Below, in pieces: positions 1 through 64,000 of a DNA stretch of 64,000 nucleotides; the stretch's first letter is position 1; each line of letters begins with the position of its first letter. The stretch is from NCBI RefSeq assembly GCF_001426245.1, contig NZ_LMCM01000009.1:124001-188000 (forward strand), read 5' to 3'. A model generated the notes under the pieces. It was not told the origin of the DNA, did no database searches, and was given only the letters and a program-made list of their open reading frames with translations. The translations under genes and the position numbers were made by a program. This stretch comes from Phycicoccus sp. Root101. GTDB taxonomy: Bacteria; Actinomycetota; Actinomycetes; Actinomycetales; Dermatophilaceae.

Positions 1-712
1 AGGACTGGACCCACAGTGGCGCCTTCGGCGTGTCGAGCCGGTGCTTGCGGACGGCCTTGATGAGCGCAGCCTCGGGGTTGAGCCCCTTGGCGTGGAAGTA
101 CGTCGAGTGCTTGATCTCCGGGATGATGCCGATCTTCCGGCCGTACTCCTTGGACAGCTTCTCGCGCAGCGCCAGCACCTCCTCGAACGTCGGCACCCTG
201 TACCGACCGTCGTAGAGCGTGTTCTCCTGGCGGATCTGGGGCAGCCGCTCCTTGGCCCGCAGCGTGCGCAGCTCGGCGAGGGTGAAGTCCTCGGTGAACC
301 ACCCGGTCGTCGCGACACCGTCGAGGTTCTTGGTCGTGCGACGCGAGGCGAACTCCGGGTGGTCGGCGACATCGGTCGTCCCGGAGATCTCGGGCTCGTG
401 CCGGTCGACGAGGACCCCGTCCTTGGTCATGACGAGGTCGGGCTCGATGTAGTCGGCACCGAGCGCGACCGCGAGCTCGTAGGCACCGGTGGTGTGCTCG
501 GGCCGGTAGCCGGAGGCACCGCGGTGCGCGATGACGAGGGGCCCGGTGGTCTTGCGGACCCGGTCGGTGGTGGCGGTGCGGTCCGCCCGGTCGGTGGCGG
601 AGGAGGTGGTCGTGCGGCCCGAGGGTGCAGCCGCGGACGGCCCGGCGAGGGCAACGGTGGCACCCAGGACGAGGGCACCGGTGACGGCCAGGGCGGGGAG
701 GGTTCTGGTCAT
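1..712 (-). CDS. Secreted glycerophosphodiester phosphodiesterase (C-terminus beyond window edge)
   Basis: The protein hydrolyses glycerophosphodiesters, the deacylation products of phospholipids, to glycerol-3-phosphate and an alcohol. It starts with an Arg-bearing, Ala/Leu-rich signal peptide ending near an Ala-rich cleavage site (about residue 28), so it is probably exported. The GDPD catalytic start is clear: an HRGASGYRPEHT motif near residue 64 followed by the metal-binding IEPD and DRHE motifs. The ATG at 710-712 is supported by a TAGCGT -10 element 7 nt upstream (720-725), which suggests a leaderless mRNA. About 237 codons are visible; the family usually runs past 300, so the 3' end lies outside the window. 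It is divergent from the PucR-type regulator. Confidence 0.9.
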   Translation of the reverse strand, partial: MTRTLPALAVTGALVLGATVALAGPSAAAPSGRTTTSSATDRADRTATTDRVRKTTGPLVIAHRGASGYRPEHTTGAYELAVALGADYIEPDLVMTKDGVLVDRHEPEISGTTDVADHPEFASRRTTKNLDGVATTGWFTEDFTLAELRTLRAKERLPQIRQENTLYDGRYRVPTFEEVLALREKLSKEYGRKIGIIPEIKHSTYFHAKGLNPEAALIKAVRKHRLDTPKAPLWVQS

Positions 713-719
713 GCCCGCG

Positions 720-725
720 ACGCTA
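720..725 (-). promoter_or_regulatory. Leaderless -10 element of the glycerophosphodiesterase gene
   Basis: On the minus strand TAGCGT is followed by 7 nt and then the ATG. This is the TANNNT-N6-8-start pattern of leaderless actinobacterial promoters. No convincing -35 box was seen. Confidence 0.5.
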
Positions 726-826
726 GGAACCCGCCCTCGGCCGTGGGCGACCCTGCGGTGTCGGTCAGGTGAAGGTGCGTCGAACCGTTGGGGCCGCTCC
801 CCCGGTGGTTGTGGGCGTCATACAAA

Positions 827-832
827 TAGACT
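827..832 (+). promoter_or_regulatory. Leaderless -10 element of the fasR-like gene
   Basis: TAGACT is followed by exactly 6 nt and the ATG at 839, so transcription probably begins at the start codon. An overlapping TACAAA (821-826) is an alternative. Confidence 0.5.
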
Positions 833-838
833 CCCCGT

Positions 839-2035
839 ATGGCGCCCGCGACGGTCACGACCTCCCCCGCCACCCTGCAACGGGTGGAGCGTGCCGCCGG
901 GGAGCTGTCCAGCGGCGCGACCCGGCGGATGGAGACCGCGCACGACTGGTACCGCGCCCTGTCGGCGGAGGACCGGTCATGGGTCGGGCTGGTCGCCCAG
1001 GCCGGCATCGCGGCCTTCATCGCGTGGCTGCGCGAGGGCGGCGACCACATCCCCGTCACGGCGGACGTCTTCGGCACCGCACCCCGTGAGCTCACCCGGT
1101 CGATCACGCTGAGGCAGACCCTCGACCTCGTGCGCTCGGTGGTCGACGTCGTGGAGCAGGACGCCACGGCCCTCGCGGAGCCCGGTGAGGAGCAGGCCCT
1201 GCGCGAGTCGGTGCTGCGGTACTCGCGCGAGATCGCGTTCGCAGCGGCCGAGGTCTACGCGCACGCGGCCGAGGCCCGCGGGGCGTGGGACGCGCGGCTC
1301 GAGGGGCTCGTGGTCGATGCAGTCCTGCGTGGTGAGGCCGACGACTCCATGCAGTCGAGGGCCGCCGCGCTGGGCTGGGGTTCGACCACCCGCGTGGCCG
1401 TCATCGCCGGGAGCACGCCTCCCGGGAGCTCGGCCGGAGTGGTCGACGGCCTGCGCAGGGCGGCTGAGCGCGTGGGAGTGGACACCCTCGCCGCGGTCCA
1501 GGGACGCCGCCTGGTCTGCATCATCGGCAACGTCGACGACGCCATGGTGGCGGCGCGTGAGGTGGGCGACCAGTTCGGCGAGGGCCCCGTGGTCGTCGGT
1601 CCGACGGTGCCGCACCTGTTCGCCGCCGGCCGCTCCGCGCGGGCGGCGCTCGCCGGCCACTCGTGCGCGCAGGCCTGGCCCGAAGCACCCCGACCGGTGG
1701 CTGCGGACGACCTCCTGGCCGAGCGCGTCCTCATCGGCGACGCCCCTGCCCGCGCGCTCATGCTCGACCGGATCTGGCACCCGCTCTCCTCGAGCGGGGG
1801 TGCCCTGCTCGAGACCGCGGCGTCCTACCTCGAGACCGGGGGCGGCCTCGAGGGCACGGCCCGGCTGCTCTTCGTGCACCCCAACACCGTGCGCTACCGC
1901 CTGGGCAAGATCGCCGACCTCACCGGCTACCAGCTGACCGATCCCCACGACGCCCACACGGTGCGGATCGCCCTGGCCCTGGGTCGGCTGAGCCGCCCCG
2001 GCCCCTCCGCGGTGCGCTACACGCCCGCCGGCTGA
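839..2035 (+). CDS. fasR: PucR-family transcriptional regulator of fatty-acid synthesis (FasR-like)
   Basis: This 398-residue protein has a long N-terminal regulatory region and a C-terminal PucR-type helix-turn-helix (about residues 330-380, containing HPNTVRYRLGKI and the usual 'LETGG' lead-in). It sits directly upstream of fabD-fabH-acpP-fabF in the same direction, the arrangement of Streptomyces fasR, whose product activates the FAS II operon. That role is known for the family and inferred here from synteny. A perfect 7-bp inverted repeat in the spacer before fabD (2069-2085) is a candidate binding site. The start is supported by a TAGACT element 6 nt upstream. The stop and the fabD start are about 117 bp apart, so fabD probably has its own promoter. 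Confidence 0.87.
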   Translation: MAPATVTTSPATLQRVERAAGELSSGATRRMETAHDWYRALSAEDRSWVGLVAQAGIAAFIAWLREGGDHIPVTADVFGTAPRELTRSITLRQTLDLVRSVVDVVEQDATALAEPGEEQALRESVLRYSREIAFAAAEVYAHAAEARGAWDARLEGLVVDAVLRGEADDSMQSRAAALGWGSTTRVAVIAGSTPPGSSAGVVDGLRRAAERVGVDTLAAVQGRRLVCIIGNVDDAMVAAREVGDQFGEGPVVVGPTVPHLFAAGRSARAALAGHSCAQAWPEAPRPVAADDLLAERVLIGDAPARALMLDRIWHPLSSSGGALLETAASYLETGGGLEGTARLLFVHPNTVRYRLGKIADLTGYQLTDPHDAHTVRIALALGRLSRPGPSAVRYTPAG

Positions 2036-2068
2036 CGACGTGGCACCGGTCACGCCGGCGGAGATCAA

Positions 2069-2085
2069 TTGGAGGAAACCTCCAA
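2069..2085. promoter_or_regulatory. Perfect inverted repeat upstream of fabD, candidate FasR operator
   Basis: TTGGAGG-AAA-CCTCCAA is a perfect dyad with 7-bp arms and a 3-nt centre, in the fasR-fabD spacer about 70 bp before the fabD start. Position and symmetry fit an operator; binding by FasR is inferred. Confidence 0.55.
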
Positions 2086-2152
2086 AACGGGCCCGGGATG
2101 TTCGTGCGGAACGGTCACGCCTCCGTCGGGTGGGGACCGCAAGGCTGGGATC

Positions 2153-3082
2153 GTGCTCGCAATCGTCTGCCCCGGACAGGGCTCCCAGACCCCCGGCTTC
2201 CTCGCGCCCTGGCTCGAGCTGCCTGCCTTCCGCGAGCGGCTCGAGTCGCTCTCCGACGTCGCCGGTCTCGACCTCGTGGCGCACGGCACGACCTCGGACG
2301 CCGAGACGATCAAGGACACGGCGGTCGCCCAGCCCCTCATCGTCGGCGCGGGCCTGGCCACCGCCGCGGTGCTGCTGCCGAGCGGCCCGGCGGGCACCGT
2401 CGGCGTCACCGCCGGCCACTCCGTCGGCGAGATCACCGCGGCGGCCCTGGCGGGGGTGCTGTCCGACCACGACGCGATGGTGTTCGTCCGCGAGCGCGGC
2501 GCCGGCATGGCAGCCGCCAGCGCCACCACGCCCACCGGGATGAGCGCCGTCCTCGGTGGCGACCCCGCGGAGGTGGCCGCCGTCCTCGAACGCCACGGCC
2601 TCACGGCGGCCAACGCCAACGGCGCCGGCCAGACCGTCGCCGCCGGCACCCTCGACCAGCTGGCAGCGCTGCTCGCCGACCCGCCGGCCAAGGCGCGCGT
2701 CATCCCGCTGCAGGTGGCGGGCGCGTTCCACACCACCCACATGGCCCCCGCCGTCGAGGCGCTCGGCGAGCTCGCCCAGGGCTTCGACGTCAGCGATCCC
2801 GGCGTCACCCTGCTGTCCAACCGCGACGGCGCCGCGGTCGGCTCGGGCGCTGAGGTCCTGACCCGCCTGGTCCAGCAGGTGAGCAACCCGGTGCGCTGGG
2901 ACCTGTGCATGCAGACGATGGTCGAGCAGGGCGTCACCACGCTCATCGAGCTCAGCCCGGCCGGCACCCTCGTGGGGCTCGCCAAGCGCGGGATGCCCGG
3001 GGTCACCACCCTGGCCGTGAAGACGCCCGACGACCTCGCGGCGGCCCAGCAGCTCATCTCCGACGACGCGCAAGAGGCCTGA
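2153..3082 (+). CDS. fabD: Malonyl-CoA:ACP transacylase
   Basis: FabD transfers malonyl groups from CoA to acyl carrier protein, feeding FAS II. The 309-residue product begins IVCPGQGSQ, the standard FabD N-terminus. The nucleophile Ser90 lies in GHSVGE, and the catalytic His is in AFHTTHM (about His193). The frame stays open upstream to 2069, but those residues are unlike FabD and cover the candidate operator, so the GTG at 2153 is preferred. An AAGGCT element 6 nt before it could allow leaderless initiation. It is first in the fabD-fabH-acpP-fabF operon; one base separates its stop from the fabH start. Confidence 0.95.
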   Translation: MLAIVCPGQGSQTPGFLAPWLELPAFRERLESLSDVAGLDLVAHGTTSDAETIKDTAVAQPLIVGAGLATAAVLLPSGPAGTVGVTAGHSVGEITAAALAGVLSDHDAMVFVRERGAGMAAASATTPTGMSAVLGGDPAEVAAVLERHGLTAANANGAGQTVAAGTLDQLAALLADPPAKARVIPLQVAGAFHTTHMAPAVEALGELAQGFDVSDPGVTLLSNRDGAAVGSGAEVLTRLVQQVSNPVRWDLCMQTMVEQGVTTLIELSPAGTLVGLAKRGMPGVTTLAVKTPDDLAAAQQLISDDAQEA

Positions 3083-3083
3083 C

Positions 3084-4103
3084 ATGACCACACCCGCCCC
3101 CAAGGGCACCGGCACCATCACCGCTCCCGCCGGAGCCACGTTCTCGCGGATCCTCGGCGTCGGCGGCTACCGCCCCGAGCGGGTCGTGTGGAACGCCGAG
3201 CTCGTCGAGGCGATCGACTCCTCCGACGAGTGGATCCAGGAGCGCTCGGGCATCAAGAGCCGCCGCTTCGCCGCCAAGGACGAGTCCGTCGTCGACATGT
3301 CCGTCGCCGCCTCGCACGAGGCCCTGGCCATGGCGGGGCTCGAGGCCTCCGCCATCGACGCCGTCATCGTCGCGACCGTGACCCACCCGTTCCAGACGCC
3401 GGCCGCGGCGCCGATCGTCGCCGACCGGCTCGGCATCCAGGCCGCTGCGTTCGACATCTCGGCCGCGTGCGCCGGCTACTGCCACGCCATCAGCCTCGCG
3501 AGCGACATGGTGCGTGGCGGCAGCGCCCGCCACGTCCTCGTCATCGGCGTCGAGAAGCTCTCCGACTTCACCGACCTCAACGACCGTGGGTCCGCCTTCA
3601 TCTTCGGCGACGGCGCCGGCGCGGCCATCGTCGGGCCGTCCGACACCCCGGCCATCGGCCCAACCGTGTGGGGTTCGGACGGCGCGCAGTGGAAGGCCAT
3701 CTCGCAGCGCGACTCCTGGGTCGACGTCCGCGACCAGGACCTCGGCTGGCCGGCGATCGGGATGGCCGGCCAGACCGTGTTCCGCTGGGCCGTCTGGGGC
3801 ATGGCCCCCGTCGCGCTCAAGGCGCTCGACGCCGCCGGGGTGCGCCCCGAGGACCTCGACGCGTTCATCCCCCACCAGGCGAACATGCGGATCATCGACG
3901 CGATGATCAAGCAGCTCAAGCTGCCCAGCGACATCGCCGTGGCCCGCGACATCGCCGACACCGCCAACACCTCCGCCGCCTCCGTCCCCCTCGCCACCGA
4001 GCGCATGCTGCGCGAGGGTGAGGCACCCCGGGGCGGCCTCGCCCTCCAGATCGGCTTCGGTGCCGGCCTGGTGTATGCCGCGCAGGTCATCGTCCTGCCC
4101 TAG
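3084..4103 (+). CDS. fabH: Beta-ketoacyl-ACP synthase III
   Basis: FabH condenses a short acyl-CoA starter with malonyl-ACP and so decides straight- or branched-chain products. The 339-residue protein carries the triad: Cys129 in SAACAGYCHA, His264 in IPHQAN, and Asn295 in TANTSAAS. The last motif has Ala where many FabH have Gly. It has an N-terminal tail of roughly 20 Thr/Pro/Ala-rich residues before the conserved SRILGVGGYRP. The ATG begins one base after the fabD stop, so translational coupling is likely. Confidence 0.95.
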   Translation: MTTPAPKGTGTITAPAGATFSRILGVGGYRPERVVWNAELVEAIDSSDEWIQERSGIKSRRFAAKDESVVDMSVAASHEALAMAGLEASAIDAVIVATVTHPFQTPAAAPIVADRLGIQAAAFDISAACAGYCHAISLASDMVRGGSARHVLVIGVEKLSDFTDLNDRGSAFIFGDGAGAAIVGPSDTPAIGPTVWGSDGAQWKAISQRDSWVDVRDQDLGWPAIGMAGQTVFRWAVWGMAPVALKALDAAGVRPEDLDAFIPHQANMRIIDAMIKQLKLPSDIAVARDIADTANTSAASVPLATERMLREGEAPRGGLALQIGFGAGLVYAAQVIVLP

Positions 4104-4201
4104 CGGCACCCACGACTCCCGCGGGCCCGCGGGGTGCACGACCGGGCCGACCAACGACCAACCACACCGACACCCGTCGGACAACCAAGGAGCGCAAGCA
4201 C

Positions 4202-4450
4202 ATGGCACAGAGCGAGCAGGAGATCCTCGAGGGACTGGCCGAGATCGTCAACGAGGAGACCGGTCTGGACACCGACTCGGTGCAGTCCGACAAGTCCTTC
4301 ACCGACGACCTCGACATCGACTCGCTGTCGATGATGACCATCGTGGTCAACGCCGAGGAGAAGTTCGGCGTGCGCATCCCCGACGACGAGGTCAAGAACC
4401 TCAAGACCGTCGGCGACGCCGTGTCCTTCATCTCGAAGAGCCAGAGCTGA
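4202..4450 (+). CDS. acpP: Acyl carrier protein
   Basis: The 82-residue acidic protein carries growing acyl chains on a 4'-phosphopantetheine arm. The attachment site is Ser41 in DIDSLSM. The start has an AAGGAG ribosome site (4188-4193). It is third in the FAS II operon, with a 98-bp spacer after fabH and a 135-bp spacer before fabF. The second spacer holds a long-armed inverted repeat that may set ACP level apart from FabF. Confidence 0.97.
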   Translation: MAQSEQEILEGLAEIVNEETGLDTDSVQSDKSFTDDLDIDSLSMMTIVVNAEEKFGVRIPDDEVKNLKTVGDAVSFISKSQS

Positions 4451-4480
4451 CCTGCGGCTGACGCCGCACCCGCACCACAA

Positions 4481-4529
4481 GCGGGGTGGCGCGCCCGCGC
4501 CATACCCGGCTCGCCGGCCGCCACCCCGC
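4481..4529 (+). terminator. Inverted repeat between acpP and fabF
   Basis: GCGGGGTGGCG (4481-4491) and CGCCACCCCGC (4519-4529) form a perfect 11-bp stem with a 27-nt loop. There is no T tract, so a partial attenuator or an mRNA-stabilising 3' end for the acpP part is more likely than full termination. Confidence 0.5.
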
Positions 4530-4585
4530 AGCAGCACCACGCACCACCCTCCACCGCAGCACCCCTCACGAAGGAGCACCCAGAC

Positions 4586-5830
4586 ATGACCGCCGAACGA
4601 CGCGTCGTCGTCACGGGCCTCGGAGCCACCACCCCCGTGGGCGGCAACGTCCCCGACACGTGGGACGCCATCCTCGCCGGCCGGTCCGGTGCCCGGACCA
4701 TGCCCTACGAGTGGGTGGAGCAGTACGACCTCCCCGTGAAGTTCGCCGCGACGCTGAAGACCCCTGCCGAGGAGGTGCTGAGCAAGGTCGAGGTCCGCCG
4801 CATGGACCCGAGCGCGCAGTACGCCCTCATCGCCGCGCGTGAGGCCTGGGCCGACGCCGGGTCGCCCGAGGGCGACCCCGAGCGCCTGGCGGCCTGCATC
4901 GGCACCGGCATCGGTGGGGTGTGGACGCTGCTGTCGCAGTGGGACAACCTGCGCGAGAAGGGCCCGCGCCGCGTCTTCCCCCTTGCCGTCCCCATGCTGA
5001 TGCCCAACGCCTCGTCGGCCGCGGTCTCGCTCGAGATCGGGGCCCGCGCCGGCGCCCACACCCCCGTCTCCGCCTGCGCCTCCGGCCTCGAGGCGATGGG
5101 CTACGCGTACGACATGATCCGGAACGGTCGTGCGGACATCGCCGTCGCCGGTGGCACCGAGGGTGCCGTGCACGCGCTGCCCATCGCGGGGTTCGCCGCG
5201 ATGCAGGCCCTCTCGACCCGCAACGACGACCCCGAGCGAGCCTCGCGCCCCTACGACACCGGGCGCGACGGCTTCGTCCTCGGTGAGGGTGCGGCCGTGG
5301 TGGTGCTCGAGGAGTACGAGGCGGCGAAGGCCCGCGGTGCCAAGATCTACGCCGAGGTCGGCGGCGTGGGCATGTCTGCGGACTCCCACCACATCGCGGC
5401 GCCCGAGCCCGAGGGCGCCGGTGCGTCCCGAGCCATGGTCGAGGCCGTCCAGCGCGCCGGCCTGACGCCCAAGGACATCGTCCACGTCAACGCCCACGCG
5501 ACGTCGACGCCGGTCGGCGACGTGGCCGAGTCCAACGCGATCCGCCGGGCCTTCGGCGACGACGCGGACGGCATGCCCGTCAGTGCGACCAAGTCGATGA
5601 CGGGGCACTTGCTCGGTGCCGCCGGTGCGCTCGAGGGCGTCCTGACGATCCTCGCCCTGCACCACCGCCTCGCCCCCGCCACCATCAACCTCGACGACTT
5701 CGACCCGGCGATCAAGCTCGACGTCGTGCACGGCGAGGCACGCAAGCTTCCCGCCGGCGACATCGCCGCACTGAACAACTCGTTCGGGTTCGGTGGCCAC
5801 AACGTGGCGGTGGTTTTCACTTCAGTGTGA
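4586..5830 (+). CDS. fabF: Beta-ketoacyl-ACP synthase II
   Basis: FabF performs the chain-elongating condensation of FAS II. The 414-residue thiolase-fold protein has Cys164 in SACASGLEAMG, His304 in NAHATSTPVGD, Lys336 in SATKS and His341 in TGHLLGAAG, the complete KAS I/II set. An AAGGAG site lies about 10 nt before the ATG. It closes the operon. A short AACGGC/GCCGTT dyad (5851-5868) lies just downstream but is too weak to call as a terminator. Confidence 0.95.
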   Translation: MTAERRVVVTGLGATTPVGGNVPDTWDAILAGRSGARTMPYEWVEQYDLPVKFAATLKTPAEEVLSKVEVRRMDPSAQYALIAAREAWADAGSPEGDPERLAACIGTGIGGVWTLLSQWDNLREKGPRRVFPLAVPMLMPNASSAAVSLEIGARAGAHTPVSACASGLEAMGYAYDMIRNGRADIAVAGGTEGAVHALPIAGFAAMQALSTRNDDPERASRPYDTGRDGFVLGEGAAVVVLEEYEAAKARGAKIYAEVGGVGMSADSHHIAAPEPEGAGASRAMVEAVQRAGLTPKDIVHVNAHATSTPVGDVAESNAIRRAFGDDADGMPVSATKSMTGHLLGAAGALEGVLTILALHHRLAPATINLDDFDPAIKLDVVHGEARKLPAGDIAALNNSFGFGGHNVAVVFTSV

Positions 5831-5952
5831 CCCCTGCGGTTGCCTGAGTTAACGGCAAGTCAGCCGTTCGGAGGGTGGTCGTCCCGTGATGTCTTCGTGA
5901 TCATCGAGTCGCGGCCAGTTTGCGGCCGTGAGTCCGATCAGGGAGGTCGCGG

Positions 5953-6579
5953 GTGGTTGGTGCATCGGGAGCGCGGGGCTGGGGCGTCGAACGCATCCAG
6001 GTCGTCGACGACCGCCTGCCCCGACGGTTCCGGGCAGCCCTGTGGTCGCACACCCTCCGCAGCCCCCTCGTCCTGCGCCAGCTCGCGCCCGTCCTCGCCG
6101 TGGCGGCCCTGACGGCCCTGTTCTGTGCCTGGCGGCACCCCGGGGGGGCCGCCGAGCTGACCTGGTGGCTGATGGGTGGGCTCGCCGCGGTGGCCCTCGC
6201 CGCATATGGCGCCATCGTCCTGATGACCATGGGCCGCAACGAGGCGTGGCTGGCCCGTGAGGTGGTCCCGGGACGGTTCATCGCCGTCACCGTGGGGCAG
6301 GAGAGCCTGCGGGTCCGGGACCACGACTCGTCCGTGGAGTACGGCTACTCGCTGATCACCGGGGTGCACCAGTACGGCGACGTGGTCGTCATCGAGCACA
6401 GCCCGTCGTTCTGGACGCTGCCCCTGGAGCTGTTCGAGGTCCACGAGCTGAGCGTCATCCGCGCCCGCGCCGGGCGCACCTTCCTGCCCTCTGCCGGCAC
6501 CATCGAGCAGCCGCTCGAGGTCGGGCAGCACGCGGTGGTCCAGGCGCGGGCCGGGCGGGCCGGCCGCATCGTCCGCTGA
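5953..6579 (+). CDS. Membrane protein of unknown function, YcxB-like layout
   Basis: The 208-residue product is not recognised by name. Two hydrophobic segments (about residues 40-58 and 68-92) are followed by a soluble C-terminal half with short beta-like stretches (FIAVTVGQESLRV, VVVIEHSPSFWTLP). This resembles YcxB-like proteins, in which two helices precede a small beta-rich domain. The GTG start is preceded by AGGGAGG about 7 nt upstream. It follows fabF by 122 bp on the same strand, and converges on the next gene. Confidence 0.65.
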   Translation: MVGASGARGWGVERIQVVDDRLPRRFRAALWSHTLRSPLVLRQLAPVLAVAALTALFCAWRHPGGAAELTWWLMGGLAAVALAAYGAIVLMTMGRNEAWLAREVVPGRFIAVTVGQESLRVRDHDSSVEYGYSLITGVHQYGDVVVIEHSPSFWTLPLELFEVHELSVIRARAGRTFLPSAGTIEQPLEVGQHAVVQARAGRAGRIVR

Positions 6580-6636
6580 CGGCGGGCGTCTCGCCGACTC
6601 CGTCCAGACCCGGTTCAGCGCGGGGCTGGGGCAGGG

Positions 6637-7155
6637 TCACGCCGCGGATGGGCGTACCCGGTGACGACCGTGGAGGTGGTCGGCGGCCGGGGAGGGCGCT
6701 CGCGTGGCGGTCGAGGACCGCGAGGCGCCGGTCGCCGCGGAGCCGGCTGAGGCCGTGGTGCCGTCCGGCGTCGCTCCCCCTGGCGGCGACGTATCGGGCG
6801 CCGACCGGTCCTGGGTGGCGGGTCGGTCGGACCGGGTCGCGCCGGACCGCTCGGGCAGGACGAACGGGAACGCCAGCAGGGCCGTGAGACCGGCGACCCA
6901 GAGCAGCAGCAGCCCCGGCCGCGGCTTCCAGCTGCCGCGACGGGCCAGTGCGCCGTGCCGGACCAGCTCGCGCAGGTAGGCGATGAGCGTGGCGAACGCG
7001 GCCACGGCGAGCAGCCAGAGGGCCCAGGCTGCGGCCGCTGCGTCGCCGGGCAGCGGGGCGGTCAGGACGAGCCAGGCGCACCACAGCAGGATCCCCGCAC
7101 CAGCCGTGGCCAGCACCCCCACGAACACCAGCGGACTGGCCTTGGGGCGGGTCAC
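6637..7155 (-). CDS. Hypothetical membrane protein with low-complexity tail
   Basis: The 172-residue protein is unrecognised. Three hydrophobic helices are predicted by eye (about residues 8-32, 42-60 and 82-100), with an Arg-rich linker between the second and third. The last 70 residues are Ser/Thr/Ala/Pro-rich and probably disordered. It lies downstream of the DUF3145 gene on the same strand, with a strong terminator (7270-7312) between them, so it is probably transcribed separately. Confidence 0.55.
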   Translation of the reverse strand: MTRPKASPLVFVGVLATAGAGILLWCAWLVLTAPLPGDAAAAAWALWLLAVAAFATLIAYLRELVRHGALARRGSWKPRPGLLLLWVAGLTALLAFPFVLPERSGATRSDRPATQDRSAPDTSPPGGATPDGTTASAGSAATGASRSSTATRAPSPAADHLHGRHRVRPSAA

Positions 7156-7269
7156 AGATACCTCCAGGGTCGGACGATCAGCGCGACACGCTACCGAAAC
7201 CCGTCCCGGACCCGGGAATCCCGCAGGTCAGCGGGGATCTCTCTCCGGCCGGCTGCGGCCCGGCACGCA

Positions 7270-7312
7270 GACGAGCCGGTGAGCCTCCCCCCGGAGGCCT
7301 CGCCGGCTCGTC
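7270..7312 (-). terminator. Nested hairpin downstream of the DUF3145 gene
   Basis: GACGAGCCGG (7270-7279) pairs perfectly with CCGGCTCGTC (7303-7312). The interior continues the stem (GAGCCTCC against GGAGGCCTC). It lies 20 bp beyond the stop of the minus-strand DUF3145 gene. There is no T tract, as is common in high-GC actinobacteria. Confidence 0.65.
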
Positions 7313-7331
7313 CCTGCCTTGCTGACCTGGG

Positions 7332-7847
7332 TCAGCCGACCTTGTGGAGCCATCGCACGGGCGCGCCGTCACCGGCGTAGCGGAACGGCTCGAGCTCCGC
7401 GTCCCAGTCCGACCCGAGGAGCTCCTCGAGCATGTCGGACATCGCCTCCGGGGAACCCTGCGACAACCGCAGGACCTCCCGCAGCCGGTCCTCGTTGACC
7501 ACGGCGTCTCCCGCAGCCGAGGTCCAGGTGTGGTGGATGCCCAGGGCCGGCGTGTGCGACCAGCGTGACCCGTCGGCGCCGGGACTCGGCTCCTCGGTCA
7601 CCTCGTAGCGCAGGTTGTCCCACCCGCGCAGCGTCGAGGCGAGCTTGGCGCCGGTGCCCTGCACACCCGTCCACGCGAGCTCGGCGCGCACCAGTCCGGC
7701 CCCGGCCGGTTGCGGGGTCCAGTCGATGGCCAGCGGGCGGTCGAGGGCTGACTCGAGCGCCCAGGTGATGTGCGGGCACAGCGCTTTGGGGGTGGAGTGA
7801 ATGAACACCACCCCGCGAGTCGTGACACGCGGCATCGCGACAGACAT
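7332..7847 (-). CDS. DUF3145 domain protein
   Basis: The 171-residue protein matches the actinobacterial DUF3145 family, with the typical opening TRGVVFIHSTPKALCPHI, the central DWTPQPA, and a C-terminal PEAMSDMLEELLGSDWDAELEPFR. Its biochemical function is unknown. The family is characteristically close to the fab cluster, as here, which hints at a link to lipid metabolism, but this is inference from position. An AAGGAGG site precedes the ATG. Confidence 0.85.
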   Translation of the reverse strand: MSVAMPRVTTRGVVFIHSTPKALCPHITWALESALDRPLAIDWTPQPAGAGLVRAELAWTGVQGTGAKLASTLRGWDNLRYEVTEEPSPGADGSRWSHTPALGIHHTWTSAAGDAVVNEDRLREVLRLSQGSPEAMSDMLEELLGSDWDAELEPFRYAGDGAPVRWLHKVG

Positions 7848-8019
7848 CCGGGCCTCCTTGGGTGTGCGAGGGACGTCTTCCCCACGAACCTGCGCACATC
7901 TCGGGTCACCGGCGTGTTGCCGCGATCTTCAGTTGGGACCTGCTGGCGACCATTGTGCACCACGCACCACTTCGGCACCAGCGTTATCACGAGTCCCGTC
8001 CAGCACATGTTCACCGACG

Positions 8020-8061
8020 GGTATGGCGGGCGGTGAGCAGCGCCCGGCCGCGCGCCATACC
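8020..8061 (-). terminator. Inverted repeat built on the GCCATAC motif
   Basis: GGTATGGCG (8020-8028) and CGCCATACC (8053-8061) form a 9-bp dyad around a GC-rich loop, about 60 bp beyond the stop of the minus-strand PepSY-like gene. It is one of several spacer hairpins built from the heptamer that recurs through this window. Confidence 0.5.
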
Positions 8062-8123
8062 GGTCTGCCGCGCCCACCCCGCCCATGCTGGTGCGAGGTG
8101 GGTGCGACGGGAGGATGGTGCGG

Positions 8124-8612
8124 TCAGGTCGTCGAGCTGGAGGTGGCTGCCGGCGCCTCGCCCTGGGTGGGCGCTGCTCCCCCGGCTCCTTGCCCAGCGG
8201 ACGGCCCACCGCCCGGCCCACCGCCCTGCCCATCGCCCTGGCCGCCCTCCTGAACCGCTGTCACGGCGTAGTCCTTCCCGATCTGGACGATGATGTGGGT
8301 GCCGTCGGCGCGGACCATGTGGGCCTCGAACACTCCGTCGGAGTCGGTCTCGACCCGTTCGATCGTCGCGGTGGGCTCCTTGGCCTTGGCGGCCGCGGTG
8401 ACCTTCGCGGCCACGTCTCCGGTCAGGAGCTTCTCGTCCGAGCGCATGGCCTTGCTGGGGTCGGCGGCCGCGCCGGACCCGGTCGACGGCGGGTACGACG
8501 ACGTGGCGGTGGACGACGTGACCTGGTCGGCGCTGGCCAGGGACGCGCCGGTGATGGCGATGCCGGTGGCGAGCGCGAGACCGGCGGCGACGGGGACGAT
8601 GGTGATCTTCAC
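8124..8612 (-). CDS. Secreted PepSY-like domain protein
   Basis: The 162-residue product opens with Lys and a hydrophobic signal segment ending near LASADQ. A short Ser/Thr-rich linker leads to a PepSY-like domain (about residues 65-120: 'LTGDVAAKVTAAA' then 'HIIVQIGKDYAV'), and the C-terminus is Gly/Gln/Ala-rich and probably disordered. Small actinobacterial proteins of this kind are exported; their role is not established. The GTG at 8610-8612 is chosen because AAGGAG lies a few nt upstream and the signal peptide begins there. The frame extends further upstream without plausible coding. Confidence 0.7.
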   Translation of the reverse strand: MKITIVPVAAGLALATGIAITGASLASADQVTSSTATSSYPPSTGSGAAADPSKAMRSDEKLLTGDVAAKVTAAAKAKEPTATIERVETDSDGVFEAHMVRADGTHIIVQIGKDYAVTAVQEGGQGDGQGGGPGGGPSAGQGAGGAAPTQGEAPAATSSSTT

Positions 8613-8765
8613 GGGGTGCTCCTTGGTTGGTGGAGCTCCACAGTGCGACCGGCGTCTGTGCCGGTGCACTGCGGGAGGAGTGCCGGGGCTGTCGGTGCCT
8701 GTGACTCCCTGTGAGGGCTGCCGGTAGGCTCACCGCGCCCAGCCGGTGACAGCCGAGCTGGTGCC

Positions 8766-8839
8766 GGGGCAGTAGCTCAGTCGGTCAGAGCAGCGGACTC
8801 ATAATCCGTCGGTCGTCGGTTCAAGCCCGACCTGCCCCA
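8766..8839 (+). tRNA. tRNA-Met (anticodon CAU)
   Basis: A complete cloverleaf can be read: acceptor stem GGGGCAG/CTGCCCC, D arm GCTC..GAGC, anticodon loop CTCATAA, and T arm with TTCAAGC. The discriminator is A. CAU reads Met; a lysidine-modified Ile tRNA has the same anticodon, but the stems look like elongator Met. It is transcribed away from the PepSY-like gene. Confidence 0.9.
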
Positions 8840-9116
8840 CCTCCTGTACGACTTCGACGGATGCATGACACCCACTGCGCGGTGCTGGCGCTCGTCTGCG
8901 CCAGGGACTCGCGGAGCGGGAAAGTAGCCATGCCCAGGGCTGTCGGTGGCGGCAGATGAGTTCTATGGTGGAGGTGCTGCCCCAGACCATGGACTCGGTC
9001 CTCTGGAGCATGCTTCCGTGGGGGGATCGGCGCCGGGGCAGGTCACAGCGTGCCCCCTCCCGAGGCAACCCCCCACCGCCTCTGGTCGAGGGGGCGCGCT
9101 CGCGTCTCCCGCCTGA

Positions 9117-9857
9117 TCACCCTTGGCGCTGCGCCGAGGTCAGGTCCGGATGGCTCGTGGGGTCGTGCAGCACCGCGTCGGCGACGTCGGTGAGCCGAAG
9201 GTGGCGCCCGCGACTGTAGGAGCGAAGCATCTCGAAGGCCGCGTCCGGGGTGGTCCCGTGCAGCTGCGACAGGGCCCCCTTCGCCTGCTCGATGGTGATG
9301 CGGCTGTTGAGGGCCCGCTGCAGCTGCTCGGTGAGCAGCTCGCCGCGCCTGATGGCGCGCTCCTGGAGGATGCCGATCGTCGCCACGTCGGCCAGGGACT
9401 GCAGCAGGTTCGCGTCGGTGCCTGAGAACTCCCGCGGGACCGAGTCGAAGAGGTTCAGGGCGCCGATCAGCGTTTGCTGGTGCCGCAGCGGGAAGGCGTG
9501 CACGGACCGGAAGCCGGCCTCGACGGCGCGGGGTGCGAAGCTCGGCCATCGCCCCGAGCTCTCCTCGAGAGCCGACTCCGAGATCGCCACCCCGGTCCGG
9601 AAGCAGTCCTGGCACGGACCCTCTTCACGCTGGACCTGGAAGAGCTCGATGAGCCTGGCCGACTCCGTCGAGGCGGCCATGAACTGCAGCCGTCCGTGCT
9701 CGTCGCTGAGGAGCAGGCCCGACGCCGAGGACCCCGCGAGCTCGACGGCGCGCTCGGTCACCAGGGTGAGGAAGTCGATGAGGTCGAAGTCGTCGACCAG
9801 GGTGTCCGCGACCTGGACGAAGGTCTCCGCCAGACGTGCGCTGGAGATGGTGCTCAT
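9117..9857 (-). CDS. GAF-ANTAR regulator 1 (RNA-binding antiterminator type)
   Basis: The 246-residue protein has an N-terminal GAF sensor domain (about residues 15-165; the motif around GPCQDCF is typical of actinobacterial GAF-ANTAR proteins) and a C-terminal ANTAR domain (about residues 175-235, with LNSRITIEQAKGAL and 'AAFEMLRSYSR'). ANTAR domains bind paired RNA hairpins and act as antiterminators. The trigger and target RNAs cannot be read here. The ATG at 9855-9857 begins MSTISSARLAETF; the frame stays open upstream. It lies 46 bp after a second GAF-ANTAR gene on the same strand, so the two probably form an operon. Confidence 0.88.
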   Translation of the reverse strand: MSTISSARLAETFVQVADTLVDDFDLIDFLTLVTERAVELAGSSASGLLLSDEHGRLQFMAASTESARLIELFQVQREEGPCQDCFRTGVAISESALEESSGRWPSFAPRAVEAGFRSVHAFPLRHQQTLIGALNLFDSVPREFSGTDANLLQSLADVATIGILQERAIRRGELLTEQLQRALNSRITIEQAKGALSQLHGTTPDAAFEMLRSYSRGRHLRLTDVADAVLHDPTSHPDLTSAQRQG

Positions 9858-9903
9858 GGTGTGCTCCCGTCGACCCGGTCTCGTGGACGGGCCATGCTCG
9901 TAA

Positions 9904-10677
9904 TCACAGGTCATCCCGGGTGAGGTCGATCCTACCGGCGAGGACGTCCCGGGCGACCTCGTCCAGCGGACGTTCGGTGGCGTAGGCACGAGCCCGGAGC
10001 CGCAGCATGGCCTCGGTCAGGGGAACTCCCAGCTGCACCGTGAGGACCCCTTGGGCCTGGTACACCTCCGAGTTGAGGCCGAGCCCGTCGCCGTCGCCCA
10101 ACCTGTCGCCGTCGCCGAGCCCGTCCGCGTCGCCGAGCCCGTCCGCATCCCGGCTCAGTGCGGCCGCCGGCACGCTCAGCATGGTGTTCAGGCAGATCCG
10201 GGCGAGCCCCAGGGCGTCGAGGACGACCTCGTGGGCCAGCGGGCCACGCTCCTTCCGGTACAGAACCAGTGCTCCCAGGCGGGCCGCGCCGATCTGGATC
10301 GGGAAGGCGAAGACGGCGGCCACTCCCTGCTCCTCTGCTGACGCGGCATACGCGGGCCACCGACGTGCCCCGGAACCGGTCAGGTCGTCCTCGAGGACCG
10401 GGCTCCGTGCCGAGGACGCCTCCACGCTCGGGCCCTCACCGAGCGTGAACTGCACCTCCTCCAGGCGACGGACGAACGGGCTGGACGCAGCGATCGTGCC
10501 GAGCGGACGCGCCGCCCTGTCCATGACCGAGACCCCGACACCGGCCACGGCCAGGATCTGCACGGACGCACGGCAGATCCGGTCCAGCCTCCCGGCCAGG
10601 TCGCTCGCGGCATCGGCCGGGGCCTCGACCTCGACGAGTGCCTGCAGTCGGTGCAGTCGGTCGGGTGCCTCGCTCAC
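9904..10677 (-). CDS. GAF-ANTAR regulator 2 with a repeat-bearing linker
   Basis: The 257-residue product has a GAF domain (about residues 20-160) and an ANTAR domain (about residues 195-250, with EVYQAQGVLTVQLG and 'EAMLRLRARAYATER'). Between them lies a linker of four six-residue Asp/Gly repeats (DADGLG, DADGLG, DGDRLG, DGDGLG), encoded by an 18-bp tandem repeat. The GTG at 10675-10677 is chosen because the GAF homology starts soon after; upstream open frame looks non-coding. It is probably co-transcribed with the GAF-ANTAR gene at 9117-9857. Confidence 0.8.
   Translation of the reverse strand: MSEAPDRLHRLQALVEVEAPADAASDLAGRLDRICRASVQILAVAGVGVSVMDRAARPLGTIAASSPFVRRLEEVQFTLGEGPSVEASSARSPVLEDDLTGSGARRWPAYAASAEEQGVAAVFAFPIQIGAARLGALVLYRKERGPLAHEVVLDALGLARICLNTMLSVPAAALSRDADGLGDADGLGDGDRLGDGDGLGLNSEVYQAQGVLTVQLGVPLTEAMLRLRARAYATERPLDEVARDVLAGRIDLTRDDL
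10075..10146 (-). repeat. 18-bp tandem repeat inside GAF-ANTAR regulator 2
   Basis: There are four consecutive 18-bp units. The units at 10111-10128 and 10129-10146 (GTCGCCGAGCCCGTCCGC) are identical, and those at 10075-10092 and 10093-10110 each match at 14 of 18 positions. Each encodes an Asp/Gly/Leu hexapeptide in the linker between the two domains. Confidence 0.85.
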
Positions 10678-11157
10678 CCGCGTGACCGTCGCGCTCCGGC
10701 AAACCCAGGCATGGCTCTCGGTCCTGCTCTCTGCCGCAGTCAGTGGTGTCCGTGGTCGGTTCACCAGCCTACGGGCACCCGAGCAGCTGGGCCCGCTCCG
10801 GCAGAGCCCAGCATGCGAGATATGGGGCGGATTGACGGGCTCCGGGGTATGGACTTGGCCCACGGAGGGCAAAGGTCCGGTCAAGCCCCTGCCGCTCGCG
10901 CACTTCCGAGGCGTACCGTCGACGTGTCGGGACGGCCAAGCGCACCCCCACTCCAGCGGCGAAGCCCACCGACAGCGTCGAAGGTCCCGGTTTCATCCGC
11001 CGCGGGCCCCGACTGCGGCCGACAATCAGGGGTAGGCCGCACGTCCAGCGCCTCCGCCAGCTCCCGCTCTGGGACGGCGGAGGCGCTTTCGCGTTCCCGG
11101 AGCCTCGGGCTCCAGGTCGTCGGGACGTCTGCGGCGGCAGCTGACCCGGCCGCCGCG
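10678..11157. other. 480-bp non-coding spacer
   Basis: This lies between the GAF-ANTAR pair and the end of the galactan operon. It holds the upstream region of the regulator pair and the hairpin at 11047-11087. Long open frames crossing it on the plus strand are antisense to real genes and show no protein-like pattern. No RNA gene or operator was recognised. Confidence 0.5.
11047..11087 (-). terminator. 12-bp hairpin downstream of the galactan operon
   Basis: AGCGCCTCCGCC (11047-11058) and GGCGGAGGCGCT (11076-11087) form a perfect 12-bp stem with a 17-nt loop, 70 bp beyond the last stop of the operon. A TTTC follows on the plus strand only. Confidence 0.6.
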
Positions 11158-13152
11158 TCAGCAGGCCGTGATGCGGTAGAGCGTGAGCCGCCCGCCGCTG
11201 GCCACGGGGACGAACCCGGGCGCCTGGGAGACGTCGAGTCCCCGGTAGGCCGCCTGACGCCAGTCGCCCTTCCAGAACGAGACCGGGCCCGACAGCACGT
11301 ACCCCAGCCGCAGGCGACGCACGGCCGGGCAGACGTCGGGGTCGCTGGCGGCAGCGGACAGGTCCGCGGCCACCAGGGCACGGTCCGGCCCCCAGCTGCC
11401 CTGAAGGTGCGGGAACAGCGCAGCCCGGTCGCCGAGCGGCGCGCTCAGGACCGAGCCGTTCCACGGGTTCCCGGCCACGGTGCTCCCGGCCGGGACGAGC
11501 TCGGGCAGGCGGCGCAGGAGCGACTCCTCCCCGGAGCCGACCATGCCCTGGCCGGCGTACCACGTGGCCACGACCCGGGTGTTGGAGCCGGTGTAGACGC
11601 CGCCGGTCACGACGACGAACCCGATCGCCGCGGCGGCGACGAGACGCTCCGGCCAGCGCGACGCCGCTGCTCGGTCACCCACCCCGTCGGCGAGGTGGGC
11701 CAGACCCACGGTCGCCAGGGGGACAGCCGTCACCCCGAGAAGGGCGGCGAGGCGGAACGGGTCGTCGTACCAGGGCCCGCTCAGCGTGCGGGAGACCGGT
11801 CCGTCGCTGCCGGCCACGACCACGAACGCGGCGCCGGCCGCAGCGTGCGCCAGCACCAACCAGCGCCACGAGGGTCGCCTCCACGCGGTCACGCACCCGA
11901 CCAGCACCAGCGCTGCCGCGAGCCACGGCACGGGGGTGCGCACCGGTGCCGACAGCGCCCACTCCCCCGCGGCCTGCGCGAGTCCCTGGCGGGCCGGCCA
12001 GCTCGTCCGTCGGGTCGCCGCGAACACCGGGGACTGCGCGACCACCCAGAGCTCGGTCGACACCAGCAGCAGGGCCGCGACGCCGACCGCGACCCGCCGG
12101 GCGGTGGAGGTCCGGGGTCTCGCCACCCACTGCCACCCGGACACGAGGGCGACGACGGTGACGAGCAGGACGGCGCTCAGCACCGCGTTCGGGTGCGCCA
12201 GTGCCATCCCGGGGACGACCGCCACGGCGACCAGACCCGCCCGGAACCGGCCCAACGACAGGTCCGCCGCGCGGAGCTCGTCGGTCCGCCAGCTCGCGGG
12301 GGCTTCGATGGGACCGCCGTGACCGATCCCGCCCTCGGGGACCCGCAGCACCGTCACCGCACACGCCAGCACGGCGGGGAGCAGGACCGTGGCGAGGGCG
12401 TTCGGCCACAAGGTCCCGTACGACAGGAGCAGGTGGGGCGTCGCGCCGAAGGCCGCGGCGAGGACGCCACCGGCCAGCAGGACGCCGGGACGGACGCCCA
12501 CGGTCTGCCGCACGAGGAACACGCAGCCCAGGGGCCAGACGACCCCGGCGATCGCCACCGACACCGCGCTCGCCGACACGATGACCCCCGCACCGCTGAG
12601 CTGGGCGACGAGGACGGTCACGCCGTGCCAGGCGGCGGGGTAGAAGCCTGCAGCGCGCTCCGGGGCGGCGACCGTGCCGAGGGTCAACGACGAGGCGTCG
12701 CCACTGCGCAGGGCGGTCCACACGGCGTTGAGGTGGAACATCGCGTCGAACGTCTGGGGGAACACGTCGGGCCGGCCGATCCCGCGGGCGACGGCCACGG
12801 CGGCGCACACGCCCCCGACTGCGGCCCCGCCGAGCCCGGCCAGGTCCGGGAGGTGCCCGACCGTTCGCGCCTCGGGGCACCGCAGCCCCAGGGAACGGGC
12901 CAGCGCGAGCACCCCCACCATCGCCGCGGACAGGACCACGGCACCGAGGGCCACCACACCCATCCCGAACGGCACGCCGAGCCGCCCCGCGACCACGGCG
13001 GTGACGGACACCGTCGTCACCGACAGTGCCGGCGCCAGACCCAGGGCGGGTATGCCGCGCAGCCCGGCTGCCAGGGCGACGACCAGTCCCGGGAGGACCA
13101 GGACGCCGCACGCGGCGACGAGGGCCGGCCACGCGGCACACCAGGCGCTCAA
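11158..13152 (-). CDS. Large polytopic membrane protein, DUF6541-like
   Basis: The 664-residue protein has roughly a dozen or more hydrophobic helices and an extracytoplasmic C-terminal domain (about the last 160 residues, containing AGNPWNGS and GSWGPDR). It matches actinobacterial DUF6541-type proteins, whose function is not established. The shape, many helices then a soluble domain, resembles GT-C glycosyltransferases using lipid-linked sugars, so a role in decorating or attaching the exported galactan is a reasonable guess, not shown. The chosen TTG overlaps the upstream ATPase stop as TTGA, continuing the operon's overlap pattern; the upstream frame is Pro/Arg-rich shadow. The gene ends the operon. 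Confidence 0.7.
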   Translation of the reverse strand: MSAWCAAWPALVAACGVLVLPGLVVALAAGLRGIPALGLAPALSVTTVSVTAVVAGRLGVPFGMGVVALGAVVLSAAMVGVLALARSLGLRCPEARTVGHLPDLAGLGGAAVGGVCAAVAVARGIGRPDVFPQTFDAMFHLNAVWTALRSGDASSLTLGTVAAPERAAGFYPAAWHGVTVLVAQLSGAGVIVSASAVSVAIAGVVWPLGCVFLVRQTVGVRPGVLLAGGVLAAAFGATPHLLLSYGTLWPNALATVLLPAVLACAVTVLRVPEGGIGHGGPIEAPASWRTDELRAADLSLGRFRAGLVAVAVVPGMALAHPNAVLSAVLLVTVVALVSGWQWVARPRTSTARRVAVGVAALLLVSTELWVVAQSPVFAATRRTSWPARQGLAQAAGEWALSAPVRTPVPWLAAALVLVGCVTAWRRPSWRWLVLAHAAAGAAFVVVAGSDGPVSRTLSGPWYDDPFRLAALLGVTAVPLATVGLAHLADGVGDRAAASRWPERLVAAAAIGFVVVTGGVYTGSNTRVVATWYAGQGMVGSGEESLLRRLPELVPAGSTVAGNPWNGSVLSAPLGDRAALFPHLQGSWGPDRALVAADLSAAASDPDVCPAVRRLRLGYVLSGPVSFWKGDWRQAAYRGLDVSQAPGFVPVASGGRLTLYRITAC

Positions 13153-13883
13153 CCTGCCACCCGCATGGCCGCGACGGCCGCGCCGATGGGGGCGTCGGCG
13201 ACGAGGTGGCCCCGGTCCAGGACGACCCCGCGGTCGCAGAGCCGTTCGACCAGCGGCAGGTCGTGGCTGACGACGACGAGGGTGCGGCCCTGGGCGCGGA
13301 GGAGCTCGATGCGGTCGAGGCACTTGGCACGGAAGGCCTCGTCACCCACGGCGAGGATCTCGTCGACGAGGAAGACGTCCGGTTCGGTGTGGACCGCGAC
13401 CGCGAAGGCGAGGCGAAGGAACATGCCCGAGGAGTAGAACCGCACCTGGGTGTCGAGGAACGGCCCGATGTCGGCGAACGCCACGATGTCGTCGAAGCGT
13501 TCCTCGATCCGGGCTCTCTCGACACCGAGGATCGAGGCGTTGAGGTAGACGTTCTCGCGCCCGGTGAGGTCGGGGTGGAAGCCCGCGCCGACCTCGAGCA
13601 GCCCGGCCAGCCGTCCCCGCACGCGGACCTCGCCCGTGTCCGGGGCCATGACGCCGGCGACGAGCTTGAGGAGGGTGGACTTGCCGGATCCGTTGCGCCC
13701 CAACAGCGCCACGGACTCACCACGGCCGATGGTGAGCTCGACCGGGTGCAACGCGGTGAACTCGTCACGGCGGGCGCGACCCTGCAGGGCCCACACGACG
13801 CTCTCCTTGAGCGAGTGCGTGTGCCGCAGGCTGAAGTGCTTGGAGATGCCGTCGAGCTCCACGGCGGACACGGGGGCGACCAT
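13149..13883 (-). CDS. wzt: Polysaccharide ABC exporter, ATP-binding subunit (Wzt/TagH type)
   Basis: The 244-residue ATPase has Walker A GRNGSGKST, an H-rich N-terminal 'KHFSLRHTHSLKE' typical of the polysaccharide-export family, the signature region YSSGMFLRLAFA, Walker B 'DVFLVDEILAVGD' and the switch His in VSHD. It lacks the C-terminal carbohydrate-binding domain of some Wzt proteins. It powers export of a lipid-linked glycan, here presumably galactofuranan. The ATG shares one base with the permease stop (TGATG), and its own stop overlaps the next start. Confidence 0.88.
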   Translation of the reverse strand: MVAPVSAVELDGISKHFSLRHTHSLKESVVWALQGRARRDEFTALHPVELTIGRGESVALLGRNGSGKSTLLKLVAGVMAPDTGEVRVRGRLAGLLEVGAGFHPDLTGRENVYLNASILGVERARIEERFDDIVAFADIGPFLDTQVRFYSSGMFLRLAFAVAVHTEPDVFLVDEILAVGDEAFRAKCLDRIELLRAQGRTLVVVSHDLPLVERLCDRGVVLDRGHLVADAPIGAAVAAMRVAG

Positions 13884-14757
13884 CACAGCTCCTGCGCGAA
13901 GCGGCCCGACAGCGAGCGGAACACCCACTGCCCCAGGGCGAGCAGCGCCAGGGCGATGGCGAAGGAGCTGGCCACGCGCACCCCCAGGTCACCCGGCAGG
14001 GCAGCGGCGTTCCCCGGTGAGGCGTGCGCCCAGGTGCCGCGGTGCACGAGCTCGACGGCGACCGTGAGCGGGTTCGACTGGTAGATCGCCAGGAGCGTCG
14101 AGCCGTGGCCGAGCAGGTCTGCGACGCGTTGCCAGGGGTACAGGACCGGGCTCGTCCAGACGACGACCATGAGGACGAGGTCGACGACGTTCTCGACGTC
14201 CCGGAACAGCACGTTCACGGCCGCCAGCAGCAGCCCGAGGCCGAGGGCCAGCACCCCGACGAGCACCAGAGCTCCCAGCAGGGCCAGCAGGCCGACAGGG
14301 TCCGGCGACCACCCGGCGACCAGGGCCCCGATCACGAGGACGAGCAGCTGCGGGCCGAGGTGCACCCCGGCGACGCAGAGGCTGGAGACCGGGAAGAGCT
14401 CACGCGGGAGGTAGATCTTGCGGACCAGGTCGGCGTTGGCCACCACCGAGCGCGTCGCGTTGCCGACGGCCTCGCCGAAGACCGTCATGACCACCAACCC
14501 ACCGAAGAGGTACACGGCGTAGTCGCCGATCGCGTTCTGCCGCAGGACGAGTCCGAGCCCGACGAAGTAGACGCCGAACTGCACCGCCGGCTTGACGTAG
14601 GACCAGCCCAGGCCGAGGACCGACGCGCGGTACCGGACGCGGAGCTCCTTGCGGACGAGGAGGCTGAGCAGGAAGCGCCGTCCGGCCACCTCCCGCAGGC
14701 CCCCGCTGCGTCCCTGGACCACCAGCGGCGCCTCGCCGGTCGTCGGCAGCGACACCG

Positions 14758-14761
<4 letters not shown>
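13883..14761 (-). CDS. wzm: Polysaccharide ABC exporter, permease subunit (Wzm type)
   Basis: This is a 292-residue ABC-2 type permease with about six membrane helices. The N-terminal cytoplasmic 'LLVRKELRVRYRASVLGLGWSYVKP' region is diagnostic of TagG/Wzm exporters (quoted in part: ELRVRYRASVLG). It pairs with the ATPase immediately downstream. The equivalent mycobacterial pair flanks glfT1 and is implicated in galactan export. The GTG overlaps the glfT2 stop as GTGA. Confidence 0.87.
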
Positions 14762-18868
<4,107 letters not shown>

Positions 18869-18876
18869 GAACGACG

Positions 18877-18882
18877 ACGCTA
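18877..18882 (-). promoter_or_regulatory. -10 element of the galactan operon
   Basis: TAGCGT on the minus strand, 8 nt before the GTG of the GT2 gene. It faces a matching element for glfT1 across the 168-bp divergent spacer. Confidence 0.45.
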
Positions 18883-19023
18883 GGCACGCCGCCCCACGGG
18901 ACGGTGAACACGCCGCGTCCTCGAGGTGGACCGACGGCCAAGGACACGGTTCGGTGCGCGAGTCGACACCGTCGGTGCACCGGACGTTCACCGGGAACCC
19001 GCCCGGACACCACCTGGGCCGCC

Positions 19024-19029
19024 TAGCGT
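19024..19029 (+). promoter_or_regulatory. Leaderless -10 element of glfT1
   Basis: TAGCGT is followed by 7 nt and the GTG at 19037. It supports that start over the longer upstream open frame. Confidence 0.5.
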
Positions 19030-19036
19030 TCCGGCC

Positions 19037-19981
19037 GTGAGCCTCCCCCAGCAGCACCGCGAGCCCCTCGTGGTGTGCGTCATCGTGACGTGCGACCGGG
19101 CGCGCCTGCTGCGTCGCTGCCTCGAGTCGGTGGCGGCACAGCACCACCGTCCGGACCACCTCGTCGTCGTCGACAACGGCCAGGAACCCGGTGCGGCGGA
19201 ATCGCTTGCTGCGACGGGGATCCCGCACACCCTGCTCACCAGCGAGACCAACCTCGGCGGCGCCGGCGGATACGCGTACGGCGTGTTGACCGCACGCGCG
19301 CTCGGTGCCGACTGGGTGTGGCTCGCTGACGACGACGGGCTGCCCGGATCACCGTGGACGCTGGGCCGGCTCCTGGCCTGCGCGGCCGACCACCGGCTCG
19401 ACGTCGTCTCGCCGCTCGTGGTCGACCAGGACGACCCCGACCGGCTGGCCTTCCCGCTGCGTCGCGGGCTGCGGTGGGTCCGGCGCCGCGACGAGCTCGG
19501 TCCCGAGGTCCTCGTGCCGAACGTCGCGAACCTCTTCAACGGCGCCCTCTTCTCCGCCCGGGCCCTCGACGTCGTCGGCGTCCCCGACCCGCGCCTGTTC
19601 GTGCGGGGCGACGAGGTGGAGGTCCACCGCCGGCTGCGCCGCAGCGAGCTGCGGTTCGGCACCTGCTCCCCCGCGACCTACCTCCACCCGCAGGGCCACC
19701 ACGACTGGAAGCCGCTGCTCGGCGGTCGCCTCACCGTGCTGGTGCCGCAGGACCCGGTCAGGCGCGACCGCACGTTCCGCAACCTGGGCTACCTCACGGC
19801 CCAACCCGGCCTCCGCTGGCGGCGCTGGCCGGACGAGATCCGTTACGCCTGGTACTTCCTCGGCCAGCAGCGCGACGTCTCGGGGTGGGCCCGGTGGCGG
19901 CGACTGAGCCGTGCCGGACGGCACGAGATCTTCGAAGCAGCACCCGAGCGCGCACCCGCCCGCCAGGTTGCCATTGCGTGA
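19037..19981 (+). CDS. glfT1: Galactofuranosyltransferase GlfT1
   Basis: GlfT1 adds the first two galactofuranose residues to the lipid-linked primer, before GlfT2 extends the chain. The 314-residue GT-A protein shows the mycobacterial GlfT1 landmarks in order: VVVDNG, TNLGGAGGYAYG, ADWVWLADDDG (DDD at 98-100), RLAFPLRRGLRW, NLFNGALF, LFVRGDEVEVHRRL and YLHPQGHHDWKPLLGGR. The strong likeness through the DDD and RGDEVE regions makes this more than a generic GT2 call. It is transcribed divergently from the rest of the galactan genes from its own leaderless-type promoter. Confidence 0.9.
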   Translation: MSLPQQHREPLVVCVIVTCDRARLLRRCLESVAAQHHRPDHLVVVDNGQEPGAAESLAATGIPHTLLTSETNLGGAGGYAYGVLTARALGADWVWLADDDGLPGSPWTLGRLLACAADHRLDVVSPLVVDQDDPDRLAFPLRRGLRWVRRRDELGPEVLVPNVANLFNGALFSARALDVVGVPDPRLFVRGDEVEVHRRLRRSELRFGTCSPATYLHPQGHHDWKPLLGGRLTVLVPQDPVRRDRTFRNLGYLTAQPGLRWRRWPDEIRYAWYFLGQQRDVSGWARWRRLSRAGRHEIFEAAPERAPARQVAIA

Positions 19982-20021
19982 CAGTCCGGGCCGGGGTGGT
20001 CCCCTGATGGGGGCAAACCGG

Positions 20022-20027
20022 TAGGTT
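20022..20027 (+). promoter_or_regulatory. Leaderless -10 element of gluA
   Basis: TAGGTT is followed by 7 nt and the ATG at 20035. A TTG at 20026 would fall inside this element, so the ATG is the preferred start. Confidence 0.5.
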
Positions 20028-20034
20028 GCCGGAC

Positions 20035-20775
20035 ATGACGGAGCCCCTCGTCGTCCTCAAGGACGTCAACAAGCACTTCGGCGACCTGCACGTGCTGCGT
20101 GACATCAACCTGTCCATCGGCAAGGGCGAGGTCGTCGTGGTCATCGGCCCGTCCGGGTCGGGCAAGTCGACGCTGTGCCGCACGATCAACCGGCTCGAGA
20201 CCATCGAGAGCGGCTCGATCACGATCGACGGACAGGCGCTGCCCGAGGAGGGCAAGGAGCTGGCCCAGCTGCGTGCCGACGTCGGCATGGTCTTCCAGTC
20301 GTTCAACCTGTTCTCGCACAAGTCGATCCTCGACAACGTCACCCTCGGCCCGATCAAGGCGCGCAGGACGCCCAAGGCCGAGGCCGAGAAGCGCGCGATG
20401 GAGCTCCTCGAGCGCGTGGGGGTCGCCCACCAGGCGCAGAAGCTCCCCGCGCAGCTGTCCGGCGGCCAGCAGCAGCGGGTGGCGATCGCCCGCTCGCTCG
20501 CCATGGACCCCAAGGTCATGCTCTTCGACGAACCCACCTCCGCGCTCGACCCCGAGATGATCAACGAGGTCCTCGACGTCATGGTGGCCCTCGCCAAGGA
20601 CGGCATGACGATGGTCGTCGTCACCCACGAGATGGGCTTCGCCCGCAAGGCTGCCAACCGCGTGGTGTTCATGGCCGACGGGGCGATCGTCGAGGAGCAG
20701 GAGCCGGAGGCCTTCTTCACCGCACCGAAGTCCGACCGCGCCAAGGACTTCCTCGGGAAGATCCTCACCCACTGA
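20035..20775 (+). CDS. gluA: Glutamate/polar amino-acid ABC importer, ATPase
   Basis: The 246-residue ATPase has Walker [10 protein letters not shown], the Q-loop VFQSFNLF, signature LSGGQQQR, Walker [15 protein letters not shown] and the switch His in VTHEMGF, all of the polar-amino-acid (HisP/GlnQ/GluA) class. Gene order ATPase, binding protein, permease, permease equals corynebacterial gluABCD, hence the name; the true substrate may be glutamate, glutamine or aspartate. Start choice rests on the TAGGTT element 7 nt before the ATG. Confidence 0.9.
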
Positions 20776-20834
20776 CCAACTGACCTGCTCGACCGCAGCG
20801 CACCGGTGCTGCGATCAACAACCAGGAGGAAACA

Positions 20835-21677
20835 ATGAAGGTTCGTCAGATCGGAGCCGTCGCCGCCGCATCGGTGCTCGCGCTCAGCCTGACCGCGTGC
20901 AGCGACAGCGCGTCCGACGGCGGCGCCGGCGGTGGTGGCGGCGGCAAGGCGTTCAAGGTCGGCATCAAGTTCGACCAGCCGGGGCTCGGGCTCAAGGAGG
21001 GCACGAAGTACACCGGGTTCGACGTCGACGTCGCGACCTACGTCGCCAAGGAGCTCGGCCACGACGCCGCAGACATCCAGTGGGTCCAGGCGCCCTCCGC
21101 CCAGCGGGAGACCCTCATCTCCACCGGTCAGGTCGACATGGTCGTCGCCACCTACTCGATCACCGACGCCCGCAAGGAGAAGATCTCCTTCGCAGGCCCG
21201 TACTTCGTCGCCGGCCAGGACCTCCTCGTCCGCGCCGACGACAGCTCCATCACGGGTCCCGACTCCCTCACGGGCAAGAAGCTCTGCTCGGTGACCGGGT
21301 CCACCTCGGCGCAGAAGGTCAAGGACAAGTACCCCGGGGTCCAGCTCCAGGAGTTCGGCACCTACTCCGAGTGCGTGACGGCCCTCGCGTCCAAGGGTGT
21401 CGACGCCCTGACCACCGACAACACCATCCTCGCGGGCTACGCCGCCCAGGCGCAGTACAAGGGCAAGCTCAAGGTCGTCGGCCAGACCTTCTCCGAGGAG
21501 CGCTACGGCATCGGCCTCAAGAAGGGGGACACCGCCACCTGCGAGAAGGTCAACACCGCCATCGCGAAGATGATCTCCTCCGGCGAGTGGCAGAAGGCCG
21601 TCGACGCCAACCTCGGCCCGGCCGGGTTCAAGGTCGACTCGGCCACCAACCCGCCCAAGCAGGACGCCTGCTCCTGA
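20835..21677 (+). CDS. gluB: Glutamate-type ABC importer, lipoprotein binding protein
   Basis: This 280-residue substrate-binding protein has a signal peptide with lipobox SLTAC (lipidated Cys22), a Gly-rich linker, and the family 3 solute-binding fold (FKVGIKFDQPGLG, 'TGFDVDVATYVA', 'IISTGQVDMVVATYSIT'-type motifs). It captures amino acids outside the membrane for GluC/GluD. A GGAGG site precedes the ATG. A strong hairpin follows the stop (21695-21755) and may favour its higher expression over the permeases. Confidence 0.92.
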   Translation: MKVRQIGAVAAASVLALSLTACSDSASDGGAGGGGGGKAFKVGIKFDQPGLGLKEGTKYTGFDVDVATYVAKELGHDAADIQWVQAPSAQRETLISTGQVDMVVATYSITDARKEKISFAGPYFVAGQDLLVRADDSSITGPDSLTGKKLCSVTGSTSAQKVKDKYPGVQLQEFGTYSECVTALASKGVDALTTDNTILAGYAAQAQYKGKLKVVGQTFSEERYGIGLKKGDTATCEKVNTAIAKMISSGEWQKAVDANLGPAGFKVDSATNPPKQDACS

Positions 21678-21694
21678 CCGTGCAGACCACGGCT

Positions 21695-21755
21695 CCGGTA
21701 TGCCGTCCGCCGACCTGCGCAGCGCGCGGGGCCCACGTCGTGGGCGGCATACCGG
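21695..21755 (+). terminator. REP-like hairpin between gluB and gluC
   Basis: CCGGTATGCCG (21695-21705) and CGGCATACCGG (21745-21755) are perfect 11-bp arms, and the interior holds a second small stem CCCAC-GTC-GTGGG. It sits between the binding-protein and permease genes, where stabilising or attenuating hairpins are often found in ABC importer operons. The arms are centred on the GGCATAC heptamer. Confidence 0.6.
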
Positions 21756-21797
21756 GAGGTCCTGCACGTCCCCCCACCGCAACGGAAGGTTCCCTGC

Positions 21798-22463
21798 ATG
21801 GGTGACATCCTGAGCAAGTACGACGTCCTCGGCGCCTTCGGCATGACCGTGTACCTCGCGTTCTTCTCGGCCATCGGCTCGCTGCTCCTGGGCACCGTCG
21901 TCGGCATCATGCGCCTGTCGCCGGTGCGGGTGCTGCGACTGCTCGGGACGGGGTACGTCAACATCTTCCGCAACACCCCGCTCACCCTGCTCGTGGTGCT
22001 GAGCGTCCTGGGCCTGACGTACATCCTCGGCCTCAACCTGGACCCCTCGTCGATCACCGGCAACGCGAGCCGTTGGGCCATCGTCATGCTGTCGATCTAC
22101 CACGCGTCATTCGTGTGCGAGGCGTTGCGGTCCGGCGTCAACACCATCCCGGCAGGGCAGGCGGAGGCGGCTCGCGCCATCGGGTTGACGTTCGGGCAGA
22201 GCATGCGAGAAGTCTTGCTGCCACAGGCTTTTCGCGGCGCCATCGCACCGCTCGGATCGACGCTCATCGCGCTGATCAAGAACACCACCGTGGCCGCGGT
22301 CGTCGGCGTCGCCGAGGCCGCCAACCTCATGGCGGTCATCATCGAGAACGAGACGGGCGGACTGGTCGTGTTCCTCGTGTTCGCCATCGGGTTCGTCATC
22401 CTGACGCTGCCGCTGGGCCTGGCCTTCACGAGCCTGTCGCGGCGCCTGGCGGTGAAGCGATGA
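21798..22463 (+). CDS. gluC: Glutamate-type ABC importer, permease 1
   Basis: The 221-residue permease has about five membrane helices and the EAA loop 'GQAEAARAIGLTFGQ' that contacts the ATPase, characteristic of the HisMQ/GlnP family. It forms a heterodimer with the next gene, which it overlaps by ATGA. The start follows GGAAGG by about 9 nt. Confidence 0.92.
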   Translation: MGDILSKYDVLGAFGMTVYLAFFSAIGSLLLGTVVGIMRLSPVRVLRLLGTGYVNIFRNTPLTLLVVLSVLGLTYILGLNLDPSSITGNASRWAIVMLSIYHASFVCEALRSGVNTIPAGQAEAARAIGLTFGQSMREVLLPQAFRGAIAPLGSTLIALIKNTTVAAVVGVAEAANLMAVIIENETGGLVVFLVFAIGFVILTLPLGLAFTSLSRRLAVKR

Positions 22464-23380
22464 GCTCCAACGTCCTGTTCGACGCACCGGGTCCCCGCGC
22501 CCGGCGGCGTCACGCGATCCTGTCCGTCCTCGGTGCCGCCCTCGTCGTCGGGCTGGTCTACCTCGTGGTCCGCAAGCTGGGCGACGCCGGCCAGCTCGAG
22601 GTCGAGCAGTGGAAGCCGTTCGTCGTCGACCGCTCCGTCTGGCGCGACTACCTGCTCCCGGGGCTGCTGGGCACCTTCAAGGCGGCGGTCCTCTCGATCG
22701 CGCTGGCCGGTGTCTTCGGGCTGCTGCTCGGGGTGGGAAGGCTCTCGGGGATCGCGCCGATCCGGTGGGCCAGCAGTGTCGTCGTCGAGTTCTTCCGCGC
22801 CGTCCCGGTCCTCATCATGATGATCGCCAGCTACGGCCTCTACTCCCGCAGCGGCGTGTTCTCACCCGAGACCGCTCCCCTGGCGGGTGTCGTGACGGGG
22901 CTGACCCTCTACAACGGGTCGGTCATCGCCGAGCTCGTCCGCTCCGGCGTGCACTCGCTGCCGAAGGGCCAGTCCGAGGCCGGGCTCAGCGTGGGCCTCA
23001 CCCCGGCGCAGACGCTGCGGTCGATCCAGCTGCCCCAGGCGCTCACCGCCATGCTGCCCGCGCTCATCGGGCAGTTCGTGGTCATCCTCAAGGACTCCGC
23101 CCTGGGGTACGCGATCACCTACCTGGAGCTGCTCAACTGGTCCAAGACCCTCGGATCGGCCTTCGCCAACGTGCTGCAGGCCTACCTCGTGGCGGCGGTG
23201 CTCTTCATCATCGTCAACTACCTGCTCACCGTGCTCGCCTCCCGGGTCCAGCGTCGCCTGTCCCGGCGCGGCCGGGCCAACGTCGTGGCCGTCGGGGCCG
23301 TGGTCGGCGCCGTCCCCGAGGCATCCACGCTGGGTGGCCAGGGTGTGGTCAACACCGACGGGACGCAAGGGGGCCCCTGA
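22460..23380 (+). CDS. gluD: Glutamate-type ABC importer, permease 2
   Basis: The 306-residue permease has an N-terminal helix, four or more further helices, and the EAA loop 'GQSEAGLSVGLTPAQ'. The ATG overlaps the gluC stop, indicating coupled translation. About 45 residues beyond the last helix form a basic, then Val/Gly-rich cytoplasmic tail not shared with GluC. It ends the gluABCD unit. Confidence 0.92.
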   Translation: MSSNVLFDAPGPRARRRHAILSVLGAALVVGLVYLVVRKLGDAGQLEVEQWKPFVVDRSVWRDYLLPGLLGTFKAAVLSIALAGVFGLLLGVGRLSGIAPIRWASSVVVEFFRAVPVLIMMIASYGLYSRSGVFSPETAPLAGVVTGLTLYNGSVIAELVRSGVHSLPKGQSEAGLSVGLTPAQTLRSIQLPQALTAMLPALIGQFVVILKDSALGYAITYLELLNWSKTLGSAFANVLQAYLVAAVLFIIVNYLLTVLASRVQRRLSRRGRANVVAVGAVVGAVPEASTLGGQGVVNTDGTQGGP

Positions 23381-23444
23381 GGTCGTGTCGTCGGTGCCGG
23401 GGTGAGCGCGGTGACCCCGCCGCCAACACCTCGGCGCCAGGGCA

Positions 23445-24320
23445 TCACATGCCGGGCGGCCGCCTGTCCTTCCGGTCCAGCAGCGGCCTCGAGCCCCGGT
23501 ACTCGCTGGGTCCCTTGACGTCACCCAGCTGGTTGAGCGAGCGGGAGAAGTCGTCGATGAGCCGGCGGGCCCTCCTGATCTCCCGCTCGGCACCTCGCCC
23601 GGGCTGACCCGACCGCCCGGGCGACGCCGCCCGTCGAAGGACCCGCAGAGCCGGGCGCGCTGTGCGCCGGGACAGCCTGCGCGCACCGAGCACGCGGTCG
23701 ACCAGGACCTGGAGATGCTCCCTCGCCGCAAGGATCAGCGCTGCATCCGCGGGCGACGGGGGGATCCCGGCGACATCGGCCACGGCAACTGCACCGTGCC
23801 GGAGGGAGCGGGGGACTCCGTCGGCAGAGTACCGCCAGTGCCACGGCGCGGGCGGCGCCGAGGTGGCCAGGGCCTCGAGGGCCTTCAGCTGGCGCCGTCC
23901 GAGCCACATCCCTGCCCGTGGCCCTCCCACCCACGGGCTGAGGTCCAGCGATGCCACCGCTTGGCGCAGAGCCCTGTCGGACCCGAGGGCGGCCCAGAGG
24001 TCCTGGAGCCGGGCGAGCTCCTCCCGGTCGCGCCGGGCGCGTTCGGTCCCGGTCGAGCGCAGACGCAGCACCTCCCGCACCAGGGCCGGGACGAGCTCCG
24101 GTGCAGCACAGATCAGCTCGGCCGCCGGGCCACCGAAGTAGTGGTGGTCGAGCTCGAGCACGCAGCCGGACCGGGAGTAGATCGCGTCGAAGGCCTCGTG
24201 CTCGGGGTCCTGGCTCAGCACCCACGGACCCGCGGAGGCGCCGGCGCAGAGCGCCAGGAGTCGGTGGAGCTGCTCGTCATCCACGTCGCGGGGAGCGGAC
24301 CGGCTCGCCCCGCGCGTCAC
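23445..24320 (-). CDS. Hypothetical protein with two phage-type 'PGPW' modules
   Basis: The 291-residue protein is not recognised as a whole. It contains two similar modules: residues 21-88 (LLALCAGASAGPW ... PAAELICAAPELVPALVREV) and 147-214 (LEALATSAPPAPW ... ADAALILAAREHLQVLVDRV). The pattern, a short helix ending in PGPW/PAPW and then an Ala/Leu helix, recalls the small Ead/Ea22-like proteins of phages. The C-terminal 70 residues are Arg-rich and basic. The start is uncertain: the GTG at 24318-24320 is used, and the frame is open to another GTG at 24426-24428. It converges on gluD. Confidence 0.5.
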   Translation of the reverse strand: MTRGASRSAPRDVDDEQLHRLLALCAGASAGPWVLSQDPEHEAFDAIYSRSGCVLELDHHYFGGPAAELICAAPELVPALVREVLRLRSTGTERARRDREELARLQDLWAALGSDRALRQAVASLDLSPWVGGPRAGMWLGRRQLKALEALATSAPPAPWHWRYSADGVPRSLRHGAVAVADVAGIPPSPADAALILAAREHLQVLVDRVLGARRLSRRTARPALRVLRRAASPGRSGQPGRGAEREIRRARRLIDDFSRSLNQLGDVKGPSEYRGSRPLLDRKDRRPPGM

Positions 24321-24556
24321 CGTCCCACCGAGATCCGCCTGCGCCGCCGGGACCTGCGCATCGTCGCCTCTCCGCTGCCGGATGATGCAGACCGCTGACG
24401 GACCGCACTCCTTCTGGCTACGAGTCACTGTAGGGCCGTGGTCGCGACGATTCCCGGTATTCCAGATCCCCCGCGTCCGGGCCTTGCTAGCGTGTGGGGA
24501 CGACGGATGCGGAGGCGCGGCATGGTGCTTGGTCCGGACCGTGGTGCGGTGGGTCG

Positions 24557-25945
24557 ATGACGTCCCCGGCGCGTTCGACCAGCGGCAGCGGCCCGCGGGT
24601 GATCGTCATCGGTGCCGGTATGGCGGGCCTGGTCGCCTGCCTCGAACTCGTCGACCTGGGCTACGACCCGGTCATCCTCGAAGGTCAGTCCCGGGTGGGC
24701 GGGCGCATCCTCACCCTGCGCGACTTCGCCCCCGGCCTCCACGCCGAGGCGGGCGCGATGCGGATCGCCCGGGTCCACCAGCTGACGCTGGAGTACTGCC
24801 GGCGGTTCGGGCTCGGGCTGCGCCCCTTCGTCATGGAGAACCCCAACGCGCTGGTCTACATCGCCGGGAAGCGGTGGACCTACGAACAGGTCAACCGCGA
24901 GCCGGACCTGCTCGGCTTCGACCTGCACGAACGGGAGCGGGGACGGACGTACGAGGACCTGTGGCTCGAGGCGACCACGGAGATCAGGGACCGCTACGCG
25001 CGCGAAGGGCCGACCGCGCTGGCGGGCATCGGCAAGGAGTACAGCCACGACTCCATCCGGGACTTCCTGCTCCGGCGGGGCTTCTCGGAGGGCGCCCTTG
25101 AGCTCTACGGCCTGATGAGCTTTCGCGAGGCCAACATGAACGCGGCCGTGATCGAGCAGTTCAGGGAGATCGTCGGGCACGCCTTCGAGGACATGCAAGA
25201 AGTCGTCGGCGGCATGGACCAGCTGCCCCGAGCGATCTACCGCCAGCTGCGGAGCCGCGTCCGCTTCGGGGCGCAGGTGCAGGCCGTGACCCAGGACCCT
25301 GGGTCGGTCACGGTGCACTACCGGACCCGCGCCGGGGTCTTCTCGGAGACCGCGGACCACGTGGTCTGCACCGTGCCGCTCGGGCTGCTGAGGCACCTCG
25401 ACTTCCAACCCCCGCTGCCCCGCGCGAAGTACCGCGCCATCCGGCAGCTCAACTACAACGCCTCCACGAAGATCTTCCTCCAGGTGCGCCACAGGTTCTG
25501 GGAGTCCGCAGACGGGATCGTGGGTGGCACCACGACCACGGACCTCCCGATCCGACGGATGGTCTACCCGTCCCACTCCGACCCCGAGGACGAGCGAGCC
25601 GTCCTGCTGGCGAGCTACACGTGGGGTCAGGACGCGGCACGCTGGGGCGCCCTGGGACCCGACGAGCGGATCAGCCTCGCCATCAAGGACGTGGCGAAGA
25701 TCCACCCCCAGATCGTGGACGAGGTGGAGGGCGGTACCTCCCACGTCTGGCAGAACGACCCGTGGGCCGGAGGTGCGTTCGCCCTGTTCGAACCCGGTCA
25801 GGAGACAGCCCTCCACGAGGACATCGTGAGCGCGCACGGCCGTATCCATTTCGCCGGCGAGCACGCCTCGGTGCACCATGCCTGGATCGAAGGAGCCATC
25901 GAGTCCGGCCTCCGTGCAGCCAGGGCCATCGACGGGTCCAGCTGA
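24557..25945 (+). CDS. Flavin amine oxidase, L-amino-acid oxidase-like
   Basis: The 462-residue flavoprotein has an N-terminal FAD motif (VIVIGAGMAGLVACLELVDLG), the GGRILTLRD turn, and the LAAO-type AEAGAMRIARVH stretch, in which the Arg holds the substrate carboxylate. The C-terminus has the flavin-binding HFAGEHAS..HAWIEGAIESG motif. Such enzymes oxidise L-amino acids or amines to keto acids or aldehydes with H2O2 and ammonia. No signal peptide is seen, so it is probably cytoplasmic. The ATG at 24557 is placed near the conserved core; a TAGCGT element at 24488-24493 would give a leader of about 57 nt. Proximity to an amino-acid importer is suggestive only. Confidence 0.83.
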   Translation: MTSPARSTSGSGPRVIVIGAGMAGLVACLELVDLGYDPVILEGQSRVGGRILTLRDFAPGLHAEAGAMRIARVHQLTLEYCRRFGLGLRPFVMENPNALVYIAGKRWTYEQVNREPDLLGFDLHERERGRTYEDLWLEATTEIRDRYAREGPTALAGIGKEYSHDSIRDFLLRRGFSEGALELYGLMSFREANMNAAVIEQFREIVGHAFEDMQEVVGGMDQLPRAIYRQLRSRVRFGAQVQAVTQDPGSVTVHYRTRAGVFSETADHVVCTVPLGLLRHLDFQPPLPRAKYRAIRQLNYNASTKIFLQVRHRFWESADGIVGGTTTTDLPIRRMVYPSHSDPEDERAVLLASYTWGQDAARWGALGPDERISLAIKDVAKIHPQIVDEVEGGTSHVWQNDPWAGGAFALFEPGQETALHEDIVSAHGRIHFAGEHASVHHAWIEGAIESGLRAARAIDGSS

Positions 25946-25963
25946 TCGGTCGCCCGCTCACGA

Positions 25964-25997
25964 CGAAGGCCCCGGACCTGGTGGTCCGGGGCCTTCG
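25964..25997. terminator. Bidirectional terminator between the amine oxidase gene and tRNA-Asn
   Basis: CGAAGGCCCCGGACC and GGTCCGGGGCCTTCG form a perfect 15-bp stem with a TGGT loop, between convergent transcription units. It lies 19 bp past the oxidase stop and 8 bp past the tRNA 3' end. Confidence 0.85.
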
Positions 25998-26004
25998 CGG
26001 CGGG

Positions 26005-26077
26005 CTCCCCCGGTTGGACTCGAACCAACAACCTGCCGATTAACAGTCGGCTGCTCTGCCAATTGAGCTACAGGGGA
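26005..26077 (-). tRNA. tRNA-Asn (anticodon GUU)
   Basis: The 73-nt cloverleaf has acceptor TCCCCTG/CGGGGGA, D arm with GCTC..GAGC, anticodon loop CTGTTAA, T arm GTTGG-TTCGAGT-CCAAC and discriminator G, as expected for tRNA-Asn. Confidence 0.95.
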
Positions 26078-26142
26078 AAGTGCTTCGGCGGTGACCCGCC
26101 GTTCGCGCTGCGCAACCATAGCAAAGGATGCGCGTCGACCAG

Positions 26143-26166
26143 AAAACGGGACCCGCCGCGCGGGTC
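26143..26166 (-). terminator. Rho-independent terminator of the dnaG operon
   Basis: On the minus strand GACCCGC-GCG-GCGGGTC is followed by CCGTTTT, a classical stem plus T tract, 29 bp beyond the stop of the gene at 26195-26743. Confidence 0.8.
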
Positions 26167-26194
26167 GGCTCCTGGGCCGGGTCGCGAACCGTGC

Positions 26195-26743
26195 TCAGGA
26201 GAGCCCGACCTGCTCCCGCAGGTAGGCCAGGGCTGCAGCCGTCGCGGCGGCCACCTCGGGGTCGTCCGCCCGCACGCCACGCCCGAGGACGACCTGCTCG
26301 ACGAGGCCGCCACGGCCGAGGTCCTGGCGGATGACGGCGCGGGCGGTGCGGCGGGGGCCGAGCTCGATCTTCTGGGTCAGCACGACGCTGGCCTGCACCC
26401 GCTCCCGCAGCGTCTCCGGCAGGAGCGTCGTGTCACCGAGGACCCACTGGCTCGGTCTGGTCCCGTCGATCCACGTCACGGTCAGCTGGGTGAGCTCGGC
26501 CGACCACGACCCGGAGTCCACCTCGTGCCACGGGCGGGTGAGGGTGGGCTCGCCGGCAGCGCCGACGGCATACAGGGCGTGGTTGGTCGCGACGAGGGTG
26601 GTGCCGCTGGGCTCCCCTGCCACCCCCGGGCCGGCGCCGACGAGCACCGGCGCCCAGGTGAGCACGCGCTCCCCCGGACCGAGGCCGACGGCGGCCCGGA
26701 CGTCGGCAGGGAGTCTGGGCGCGCGACGCAGCGAGAGCGCCAT
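26195..26743 (-). CDS. Conserved hypothetical protein coupled to dnaG
   Basis: The 182-residue protein is unrecognised by function. It is mostly beta-rich in its first two thirds (VLTWAPVL, TTLVATNHALYAV, 'LTVTWIDGTRPSQWVLG') and ends with a helix, resembling actinobacterial proteins found immediately after dnaG. No signal peptide or helix for the membrane is seen. Its ATG shares one base with the dnaG stop (TGATG), so it is translationally coupled, and the operon ends at the terminator downstream. Confidence 0.65.
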   Translation of the reverse strand: MALSLRRAPRLPADVRAAVGLGPGERVLTWAPVLVGAGPGVAGEPSGTTLVATNHALYAVGAAGEPTLTRPWHEVDSGSWSAELTQLTVTWIDGTRPSQWVLGDTTLLPETLRERVQASVVLTQKIELGPRRTARAVIRQDLGRGGLVEQVVLGRGVRADDPEVAAATAAALAYLREQVGLS

Positions 26744-28701
26744 CAGCTGGCCCGGTCGCGCAGCTGCGCGAGCTCGCGCTGCAGGTCCTGCAGCTGACCG
26801 CTGAGCGTCCGGGACGCTGCCGGGTCGCTGTGCGGGTCGGCCGCCATCCGGCGCATCGCCGACATGGCGTCCCCGATCTTCCTCGTCAAGGTGACCTCCT
26901 GGACCCGCACGAGCAGCGAGTCGATGTAACGGCGTTCGGGCAGGCCCGTCGCCTTGTCGAACCGCGTGGGCAGCGGGGCCACCGACAGCTCGGAGACCAG
27001 GGTGCGGACCGAGAGCGGCGCGGCTTCGGCGACCGCGTCGCCCCAGGCCTGGGTGGACATCCCGCGCTGCGGACCACCGACACTGCGCACCCCGTCGAAC
27101 ACGGCGCGGTGGGCGGGAGCAGTGAACGCGTCGGGGCTGACGCCGTCGATGTCGGCCTCGTCGAAGCTGTCGGGGTACTGCAGCAACGTCTGCAGGAGCT
27201 GTCGCTCGGCGAAGACCACGGGGTCCCGCAGGTCCGGCGCCGGCAGCGACGAGCGCACCTCCTCGGGCGACGGCTCGGGGACGACGTCGGCATCGGGGCG
27301 CTGGCTGCCCCGGCCGTTCTGCGAGCCCGGGGCGTCTGCCTCGGCCTTGGCGTCGCGAGCGGCCATCCGCTGGGCGCGCGAGACCTCGGCCTGCACCTGC
27401 TCCACCTCGACGCCGATCCAGCCGGAGACGGTGCGGATGTACTCGGGCCGCATGGAGCTGTCACGGATGCTGTTGACGATCGGTGCCGCGGCACGCATTC
27501 CCTGCACGCGGCCCTCGGCGGTGGACAGGTCGAACCGGTCGATCGTGGTCCGCACCGCGAACTCGAACATCGGCACCGCGTCCTCGATGAGGTGGCGCAC
27601 CGCGTCGTCGCCCTTGGCGATGCGCAGCTCGCACGGGTCCATGCCGCCCTCGGCCACGGCGACGAACGACTGCGAGGCCCAGCGCTGGTCCTCGCCGAAC
27701 GCACGCATCGCCGCCTTCTGCCCGGCGGCGTCGCCGTCGAACGTGAAGACGACCTTGGCCGGCGCGAGGTCGGCCTCGTCGCGCATGATCCGCCGCAGCA
27801 TCTTGATGTGGTCGACGCCGAACGACGTGCCACACGTGGCGACGGCACCCTCGATGCCGGCGAGGTGGCAGGCCATGACGTCGGTGTAGCCCTCGACGAT
27901 GACGGCCTTGCGATCCCCCGCGATCGACTTCTTCGCCGCGTCGAGGCCGTAGAGGACCGTCGACTTCTTGTAGATCGGCGTCTCGGAGGTGTTGAGGTAC
28001 TTGGCGGCGATGCGGTCGTCCTCGTAGAGCCGTCGTGCCCCGAACCCGACCGTGTCGCCCGTGATGTCGCGGATCGGCCAGACCAGGCGCCCACGGAAGC
28101 GGTCGTAGAGACCGCGGCTCCCGCGGCCGGACAGGCCCCCCAGCGTCAGCTCCTCGTCGGTGAACCCCTTGCCGCGCAGGTGGCGCGACAGCTCCTCGCC
28201 GCCCCGGGGGGCGAACCCGACGCCGAACCGCTTGGCCGCCTCGCTGTCGAACCCGCGCTCGCGCAGGAAGTCGCGGCCGATCCTCGCCTCGGGCGAGTTG
28301 AGCAGGGCGTGGTGGTAGAACTCCTGCGCCACCCGGTGGGCCTCGACCAGCCGCGAGCGCCGCCCGAGCGACTCACCCGTGCCGGGGCGGCCGCCCTCCT
28401 CGTAGTGCAGCTCCATGCCGAGCTTCTGCGCCAGCCGCTCGACGGCCTCGCTGAACGTGAGGTGCTCGACCTTCTGGACGAACGAGATGACGTCGCCGCC
28501 CTCACCGCACCCGAAGCAGTGCCAGGCACCGACGGTCGAGCGGATGTTGAACGACGGGGTCTTCTCGTCGTGGAACGGGCAGAGCCCCTTCATCGAGCCC
28601 GGACCCGCGGGGCGCAGCGTGACGTGCTCGCGCACGACGTCCTCGATGGACGAGCGCTCCTTGACGAGCGCGACGTCCTCGGCCTTGATCCGACCCGGCA
28701 A
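26743..28701 (-). CDS. dnaG: DNA primase
   Basis: DnaG makes RNA primers for replication. The 652-residue protein has the CHC2 zinc finger (CPFHDEKTPSFN then WHCFGCGEGG), the TOPRIM core with VIVEGYTDV and TFDGDAAGQKAA, and a C-terminal DnaB-interacting helical region. The start is the TTG at 28699-28701: AAGGAGGG lies just upstream, and the product opens LPGRIKAEDVALVKERSS, the family N-terminus. The frame is open further upstream, but that stretch is Gly/Pro-rich and unlike primase. In many actinobacteria dgt lies directly upstream; here an iron-transport operon on the other strand separates them. Confidence 0.95.
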   Translation of the reverse strand: MPGRIKAEDVALVKERSSIEDVVREHVTLRPAGPGSMKGLCPFHDEKTPSFNIRSTVGAWHCFGCGEGGDVISFVQKVEHLTFSEAVERLAQKLGMELHYEEGGRPGTGESLGRRSRLVEAHRVAQEFYHHALLNSPEARIGRDFLRERGFDSEAAKRFGVGFAPRGGEELSRHLRGKGFTDEELTLGGLSGRGSRGLYDRFRGRLVWPIRDITGDTVGFGARRLYEDDRIAAKYLNTSETPIYKKSTVLYGLDAAKKSIAGDRKAVIVEGYTDVMACHLAGIEGAVATCGTSFGVDHIKMLRRIMRDEADLAPAKVVFTFDGDAAGQKAAMRAFGEDQRWASQSFVAVAEGGMDPCELRIAKGDDAVRHLIEDAVPMFEFAVRTTIDRFDLSTAEGRVQGMRAAAPIVNSIRDSSMRPEYIRTVSGWIGVEVEQVQAEVSRAQRMAARDAKAEADAPGSQNGRGSQRPDADVVPEPSPEEVRSSLPAPDLRDPVVFAERQLLQTLLQYPDSFDEADIDGVSPDAFTAPAHRAVFDGVRSVGGPQRGMSTQAWGDAVAEAAPLSVRTLVSELSVAPLPTRFDKATGLPERRYIDSLLVRVQEVTLTRKIGDAMSAMRRMAADPHSDPAASRTLSGQLQDLQRELAQLRDRAS

Positions 28702-28868
28702 CTGGCCCTCCTTGTCGCGGCCGAGTCTAGGTGGTGGCTCGGACGCCGTGGGGGCTCCCCCACGACCACCGACCACGCGGGGTCCCGTGGCCGCGCCGCC
28801 GGCCGGCCCCATACCTCCCGGTCGGCTCGTGGCCGACCCCGCGATTTCAGCGGCCGGGAGGTGAGCAG

Positions 28869-28887
28869 TAAGGTAAGGCTTGCCTTC
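28869..28887 (+). promoter_or_regulatory. IdeR/DtxR-type iron box upstream of the ferric-iron operon
   Basis: TAAGGTAAGGCTTGCCTTC matches 13 of 19 positions of the IdeR/DtxR consensus (TTAGGTTAGGCTAACCTAA), including the AGG..AGGCT..CCT core. It begins with a TAAGGT that could be the -10 element, so iron-loaded repressor would block initiation directly. It lies 32 bp before the GTG. Confidence 0.75.
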
Positions 28888-28918
28888 ACCCCCCCACCCC
28901 GCACAGGAGAACCCGATC

Positions 28919-29950
28919 GTGATCCGCCGACGGACCGTCCTCGTCGCCCTGGCCGCGAGCGCCACCCTCGCCCTCACCGGCTGTGGCAACGGCACCCTCG
29001 AGGCGGGGAAGAACCTCGACCCCGACAAGCTGACGATCTACAGCGCGCAGCACGAGAACCTCACCGAGGCGTGGGCGAAGAAGTTCCAGGACGACACCGG
29101 CATCAAGGTGCAGATCCGGTACGGCAGCGACTCCTCGATGGGCGCGCAGATCGTCCAGGAGGGCGCCAAGTCGCCGGCGGACGTCTTCCTCACCGAGAAC
29201 TCCCCCGCCATGACGACGGTCCAGAACGCCAAGCTCCTGGCCCCGGTCGACGCGAGCACCATCGCGCAGGTCGGCGAGACCTACGCGCCGTCGAGCAAGG
29301 AGTGGGTCGGTATCGCCGCACGCTCCACCGTGCTGGTCTACAACCCCGGCAAGATCACCGAGGCCGAGCTGCCGAAGTCGATCATGGACCTGCAGGACCC
29401 CAAGTGGGCCGGCAAGTGGGGCGCCGCCGCGGGTGGCGCAGACTTCCAGGCGATCGTCAGCGCGATCCTCGCGACCCAGGGCGAGGAGAAGACCGCCACC
29501 TGGCTCAAGGGCCTCAAGGACGGCGCGAAGATCTACCAGAACAACATCGCCGTGATGAAGGCCGTCAACGCCGGTCAGGTCCCGGTCGGGATCATGTACC
29601 ACTACTACTGGTACCGCGACCAGGCGCTGACCAAGGCCGGCAGCGGCAACACCAAGCTCCTGTACTTCCGCAACCAGGACCCCGGTGCGTTCGTGAGCGT
29701 CTCCGGTGGCGCGGTGCTGAAGTCGAGCAAGCACGCCGACAACGCCCAGAAGTTCCTCGCCTTCGTCACCAGTGCCGAGGGCCAGAAGATGCTCGCGACC
29801 AGTGACGCCAAGGAGTACGCCGTCGGCAAGGGTGTCGCGTCCGACGCGGCTCTCGAGCCGCTGGACACCCTCCAGGCACCCAAGGTCGACCCCTACACGC
29901 TCAACGGTCCCAAGGTCATCGAGATGATGACCGCGGCAGGCATCCTCTAG
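28919..29950 (+). CDS. Ferric-iron ABC importer, lipoprotein binding protein (FbpA type)
   Basis: The 343-residue protein has an Arg-rich signal peptide with lipobox LTGC (Cys22) and the iron-binding FbpA/AfuA fold: DKLTIYSAQHENLTEAW at the start, DVFLTENSP, and the Tyr-rich iron-ligand stretch MYHYYWYRDQ near residue 220. It captures Fe3+ outside the membrane. The GTG at 28919 is chosen by its AGGAG site and by signal-peptide length; the frame is open upstream. The iron box immediately upstream supports the substrate. Confidence 0.88.
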   Translation: MIRRRTVLVALAASATLALTGCGNGTLEAGKNLDPDKLTIYSAQHENLTEAWAKKFQDDTGIKVQIRYGSDSSMGAQIVQEGAKSPADVFLTENSPAMTTVQNAKLLAPVDASTIAQVGETYAPSSKEWVGIAARSTVLVYNPGKITEAELPKSIMDLQDPKWAGKWGAAAGGADFQAIVSAILATQGEEKTATWLKGLKDGAKIYQNNIAVMKAVNAGQVPVGIMYHYYWYRDQALTKAGSGNTKLLYFRNQDPGAFVSVSGGAVLKSSKHADNAQKFLAFVTSAEGQKMLATSDAKEYAVGKGVASDAALEPLDTLQAPKVDPYTLNGPKVIEMMTAAGIL

Positions 29951-31489
29951 GTGGGCCGACCCCGGGGAGGCGCCCCCTCCGCACCGGCAGCAGTCGTCAC
30001 GGCGAGCCTGGCCGTGGCGGCGCTGTGCGTGCTGCCGCTGCTCGTCGTCGCCTTCACGGCGTTCGACACCGGCGCGGGGGCCGCCTGGGACCTGCTGTGG
30101 CGGCCGCGGGTCGGCGAGCTCCTGCGCAACACCGCCTCGCTCGTCGTCGTCACCGTGGCCCTGACGACCGTCATCGGCATCGCCGCCGCCTGGCTGGTCG
30201 AGCGGACGTCGCTGCCCGGCGCGCGGTTCTGGCGGGTGCTGCTCGTCGCCCCGCTGGCGGTCCCGGCGTTCGTCAACAGCTACGCGTGGACCACCGTCCG
30301 CCCCGACCTCGAGGGGCTGACCGGCGCGGTCCTCGTGACCACCCTGTCCTACTTCCCGTTCGTGTTCCTGCCCGTGGCCGCGGTCCTGCGTGGGCTCGAC
30401 CAGAGCATGGAGGACTCCTCCCGCTCGCTCGGCCTCGGGCCGTGGCCGACGTTCTTCCGGGCGGTGCTCCCCCAGCTGAGGCCGGCAGCGCTCGGCGGCA
30501 TGCTGCTCGTGTCGCTGCACCTGCTGTCGGAGTTCGGCGTGCTGGCCATGCTGCGCTTCCCGACGTTCACGACCGCCATCCTCGAGCAGTTCCAGGTGGC
30601 GTTCAGCAACAGCGCCGGCAGCGTCCTCGCCCTGGTCCTCATCGGCCTGTGCCTGGGCCTGCTCACCGTCGAGCTGCTGCTGCGCGGGACGATGCGGCAC
30701 TCGCGCTTCGGGCGCGGCGCCGCACGGCGTGCGCTCCCGGCCCGGCTCGGTCGGTGGACCGTCCCGTCCCTGCTCGGGCTCACCCTGCTCACGGTCCTCT
30801 CGCTCGGTGTCCCGCTCGGCAGCCTCGTCTACTGGTTCGCCGCAGGGAACGCCGAGCCCGACGTGCCCGAGCTGCTCCAGACGCTCGGCAGCACGCTCGG
30901 TCTCGGCCTCGGCGCCGGCGTGATCACCGTCGTGGCCGCCTTCCCGATCGCCTGGCTGATCGCGCGCCGCCGCAGCTGGCTCTCGGTGCTCGTCGAGCGG
31001 GCCACCTACGTCGCGTCGTCGCTTCCCGGCGTGGTGATCGCCCTGGCGCTGGTCACCCTCTCGGTCCGGTACGCCAACGCCGTCTACCAGACCAGCATCG
31101 TCCTCGTCGCGGCCTACGCGATCCTCTTCATCCCGCGGGCCATGGTGAGCATCCGGGCGGCCATGGCGCACGCGCCGGAGGAGCTCACCGACGCGGCTCG
31201 CGCGTTGGGGGACAGTCCCTTTCGCGCGTTCGTCCGCGTCCTGCTGCCCCTGACCCTGCCGGGCACCCTGGCGGGTTTCGCGATGGTGTTCATCGCCGTC
31301 TCGACCGAGCTCACGGCGACGTTGCTGCTCGCCCCGACCGGGACGCAGACACTGGCCACCGCCTTCTGGAGCGCGAGTGAGAGCATCGACTACGCGGGCG
31401 CGGCTCCGTATGCCGCCGCCATGGTGCTCGTGTCCGCGCCCCTGACCTACCTGCTGCTGCGATCCCCCGACGAGGAGCCTGCCCTGTGA
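29951..31489 (+). CDS. Ferric-iron ABC importer, fused double permease (FbpB type)
   Basis: The 512-residue permease contains two binding-protein-dependent permease modules in one chain, with about twelve helices and two EAA loops ('EDSSRSLGLGPWPTFF' near residue 155 and 'LTDAARALGDSPFRAF' near 415). This fused layout is standard for FbpB/SfuB ferric transporters. The GTG begins directly after the upstream stop, and the 3' end overlaps the ATPase gene as GTGA. Confidence 0.9.
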   Translation: MGRPRGGAPSAPAAVVTASLAVAALCVLPLLVVAFTAFDTGAGAAWDLLWRPRVGELLRNTASLVVVTVALTTVIGIAAAWLVERTSLPGARFWRVLLVAPLAVPAFVNSYAWTTVRPDLEGLTGAVLVTTLSYFPFVFLPVAAVLRGLDQSMEDSSRSLGLGPWPTFFRAVLPQLRPAALGGMLLVSLHLLSEFGVLAMLRFPTFTTAILEQFQVAFSNSAGSVLALVLIGLCLGLLTVELLLRGTMRHSRFGRGAARRALPARLGRWTVPSLLGLTLLTVLSLGVPLGSLVYWFAAGNAEPDVPELLQTLGSTLGLGLGAGVITVVAAFPIAWLIARRRSWLSVLVERATYVASSLPGVVIALALVTLSVRYANAVYQTSIVLVAAYAILFIPRAMVSIRAAMAHAPEELTDAARALGDSPFRAFVRVLLPLTLPGTLAGFAMVFIAVSTELTATLLLAPTGTQTLATAFWSASESIDYAGAAPYAAAMVLVSAPLTYLLLRSPDEEPAL

Positions 31490-32523
31490 CCACCCTGCGC
31501 GTCAGCGGTGTCGACGCCTCCCACGGACCGCGACCGGTGCTGCACGGCATCGACCTCGTCGTCCCGTCGGGCACGACGACGGCGATCCTCGGGCCGTCGG
31601 GCTGCGGCAAGACGACCCTGCTGCGGGTCGTGGCGGGGTTCCAGACGCCTGATGCCGGGACGGTGCAGCTGGGTGAGCAGACGGTCGTGGGACCCGGCAC
31701 GTGGGTCGCCCCCGAGCGCCGTGGCATCGGGTACGTCCCGCAGGAGGGCAACCTCTTCCCCCACCTGTCGGTGGGGCACAACGTGTCGTACGGGCTCCCC
31801 CGGGCATCGCGCCGGTCCGGTCACCGCGTCGGAGAGCTGCTCGAGCTCGTGGGCCTGTCACCTGACCTGGCGACCCGGCGCCCCGACCAGCTCAGCGGCG
31901 GCCAGCAGCAGCGCGTCGCGCTGGCACGCGCCCTCGCCCGTCGGCCGTCGGTGGTGCTGCTCGACGAACCCTTCTCCTCCCTCGACGCCGGTCTGCGCGC
32001 CTCGACCCGCCAGGCCGTGGCCGACGCCCTGGCCCACGAGGGCGTCACCGTCGTCCTCGTCACCCACGACCAGTCCGAGGCCCTGTCCTTCGCCGACGAG
32101 GTCGCGATCATGCACGAGGGTCGGTTCGCCCAGGTCGGTGCGCCGACCGAGGTCTACGCGACGCCGGCGGACCGCCACGCGGCAGCCTTCCTCGGTGACG
32201 CCGTCTTCCTGCGCGGCCGGGCCGAGGGCACCTCCGTCGCCACGTCGCTGGGCACGATCCCGGTGCACCAGCCCGCCCCTCCCGGCACCGTCGACGTCCT
32301 CCTGCGCCCCGAGCAGATCCAGCTCGGCACCGTGGCCGAGGGCCGCCCCTGCGCCGAGGTGCTCTCCACGACGTACTTCGGCCACGACGCGCTCGTCGCC
32401 CTGCGACTGCAGGCCGACCACACCGTGGTCACCGCGCGCATCCACGGCACCGACGTCCCTGCGACGGGCTCGATCGTCGGCCTGAGCGTCGTCGGCGAGG
32501 CCCGCGCCTTCAGCCCCGCCTGA
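31486..32523 (+). CDS. Ferric-iron ABC importer, ATPase (FbpC type)
   Basis: The 345-residue ATPase has Walker A GPSGCGKTT, signature LSGGQQQR, Walker B VVLLDEPFSSLDA and switch His VTHDQ. The C-terminal TOBE-like domain (about residues 240-345) carries VDVLLRPEQIQL, as in FbpC/PotA proteins. It energises the double permease. Overlap with the permease gene shows a single operon, convergent on dgt with only 3 bp between stops. Confidence 0.92.
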   Translation: MTTLRVSGVDASHGPRPVLHGIDLVVPSGTTTAILGPSGCGKTTLLRVVAGFQTPDAGTVQLGEQTVVGPGTWVAPERRGIGYVPQEGNLFPHLSVGHNVSYGLPRASRRSGHRVGELLELVGLSPDLATRRPDQLSGGQQQRVALARALARRPSVVLLDEPFSSLDAGLRASTRQAVADALAHEGVTVVLVTHDQSEALSFADEVAIMHEGRFAQVGAPTEVYATPADRHAAAFLGDAVFLRGRAEGTSVATSLGTIPVHQPAPPGTVDVLLRPEQIQLGTVAEGRPCAEVLSTTYFGHDALVALRLQADHTVVTARIHGTDVPATGSIVGLSVVGEARAFSPA

Positions 32524-32526
32524 GCC

Positions 32527-33765
32527 TCAGCACCAGCGCTGGTGCAGCGCGAGGGCGCGCACGTCGGTGAGCGAGGCGACCTGGTCGACGAGGACCCGCA
32601 GGGCTGCGGCGTCGCTGTCGGCGGCCTTCCAGTCGGCGAGCAGGTCGGGGTCGAGCCGGCCGGGCGGATCTGCCTGGTACGCCTCGACGAGCGAACGCAC
32701 CACCTGCCGCTGGCCGGCCATCACGGTCACCCGTTCCTGCGCGTGCATGACGAAGTGCGCGGCGACGGCCTTGAGGACGGCACACTCCGCCCGGGTGTCG
32801 TCGGGGACGACGAGGTCCGCGGCATACCGGGTGAGGGTGCCGGTCCCGTGGCGTTCGCGGGTCGCCACCTCCACCGCCAGGACGAACCTGCCGATCAGCC
32901 GGGAGGTCATGTCCTTCAACGCTGCCCGGTCGGTCCGCGTCCCGTCGTATGCCGCCGGCACGGCTCCACTGGCCAGCACCCGTTCCAGGGCGGCACCGAG
33001 CGCGTCGGTGCCGAGGTCGGCGGCGTACAGGCCGGTGGCGACGGCGAGGACGCTGTCCACGTCGGAGGCATCGCGCAGGCGGCGGACGTCGAGGCGACCC
33101 GAGGCGATCGCGTCCTCGACGTCGTGCACCGAGTAGGCCACGTCGTCGGACCAGTCCATGACGTCGGCCTCGAGGCAGCGCTGGCCGGGACGGCGTCCGT
33201 CACGGAACCACTCGAACACCGGCAGGTCGTCCTCGTACACCCCGAACTTGGCCGTCGGTCCGACCTCCACCGGCGCTACACCGCGCGCCCAGGGGTACTT
33301 GGTGGCTGCGTCGAGGCTGGCGCGGGTCAGGTTGAGGCCGGCCGGCCGGCCGTCCGGGTGGATGCGCTTGGGCTCCAGCCGCGACAGGAGGCGCAGCGTC
33401 TGGGCGTTGCCCTCGAAGCCCCCGATCTCGGCGGCGACGGCATCGAGCGCCTGCTCGCCGTTGTGGCCGAACGGTGGGTGCCCGAGGTCATGGGCCAGGC
33501 ACGCCGTGTCGACGACGTCGGCGCTGCAGCCCAGGGCAGCCCCGAACTCGCGCCCGATCTGCGCCACCTCGAGGGAGTGGGTCAGCCGGTTGCGGACGAA
33601 GTCGTCGTCGCCGGGCTGGACCACCTGGGTCTTGGCCGACAGCCGTCGCAACGACGCCGAGTGGACGAGGCGGGCGCGGTCACGGGCGAAGTCGTCCCGG
33701 TCCGCACGCTTGAGGACCGGGTCCTCGCGGACCCAGCGCTCCCGGTCGACCTCGGTGTACCCCAC
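32527..33765 (-). CDS. dgt: Deoxyguanosinetriphosphate triphosphohydrolase-like protein
   Basis: This 412-residue HD-domain enzyme releases tripolyphosphate from dGTP (or other dNTPs). Metal ligands are visible: His in RNRLTHSLEVAQI, then HD in CLAHDLGHPPFGHNGEQ. It starts VGYTEVDRERW at the GTG 33763-33765; a TAGAGT element 7 nt upstream indicates a leaderless mRNA and rules against the longer Arg/Pro-rich frame. dgt is usually just upstream of dnaG in actinobacteria. Here the two are 3.8 kb apart with an iron operon between. Confidence 0.93.
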   Translation of the reverse strand: MGYTEVDRERWVREDPVLKRADRDDFARDRARLVHSASLRRLSAKTQVVQPGDDDFVRNRLTHSLEVAQIGREFGAALGCSADVVDTACLAHDLGHPPFGHNGEQALDAVAAEIGGFEGNAQTLRLLSRLEPKRIHPDGRPAGLNLTRASLDAATKYPWARGVAPVEVGPTAKFGVYEDDLPVFEWFRDGRRPGQRCLEADVMDWSDDVAYSVHDVEDAIASGRLDVRRLRDASDVDSVLAVATGLYAADLGTDALGAALERVLASGAVPAAYDGTRTDRAALKDMTSRLIGRFVLAVEVATRERHGTGTLTRYAADLVVPDDTRAECAVLKAVAAHFVMHAQERVTVMAGQRQVVRSLVEAYQADPPGRLDPDLLADWKAADSDAAALRVLVDQVASLTDVRALALHQRWC

Positions 33766-33772
33766 GCGGGGA

Positions 33773-33778
33773 ACTCTA
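33773..33778 (-). promoter_or_regulatory. Leaderless -10 element of dgt
   Basis: TAGAGT on the minus strand, 7 nt before the GTG start. Confidence 0.5.
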
Positions 33779-34477
33779 GGCGTCGCCGGCGCCCTCGGTC
33801 GCGGCAGTCTCGGCCGCCTCGTCCCCACCAGCCGCTGCAGCCGCCTCGGCCGCCCGCTCGAGCCAGCGCGGCGCGTTGCCGTACCGCTGGGACGGGATCA
33901 GCCGCCCGTGCGCACAGTCGTCGAGGAGCTGGGCGAGCCGCTTCTCGCGCGTGGCCTCCTGCTTGGCGGTGAGCACCCAGTTGACGGCGATCTTCCGGTA
34001 CGACGGCGTGGCCACCGCCCAGAAGGCGGCGACGCGCGGATCGGCGGCGAGCTGGGCGGCATACGCCTCCGGGAGCTCGAGCTCACGCGTCTCGTAGGCG
34101 TAGATGCCGGAACGCTCCGGCGTGCGGCGTTCGTAGGCGGCCACGCCCGAGGGCTGCATCCGCCCCTCGGCCTTGAGCCGCTCGACGGTGGCGATGTTGA
34201 CGCTGCTCCAGTTGCTCTGCGCCTTGCGGGGTGTCCACCGCTGGCGCACGGCGTCCTCGTCGACGCGCTGGGCGACAGAGTCGATCCAGCCCCAGCAGAG
34301 CGCCTCGACCACGGCCGCCTCCCAGGTCAGGCCGCGCTCGGGGACGTGCTTCTTGTACAGACCCATCCAGAGCTCGGTCTCGCTGTCGTGGTGGGCGGCC
34401 AGCCACTGCCCGAACTCCTCCGGGCTCGCGAAGAACGTCGCCGGCCGCTCCGGGGTCCCACCCGGTGTCCCGATCAT
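33776..34477 (-). CDS. YdeI/OmpD-associated family protein
   Basis: The 233-residue protein matches the YdeI family (linked to bacteriocin protection and cationic peptide resistance in other bacteria): 'ATFFASPEEFGQWLAAHH', ELWMGLYKKH, the conserved EALCWGWIDS, and RRTPERSGIYAYE. The C-terminus is Ala/Glu-rich. Its exact biochemical role is unknown. The ATG at 34475-34477 is preceded by CAGGCT and 6 nt, consistent with leaderless initiation. The stop overlaps the dgt promoter element. Confidence 0.82.
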   Translation of the reverse strand: MIGTPGGTPERPATFFASPEEFGQWLAAHHDSETELWMGLYKKHVPERGLTWEAAVVEALCWGWIDSVAQRVDEDAVRQRWTPRKAQSNWSSVNIATVERLKAEGRMQPSGVAAYERRTPERSGIYAYETRELELPEAYAAQLAADPRVAAFWAVATPSYRKIAVNWVLTAKQEATREKRLAQLLDDCAHGRLIPSQRYGNAPRWLERAAEAAAAAGGDEAAETAATEGAGDA

Positions 34478-34610
34478 GGGGGCAGCCTGCCACGACGGTC
34501 TGACGCCGGGGGCGTTCCCCGTCCGACCCGTTCCAAACGGTGGCCTTCCCCACAGCCACAGGCCGCCCCTGCGGATTGCGGGGCCCCGCAGCACGTCGCA
34601 GGGTGGAGAC

Positions 34611-35171
34611 ATGAGCCATCTGAGTGGAAAGACCATCGCCTTCCTCGTCGCCGCCGAGGGCATCGAGCGCGTCGAGCTGACCGACCCCTGGCAGGCCGTC
34701 ACCGACGCCGGGGCCACCCCGGTGCTGCTGTCGCCCGAAGAGGGCGACGTGCAGACGTTCGACCACCTCGACAAGGCGGAGACGCGTCCCGTCGACAAGA
34801 CCGTGAAGTCCGCCTCCGTGGACGACTACGACGCCCTCGTCCTGCCGGGCGGCGTCGCCAATCCTGACGCGCTGCGCACCGACGAGGACGCTGTCGACTT
34901 CGTCCGTGACTTCGTCGCCTCCGGCAAGCCGGTTGCGGCCATCTGCCACGCCCCGTGGACCCTCATCGAGGCCGACGTGCTCAAGGGCCGCACCCTGACG
35001 TCGTGGCCGAGCCTGCAGACCGACCTGCGCAACGCCGGCGCCACCTGGGTCGACCAGGAGGTCGTCGTCGACGGCAACCTCATCACGAGCCGCAACCCCG
35101 ACGACCTGCCGGCGTTCAACAGCCAGCTGCTCGAGTCCATCGCGCACGGCGCTGCCGCGCAGGAGGCCTGA
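34611..35171 (+). CDS. DJ-1/PfpI family protein
   Basis: The 186-residue protein has the class I amidotransferase-like fold of PfpI/YhbO: KTIAFLVAAEGIERVEL at the start, LVLPGGVANPDALR, and the nucleophile elbow AAICHAPWTLIEA with its Cys. Members act as stress-related deglycase/glyoxalase or peptidase; which applies here is not shown. A CAGGGT element 6 nt before the ATG suggests a leaderless mRNA. It converges on the subtilisin gene across a long palindrome. Confidence 0.88.
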   Translation: MSHLSGKTIAFLVAAEGIERVELTDPWQAVTDAGATPVLLSPEEGDVQTFDHLDKAETRPVDKTVKSASVDDYDALVLPGGVANPDALRTDEDAVDFVRDFVASGKPVAAICHAPWTLIEADVLKGRTLTSWPSLQTDLRNAGATWVDQEVVVDGNLITSRNPDDLPAFNSQLLESIAHGAAAQEA

Positions 35172-35197
35172 GCGAGTCTCTGAAGCTCCTGGCCGAG

Positions 35198-35231
35198 GTG
35201 GGCACGTCGAGGGATCCCTCGACGTGCCCAC
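35198..35231. terminator. 34-bp perfect palindrome between convergent genes
   Basis: GTGGGCACGTCGAGGGA and its exact complement abut without a loop. It lies 27 bp after the DJ-1/PfpI stop and 35 bp after the subtilisin stop on the other strand, so a two-way terminator is likely. Confidence 0.75.
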
Positions 35232-35265
35232 GTCGCACCGTGGTGACCGTCAGGTCCGAGAACAC

Positions 35266-37026
35266 TCAGTCGTGCTTGCGCACCACCGCCGCGGCGTTGA
35301 CGATGCCGTCGCCGTAGAAGCTGTTGACGTCGGTCCCGCCGACGCACAGGGCGTCGAACTCGGCCGAGCGACCGACGTCGGTGTACGTCTGCAGCGCCGG
35401 GGTCGGGCACGCGTGGTCGGTGGCAGTCCGCATGAGCAGGCGCCGGACGCGGTCGGGTGCGAGGCCGAACCCACCGTGCCCGGTGGACCTCCCGTGGGCC
35501 GAGACCGCCAGTGCGGCCACGCCGGCGGCGTGCGGTGACGCCATCGAGGTGCCCTGGAGGTACTGGTAGTAGCCGCAGGCGGTCGCGCTCCTGGCCGGAT
35601 GCGTCGTGCAGCTCTTCATGGTGCCGAGCGATGCTCCGAGCGGGGTGATGTCGCCGTTCGCGTCGACCTGCCCCTCCTCGACCATGACGTTCAGCGGCGC
35701 CGTCGAGAGGATGAGGTTTCCGTTGGTGCGGAAGGTGTCGGTGCCGAGACCGTCACGGAACCAGCCACCCGGCGCGGACACCTCGAGCTCACCCGAGCCG
35801 AGGTCGTTCGCGTAGTTGGAGTAGTCGGCCTTGCGCTGCGACGGGCCCAGCGCCGAGACACCGATGACGTGCGGACCCTCGAGCGGGAGGTTGACGCAAT
35901 TGGCGTTGTCGATGGTCCGGGGGTGCTCCGTGCCCAGGGGGAAGTCCGGGCTGGTGGTGTCCGTGCGTGGGTTCGAGACGTTGTCGTGCTCGTTGCCGAG
36001 TGCGGCCACGAGCGTGACGCCCTTGTGGTGGGCGTACTCGAGGGCCCTGTTCATCGTCGCGATGATCATGTCCTGCTCGGCGGCCTGCTCCGGGGTGTCC
36101 TCGGGCGCGCCACCGCGGCAGTTGTACAGCCACGGGTCGACGTAGAAGGACATGTTGACGACGTCGATGCCGACGTCGCCGGAGTAGGTCAGGGCGTTGG
36201 CCGTGGCTCCGAGGAAGAAGAAGCCGCTGTCCTGCCCCGCGCGCACGTTGACGATGTCCACGTCCGGGGCCACCCCCGAGACCCCCATGCCGTTCAGGGC
36301 CGCCCCGATCGTGCCGGCGACGTGCGTGCCGTGTCCGTCGTCGTCCTCGGTCGCCGGGTCGACGCAGCCGACGTGCTCGCACGGCCCGTCGATCTCCGGA
36401 AGGTCCGTGGTGAAGTTGCGCGACAGCCGTCGGTCGAAGTTGGCTGCCAGGTCGGGGTGGGTCGCGTCGACCCCGGTGTCCATGATGCCGACCTTGACCC
36501 GCTTGTCACCCAGCTCTGTCCGGTGGGCCGCGGGGGCGTTGATCATGTCCATCCCCCACAGGAGCGAGTCGAGGGGGTCTGCCTTGCCCTTGCCCTTCTT
36601 TCCCTTCTCCGAGTGGGCATCTCGGCTCGCCGAGCCGCCCGAGGACGACTGGTGCTCCTTGAGGACGCGGTCCTTGACGGCGCCTGCATCGGGCGCGCGC
36701 CCGACGACGCTGTCCCGGGCCGCACCGGCGACACCGGCGACGTGACGGGCGCGAGCCAGGAAGCCGGACGAGCTCGACCTGACGGTGACCAGGCCGATGG
36801 CCCGGTTGACCGTGGTGACCTGGCCGCCGGCTCGGCGCAGGTCGGCCGCGAGGCCGTCCGCATCGGCCGCTCGGTCGGCGAGGACGACATAGCTCGTGTC
36901 AGCACCTGCGCTGGACACGGCCGTCGTGTGCGTGGTTCGTACTGCCGCTGAAGCCGTCGTCCCCGCCAGAGCGGTCGTGGCCAGGGCCACTGCTCCGGTG
37001 ACGGCGACCATGCGAGATCGTCGCAT
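35266..37026 (-). CDS. Secreted subtilisin-like serine protease (S8 family)
   Basis: The 586-residue protein has an Arg-rich signal peptide with a TASA cleavage region (about residue 28), an I9-like propeptide (about residues 44-115) and a Lys/Gly-rich linker. The S8 domain has Asp183 in DTGVD, His232 in GHGTHVAG, oxyanion Asn345 in GN, and Ser494 in GTSMASPHAAG. Extra Cys pairs suggest disulfides in the exported enzyme. It is probably an extracellular general protease. The ATG has a GGAGGAG site upstream. Confidence 0.93.
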   Translation of the reverse strand: MRRSRMVAVTGAVALATTALAGTTASAAVRTTHTTAVSSAGADTSYVVLADRAADADGLAADLRRAGGQVTTVNRAIGLVTVRSSSSGFLARARHVAGVAGAARDSVVGRAPDAGAVKDRVLKEHQSSSGGSASRDAHSEKGKKGKGKADPLDSLLWGMDMINAPAAHRTELGDKRVKVGIMDTGVDATHPDLAANFDRRLSRNFTTDLPEIDGPCEHVGCVDPATEDDDGHGTHVAGTIGAALNGMGVSGVAPDVDIVNVRAGQDSGFFFLGATANALTYSGDVGIDVVNMSFYVDPWLYNCRGGAPEDTPEQAAEQDMIIATMNRALEYAHHKGVTLVAALGNEHDNVSNPRTDTTSPDFPLGTEHPRTIDNANCVNLPLEGPHVIGVSALGPSQRKADYSNYANDLGSGELEVSAPGGWFRDGLGTDTFRTNGNLILSTAPLNVMVEEGQVDANGDITPLGASLGTMKSCTTHPARSATACGYYQYLQGTSMASPHAAGVAALAVSAHGRSTGHGGFGLAPDRVRRLLMRTATDHACPTPALQTYTDVGRSAEFDALCVGGTDVNSFYGDGIVNAAAVVRKHD

Positions 37027-37196
37027 CAGTCAACTCCTCCATAGGGATGGGTCACGGCGTGATGACCCATCGCTCACCGTAGGCCTCGGCCCCATGGCGC
37101 GACAGGTCCGAAAACTGCCCCAATCCGGGCGGTTCGCGACGTGTCGGGACTGCGCGGCCCCGGCGCGTCGACCCCTCGACCGACCCAGGAGGGCGG

Positions 37197-38435
37197 TCAG
37201 CCTCCGGAGACGGAGAGCTCGGCCTGGGAGACCGCCTCGCGCGCGGCGTCGTTGAGCTCGCGGGAGTCCAGCCAGCCGTCCGGCAGGGCAACGTGGCGCG
37301 GCGAACCGGCGCGTCCTCGTTGCCCCTCGGCAGCCTCACCCGGCCACGGGGCGTCTGCCTCCATCGTCGCGATGAGGGTGTCGAGCGCATCGAGCGAGTC
37401 CACCAGCGCGAGCGAGTGCCGCACCGTCGAGCCGGCCGGGAATCCCTTGAGGTACCAGGCGATGTGCTTGCGGATGTCGCGGCAGGCCTTGTACTCGTCG
37501 CCGTAGAAGTCGACGAGGTACTCGGTGTGCCGACGCATCGTCGCCGTCACCTCTCCGAGGGTCGGCTCGGCGCGGGCGGTCGTCCCGGCGAACGCCGCGG
37601 CGAGGTCCGTGAAGAGCCACGGCCTCCCCAGGCACCCACGGCCGACGACGACCCCGTCGCAGCCGGTCTCGGTGGCCATGCGCAGCGCGTCCTCGGCTGA
37701 CCAGATGTCGCCGTTGCCCAGCACCGGGATGGTCTTCACCGTCTCCTTGAGCCGGGCGATGGCCCTCCAGTCGGCCTGCCCGGAGTAGGCCTGCGACGCG
37801 GTCCGCCCGTGCAGCGCCACTGCAGCCACCCCGGCGCGCTCTGCCGTCAGTCCGGCCTCGAGGTACGTCAGGTGGTCGTCGTCGACGCCCTTGCGCATCT
37901 TCACGGTGACGGGCACGTCATACGGGCTCGCCTCACGGACCGCGGTCGTGACGATGGCGGTGAAGAGGTCCCGCTTCCACGGCAGCGCGGCACCGCCGCC
38001 CTTGCGCGTGACCTTGGGGACGGGACAGCCGAAGTTGAGGTCGATGTGGTCCGCACGGTCCTCGGTGACGAGCATCCGCACGGCCGCACCGACGGTGGCG
38101 GGGTCCACGCCGTACAGCTGGATGGACCGCGGCGACTCGTCGGGGTCGTGCTCGATGAGCCGCATGCTCTCCGGGGTGCGCTCGACCAGCGCCCGCGAGG
38201 TGATCATCTCGCTCACGTACAAGGAGGTCGCGCCGCTGGCACCTCCGGCCTCCAGGCCGTCGCGGCCGTACTCGCGGCAGAGCCGTCGGAAGGCGCGGTT
38301 GGTGATTCCGGCCATCGGCGCGAGGACGACCGGTGACTCGATGGTGTGGCGCCCGATCTGCAGGGGCGGCAGCACGGGGGTCGTGCCGGGGCTGGCCTGC
38401 GTCGGGCGCGTCTGGGGGGCGGTGGCGGCGGTCAT
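37197..38435 (-). CDS. dusB: tRNA-dihydrouridine synthase
   Basis: This 412-residue flavoenzyme reduces uridines in tRNA D loops. It opens, after a Thr/Pro-rich tail, with VVLAPMAGITNRAFRRLCREYG. The catalytic Cys lies in NFGCPVPKVTRKGGG, and the FMN-binding VLGNGDIWS and VVVGRGCLGRPW follow, all typical of DusB/Nifr3. The sulfurtransferase gene diverges from it with only 38 bp between starts. Confidence 0.93.
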   Translation of the reverse strand: MTAATAPQTRPTQASPGTTPVLPPLQIGRHTIESPVVLAPMAGITNRAFRRLCREYGRDGLEAGGASGATSLYVSEMITSRALVERTPESMRLIEHDPDESPRSIQLYGVDPATVGAAVRMLVTEDRADHIDLNFGCPVPKVTRKGGGAALPWKRDLFTAIVTTAVREASPYDVPVTVKMRKGVDDDHLTYLEAGLTAERAGVAAVALHGRTASQAYSGQADWRAIARLKETVKTIPVLGNGDIWSAEDALRMATETGCDGVVVGRGCLGRPWLFTDLAAAFAGTTARAEPTLGEVTATMRRHTEYLVDFYGDEYKACRDIRKHIAWYLKGFPAGSTVRHSLALVDSLDALDTLIATMEADAPWPGEAAEGQRGRAGSPRHVALPDGWLDSRELNDAAREAVSQAELSVSGG

Positions 38436-38473
38436 GGCGCCACCATTGTCCCATCTGCTGCTTGACTGGCCGA

Positions 38474-39319
<846 letters not shown>

Positions 39320-39340
39320 TCCGACGCACGGCCGACGGCG

Positions 39341-39949
39341 TCAGAGCCAGCCGAACTCGTCGGCGATGCGGACGGCGTCGGCGCGGTTGCGAGCCATGGT
39401 CTTGCCGATCGCCGACGACAGGTGGTTCCGGACGGTTCCCTCGGACAGGCTCACGTGGCGCGCGATGTCGGACACGGATCCGCCGTCCCGGGCCGCGATG
39501 AGCACCTCGGTCTCGCGGGCGGTGAGGGGCGACTCGCCGCCGGACAGGGAGTCTGCCGCCAGCGCCGGGTCCACGACCCGGAGCCCTGCGTGCACCCTGC
39601 GCACCGCCTCCGCGAGCTGGCGCGCAGGGGTGTCCTTGACGACGAAGCCACTGGCTCCCGCCTGCAGGGCCCGCCGCAGGAACCCCGGGCGGCCGAAGGT
39701 CGTGACGATGAGCACCCGCACCGCGGGCAGCGCCTCGTGCAGGGCCGCGGTGGCGGCGATCCCGTCGAGCCCCGGCATCTCGACGTCGACCAGCGCCACG
39801 TCCGGTGAGGTCCGCCGTGCAGCGGCAACCACTTCGTCACCGCGCCCGACCTCGGCGACGACCTCCATGTCGGCCTCGAGCCCGAGCAGCGTCGCCAGTG
39901 CGCCGCGCACCAGGGCTTGGTCGTCGGCGAGCAACAGCTTGATCGTCAT
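39341..39949 (-). CDS. NarL/LuxR-family response regulator (DesR-like)
   Basis: The 202-residue regulator has a receiver domain with the acidic pair in LLADDQ, phospho-acceptor Asp55 in ALVDVEMPG and Lys in FVVKD, and a C-terminal LuxR-type HTH (LTARETEVLIAARDG.. 'LSEGTVRNHLSSAI'). It pairs with the histidine kinase whose stop its ATG overlaps (ATGA). With the adjacent ABC pair, the set resembles DesK/DesR-type systems next to an exporter they control. Confidence 0.92.
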   Translation of the reverse strand: MTIKLLLADDQALVRGALATLLGLEADMEVVAEVGRGDEVVAAARRTSPDVALVDVEMPGLDGIAATAALHEALPAVRVLIVTTFGRPGFLRRALQAGASGFVVKDTPARQLAEAVRRVHAGLRVVDPALAADSLSGGESPLTARETEVLIAARDGGSVSDIARHVSLSEGTVRNHLSSAIGKTMARNRADAVRIADEFGWL

Positions 39950-41196
39950 GCGTCCACCCTCTCTCCTGCGCCGAACCCGCCGGTCACCGGCCGGCCTGCC
40001 GACCGGACCGACAGCTCGAAGCCGTGCGGGTTGAGCACGATCGTGCGCAGCTGCGCACCGGCGGCCTCGGCGCGTTCACGCAGGCCGATCAGCCCGGTGC
40101 CGGCCTCGGCGTGGGTCGTCACGTCACCACGGTCGCCGTGGTCGCGCGGGCTCGTCGACCCGTTGTCCGACACGGTGATCCCGTGGTCGTCGAGGGTGAC
40201 CCGGCACGCGGTGGCGCCACTGTGCCGGATGACGTTCGTGACCCCCTCGCGCAGGGTCCAGGCGCAGAGCTCACGCAGGTCCGTGGGCACGGCGTCGGCA
40301 GCGGTCGGCAGGTCGGCCTCGATCCCCGCGGCCGCGAGTGAGGACCGCGCCCTGGCGAGCTCGGCGGGCAGTGACATCTCGCGGAACCCCGCCACGGCCT
40401 GGCGCACGTCCGACAGGGCATCGCGGGCGAGCCGTTCGAGGTCGGCGACCTCGGCGCGGGCACGCTCGGGGCTCACCTCCAGCAGTCGTGCCGCGAGCTC
40501 CGCCTTGACGGTGATCACCGTCAGGCTGTGACCGAGGATGTCGTGCACGTCGCGCGCCATCCGGTTGCGCTCCTCCTGGATGGCGAGGCGGGCGTTCTCC
40601 TGCCGCGCGTCGGCCAGGGCGCGCTGGCGCTGGGACGCGACCATCCCCCCGGTCACGGCGGCCATGGCGAGCACCATCGACATGGTGATGCTGGCGTCGT
40701 GCGCCCACCCGTCGACGTGGAACGTGAGCAGCTCGTAGAGCACCACGAGCCCGAGCCCGATTGCGAGCCCCAGCCGCAACCGGAACGTCCAGAGTCCCGA
40801 GACGGCCAGGAACACCCACGTGCTGGCCCCCTCCTGGCCGACCGTGATCGTGGACAGGGCGGCCAGGACCGCGAGGCCGACCCAGCCGACGACGCCGGTC
40901 CGCGTCACGAACCAGCGGTGCGAGGTGGGCGTCGACTCCCCCCAGACGGACGAACGCAGGTGGCTGAAGTGGGCGACGTAGACCGTCACGAACAGGACGA
41001 GGACGACGAGCGCCGTGTCGCCGCGGAGCTCGAGGCGGTGCCGCCAGGCTGCGGAGAAGGCGTCGGACAGGAAGACCAGCCAGATCGCGGCGAGCCCGAG
41101 CCCCAGCACCCGTCCCTGCCAGCCCTGGTCCTGCTCTGCCGCGAACAGCCGGGGACGCGGCTCGGCGAAGCCGTCCTTCTGCCCGGGTGCACTCAC
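39946..41196 (-). CDS. Sensor histidine kinase (HisKA_3, DesK-like)
   Basis: The 416-residue kinase has about six hydrophobic helices in the first 210 residues, then a HisKA_3 dimerisation domain with the phospho-His in MARDVHDILGHSL, and a HATPase domain ending GLIGLRERAEAAG. No large periplasmic loop is seen, so membrane state or a small hydrophobic signal may be sensed, as with DesK. The GTG at 41194-41196 follows GAGGCT by 7 nt; the longer frame upstream is shadow. Confidence 0.9.
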   Translation of the reverse strand: MSAPGQKDGFAEPRPRLFAAEQDQGWQGRVLGLGLAAIWLVFLSDAFSAAWRHRLELRGDTALVVLVLFVTVYVAHFSHLRSSVWGESTPTSHRWFVTRTGVVGWVGLAVLAALSTITVGQEGASTWVFLAVSGLWTFRLRLGLAIGLGLVVLYELLTFHVDGWAHDASITMSMVLAMAAVTGGMVASQRQRALADARQENARLAIQEERNRMARDVHDILGHSLTVITVKAELAARLLEVSPERARAEVADLERLARDALSDVRQAVAGFREMSLPAELARARSSLAAAGIEADLPTAADAVPTDLRELCAWTLREGVTNVIRHSGATACRVTLDDHGITVSDNGSTSPRDHGDRGDVTTHAEAGTGLIGLRERAEAAGAQLRTIVLNPHGFELSVRSAGRPVTGGFGAGERVDA

Positions 41197-41246
41197 GGCA
41201 CCCAGCCTCTCAGAGTCCACCGCCGAAGCGGCGGCAAGGACCGCCC

Positions 41247-42053
41247 TCAGACCCGCGCGGTGTCCCGGCCGAAGCGCCATACGGCTCCTCCCACGAAGAT
41301 CGCAAGCCAGACGGCGACGTTCACGACGGCGCCCCACCCGGGCGCGTCGCCCGTCAGGGGTGCGTGGACGAGCTGGTTCAGGCCGTACATGGGCGTCACC
41401 TTCGCCACCTCCTGGAACACGTGCCCGAGCTGGTCCAGCGGCACGAACAGGCCACCGAGGAAGGCGAACAGCGCGAGCACGGGGCCGAGGATCTGCATGA
41501 CGTTCTCGCTCGGCAGCAGGTAGCCCATGAACACCCCGAACGCTGCGAAGACGAGCGACCCGAACCAGACCGCCAGGCCCGTCTCCACCCACACCAGCGC
41601 ATCCGCGTGGGCACCGCCGACCGCGCCGGCACCATAGGTGACGGCGACGGAGACCGCGCCGAGGAGCATCGCGACGATGACCTTGACCGTGATGTATGCC
41701 GCGGACGTCAGGGGGGTGAGCCGCAGCTGCCGGCTCCAGCCCTGGTTGCGTTCGACGGAGACCATCGCCCCGGCACTGGTGGTCGAGAGCATGGCGCCGT
41801 AGAGGGCCATGCTGATCATGATGAACGCGGCGACGTTGCCGTGACCAGCGTCCTCGTTCGAGTAGGACTGCCCGGTCCCGAAGAGGAAGAAGAACGCCAC
41901 CGGCATGATCACGGCGAAGATCAGCGTGCGGCGGTTGCGCAGCAGCCGTCGGACCTCGAGCTTCAGGAGAGTGGCGTTCAGTCCGCCCATGGGGGGAACG
42001 CGACGGCCGGTGGCTTCGGTGGTGGTCGAGGTGGTCTGCGTCGTGGTGGTCAT
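41247..42053 (-). CDS. ABC-2 type exporter permease
   Basis: The 268-residue permease has a Thr-rich N-terminus (TTTTQTTSTTTEATG), then six membrane helices in ABC-2 layout, starting LEVRRLLRNRRTLIFAVIMP and with the VERNQGWSRQLRLTPL cytoplasmic loop usual in drug or lipid exporters. It overlaps the ATPase gene by ATGA and lies just upstream of the two-component genes on the same strand. Confidence 0.87.
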   Translation of the reverse strand: MTTTTQTTSTTTEATGRRVPPMGGLNATLLKLEVRRLLRNRRTLIFAVIMPVAFFFLFGTGQSYSNEDAGHGNVAAFIMISMALYGAMLSTTSAGAMVSVERNQGWSRQLRLTPLTSAAYITVKVIVAMLLGAVSVAVTYGAGAVGGAHADALVWVETGLAVWFGSLVFAAFGVFMGYLLPSENVMQILGPVLALFAFLGGLFVPLDQLGHVFQEVAKVTPMYGLNQLVHAPLTGDAPGWGAVVNVAVWLAIFVGGAVWRFGRDTARV

Positions 42054-43000
42054 GACTCGGCTCCGTCGGAGGTCAGGCTGATGAATGCGTCCTCGAGGCC
42101 GCGGGTGGTGATCTCGAGGTCCCGGGCGTCGGTGGTGGTGAGCAGGTGGCGGGCTACGGCGTCGCTGTCGGTCGAGGTGACGAGCAGGGTGTCGCCACGG
42201 AGCTCGACGGACTCGGCCGTGTCCATGTCCCTGAGCTGTTGCACGACAACGGGATCCGCGTCGCTGAGGGTGGCCCGGATGGTGCGCCCAGAGACGAGCG
42301 ACTTGACCTCGGACGCCGTTCCGTCCGCGACGACCTTGCCGTGGCTGACGAGGACGATGCGGTCTGCGTAGGCGTCGGCCTCCTCGAGGTAGTGCGTGGC
42401 GAACACCACCGTCCGACCCCGGGCGGCGTCCTCGTGGATCGCGTTCCAGAAGTCGCGACGGCCGGTGACGTCCATGCCTGTCGTGGGTTCGTCGAGGATC
42501 AGCAGCTCCGGGTCGGGCAGCAGGGCCATGGCGAACCGGAGCCGCTGCTGCTGGCCGCCCGAGCACTTGCCCACGCGGCGGTCGCCGATGTCGCTGATCC
42601 CGGCGCGGGTGAGGACCTCGTCCACCGGTCGGGTGCCGGCGAACAGGCTCGCCGTGAGCTGCAGGGTCTCCTTGACGGTGAGGTCCTTGAGCAGTCCGCC
42701 AGTCTGCATCACGGCACTGATCAGCCCTTGGCGCACGGCAGTGGTCGGGTCGAGCCCGTGGACCCTGACCTCACCGGCATCGGGCCTGGCGAGACCGAGG
42801 AGGAGGTCGATGGTGGTCGTCTTCCCGGCGCCGTTGGGACCGAGGAGGGCGACCACCTCGCCCGGTGCCACGGTGAGGTCGATGCCCCGGACGGCGTGGA
42901 CGTTGCCGAAGCTCTTGGTGAGCCCCATGAGCTCGATCGCGGTAACGGTGTGGACGGCGGCTCCCCCGCTGGGCCGTCGTACGGTCTGCGTCGATGACAT
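42050..43000 (-). CDS. ABC exporter ATPase (DrrA/CcmA type)
   Basis: The 316-residue ATPase has Walker A GPNGAGKTTT, Q-loop VMQTGGLL, Walker B ELLILDEPTTGMD, switch His ATHYLEEAD, and the exporter-type C-terminal region. Its signature reads KCSGGQQQRL, with Cys in place of the usual Leu. The ATPase, permease, kinase and regulator genes run in one direction and probably form one unit, the regulator controlling its own exporter. The substrate is unknown. Confidence 0.9.
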   Translation of the reverse strand: MSSTQTVRRPSGGAAVHTVTAIELMGLTKSFGNVHAVRGIDLTVAPGEVVALLGPNGAGKTTTIDLLLGLARPDAGEVRVHGLDPTTAVRQGLISAVMQTGGLLKDLTVKETLQLTASLFAGTRPVDEVLTRAGISDIGDRRVGKCSGGQQQRLRFAMALLPDPELLILDEPTTGMDVTGRRDFWNAIHEDAARGRTVVFATHYLEEADAYADRIVLVSHGKVVADGTASEVKSLVSGRTIRATLSDADPVVVQQLRDMDTAESVELRGDTLLVTSTDSDAVARHLLTTTDARDLEITTRGLEDAFISLTSDGAES

Positions 43001-43377
43001 GTCCCCACCGTGCCCGTGGTGTCCCCTCAGGACCCGCGACGCTCGTCACGACCTCGCCGTGACGTCTGTCAGGTTCCCTTCAGGTGGACCGTGCCAGCGG
43101 GGCGGCGGGCAACCGTCCCCGCCCGACGTCGGAGCTCGCGAGACCACACCCCGTGGGCAGGATCGCCCGGTGTCTAACCCCCGGGCGTCGACAGCTTCAG
43201 GGTGCCGCCGACTCGTTGGGTGCCCAGCTGCAGACCGTGACGGTACGAGACGTCCGCACTTCGTCAGAAACCGGAACCGGCGAGCTCGACGTGGTCCAGC
43301 ACGGTTCGGCACACCATCGCGCGTTACGGTCAAAGGCACCCGCACCCGAGCCCAGACCCGCCAGTCGGGAAGGAACC
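43001..43377. other. 377-bp divergent spacer before the threonine synthase gene
   Basis: It separates the ABC exporter unit (minus) from threonine synthase (plus) and should hold both promoters. Threonine-rich leader peptides, SAM or other riboswitch cores, and strong hairpins were looked for by eye and not found. A TACGGT at 43325-43330 is a possible -10 element for the plus-strand gene. Confidence 0.4.
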
Positions 43378-44607
43378 GTGTACTCCCACCTCAGCCACCT
43401 CGAATGCTCCCGGACCGGCGAGCGACACGACGCCGACCTCGTCCAGGGCGTCAGCACGGCCGGCGCACCCCTCCTGGCCAGGTACGACCTCGAGCGCGTC
43501 GCCGCCACCCTCGACAAGGCCGAGCTGGCCACGCGCGCGGCAACGCTGTGGCGCTACCACGAGGTGCTCCCGGTCCGGGACGAGCGCTTCGTGACCACGC
43601 TGGGAGAGGGGTGGACACCGATCGTCGACCTCCCGGCATACGGGCGGTCGGTGGGGTTGCCGCGGCTGGCGATGAAGGACGAAGGACTCATCCCCACGGG
43701 CACGTTCAAGGCCCGTGGCGCGTCCGTCGGGGTGTCCCGCGCGGCCGAGCTCGGTGTCCGTGGCATCGGGATGCCGACCAACGGCAACGCGGGTTCGGCC
43801 TGGGCGACGTACGCCGCCCGCGCCGGACTCCCCTCGCTGATCATCATGCCCGAGGGCGCACCGGAGATCACCCGGGTCGAGTGTGCGGCGGCCGGAGCCG
43901 AGCTGTACCTCGTCGACGGACTGATCGGGGACGCCGGCGCCATCGTGCACGAGGCCATCGGCCGGCGCCCCGGGTGGCAGGAGGTGTCCACCCTCAAGGA
44001 GCCCTACCGGCTCGAGGGCAAGAAGACCATGGGGTACGAGCTCGCCGAGCAGCTCGGGTGGCGACTTCCCGACGTGATCCTCTACCCGACCGGCGGTGGG
44101 GTCGGCCTCATCGGCATCCACAAGGCCCTCCTCGAGATGCGCGAGCTGGGCTGGATCAGTGGACCGTTGCCGCGGTGGGTCGCCGTCCAGGCCACCGGGT
44201 GCGCCCCCATCGTGCGTGCGTATGCCGCGGGGGCCCGTGAGAGCGAGCCGTTCCCGGACGCCCGCACCGTCGCCTTCGGGATCACCGTGCCCAAGGCGCT
44301 CGGCGACTTCCTCGTCCTCGACGCGATCCGGGAGACCGACGGGTGCGCGGTCGAGGTCACCGACGAAGACCTCTTGGCAGAACAGCGTCGGCTGGCCTCG
44401 TCCGACGGGGCGTTCATCTGCCCCGAGGGCGCGGCCTGCCTCGCCGCGGCCAGGGACCTGCGCGAGTCCGGCTGGATCGGCGAGGACGAGCACATGCTCG
44501 TCATCAACACCGGCACCGGGATCAAGTACCCCGACACCGTCGAGGTCAGAGCACCCCTGCTCCCCATCGGTGGTCGCGTCCCCGACGCCGGTGACGTGCT
44601 GCGATGA
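43378..44607 (+). CDS. Threonine synthase (or close PLP paralogue)
   Basis: The 409-residue fold-type II PLP enzyme has the cofactor Lys111 in PTGTFKARG, the NGNAGSAWATYAARAG stretch, the phosphate-binding TGGGVGLIG loop, and a C-terminal PEGAACLAA. The N-terminal 'LECSRTG' recalls the short zinc-ribbon-like start of threonine synthases. Threonine synthase turns O-phosphohomoserine into threonine. No hom or thrB gene is adjacent, so a paralogue with another substrate cannot be excluded. The GTG at 43378 follows GGGAAGG; the frame continues upstream as non-coding. Confidence 0.82.
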   Translation: MYSHLSHLECSRTGERHDADLVQGVSTAGAPLLARYDLERVAATLDKAELATRAATLWRYHEVLPVRDERFVTTLGEGWTPIVDLPAYGRSVGLPRLAMKDEGLIPTGTFKARGASVGVSRAAELGVRGIGMPTNGNAGSAWATYAARAGLPSLIIMPEGAPEITRVECAAAGAELYLVDGLIGDAGAIVHEAIGRRPGWQEVSTLKEPYRLEGKKTMGYELAEQLGWRLPDVILYPTGGGVGLIGIHKALLEMRELGWISGPLPRWVAVQATGCAPIVRAYAAGARESEPFPDARTVAFGITVPKALGDFLVLDAIRETDGCAVEVTDEDLLAEQRRLASSDGAFICPEGAACLAAARDLRESGWIGEDEHMLVINTGTGIKYPDTVEVRAPLLPIGGRVPDAGDVLR

Positions 44608-44637
44608 GTTCCGCCGCGCCGACCGGTCTGTCCTGAC

Positions 44638-45225
44638 ATGGCAACCGTGATCATGCATGCAGTGGTGTCCGTGGACGGCTTCATCGCCGACGAGGACGAC
44701 GGCGTCGGTCCGCTCTTCGACTGGTACTTCAACGGCGACCGGCCCATCACCGACGAGGCCCGCCAAGGCCCGTTCCGGGTCGGTGCGGCGTCGCACGGGT
44801 ACGTCAGCTCGCTCTGGGCCGGCAACGGCGCCACCATCCAGGGACGGCACCTGTTCGACCTGACGAACGGGTGGGACGCCCAGCCACCTGCCGGGGACCA
44901 CCTCGTCGTCGTCTCGCACCGGCCCAAGCCGGAAGGCTGGCACCCCGAGGCCGACGTCCCGTTCTTCGACGACGTCGCGGCCGCGGTCGAGGAGGCGAAG
45001 CGTCGGGCCGGTGACGGGGTCGTCGCGATCTGCGCCGGGGACGTCGGTGGCCAGGCGCTGGCGCTGGGTCTGGTCGACGAGGTGGCCATGGACGTCGTCC
45101 CGGTGGTGTTCGGCAAGGGCAAGAGGTACTTCGGGCAGGTGGACTCGCAGCTGCTGCTCGACGACCCTGACATCGTCATCCAGGGCGACCGGGTGCTCCA
45201 CCTGCGGTATGCCGTGCGCCGCTAG
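44638..45225 (+). CDS. Dihydrofolate reductase family protein (RibD C-terminal-like)
   Basis: The 195-residue protein has the DHFR/RibD reductase fold: HAVVSVDGFIADEDDGVG at the start, ATIQGRHLFDL, LVVVSHRP, and the dinucleotide-binding ICAGDVGGQALALGLVDE. Many such proteins are uncharacterised reductases and not true folate enzymes. It lies 30 bp after threonine synthase in the same direction. Confidence 0.85.
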   Translation: MATVIMHAVVSVDGFIADEDDGVGPLFDWYFNGDRPITDEARQGPFRVGAASHGYVSSLWAGNGATIQGRHLFDLTNGWDAQPPAGDHLVVVSHRPKPEGWHPEADVPFFDDVAAAVEEAKRRAGDGVVAICAGDVGGQALALGLVDEVAMDVVPVVFGKGKRYFGQVDSQLLLDDPDIVIQGDRVLHLRYAVRR

Positions 45226-45309
45226 GGAGGCGCCGACCGCCCACGGTCCGAGCGGCACGGGGGGCCTCACGAGCCACACGTCCGCTGAACCGAACGCGGG
45301 GCGGGCCGC

Positions 45310-45651
45310 TCAGGCCCGCAGCACCTTCGCCATCGCCTTGCCCTTGGCGAGCTCGTCGACCAGCTTGTCGAGGTAACGGATCTTCTGCATGAGCGGGTCC
45401 TCGACGTCCTCGACCCGGATGCCGCACACCGTCCCCGTGATCAGGGACGCGTTCGGGTTGAGCTCGGCCTGGCCGAAGAAGTCCTCGAAGGTCGTGCCCC
45501 CGGCCAGGTGCTGGTCCAGCTCCGACTCGTCGAACCCCGTCAGCCACGTGATGACCTCGTCCAGCTCGGCCTTGGTACGGCCCTTGCGCTCGACCTTGGC
45601 CACGTAGTGCGGGTAGACGGACGCGACGCTGACGGTGAAGATCCTGCTCAC
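45310..45651 (-). CDS. DUF2200 family protein
   Basis: The 113-residue protein matches DUF2200: [23 protein letters not shown] at the start (quoted in part: [17 protein letters not shown]), EVITWLTGF, and the [21 protein letters not shown]-terminal helix. Its function is unknown; it is a small soluble protein, often annotated beside metabolic genes. A TATCCT element 6 nt before the GTG predicts a leaderless mRNA. Confidence 0.85.
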
Positions 45652-45657
45652 GTCGCG

Positions 45658-45663
45658 AGGATA
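45658..45663 (-). promoter_or_regulatory. Leaderless -10 element of the DUF2200 gene
   Basis: TATCCT on the minus strand, followed by exactly 6 nt and the GTG. Confidence 0.5.
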
Positions 45664-45666
45664 TCC

Positions 45667-47337
45667 CTAGCCCCGGCTGCCCACGGCGAGCGCGAGGGCC
45701 TGCGGGTAGTCGACTCCCCCGCCCTCGTCCAGCCGGGTCACGTCGTACACCCGGCCGGTCTGCACGTTCCACGCGAGGACCCAGGAACCGTCGTACCCGG
45801 TGGACCGGAACAGCACGGTCGAGGCGTCGGCCCACGCGAGGACCGTGCAGCACCCCTTGAACCGCCCGGTCCTGCCGTCAGGAGACTCCGGAGCGAGCAG
45901 CACGCGGCCCGAGTGCGCCTCGAAGTCGACGGCCAGCAGTCCCTGGTAGATCGGCCCGTTGCCGCGGACGATCACCGGCGACGTGACGTCCTGGTCGAAG
46001 TAGGCCCCGCTCGCCGACCACTGACCGGCAGAGACCGTCTCGCCCGCAAGGTCCGTGACCGGGACGCCCAGACCGGAGTTGATCGGGACGGGCACGTCAG
46101 CCGCGACAGCCGGCGGTGCGCCACCACCGCTGGCAGCCCCTTGCTGACCGAGGTCGAGGGTCCACGCCCGACCGGCGGAGCGAGCCACGACCTCGAGGCC
46201 ATCTCCCCACCCGGCCACCTCGAGGTCGGAGGCCGGCACGGCATACCGCTGGGTCCTGCCGGTCCGCAGGTCGAGCCGCACCACGGCACCGGGTTGGGCG
46301 AACACGACCCATCGCCCGTCGGCGCTGACCGCCTTGGGCCCCAGGGGAACTCCCTCGTTGCCGTCGGCGTCGCGCGTCGGCAGCAGGTCGAGCGAGTCGA
46401 CCACGACCTGGGTGCGGCCCTTGGGCACGAGCACCGCCCGGTAGTGGGCGCCGGCACGTCGCAGGTAGACCGCGACGACGTCGGTCGGCGGCACCTTCGA
46501 GGACGACAGCTTCACGGCGGGCCCGGTCGGGTCGATCTGCGAGGGCAGCCCCGCGTCGTAGTCGGGCAGCTGGTCCTCGTCCCCCTCCAGCGGCATCGAC
46601 GCGTACAGCGTGCCGTCCGAGAGCCGCTTCACCGGAGCGGTGACCGTCGTCGACGGTGCCGGAGAAGGCGTGCCCCCTCCGCGCTCGGCCCCCTGTGCCA
46701 CGCCGACCACCACTCCCACCGCCGCGAAGCTGACCACGGCGCCGAGCACCCGCTGACGACGTGTGCGCCGTCGGGTCAGGGCAAGGGCCCAGGCGCGGTC
46801 GGCCACGTCCACCTCGACCACCTGTTGAGCGGCCACGTCGAACAGGTCCACGAGGTCGCCACCACCGACCACCTGCTGCGCCACGCGTTCGGCCGCTGCC
46901 TGCGTGTCGGCCACGACGCGGGCTCGCGACTCGCCCATCACCTCGGCGACGTCCTTGTCGCTGCGCTCGTCGAAGTACCGCAGCACGAGCAGCGCCCGCT
47001 GCCGGGGCGAGAGGGCGTCAAGGGCACTGCGGACGTCCGGGGTCCTCGTGCCGTCCCCCTCGAACACGTCGCCCACCTCATCGGCCAGCGACCGTGTCTG
47101 CGGATCGCGCCGAGCACGCTTCAGGGCGGCGACGGCCCGGCGGTACACGTGCTGCCGCACCACGGTGTCCGGGTACTCCCGCACCGCTCCCCAGCGTGCA
47201 GCGACGTCGGCCAGGCCCTCCTCGAGGACCTCCACCGCCTGCCGCGCGTCACCACAGACGAGGTAGGCCGCCCGCAGCAGCCGGTGCTGGCGCGCACGGA
47301 CGTAGCGGGCGAAGTCCGCATCCACCTCGTGCTGCAT
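45667..47337 (-). CDS. Sigma-70 family protein fused to a membrane-anchored extracytoplasmic domain
   Basis: The 556-residue chain begins like a SigE/SigM-family ECF sigma factor: region 2 at about residues 10-76 (DFARYVRARQHRLLRAAYLVCGD) and region 4 at about 103-155 (ALSPRQRALLVLRYFDERSDKDVAEVMG). One hydrophobic helix follows (about 197-215), preceded by an Arg-rich stop. The remaining 340 residues are a Ser/Thr linker and a beta-propeller-like domain with repeated VSADGRWVVFAQ / VLAWADASTVLFRS strands. The fusion would tether a sigma-like domain to the inner face of the membrane. The region 4 helix is degenerate, so promoter recognition is uncertain. GGGAGG precedes the ATG. Confidence 0.78.
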   Translation of the reverse strand: MQHEVDADFARYVRARQHRLLRAAYLVCGDARQAVEVLEEGLADVAARWGAVREYPDTVVRQHVYRRAVAALKRARRDPQTRSLADEVGDVFEGDGTRTPDVRSALDALSPRQRALLVLRYFDERSDKDVAEVMGESRARVVADTQAAAERVAQQVVGGGDLVDLFDVAAQQVVEVDVADRAWALALTRRRTRRQRVLGAVVSFAAVGVVVGVAQGAERGGGTPSPAPSTTVTAPVKRLSDGTLYASMPLEGDEDQLPDYDAGLPSQIDPTGPAVKLSSSKVPPTDVVAVYLRRAGAHYRAVLVPKGRTQVVVDSLDLLPTRDADGNEGVPLGPKAVSADGRWVVFAQPGAVVRLDLRTGRTQRYAVPASDLEVAGWGDGLEVVARSAGRAWTLDLGQQGAASGGGAPPAVAADVPVPINSGLGVPVTDLAGETVSAGQWSASGAYFDQDVTSPVIVRGNGPIYQGLLAVDFEAHSGRVLLAPESPDGRTGRFKGCCTVLAWADASTVLFRSTGYDGSWVLAWNVQTGRVYDVTRLDEGGGVDYPQALALAVGSRG

Positions 47338-47397
47338 GCCACCTCCCTCGCTGGCCCCGGCGCGCCGTACGCGACGCTCTGCCCATCAAACAGCACT

Positions 47398-47421
47398 CTG
47401 CCCACGACGCATCGTGGGCAG
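47398..47421 (-). terminator. Hairpin downstream of glyS
   Basis: CTGCCCACGA-CGCA-TCGTGGGCAG, a perfect 10-bp stem with a 4-nt loop, 50 bp past the glyS stop. Confidence 0.7.
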
Positions 47422-47471
47422 GGTGAAGTGGGACAGGCAGGGCGGACGAGCCGGAGGTCGCCAGCCGAGCG

Positions 47472-48863
<1,392 letters not shown>

Positions 48864-48870
48864 GCGCGCA

Positions 48871-48876
48871 AGGTTA
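48871..48876 (-). promoter_or_regulatory. Leaderless -10 element of glyS
   Basis: TAACCT on the minus strand, then 7 nt, then the ATG. Confidence 0.5.
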
Positions 48877-48946
48877 CTGTGCCCTTCCCCGCCACCGGAG
48901 GGGGTATGCCGCCCGGCCGCCGCAACGGTGTTCGCCGGCCACCATC

Positions 48947-48952
48947 TAGGGT
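48947..48952 (+). promoter_or_regulatory. Leaderless -10 element of the DUF6703-like gene
   Basis: TAGGGT followed by 7 nt and the GTG at 48960. Confidence 0.45.
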
Positions 48953-48959
48953 TTCCTGC

Positions 48960-49244
48960 GTGCCTTCCCTGCGTGAGTCGATCCAGCGAGCCAGCCTTCC
49001 CGCCGTCGAGCGGTTGAACGCCCTCCCCCGCTTCGTGCCGTTCGTGGCGATCCTCGCCCTGATGCTCGCCGGGCTCTTCGTGCCCGGCTGGGGCTGGGTC
49101 CTGCTGCTGCTGGTCGTCCTGTTCCTGCTCTGGACCCTGTACCTCGCCTGGCCGGCGATGGACTCCACGCAGCGCTTGATGCGCATCACCATCGTGCTCA
49201 TCGCTGCAGCGATCACGGTGACGCAGGCGTTTCCCCGCACCTGA
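48960..49244 (+). CDS. Small membrane protein, DUF6703-like
   Basis: The 94-residue protein has two or three closely spaced hydrophobic segments (about residues 26-62 and 76-88) after a short amphipathic N-terminus. The pattern ([18 protein letters not shown].. [17 protein letters not shown]) matches the actinobacterial DUF6703 family, of unknown function. The family is often divergent from glyS, as here. The start is set by the TAGGGT element. Confidence 0.75.
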
Positions 49245-49278
49245 CCTCCCACCGACCACTGCCACCGGGGTGAGGCTT

Positions 49279-49308
49279 TTGACAATGGTTCTCATTTCAG
49301 ATGAGAAT
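49279..49308 (+). promoter_or_regulatory. Promoter of the zinc uptake operon
   Basis: A perfect -35 TTGACA (49279-49284) and a -10-like GAGAAT (49303-49308) are 18 bp apart. The -10 element ends 7 nt before the ATG at 49316, so the mRNA should be leaderless. Both elements lie inside the two Zur boxes. Confidence 0.65.
49280..49294 (+). promoter_or_regulatory. Zur box 1 of the znu operon
   Basis: TGACAATGGTTCTCA matches 12 of 15 positions of the actinobacterial Zur site (TGAAAATGATTTTCA). It covers the -35 element. Confidence 0.78.
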
Positions 49309-49316
49309 GGTTGTCA
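49302..49316 (+). promoter_or_regulatory. Zur box 2 of the znu operon
   Basis: TGAGAATGGTTGTCA matches 12 of 15 positions of the same consensus, 22 bp downstream of box 1 and so about two helical turns away. It covers the -10 element and the first base of the start codon. Confidence 0.78.
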
Positions 49317-50263
49317 TGAAGTCCCGACACCTCGGTTGGCCCGCCGCCGCAATCGCCATCGCCATGGTCTCCGCCTGCGGGGCGACCGGGGGGTCGGGCT
49401 CCACGGACGGCACGGTGACCGTCGCAGCCGCCTTCTACCCCCTGGAGTACGCCGTCTCGCAGATCGGCGGCGACCACGTCGACGTCCAGGCGCTGACCAA
49501 GCCGGGGGCCGAGCCACACGACCTCGAGCTCAACCCCAAGCAGGTCGGTGAGGTCGCCCAGGCCGACCTCGTCGTCTACGAGAAGGGCTTCCAGCCCGCC
49601 GTCGACGACGCGGTGAAGAGCGAGGCGAAGGGCACCGGCTTCGACGTCTCCCCCGCCGCTCGGCTCGACCTCGCTGCTAACGAGGAGGGTCACGACCACG
49701 CCGGCGAGACGGAGCAGCAGCACTCCGACCACGCCACCGGCGCGAAGGACCCACACTTCTGGCTCGACCCGATGCGCTACGCCGACGTCGGCGACGCGAT
49801 CGCTGCCGAGCTGGGCCGACGGGACCCGGCCAACGCCGCGGCATACACGGCGAACGCGACGGCGTTCCGCGCGCAGCTGACCACGCTCGACGGGGAGTTC
49901 CGCACCGGGCTGCGGTCCTGCAGGATCAAGGACCTGGTCACCTCGCACGCCGCGTTCGGCTACCTCTCGAAGGCGTACGGGCTCACCCAGGAGAGCATCA
50001 CCGGCCTGACGCCTGACAGCGAGCCGAGCCCCGCCGCCCTCGCCGACCTCACCCAGCACATCCGCGAGAGCGGTGCGACGACCGTGTATGCCGAGACGCT
50101 CGTGAGCGAGGACGTGGCCAAGACCCTCGCCCGCGAGACCGGTGCCACACTGGCCGTGCTCGATCCCATCGAGGGCATCACCACGAAGTCGGCGGCCCAG
50201 GACTACCCCGGCGTCATGCGCGCCAACCTGGCCACCCTCAAGGCAGGACAGGAGTGTTCGTGA
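49316..50263 (+). CDS. znuA: Zinc ABC importer, lipoprotein binding protein
   Basis: The 315-residue cluster A-I binding protein has a lipobox VSAC (Cys21) and the metal-binding fold TVAAAFYPLEYAVSQIGGD, with His ligands in GAEPHDLELN, DPHFWLDP and SHAAFGYL. A short His-rich loop (EEGHDHAGETEQQHSDHA, about residues 125-142) is the flexible zinc-collecting loop of ZnuA. Earlier in-frame ATGs exist (49301, 49307) but lie inside Zur box 2; the ATG at 49316 fits the leaderless promoter. It overlaps znuC by GTGA. Confidence 0.93.
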   Translation: MKSRHLGWPAAAIAIAMVSACGATGGSGSTDGTVTVAAAFYPLEYAVSQIGGDHVDVQALTKPGAEPHDLELNPKQVGEVAQADLVVYEKGFQPAVDDAVKSEAKGTGFDVSPAARLDLAANEEGHDHAGETEQQHSDHATGAKDPHFWLDPMRYADVGDAIAAELGRRDPANAAAYTANATAFRAQLTTLDGEFRTGLRSCRIKDLVTSHAAFGYLSKAYGLTQESITGLTPDSEPSPAALADLTQHIRESGATTVYAETLVSEDVAKTLARETGATLAVLDPIEGITTKSAAQDYPGVMRANLATLKAGQECS

Positions 50264-51084
50264 CCGACGACCCGATCATCGAGCTCCGGCGCGCCTCGTT
50301 CGGCTACGCCGACCAGACCATCGTCCAGGCCGCCGACCTCACGGTGCACGCCGGTGAGGTGGTGGCCGTGCTCGGCCCGAACGGTTCGGGCAAGTCCACG
50401 CTCGTCCGCGGCCTGCTCGGGCTCAACGACCAGCTCGGCGGCGAGGTGCGCCTCTTCGGCCAGCCGCGGGACTCGTTCCACGACCACGCACGCCTCGGGT
50501 ACGTCCCGCAACGCCACACGCTGTCGGCGTCCGTGCGCGCCACCGTCGAGGAGATCGTCGCGGTCGGCCGCCTGTCGCACCACCGGTGGTGGCGACCGGT
50601 CGTGCGGAGCGCGCAGGACATCGCCATCCTCGACAAGGCGCTCGACGTCGTCGGGCTGTCCGACCGCGCGACCGCCGACGTCTCGACTCTCTCCGGCGGG
50701 CAGCAGCGGCGGGTGCTCATCGCGCGCGCCCTGGCGTCCGACCCCGACGTGCTCCTCATGGACGAGCCGACCGCCGGCGTCGACGCCGCGAACCAGCACG
50801 TCCTGTCGACGGTGCTGGCCCGGCTTGCGGACCGCGGCACGACGATGGTCATCGTCACCCACGAGCTCGCCGCCCTGGCCGGCATCGTGACCCGCATCGT
50901 CCTGGTGCAGGGCGGTCGCATCGCCTTCGACGGGACGCCGGAGCAGTTCGCCGCCCACGGAAGCGGTTTCGCGCACGACCACGACCACCATCACCACGAC
51001 GACGAGGTCGACCCGTCGGCGCCGCACCTCCCCGGGGCACCGTCCGCCGGACCCCTCGACCCCCGGCAAGGAGCGCGTCGATGA
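50260..51084 (+). CDS. znuC: Zinc ABC importer, ATPase
   Basis: The 274-residue ATPase has Walker A GPNGSGKST, signature LSGGQQRR, Walker B DVLLMDEPTAGVD and switch His VTHELAAL. A cytoplasmic C-terminal tail carries a His/Asp cluster (FAHDHDHHHHDDEVD), likely a zinc-binding appendix. The GTG at 50260 has an AGGAG site 4 nt upstream and overlaps the znuA stop; an in-frame GTG at 50254 is less likely. It overlaps znuB by ATGA. Confidence 0.93.
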   Translation: MTDDPIIELRRASFGYADQTIVQAADLTVHAGEVVAVLGPNGSGKSTLVRGLLGLNDQLGGEVRLFGQPRDSFHDHARLGYVPQRHTLSASVRATVEEIVAVGRLSHHRWWRPVVRSAQDIAILDKALDVVGLSDRATADVSTLSGGQQRRVLIARALASDPDVLLMDEPTAGVDAANQHVLSTVLARLADRGTTMVIVTHELAALAGIVTRIVLVQGGRIAFDGTPEQFAAHGSGFAHDHDHHHHDDEVDPSAPHLPGAPSAGPLDPRQGARR

Positions 51085-52121
51085 GCGAGATCCTCGCCCT
51101 GGACTTCATGCGGCAGGCCCTGCTGGCCGCCCTCTTGGTCGGCATCGCCGCCCCCCTCGTCGGGGTCTTCCTCGTGCAGCGGCGGCTGTCCCTCATCGGT
51201 GACGGCATGGGGCACGTCGCCCTTGCCGGTGTCGCCGTCGGCCTGCTCACCGGCCAGGCCCCCGTCCTCACCGCCCTGCTCTTCGCCGTCGCCGCGGCCA
51301 TCGCGATCGAGGTGATCCGGGGCCGAGGACGCACGAGCGGCGACATCGCGCTGGCCGTGATGTTCTACGGAGGCATCGCCGCCGGCGTCGTGATCATCGC
51401 GAAGTCGCCCAGCAGCAGCCCCGCCAACCTCACGGCATACCTCTTCGGGGCGATCACCACGGCGGACCAGAACGACCTCTGGGTGTTCGCCGGGCTCGCC
51501 GCGGTCGTCCTGTTCACCACGTGGCTGCTGCGGCCCTGGCTGTTCGCGGTCGCCAACGACGAGGAGTACGCCCGGGCCAGCGGCCTGCCCGTCACGGCCC
51601 TCAACATCGCCCTCGCCATCCTCACCGCGGTCACCGTCGTGGTGTCGATGCGGGTCGTCGGGCTGCTGCTCATCAGCGCCCTGATGATCATCCCCAACGC
51701 CACGGCCCAGCTGCTCGGACGCAGCTTCCGCGCCTCGGTCCGCTGGGCGGTCCTGGTCGGCGTGCTCTCCAGCGTCGGGGGTGTCATCGCCTCGTACTAC
51801 GCGGAGACCCCGTCAGGCGGGACGATCGTGCTGCTCGCGATCGGCGCGTTCGTCGTGGTGGCCACGGTCAGCGCGCTCGGCGCCAGGGCCCGTGCCGCGC
51901 GGCACCGGTTGGCCGAACGCCACGACCACGAGCACGGTCCGGGCTGCGGACACGCGGCGGTGGCTCACGACGACCACGTCGACTACGTCCATGACGGGCA
52001 CCGTCACGCGCCGCACGAGGGCCACTACGACGAGCACGCCCCCGACGCACACGGCCACCACGACGGCCACGACGGCCGGGGCCACGGCGACCTCGCACCG
52101 AAGGAGACGGCACCGCGATGA
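51081..52121 (+). CDS. znuB: Zinc ABC importer, permease with His-rich tail
   Basis: The 346-residue permease of the ZnuB/MntB family has about eight helices in its first 270 residues (AAPLVGVFLVQRRLSLIGDGMGHVALAG is typical; quoted in part: QRRLSLIGDGMGHVAL). The last 70 residues are hydrophilic and extremely His-rich (HDHEHGPGCGHAAVAHDDH, then HGHHDGHDGRGHG), far beyond the usual permease length. Such a tail could store or sense zinc at the cytoplasmic exit. It overlaps zur by ATGA. Confidence 0.93.
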   Translation: MSEILALDFMRQALLAALLVGIAAPLVGVFLVQRRLSLIGDGMGHVALAGVAVGLLTGQAPVLTALLFAVAAAIAIEVIRGRGRTSGDIALAVMFYGGIAAGVVIIAKSPSSSPANLTAYLFGAITTADQNDLWVFAGLAAVVLFTTWLLRPWLFAVANDEEYARASGLPVTALNIALAILTAVTVVVSMRVVGLLLISALMIIPNATAQLLGRSFRASVRWAVLVGVLSSVGGVIASYYAETPSGGTIVLLAIGAFVVVATVSALGARARAARHRLAERHDHEHGPGCGHAAVAHDDHVDYVHDGHRHAPHEGHYDEHAPDAHGHHDGHDGRGHGDLAPKETAPR

Positions 52122-52549
52122 CCGGAGTCCAGGAACGCCCGACCGCACTCACCGAACCCGGCGAAGGCGCCCGTCGCCCCACCCGCCAGCGCGCGGCCGT
52201 GGCCGCGGTGCTCGCCGACACCGGCGAGTTCCGGTCGGCCCAGGAGCTGCACGCGCTGCTGCGCGAGGCCGGCGACAAGGTCGGGCTCGCCACGGTCTAC
52301 CGGAACCTCCAGGCCATGGCCGCCGACGGCGAGATCGACATGCTGCGCACCGACGAGGGCGAGGCCGTCTACCGCGCCTGCTCGACCGGGCACCACCACC
52401 ACCTCGTGTGCCGGGTGTGCGGACGCACGGTCGAGGTCGAGGGCCCGACGGTGGAGGCATGGGCGACGAAGGTCAGCTCCCAGCACGGCTTCACCGACGT
52501 CCACCACACGCTGGAGATCTTCGGCACCTGCGCCGACTGCTCGCGCTGA
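52118..52549 (+). CDS. zur: Zinc uptake repressor, Fur family
   Basis: The 143-residue Fur-family regulator has a winged-helix domain (TRQRAAVAAVLADTGEFRSAQELH.. VGLATVYRNLQAM, quoted in parts) and a dimerisation domain with the regulatory HHHHLVC and two CxxC pairs (CRVC, CADC) that hold structural zinc. As the last gene of the znu operon it should repress its own operon through the two Zur boxes when zinc is plentiful. Its ATG overlaps the znuB stop. Confidence 0.93.
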   Translation: MTGVQERPTALTEPGEGARRPTRQRAAVAAVLADTGEFRSAQELHALLREAGDKVGLATVYRNLQAMAADGEIDMLRTDEGEAVYRACSTGHHHHLVCRVCGRTVEVEGPTVEAWATKVSSQHGFTDVHHTLEIFGTCADCSR

Positions 52550-52595
52550 TCCGACAACCGTCCACTGCGACGGCGGGTTCGGTGCCGGCTGACGG

Positions 52596-53378
52596 CTAGC
52601 TGCTGGGGACGTCGACGGCGCCCCCGTACCGGCGGTCACGCTCGGCGTACGTCTGGATCGCGGCCCAGAGGTGGCGCCGGTCGTAGTCCGGCCACAGCGT
52701 GTCCTGGAAGACCATCTCGGCGTACGCGCTCTGCCACAGCAGGAAGTTGCTCGTCCGCTGCTCCCCCGAGCTCCGCACGAACAGGTCGACGTCCGGCATG
52801 TCCGGCTCGGGCAGGTGGCGCGCGATGGTCTTCTCGTCGATCGACCCCGGCCTGAGCTTGCCCCGCTGGACCTGCTCGGCGATCTTCTGCACGGCGTCGG
52901 CGATCTCCGCGCGACCGCCGTAGTTGACGCAGAAGTACAGGGTCAGCCCCGTGTTGTCCTTGGTCAGCTCCTGCGCGGTCTCGAGCTCCTTGATGACCGA
53001 GCCCCACAGCCGCGGACGTCGGCCGACCCAGCGCATCCGAACGCCCCACTCGTGCAGCTGGTCACGGCGACGACGGATGACGTCGCGGTTGAACCCCATG
53101 AGGAAGCGCACCTCGTCCGGGCTGCGCTTCCAGTTCTCCGTCGAGAACGCGTAGGCCGACAGGTGGGTCACACCGATGTCGATGGCCCCTGCGACGACGT
53201 CGAGCAGCGCCGCCTCACCGGCTTCGTGGCCCTTGGTGCGGGCCAGCCCGCGCTGGTTGGCCCAGCGGCCGTTGCCGTCCATGACCACGGCCACGTGGTT
53301 GGGCACGAGCTCCCTTGGCAGAGATGGCGGTTGGGCTCCGCTGGGGTGGGCAAACGGCTTCGCGTATGACGCGCTCAC
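52596..53378 (-). CDS. uppS: Isoprenyl (undecaprenyl or decaprenyl) diphosphate synthase
   Basis: This 260-residue cis-prenyltransferase makes the polyprenyl carrier lipid for cell-wall and glycan synthesis, including lipid-linked galactan. Motifs: [18 protein letters not shown] with the catalytic Asp, STENWKRS, and [19 protein letters not shown], all typical of UppS. Actinobacteria often have two such enzymes; product chain length cannot be read. The GTG overlaps the recO stop, so the two are coupled. Confidence 0.93.
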
Positions 53379-54256
53379 GCCTGGGCCGCCCGGGCTGCGG
53401 CGTGCGCCTGCTCGACCTTCGTCACGGCCGCGAATGCGTCAGCGAAGCGCTCGTCGACCGGTTCGGTCGCCGTCAGCGGGACTGCTGACCACGTGACGCG
53501 GGAGCTGGACGGGTTCAGGGCGTCGGGGTCTCGTCGGTCCACGAGGCGCAACGATCGCACACCCCGCTCGAGGTGCCACTGGAGGAACGCGCTCGCCAGC
53601 GTGCTGCCCTCCCGGCGGTGCCGTCCGCTCGACGCGTCGGCGATCGACCAGTCGCCGGCGAGCAGCGCCGCGAGGAGGGACAGGGTCTCCGGAGCCGGCG
53701 CGGCGGAGCCGGGCGGGCGGCACACCGAGCACACGGTGCCTCCAGAGGCCAGGTTGAACGCGCGGTGCGGACCCTCCGCGCCGCACCGTGCGCAGTCGTG
53801 GAAGCTCGGCGCCCAGCCGGCGACGGCGAGCGCGCGCAAGAGGTAGGCGTCCAGGACGAGGCCCGGGTCGTGGACGCCTTCGGCCATCGAGCGGAGCGCG
53901 CCCTGGAGGAGGAGGTACTGCTGGAGGTTGGGCTCACGCTCCTCGGTGAGCCTGTCGGCGGTCTCGAGCATCGCCGCCGCCGCGGTGTAGGTCGTGTAGT
54001 CGCGGGCGAGCACGTCCCCCCAGGAGGCGAGGGACTCGGCCTGGGTCACGGTGTCGAGGTTGCGGCCCTCGTAGCACTGGACGTCCACCATCATCGCCGG
54101 CTCGAGCCGCGCCCCGAAGCGGCTCTTGGTGCGACGCACCCCCTTGCCCACCACGCGCACCTTGCCCAGCCCGCGGGTCAGGAGGGTGACGATGCGATCG
54201 GCCTCGCCCAGCTTCTGGGTGCGCAGGACGATGCCTTCGTCGCGGTACAGGGGCAT
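53375..54256 (-). CDS. recO: DNA repair protein RecO
   Basis: RecO anneals single strands and loads RecA with RecR in recombinational repair. The 293-residue protein starts [23 protein letters not shown], with an N-terminal OB fold, and has a zinc-binding [18 protein letters not shown] pair. The recO-uppS order is common in actinobacteria. The ATG follows GACAAT by 6 nt, suggesting a leaderless mRNA; the longer open frame upstream is not RecO-like. Confidence 0.93.
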
Positions 54257-54333
54257 GGCCCCATTGTCTCCCACGGGCGGCAGGACGCAGGGAGGCGGTG
54301 CCGTGCTCACCGCGTCCACTACTCTCCGGGCCC

Positions 54334-54819
54334 ATGACGGACTGGCGACGGGACCGCGTGGGCGCCGCCCTGCGCGACGAGAACCCCACGGTACTGAGGC
54401 GGTTGGCAGCCGGCTTCGCGGTGATGGGGGACGTGCAGTTCCTGCCCGGTTACTGCGTGCTCATCACCGACACCCCCGGGGTCGACCGGCTCACCGACCT
54501 CCCGCGTGCGCGCCGCCTCGAGTTCCTGGCCGACATGGAGCTGCTCGGCGAGGCGGTCCAGGGCGTGTGCGCCGACCGCGACCCGGCGTTCCGCAGGATC
54601 AACCTCGAGATCCAAGGCAACCACGACGCGTTCCTGCACGCCCACGTGTGGCCGCGGTACGAGTGGGAGGGGCCGGACCACACCTGGCGACCGGTCGCCC
54701 TGCACCCGATCGAGCGGTGGCGGGCACCGGAGCCGGAGACGGTCCTCGGTCCGCGGCACGACGCCCTCAGGGCCGAGCTCGTCGCCGAGCTGGACAGACT
54801 CGGCAGCGCCGAACACTAG
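54334..54819 (+). CDS. HIT-like nucleotide hydrolase
   Basis: The 161-residue protein resembles HIT-superfamily diadenosine polyphosphate hydrolases. It has a beta start ([16 protein letters not shown]), [15 protein letters not shown], a helix ending in NLEIQGN, and the catalytic-type [14 protein letters not shown] in place of the usual HxHxH. The first His of the triad is not obvious, so activity is uncertain. A TACTCT element 8 nt before the ATG at 54334 is a possible -10 box. Its stop overlaps the SOS box of the following gene. Confidence 0.78.
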
Positions 54820-54832
54820 AACAGGTGTTCGA
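54817..54832 (+). promoter_or_regulatory. LexA (SOS) box upstream of the alkB-like gene
   Basis: TAGAACAGGTGTTCGA matches the mycobacterial-type SOS box (TCGAACATATGTTCGA) at 13 of 16 positions, including GAAC and GTTCGA. Its first three bases are the stop codon of the upstream HIT gene. Confidence 0.8.
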
Positions 54833-54840
54833 ATCCGGGT

Positions 54841-54846
54841 TATGCT
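54841..54846 (+). promoter_or_regulatory. Leaderless -10 element of the alkB-like gene
   Basis: TATGCT followed by exactly 6 nt and the ATG at 54853. The SOS box occupies the -35 region. Confidence 0.6.
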
Positions 54847-54852
54847 CGGGTC

Positions 54853-55482
54853 ATGGCCATGGCACTCCAAGGGTCCCTCCTCGACACCGCCGACGAGATC
54901 GAGCTGCACGGACTCGACTCACGCCTGACGCGCACGCAGCTCACCCGCGGCGCCTGGGTGGACTACCGACCCGGCTGGCTCGGGGGCGCCGAACAGCTCT
55001 TCGACGCGCTGCACCACGACGTCCCCTGGTACGCCGAGAAGCGCGAGATGTACGAGCGCGTCGTCGATGTCCCGCGCCTGCTCAAGTTCTACTCCGAGGG
55101 CGAGGGCCTCCCCCACCCCGTGCTCACCGACGCCCGTGAGCAGCTCAGCGACTGGTATGCCGCGGAGCTGGGTGAGCGATTCGTCAGCGCCGGCATGTGC
55201 CTCTACCGGGACGGACGCGACTCGGTCGCGTGGCACGGCGACCGGATCGGCCGGTCCAAGGAGCACGACACGATGGTGGCCATCCTGTCGATCGGGTCGG
55301 CCAGGTCCCTCATGCTGCGACCCCGCGGCGGCGGCGAGTCCATCGGGTTCTCCCTCGGCCACGGCGACCTCGTGGTCATGGGCGGATCCTGCCAACGGAC
55401 CTGGGACCACTGCATCCCCAAGACGAGCCACGCCGTCGGTCCGCGCATCTCGATCCAGTTCCGCCCCCGCGGCGTCCGCTGA
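54853..55482 (+). CDS. alkB: AlkB-like 2-oxoglutarate/Fe(II)-dependent DNA repair dioxygenase
   Basis: AlkB enzymes directly reverse N-alkyl damage on DNA or RNA bases. The 209-residue protein has the iron ligands HxD in SVAWHGDRIG (about residues 131-133), the distal His in RTWDHCIPK, and the 2-oxoglutarate-binding Arg in RISIQFRPR. It fits the SOS box directly upstream: induction by DNA damage. A second in-frame ATG lies 6 nt after the first; the first is favoured by promoter spacing. Confidence 0.9.
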   Translation: MAMALQGSLLDTADEIELHGLDSRLTRTQLTRGAWVDYRPGWLGGAEQLFDALHHDVPWYAEKREMYERVVDVPRLLKFYSEGEGLPHPVLTDAREQLSDWYAAELGERFVSAGMCLYRDGRDSVAWHGDRIGRSKEHDTMVAILSIGSARSLMLRPRGGGESIGFSLGHGDLVVMGGSCQRTWDHCIPKTSHAVGPRISIQFRPRGVR

Positions 55483-55559
55483 CCTCGGCGAAAAGCCGCA
55501 CACCGACCTGCGACCTGGTCCACACTGACTCGGATCCGACCCCCGTCCGAGCAGGAGTG

Positions 55560-56753
55560 ATGAGCAGAGCACGCGACGTCCTCCTGGCGCTGGTCGTGGT
55601 CGCGGCGCTGGCGTTCCTCGCTCCCGGCGTCCTGGCTCGCATCGACACCGACCTGAGGGATGCGGTCGGTGGGGTGCGTCAGGCGTCAGGGGCCGGAGCG
55701 ACCTCCGAGGGCTGGTCACAGGTGCAGAGCGCCTACGAGCTCTCGGGTCCGCTCAGCCGTGAGGGCCTGGGGTACCTGCTCGCGGCCGGGCTGCGGGGCG
55801 GCCACCCGTGCCTTCTGGAGATGACGCCGGGCACGAGCCTCCAGTGCAGGACGATGCTCGACACGAACGGACCGGTCACGGCTCTTGCCGGCCACGGTGA
55901 GTGGATGCTCGCGGCGACAGGCGCCTCGGGGAACGCACCACGCACCTGGACCGCGGACACCGCATACGTCCGGGCTCCCGACGCCGATGCTGCCGAAGGG
56001 CAGCACGTGCCGGTGAATGGTTCGCTCCCGGCGGACGCACGGATCACGGCGGCGGCCATCGACGACGACTCCTACTTCCCCGTCGTGGCTGGAACCGTCC
56101 CGGCCGGCGCCACGCAGCGGCTGCAGGTCTGGTCGGTGACCGACACGGTGCAGGGCATCGCTGCTCCCGGTGGAGCGCTGTGCTGCGAGGTGCGACCGGG
56201 CAGCGCCGTGGTGGCCGCCGGCACCGACCCGGACATCCTCGTCGCCGCGGAGGTGCGCGGCGCCTCCAGCACCGAGCCCTTCACCGTCCACGCGTGGTGG
56301 GGGTCCTCGGACGACTCGGCGCCCGAGGGGAGCTGGGAGTGGCAGGACGTTCCCCTCCCGAGGGCGATGGAGCGCGTCAGCGACGCGCAGGGCCAGACCC
56401 TCGACCACTGGCTGGCCGGGAGCACCCACGGTCGACCGGTGGTCATCACCACCAGGTCGACGAGCCGAGGCCTCGTCTCGGTCCCGCTACCGGTCGCCGA
56501 GCTGGATCCAGAGCGGCCCACGGTCCTGCTCGCCCGGACCTCGTTCCTCGACGACGGCCTCGTCCTGGCCGTGCAGACCGCCGACGGACCACAGGTCTGG
56601 ATCAGGCCCGACAGTGGGACCTGGAGCTCGGCGCCGTTGCCGGCAGGCACCATCCTCGACGCCGAGACGGTCGAGGACACCACCTACGTGACCATCCGTG
56701 GGGAGGACGGCATCCGCCTGTGGAGCAAACGGCTGCTCCCCGCAGCGCGCTGA
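55560..56753 (+). CDS. Secreted or membrane-anchored protein of unknown function
   Basis: The 397-residue protein has an N-terminal hydrophobic segment (DVLLALVVVAALAFLAPGVLA, about residues 6-25; quoted in part: LLALVVVAALAFLAP) that is a signal peptide or anchor. The rest is beta-rich with repeated short strands (VTALAGHGEWMLAATG, AVVAAGTDPDILVAAEV, TVLLARTSFLDDGLVLAV), suggesting a beta-propeller. It contains several Cys. No enzyme motif was recognised. The ATG at 55560 lies close to an AGGAG site; the GTG just before it is an alternative. Confidence 0.6.
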   Translation: MSRARDVLLALVVVAALAFLAPGVLARIDTDLRDAVGGVRQASGAGATSEGWSQVQSAYELSGPLSREGLGYLLAAGLRGGHPCLLEMTPGTSLQCRTMLDTNGPVTALAGHGEWMLAATGASGNAPRTWTADTAYVRAPDADAAEGQHVPVNGSLPADARITAAAIDDDSYFPVVAGTVPAGATQRLQVWSVTDTVQGIAAPGGALCCEVRPGSAVVAAGTDPDILVAAEVRGASSTEPFTVHAWWGSSDDSAPEGSWEWQDVPLPRAMERVSDAQGQTLDHWLAGSTHGRPVVITTRSTSRGLVSVPLPVAELDPERPTVLLARTSFLDDGLVLAVQTADGPQVWIRPDSGTWSSAPLPAGTILDAETVEDTTYVTIRGEDGIRLWSKRLLPAAR

Positions 56754-56793
56754 GGTCCGACCCGACGGCGGCCCCACGGCGTCCGCTGACGCA

Positions 56794-56867
56794 ACGACGT
56801 GCAGTGGCGCCGTTCAACGCGGGCGTCCGGTAGGAGCTCCCGGCGGCGGGCCGCCACTGCACGTCGT
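56794..56867. terminator. 16-bp inverted repeat between convergent genes
   Basis: ACGACGTGCAGTGGCG (56794-56809) and CGCCACTGCACGTCGT (56852-56867) are perfect arms around a 42-nt loop, between the secreted-protein gene and leuA. It should end transcription from both sides. Confidence 0.7.
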
Positions 56868-56872
56868 CGTGG

Positions 56873-58657
<1,785 letters not shown>

Positions 58658-58701
58658 TCAGCCTGGGCAACGCTACTCCGCGACGAGGGGCGGCTGATCG
58701 A

Positions 58702-58746
58702 TCAGGCCCCGCCGCGGCGGCGAAGAAGGAGGCGCGAGAGACGCAC
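58702..58746 (-). CDS. Leu-rich leader peptide of leuA
   Basis: The 14-residue reading frame VRLSRLLLRRRGGA begins with GTG at 58744-58746 and ends at TGA 58702-58704, 89 bp before the leuA start. Four of 14 codons are Leu, three in a row. A TACCCT element lies exactly 6 nt before the GTG, so the mRNA would be leaderless. A 12-bp palindrome CTGATCGATCAG (58694-58705) covers the leader stop. Leucine attenuation by such a peptide is known in principle for amino-acid operons and is inferred here. Confidence 0.65.
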   Translation of the reverse strand: MRLSRLLLRRRGGA

Positions 58747-58752
58747 CTGTTG

Positions 58753-58758
58753 AGGGTA
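58753..58758 (-). promoter_or_regulatory. -10 element of the leuA leader transcript
   Basis: TACCCT on the minus strand followed by 6 nt and the GTG of the leader peptide. It partly overlaps the neighbouring hairpin. Confidence 0.5.
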
Positions 58759-58777
58759 TGCCGCCCGCGCGGCATAC
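58756..58777 (-). terminator. GGCATAC-type hairpin between the ACC deaminase gene and leuA
   Basis: GTATGCCGC-CCGC-GCGGCATAC is a perfect 9-bp stem with a 4-nt loop, 39 bp beyond the ACC deaminase stop and touching the leuA leader promoter. It could end the upstream transcript or act as an operator; position allows both. Confidence 0.55.
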
Positions 58778-58816
58778 GTCCATCGTCACGTGGGCACGGC
58801 CCACGATCCGGACGCC

Positions 58817-59854
58817 TCACGCGCCGGCCCACCCCTCCTCGAAGATGCCGGAGTACGCGTTGAGGGCGGGCTGCCCGCCGAGGTGGGCGTAGAGGACCGT
58901 GGAGTCCCGAGGGATCTCACCCGAGGTGACGAGGTCGACCAGCCCTGCCATGGACTTCCCCTCGTAGACCGGGTCGATGATCATGCCCTCGAGGCTCCCG
59001 CTGAGCCGGATGGCGTCGATCGTCGACTGGACGGGGATGCCGTAGAGGTCCCCGGCCCACCCCTCGAGGACGCTGACCTCGTCCTCGCGCAGCTCACGCC
59101 CGAGGCCGATGAGGTCCGCGGTGTGCTGGGCGATGCGACGCACCTGACCACGCGTCTTGTCGATCGTCGCCGAGGCGTCGATGCCGAGGACGCGTCGCGG
59201 CCGACCTCCCGCGTCCTCGAGCGCGGCGAACCCGGCGATCATGCCGGCGTGCGTCGAACCGGTGACGGTGCAGACGACGATCGTGTCGAAGAAGACGCCG
59301 AGCGCCTCCTCCTGCTCGGCGACCTCGTAGGCCCAGTTCGCGAAACCCAGTCCGCCGAGGCGGTGCTCACTGGCCCCGGCCGGGATGCCGTAGGGCGTCC
59401 CGCCGGATTCCTCGACCTCGCGCAGTGCGTCCTCCCACGAGGAGCGGATGCCGATGTCGAAACCGTGCGGGTCGAGCCGGGAGTCGGCACCCATGATGCG
59501 CGACAGCAGGAGGTTGCCCACCTTGTCGTTGACCGGGTCGTCCCAGTCCACCCACTTCTCCTGCACCAGCCGGCACTTGAGCCCGAGGTGCGCGGCGACG
59601 GCCGCGACCTGCCGGGTGTGGTTCGACTGGTAGCCGCCGATCGAGACGAGCGTGTCGGCGCCCGACGCGAGGACGTCGGGGACGATGTACTCCAGCTTGC
59701 GGGTCTTGTTGCCACCGAAGGCGAGACCGCTGTTGACGTCCTCCCGCTTGGCCCACACCTGCGCCCCACCGAGGTGCTCGGTCAGGCGGGCCAGCCGGTG
59801 GACCGGGCTCGGGCCGAAGGTCAGAGGGTGGCGAGGGAAGTCATGGATGGACAC
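58817..59854 (-). CDS. acdS: 1-aminocyclopropane-1-carboxylate deaminase
   Basis: This PLP enzyme splits ACC, the plant ethylene precursor, to 2-oxobutyrate and ammonia. The 345-residue protein aligns with true Acd[17 protein letters not shown], the PLP Lys (residue 50) in [31 protein letters not shown], and the specificity pair Glu in [10 protein letters not shown] and Leu in YAHLGG. These separate ACC deaminase from D-cysteine desulfhydrase. The GTG is chosen for its AAGGAG site 7 nt upstream; a TTG overlapping the regulator stop is possible. It is co-transcribed with the GntR regulator. Confidence 0.9.
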
Positions 59855-59856
59855 GG

Positions 59857-60546
59857 TCAATCTCCTTGTTCTGCAACGGTTGCAGCATCGTGGGCCAGGG
59901 AGTCCAGGAGCGGCTCGAGGGTCTGCCAGGTCTCGAAGGACACCCGCGCGGCTGCGTCGACATCGCCCTGTTCACAGAGGTCGACGAGGCGCGCGTGCAG
60001 CACGACCGAGCCCCGACCCGCCAGGGAGGCGAACCGGAGACGCTCGACGCGCCGCAGCACGGGTGTGTACTGCTCGAGGACGGCGGACACCGCCGCGTTG
60101 CCCGCAGCCGCGACCGGTATGCCGTGCAGCTCGTCGTCCGCCTCGAGCGCCGCGTCCGCGTCCCCGGCCTCGAGTGCGGTCGCGAAGCGGAGGTTGGCCC
60201 GACGCATGCGCTCGACGTCCGAGCTCGTCAGCTGGGGCACGGCCTCGCGCACGGCGAGCTCGTGCATGGCAGCCACCACCGCCTGGGCATCGCGGACGGC
60301 TCGGGCGTCGAGGGACGCGACCGTCGTCGAGCGGCCGGGGAGCGCGCTCACCAGGCCGGCCTGCTGGAGCCGGAGCAGGGCCTCCCGCACCGGGGTCCGG
60401 CTCACCCCGAGCCACGCCGCGAGCTCCTGGTCGCGCAGCTGCTCGCCCGGCTGGAGCGTGCCGTCGACGATGGAGTCCCTCAGGCGGAGGTAGACGTCGT
60501 CACGCAGCAGCGCCCGCGGCGCGATCGAGGACTCGGGGACAGGCAC
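59857..60546 (-). CDS. GntR-family (FCD) regulator of the ACC deaminase gene
   Basis: The 229-residue regulator has an N-terminal winged helix ([21 protein letters not shown].. [16 protein letters not shown]) and an all-helical FCD ligand-binding domain with likely metal-binding Asp/His positions. It lies immediately upstream of acdS on the same strand, the actinobacterial acdR-acdS arrangement, so it probably controls the deaminase in response to ACC or a related compound. The GTG lies 2 bp from a GATAT-N5-ATATC dyad. Confidence 0.87.
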
Positions 60547-60548
60547 GC

Positions 60549-60563
60549 GATATATTGCATATC
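60549..60563. promoter_or_regulatory. Candidate operator of the GntR-acdS unit
   Basis: GATAT-ATTGC-ATATC, an AT-rich dyad in a very GC-rich region, ends 2 bp before the GTG of the regulator. It also contains CAATAT, a possible -10 element. Autoregulation is likely. Confidence 0.6.
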
Positions 60564-60578
60564 ACTCGGCTCCTGCGG

Positions 60579-61841
60579 TCAAGTCCCGCGTGCGGACTCC
60601 GCGACGCCGTCGAGATCCTCGATGGTCCGGGTCCGGCCGATGGGCGACCCCACGAGCCACAGCACCGCGAGGGTCCCACCGGCCGCAGCCAGGTACAGCG
60701 TCGGGGCGATGCCGATCCACTCCCCCAGGAACCCGCCGAGCACCGCACCCAGCGGGCGGACGCCGTAGTTCACGGTCGAGAAGGCTCCCGCCACCCGGCT
60801 GCGGATCTCGTCCGGGACGACCGCGGTCTGCATCGCGTTGAGGGGCACGTCGAGCCACATGACGCCGAGACCGGTGACGAACTCGACCAGGGCGAGCACG
60901 CCGGCCCGCAGCCACAGGGGCCCACCGGCCAGCGGCAGCAGGGCGACCGGCGCAGAGAACAGGACGCCCCCCACCATGATGGTCCGCCCCATCCCGAGGA
61001 CTGCGGTCGCCCTGCGGGACAGCACGGCGCCGAGCAACCCACCGCTGGCCCCGACCCCGAGGGCGAGACCGATGCCTCCGGCCGAGAGTCCCAGCTGGCG
61101 GCTGGCGAACAGCACCAGCAGGGCCGCCACCACGAAGTTGAAGAAGTTCACGGTGGTGGCGAAGGCCAAGGAGACCCGCAGGTACGGGTGGCGCAGCACG
61201 AGCGCCATACCCTCTCGGGCCCTGCGCAGGAGCGGGGCGGCGCCCTCGCGGTCCACCGGCGGGTCCTGCACGTCCACTCCCCCGATGAGCACCGCGGATG
61301 CCGCGAAGGTGACGGCGTCGACGAACATCGCGACCGGGGCCGTCAGCAGCTGGATCAGGCCACCGGCCGCAGCCGGGCCCGCGACGAACGAGAAGGAGCG
61401 CGTCGTGCTCAGCAGGCTGTTGGCCTCGACGTACTGGTCACGACGCACCAGGGCGACGAAGAAGCTGGGGTAGGCGGTCTGGTAGAGCACCTGTCCGAGC
61501 CCGGCGACCAGGGCCACGACGAAGAGCTGGGCCATCGTCACCAGCCCGAACCAGTGGGCCACGGGCAGGCTGAGCAGGACCGCGCACCGGAGCAGGTCGG
61601 CGAGGACCAGCAGCCGCCGCTTCCGCTCGTGGTGGTCGACCCAGGTGCCGACGAGGAGGGACAGGAGGTTCGGGGTCCACACGGCGGCGGTGAGCAGCCC
61701 CACCGTCGGGGCACTCGCGTGCAGGGTCGTCACGGCGATCAGTGGGAGCGCGAGGTCGGTGATCCGGTCGCCGAACTGCGAGATCCCCTGACCCACCCAG
61801 TAGCGCCCGAACCGGTGGTCCCGCCACAGCGGCCGTGTCAC
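60579..61841 (-). CDS. Major facilitator superfamily transporter
   Basis: The 420-residue transporter has about twelve helices. The opening LWRDHRFGRYWVGQGISQFGDR and the central 'RRDQYVEANSLLSTTRSFSFVAGPAAAG' belong to the MFS_3/enterobactin-exporter-like family of drug or metabolite exporters (quoted in part: ANSLLSTTRSFSFVAGPAAA). The substrate is unknown. The GTG overlaps the ArsR-type regulator stop (GTGA), a typical repressor-efflux pair. Confidence 0.88.
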   Translation of the reverse strand: MTRPLWRDHRFGRYWVGQGISQFGDRITDLALPLIAVTTLHASAPTVGLLTAAVWTPNLLSLLVGTWVDHHERKRRLLVLADLLRCAVLLSLPVAHWFGLVTMAQLFVVALVAGLGQVLYQTAYPSFFVALVRRDQYVEANSLLSTTRSFSFVAGPAAAGGLIQLLTAPVAMFVDAVTFAASAVLIGGVDVQDPPVDREGAAPLLRRAREGMALVLRHPYLRVSLAFATTVNFFNFVVAALLVLFASRQLGLSAGGIGLALGVGASGGLLGAVLSRRATAVLGMGRTIMVGGVLFSAPVALLPLAGGPLWLRAGVLALVEFVTGLGVMWLDVPLNAMQTAVVPDEIRSRVAGAFSTVNYGVRPLGAVLGGFLGEWIGIAPTLYLAAAGGTLAVLWLVGSPIGRTRTIEDLDGVAESARGT

Positions 61842-62413
61842 GACGCCGGCGCTTCGGGGAGGACGTAGCGCAGCATCCGGACCGGGCGTGCGCCCGGTTC
61901 CGGCGCGGACCCCTTCGAGCGCAACACGTATGGCGCGAGGACCTGTTCGATGGCGGCCTCGATCGTGTCGAGCTCGTCCGCGGTCACGACGACCGTCGTG
62001 TTGGACAGGCCGGCCGACCGGCGCCACCCGTCCTCGAGCAGGGGCTCGGTCTCGCGGACCCAGCGCGCGGGCAGGTCCTGGGCCTGCTCGAACAGGACGC
62101 GGGACAGCAGCGTGGCCGCGTCGCGGCCGGCCTCGTCAGCCGGCGGCGTGAACCGGAACCCCCGACCCACCGCCTCCCACCAGCGCTGCCGCCCGTCGGA
62201 CTCCACCTCGGCGTCGCGGACCAGGCCGTGCTCGGCGAGGTGCCGCAGGTGCCAGCTGGTGACCGAGGGCGTCGCGCCCACCTCGGGGGCGAGTGCCGTC
62301 GCGGTGCTGGGACCGTCCTTCTGGAGCCGGCTGAGGATGGCCAGCCGGGTCGGGTGGGCCAGGGCGCGCATGCCCCTGGGCGTGAGCTCGACGTCGTCGT
62401 ACGGGTTGGACAC
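61838..62413 (-). CDS. ArsR-like winged-helix regulator of the transporter
   Basis: The 191-residue regulator has an HTH_20/ArsR-type domain at residues 10-85 (RGMRALAHPTRLAILSRL.. ATPSVTSWHLRHLAEHGLV) and a helical C-terminal domain typical of this actinobacterial type. No metal-binding Cys motif is present, so it senses something else. The GTG is preceded by GGGAGG. It is followed by overlap with the transporter gene, so it probably controls export of its own inducer. An inverted repeat upstream is a candidate operator. Confidence 0.85.
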   Translation of the reverse strand: MSNPYDDVELTPRGMRALAHPTRLAILSRLQKDGPSTATALAPEVGATPSVTSWHLRHLAEHGLVRDAEVESDGRQRWWEAVGRGFRFTPPADEAGRDAATLLSRVLFEQAQDLPARWVRETEPLLEDGWRRSAGLSNTTVVVTADELDTIEAAIEQVLAPYVLRSKGSAPEPGARPVRMLRYVLPEAPAS

Positions 62414-62441
62414 CGGACCTCCCGGAGGCTGTGCCACTGAT

Positions 62442-62473
62442 GTGAGAGAACTGTTTCGAGAGGACTCTCTCAC
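62442..62473. promoter_or_regulatory. Candidate operator of the regulator-transporter pair
   Basis: GTGAGAGA (62442-62449) and TCTCTCAC (62466-62473) form a perfect 8-bp dyad with a 16-nt centre, 29 bp upstream of the regulator start and in the divergent spacer with the GNAT gene. Confidence 0.6.
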
Positions 62474-62542
62474 GAATTGCACGAGCAGGCCAGAGCGGAA
62501 ATCCACGTGCGCACACCTCACCCCGCCCGCCACGATGGCGGC

Positions 62543-63439
62543 ATGAACCTGCCACCGGGTCTCGTGGCCCGCCCCCTCGTGATGTCCGACGCCTCGGCGG
62601 TCCACGCGCTCTTCGCCGCAGCCGAGCTCGCCGACACCGGTGAGGTCGCCGTCGAGCTCGAGGACATCGAGGGTGGCTGGCAGCGACCCAGCTTCGACCT
62701 CGAGCAGGAGAGCATCGGGGTGTTCGAGAACGGGACCCTCGTCGCGGCCGGCGAGGTCTACAAGACCCGTCGCGCCGAGGCCACCGTCCACCCTGACCAT
62801 CGCGGCCGCGGCATCGGTACCTGGCTCGCCCGCTGGGTCGAGGACTGCTCGCGGCGGCGTGGGGGCAGTCTCGTCGGCCAGAGCGTGCCGGTGGGCGGCT
62901 CCGCGGAGAGGCTCTACCAGTCGCTCGGCTACCGCGAGGGTTGGCGGGCCTGGGTGCTGGTCGTCCCCGAGGGCGCGGCGATCGAGCCCCAGCCGCTCCC
63001 CCGCGGGTACGTGCTGCGCGACCTCGTCGTCGGCGAGGACGAGGAGACGGCCTACCGGCTCGTCGAGGACGCGTTCAACGAATGGCCCGACCGACAGCCC
63101 AGCACGTTCGACGACTGGGCCGCGAGCACGGTGCGCCGGCCGGGGTTCGAGCCGTGGCAGATCCGGTTCGCCGTGGACGACCGCGGCACCGCCGTCGGGG
63201 TCGCGTTCCTGATCGTGACCGAGGGGTGCGGGTACGTCGACCAGCTGGCCGTCCGCAGTGACCAGCGCGGGAAGGGCCTGGCCCGGGCGCTGCTCGTCGA
63301 CGCCTTCGCTCGCGCACGCGAGCACGGCGCCGCCCGCAGCGAGCTGTCGACCGACTCACGGACCGGCGCCCTCCCGCTGTACGAGCACGTCGGGATGCAG
63401 GTCAGCCAGAGCTACCAGCACTGGATGACCGACGTCTGA
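62543..63439 (+). CDS. Double-domain GNAT acetyltransferase
   Basis: The 298-residue protein has two GNAT domains. The first (about residues 5-150) carries an acetyl-CoA loop ATVHPDHRGRGIGTWLARW; the second (about residues 155-298) carries DQLAVRSDQRGKGLARALLVDAF. This resembles the MshD-type tandem GNAT layout, but mycothiol-specific features cannot be confirmed. The substrate is unknown. CACGAT lies 6 nt before the ATG as a possible -10 element. Confidence 0.82.
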   Translation: MNLPPGLVARPLVMSDASAVHALFAAAELADTGEVAVELEDIEGGWQRPSFDLEQESIGVFENGTLVAAGEVYKTRRAEATVHPDHRGRGIGTWLARWVEDCSRRRGGSLVGQSVPVGGSAERLYQSLGYREGWRAWVLVVPEGAAIEPQPLPRGYVLRDLVVGEDEETAYRLVEDAFNEWPDRQPSTFDDWAASTVRRPGFEPWQIRFAVDDRGTAVGVAFLIVTEGCGYVDQLAVRSDQRGKGLARALLVDAFARAREHGAARSELSTDSRTGALPLYEHVGMQVSQSYQHWMTDV

Positions 63440-63467
63440 CGGTCAGCCCTCCGGCGCGAGGGCACGA

Positions 63468-63525
63468 CGAAGGGTGGCGATCTGCCGCCTCGGACGGGCC
63501 TGAAACGGCAGATCGCCACCCTTCG
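63468..63525. terminator. 20-bp inverted repeat between convergent genes
   Basis: CGAAGGGTGGCGATCTGCCG (63468-63487) and its exact reverse complement (63506-63525) flank an 18-nt loop, between the GNAT gene and asd. It is the longest looped stem in the window and a probable two-way terminator. Confidence 0.8.
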
Positions 63526-63540
63526 CGGTGGTCACCGGCG

Positions 63541-64000
<460 letters not shown>

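Follow-up and report, generated by a model that had tools for sequence, protein, structure and literature searches.

In the window, the 64,000-nucleotide stretch of the Phycicoccus sp. Root101 contig NZ_LMCM01000009.1 analysed here, one gene probably encodes a dead sigma factor fused to the membrane protein that was once its partner. This reading draws on sequence comparison across a bacterial family, in which fusion, loss of sigma motifs, loss of a promoter, recurrence and dN/dS ratios below 1 are all directly visible. The initial annotation described sigma regions, a membrane anchor and a propeller-like outer domain in one chain; its coordinates and architecture were correct, and the strand, which it left unstated, is minus (Table 1). 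We call a gene fused when the sigma and membrane/propeller parts form one chain and split when they are two genes, both states being read from open frames in draft genomes.

Table 1. Positions, in the window, of the fused gene, its parts and the neighbouring glyS.
Feature	Position	Strand	Basis or remark
Fused gene	45667..47337	-	556 aa, one open frame; ATG at 47337, TAG at 45667-45669
Residues 1-160, degenerate SigE-family sigma-like part (regions 2 and 4)	46858..47337	-	TIGR02983, Pfam region 4, SigW superposition
Residues 161-195, short helical stretch with basic patch, presumed anti-sigma element	46753..46857	-	Model helices; motif shared with split relatives
Residues 197-216, single membrane helix	46690..46749	-	Kyte-Doolittle, model
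Residues 235-556, beta-propeller, presumed extracytoplasmic	45670..46635	-	AF2 model; topology inferred
134-bp space, glyS stop to fused gene	47338..47471	-	No CAACC-N16/17-C[GA]TT promoter; hairpin inside
glyS (glycine--tRNA ligase)	47472..48857	-	NF003211 E 2e-203; start picked by eye

Pfam recognised region 4 of the protein (E 2e-8) but gave no match to region 2 at E up to 1. Against the NCBIfam model SigE-fam_strep (TIGR02983) the protein scored 80 bits and did not reach the curated cut-off of 141.55; the split relative G006 scored 169.5, the degenerate split G001 128.7 and the fused G139b 96.9 bits. Kyte-Doolittle hydropathy was 2.21 over the 19 residues 197-215 and never rose above 1.6 in the rest of the chain. 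Region 4 was the sole Pfam match at E up to 1, with no zinc-finger or carbohydrate-binding domain; across 33 fused rows, Pfam found six families, zinc-finger and carbohydrate-binding ones absent, and no WD40 match at 0.001. A sequence search of solved structures returned nine weak matches, mostly to unrelated molecules, and was set aside. Further along the window, at 49301-52546, lie genes of a zinc/manganese-type ABC transporter followed by a Fur-family regulator, with His-rich tails on the ATPase and permease frames.

The whole chain was modelled with AlphaFold from an alignment of 67 rows (mean pLDDT 86.3, pTM 0.64). The outer domain modelled alone (AF2) reached pLDDT 87.8 and pTM 0.88 and matched 2w8b_B with Z 14.0 and rmsd 3.8 over 230 aligned residues, which bears out the annotated propeller-like domain and makes residues 235-556 a predicted member of the TolB/WD40 class; the assignment concerns the fold and does not imply TolB function. 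Its placement outside the cell, also part of the annotation, is what the topology would give. Residues 3-159 of the model fitted, as a single unit, the SigW chain of the SigW/RsiW complex (5wuq_A; Z 16.6, rmsd 3.1, 142 aligned), and the sigma-like part matched RpoE/NepR (5uxx) with Z 14.9. The sigma fold is clear in the model; the closed, anti-sigma-bound arrangement is suggestive, since in helical bundles a Z value as high as about 13 is not necessarily meaningful. Helices were modelled at residues 162-170 and 179-205, with low confidence from residue 203 on.

The stretch before the membrane helix carries the consensus DLxxLLERASxxVxEVDFAxxAWxxA, a motif that also begins the separate membrane gene in split relatives. 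We took 30 loci with this module, eight of them in the present gene family. Among the other 22, the module followed a SigE-family sigma match in 18, which supports an anti-sigma role for the stretch, and no sigma match was seen at four; by this argument the short helix would act as an anti-sigma element and the membrane protein would be the sigma factor's anti-sigma partner. None of the 18 sigma-preceded loci elsewhere in the order was fused, and three (in G155, G025 and G134) belong to the same bacterial family as the window genome. The promoter described below (CAACC-N16/17-C[GA]TT) is not general for such pairs, as only 3 of the 18 carry it. The window genome itself, G000, has more membrane-module matches close behind SigE-family sigma matches, at G000:C5:533180-533894 and G000:C1:720755-721457, and a CAACCTT...CGTT site lies about 0.1 kb before the sigma match of the former.

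Both states of the gene occur at one locus within the genus, which contains Pedococcus and was sampled with 11 genomes including G000; the relatives include Phycicoccus sp. Soil748 (G010), Pedococcus sp. 5OH_020 (G009), P. bigeumensis (G006), Phycicoccus sp. Soil802 (G008) and Knoellia koreensis (G002). The propeller is present in all 11, as a single match in 10 and as two pieces of one broken gene in G005, and the genus-wide match search found no second copy of the propeller family in the window genome. By open frames, five genomes are fused (G000, G005, G007, G009 and G010) and six are split (G001, G002, G003, G004, G006 and G008). Each of the six split genomes has a 4-base overlap between the end of the sigma gene and the beginning of the membrane gene, and glyS adjoins the locus in the same orientation in 10 of 10 genus relatives. 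The distance from the glyS stop to the fused gene is 25 bp in G007, 28 bp in G009, 33 bp in G005, 134 bp in G000 and 188 bp in G010. A hairpin, CTGCCCACGA...TCGTGGGCAG, lies in this space in G000 (window 47338-47471), and similar hairpins are found at the same place in G001 and G010. The fused orthologues of G007 and G010 are 67% and 64% identical to the window protein, and in the fused orthologue of G005 (L106 6504-8187) a change of frame interrupts the propeller. The fused gene is more than a chance frame, given the orthologous one-chain genes in G007, G010 and G009, and the annotated physical joining of an altered sigma part to a membrane protein is supported.

Across the bacterial family, matches at E 1e-8 were found in 66 of 186 genomes; in ten of these (g68) the match covered the N-terminal module alone. 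At E 1e-12, with few candidates scored per genome, no spread beyond the family was seen: 14 of 297 genomes of the order matched, all within the family. From 40 fetched regions, the genus loci and four loci of an earlier sigma search, we built a tree of the membrane/propeller part with 54 rows, 36 fused and 18 split. Left out were three loci that were interrupted or truncated by the end of a contig (G094, G187, G169), an equally scoring match on another contig of G188, the ten g68 genomes, three loci that had no sigma call (the second piece of G071, G117 and G132), a short G133 match and the pieces of G005, save its C-terminal one, which is in the tree. G032 and G190 had no sigma match at the state-calling step and were counted as fused solely for the 196 and 203 residues of open frame before their membrane part; they stand outside the promoter count (34 fused, that is 33 plus G005) and the Pfam alignment (33 fused). 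A sigma match was present in 33 one-chain rows, which spanned eight genera.

The fused/split label requires at least eight changes on the propeller tree, a number forced by its starred branches alone; after removal of seven hand-picked genomes (six of 73-93% completeness, plus G005), five changes were needed over 46 rows. The count carries no direction. A passage from two genes to one is suggested by the intact motifs of split sigma factors together with a -10-like relic before the fused G005 gene. Two loci hold additional copies. In G027 (L062 1346-4984) an intact split sigma/propeller pair with a promoter of its own comes immediately after a fused copy on the same strand, possibly placing a pseudo-sigma beside a live sigma. 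In G071 (L069) a second, interrupted propeller copy lies behind the split pair.

The fused sigma parts have lost residues by which a sigma factor works. Against a reference profile of 13 SigE-family sigmas from outside this gene family, none of them beside a propeller match, the 18 split sigmas scored 137-193 bits and the 35 fused ones 10-108 bits. Three motif groups were compared, in columns named from a split row: 2.2, which contacts core RNA polymerase (RNAP), 2.4, which contacts the -10 element, and 4.2, which contacts the -35 element. The full set survived in 17 of 18 split rows and in none of the 35 fused rows, of which 13 retained one group and none two. The 13 outside sigmas served as a yardstick: eight kept all three groups and all 13 at least two. 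The window row retains one of the three, the 2.2 D/E..Q/E pair. The degeneration that the annotation had noted in region 4 is confirmed by this comparison and extends to region 2. Pfam matches were lost in the same direction, with region 2 found in 17/18 split versus 4/33 fused rows and region 4 (Sigma70_r4_2) in 18/18 versus 22/33. Residues of the fold core persist in fused rows (R 34/35, W 33/35, R 35/35). Degeneration tracked fusion in 7 of 7 independent pairs, with none opposite (sign test p 0.016), by a 130-bit line drawn after the scores were seen; G001 counted as non-degenerate in this test because its 137 bits exceed that line. Though its two genes are separate, G001 retains none of the three motif groups and lacks the promoter. 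A sigma factor degenerate while still a separate gene shows that decay does not need fusion and may come first. We considered membership in the PhyR family and rejected it: the Pfam PhyR_sigma-like match is not discriminating, being commoner in split (8/18) than in fused rows (2/33). In vivo, the fused sigma parts would be expected to have lost sigma activity.

The promoter of the operon shows a parallel pattern. In G003, G004, G006 and G008 the split sigma gene is preceded by CAACCTTT-N13-GCGTTACT, with a weaker form in G002. The pattern CAACC-N16/17-C[GA]TT occurred within 300 bp upstream of the sigma match in 17 of 18 split rows, 35-99 bp away, and in 1 of 34 fused rows (control windows, 223/20000); the CGTT-only form was found in 15/18 and 1/34 (control, 188/20000). 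These scans begin at the sigma match, so a promoter before a longer fused N-terminus would escape them. No site was found within 300 bp upstream of the window gene. The exceptions were G001, a split row that lacks the promoter, and G139b, a fused row that has it. G139b, found in a 73%-complete MAG, also keeps one motif group and forms with the split G017b the closest fused/split sister pair on the tree; a young fusion may thus keep some sigma activity. The relic before the fused G005 gene has no -35. Promoter loss tracked fusion in six or seven of eight independent pairs, with none opposite.

Genome-wide, the strict pattern was found at a single site, in front of the operon, in five of the split genus genomes and at no site in the other six. 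No site in the 11 genomes had one or two mismatches to the form of G003, G004, G006 and G008. With up to three mismatches there were 38 sites, against 66 for a reversed-pattern control, and the only sites with fewer than three mismatches were the operon sites of those four genomes. A looser pattern gave 10 sites, five at the operon and five elsewhere, against seven control sites; two of the five non-operon sites lie about 0.1 kb before SigE-family sigma matches. On these counts we dropped a wider regulon, as judged by a single consensus that weaker targets would escape. We infer from these patterns that the split sigma is active and reads CAACC-N16/17-C[GA]TT.

Selection was compared in 13 pairs: eight fused (overlapping, some sharing a member), four split and one mixed (G017b/G139b; sigma dN 0.159, propeller dN 0.180), the last kept out of the ranges. 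In the fused pairs, NG86 dN/dS was 0.25-0.66 for the sigma part and 0.19-0.33 for the propeller part, absolute values that are rough since dS was high in many pairs and YN00 was unusable in several. The sigma value was the higher in six pairs, equal in one and slightly lower in one. The sigma dN was 1.0 to 2.9 times the propeller dN, higher in seven of the eight pairs and the same in one. In the split pairs the sigma/propeller dN ratio, computed by hand, was 1.2, 0.57, 0.17 and 0.04, the last with the interrupted G071 propeller. The sigma half thus tends to evolve more slowly than its partner in the split state and faster in the fused state, while still under constraint. What constraint is left may serve folding and stability of the membrane protein, or a new binding role.

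We propose that the ancestor would have been a two-gene operon, with 4 bases shared between the gene of a SigE-family ECF sigma factor and that of a membrane protein; the latter would have had one membrane helix, flanked by a short anti-sigma-like stretch in the cytoplasm and a propeller outside it. Such a split pair would work as a sensor complete in itself: the propeller protein would restrain the sigma factor, and the propeller presumably does the sensing. The sigma factor would read CAACC-N16/17-CGTT before its own operon and, by consensus, nothing else; its main job, with no other target by this consensus, would be to switch on its own operon upon a propeller signal. Once the locus came under other transcription, sigma activity would no longer be needed; the promoter could decay along with the motifs that bind RNAP and DNA, and the overlapping genes could merge, while selection retained the membrane propeller protein. 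The propeller would then be the function that was kept. What remains of the sigma domain would keep its fold and probably enclose the chain's own short helix, the two locked together as sigma and anti-sigma. No single order need hold for the merger, the decay and the loss of the promoter: G001 exemplifies decay and promoter loss without fusion, G139b apparently fusion before promoter loss. The dN/dS below 1 in fused sigma parts hints at a function, which the dead-sigma reading leaves vague.

That constraint is where another explanation has its footing. It supposes that the fused pseudo-sigma works as a sigma mimic, binding a hypothetical partner, a free anti-sigma or RNAP, and switching partners like PhyR. 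Sigma-part dN/dS below 1 in eight fused pairs, the retained fold-core residues, a model in the anti-sigma-bound arrangement and the fused copy directly before an intact split pair in G027 all fit it, and PhyR, with its degenerate RNAP and promoter regions, offers a precedent in the account of PMC8103513. A docking surface would be strongly conserved, however, and the fused sigma dN exceeds the dN of its own propeller in 7 of 8 pairs; the window genome, moreover, holds no second copy of the propeller family. We regard the mimic as conceivable but unlikely, and any present role of the pseudo-sigma as conjectural.

It is distinctly improbable that the chains are active sigma factors tethered to the membrane and freed by regulated proteolysis, as known for IutY. 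The architecture resembles IutY and ECF52 as these are described in PMC8999054 and PMC5411451, and region 4 of the window protein passes the Pfam cut-off, but two or more motif groups survive in 0/35 fused chains and the promoter is missing in 33/34, while 17/18 split rows keep motifs and promoter. A freed fragment would thus be unlikely to act as a sigma factor, and the suggestion in the initial annotation that activity may need proteolytic release finds no support; its remark that the sigma part may have turned into something else was the better half of its interpretation. More improbable still is a gene heading for loss whose frame stays open merely through high G+C. The frame break inside the G005 propeller, the relaxed sigma parts and the long spurious frames that high G+C favours speak for decay, set against a constrained propeller (NG86 0.19-0.33 in eight fused pairs), open frames in all 11 g2 rows of the tree, every one of them fused, and a propeller in 11 of 11 genus genomes. 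A sequencing or assembly frameshift joining two genes, to which high-G+C drafts are prone and of which the frame break in G005 might be a reminder, has a negligible chance and is ruled out for the window gene by independent orthologues: the annotation itself had named a frameshift, or homologues all split, as grounds for doubt, and one-chain orthologues recur in G007 (67% identical), in G009 and in G010 (64%), whose NCBI record comes from separate sequencing; the 33 one-chain rows in which a sigma match was present span eight genera; and fused and split homologues both occur.

With the window gene read as a dead sigma factor joined to its partner, nature has in effect run an experiment at this locus on the purpose of ECF sigma factors. 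One family contains both two-gene and one-chain forms, one genus contains them at the same locus, and in independent lineages fusion coincides with the decay of the sigma motifs and the disappearance of the sigma promoter. Some ECF sigmas, this suggests, may serve little beyond their own operon, and the membrane partner, usually labelled a mere anti-sigma factor, may be the part that matters. For annotation there is a warning, in that a chain called a sigma factor may be none, and the split and fused relatives are ready pairs for learning what makes a transcription factor a relic or a new module. A bolder view, to which we give only a slim chance, is that a new type of receptor arose in 5 to 8 state changes within one family: an autoregulated ECF sigma fused to its membrane anti-sigma/propeller partner would have lost RNAP and DNA binding, and the sigma fold would have become a cytoplasmic signalling module, for instance a membrane-bound mimic that titrates anti-sigmas or RNAP.

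A fusion of sigma factor and membrane protein is, as such, of a known kind. Sigma factors with C-terminal membrane extensions, such as IutY and ECF52, are on record (PMC8999054, PMC5826349, PMC5411451, PMC10733313), and section 3.5 of PMC8999054 traces them back to a sigma factor merging with its anti-sigma partner. We found no report in the open-access literature of recurrent sigma/anti-sigma fusion tied to loss of sigma function. ECF groups are given here as in the review PMC8999054, one step removed from the large re-classification itself. IutY, the ECF243 sigma/anti-sigma fusion of Pseudomonas putida, likewise combines an ECF sigma, a membrane helix and an outer part in one chain, as described in PMC5411451, and the window protein shares with it the union of sigma and membrane partner; IutY, however, is there an active sigma freed by Prc and RseP, and the fused chains here lack sigma motifs and promoter. 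The outer part of these chains is, instead, a propeller. To our knowledge, no outer-membrane receptor such as IutY has is to be expected in an actinobacterium.

The actinobacterial groups ECF52, ECF48 and ECF53 (e.g. SCO4117 of Streptomyces coelicolor) also join a sigma factor to a C-terminal membrane helix and an outer domain, but by the descriptions in PMC8999054 and PMC5826349 they carry a zinc-finger and, in ECF52, a carbohydrate-binding outer domain, whereas the present chains have a short helix and a propeller; SCO4117, moreover, is reported as an activator in vivo (PMC5826349). ECF57 comes near in joining a sigma factor to propeller-type repeats through a WD40-like C-terminal extension; its example is from Singulisphaera, with regulation by protein interaction suggested, and the comparison is with its description in PMC8999054. 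Class II anti-sigma factors such as CnrY, in the summary of PMC7406223 (section 10), bind sigma4 and sigma2 with two short helices, and the pre-membrane stretch may be likened to them in size and layout. The sigma-like domain of PhyR, as presented in PMC8103513, shares with the fused chains a sigma fold whose RNAP and promoter contacts have degenerated; there it is part of a response regulator, and here of a membrane chain.
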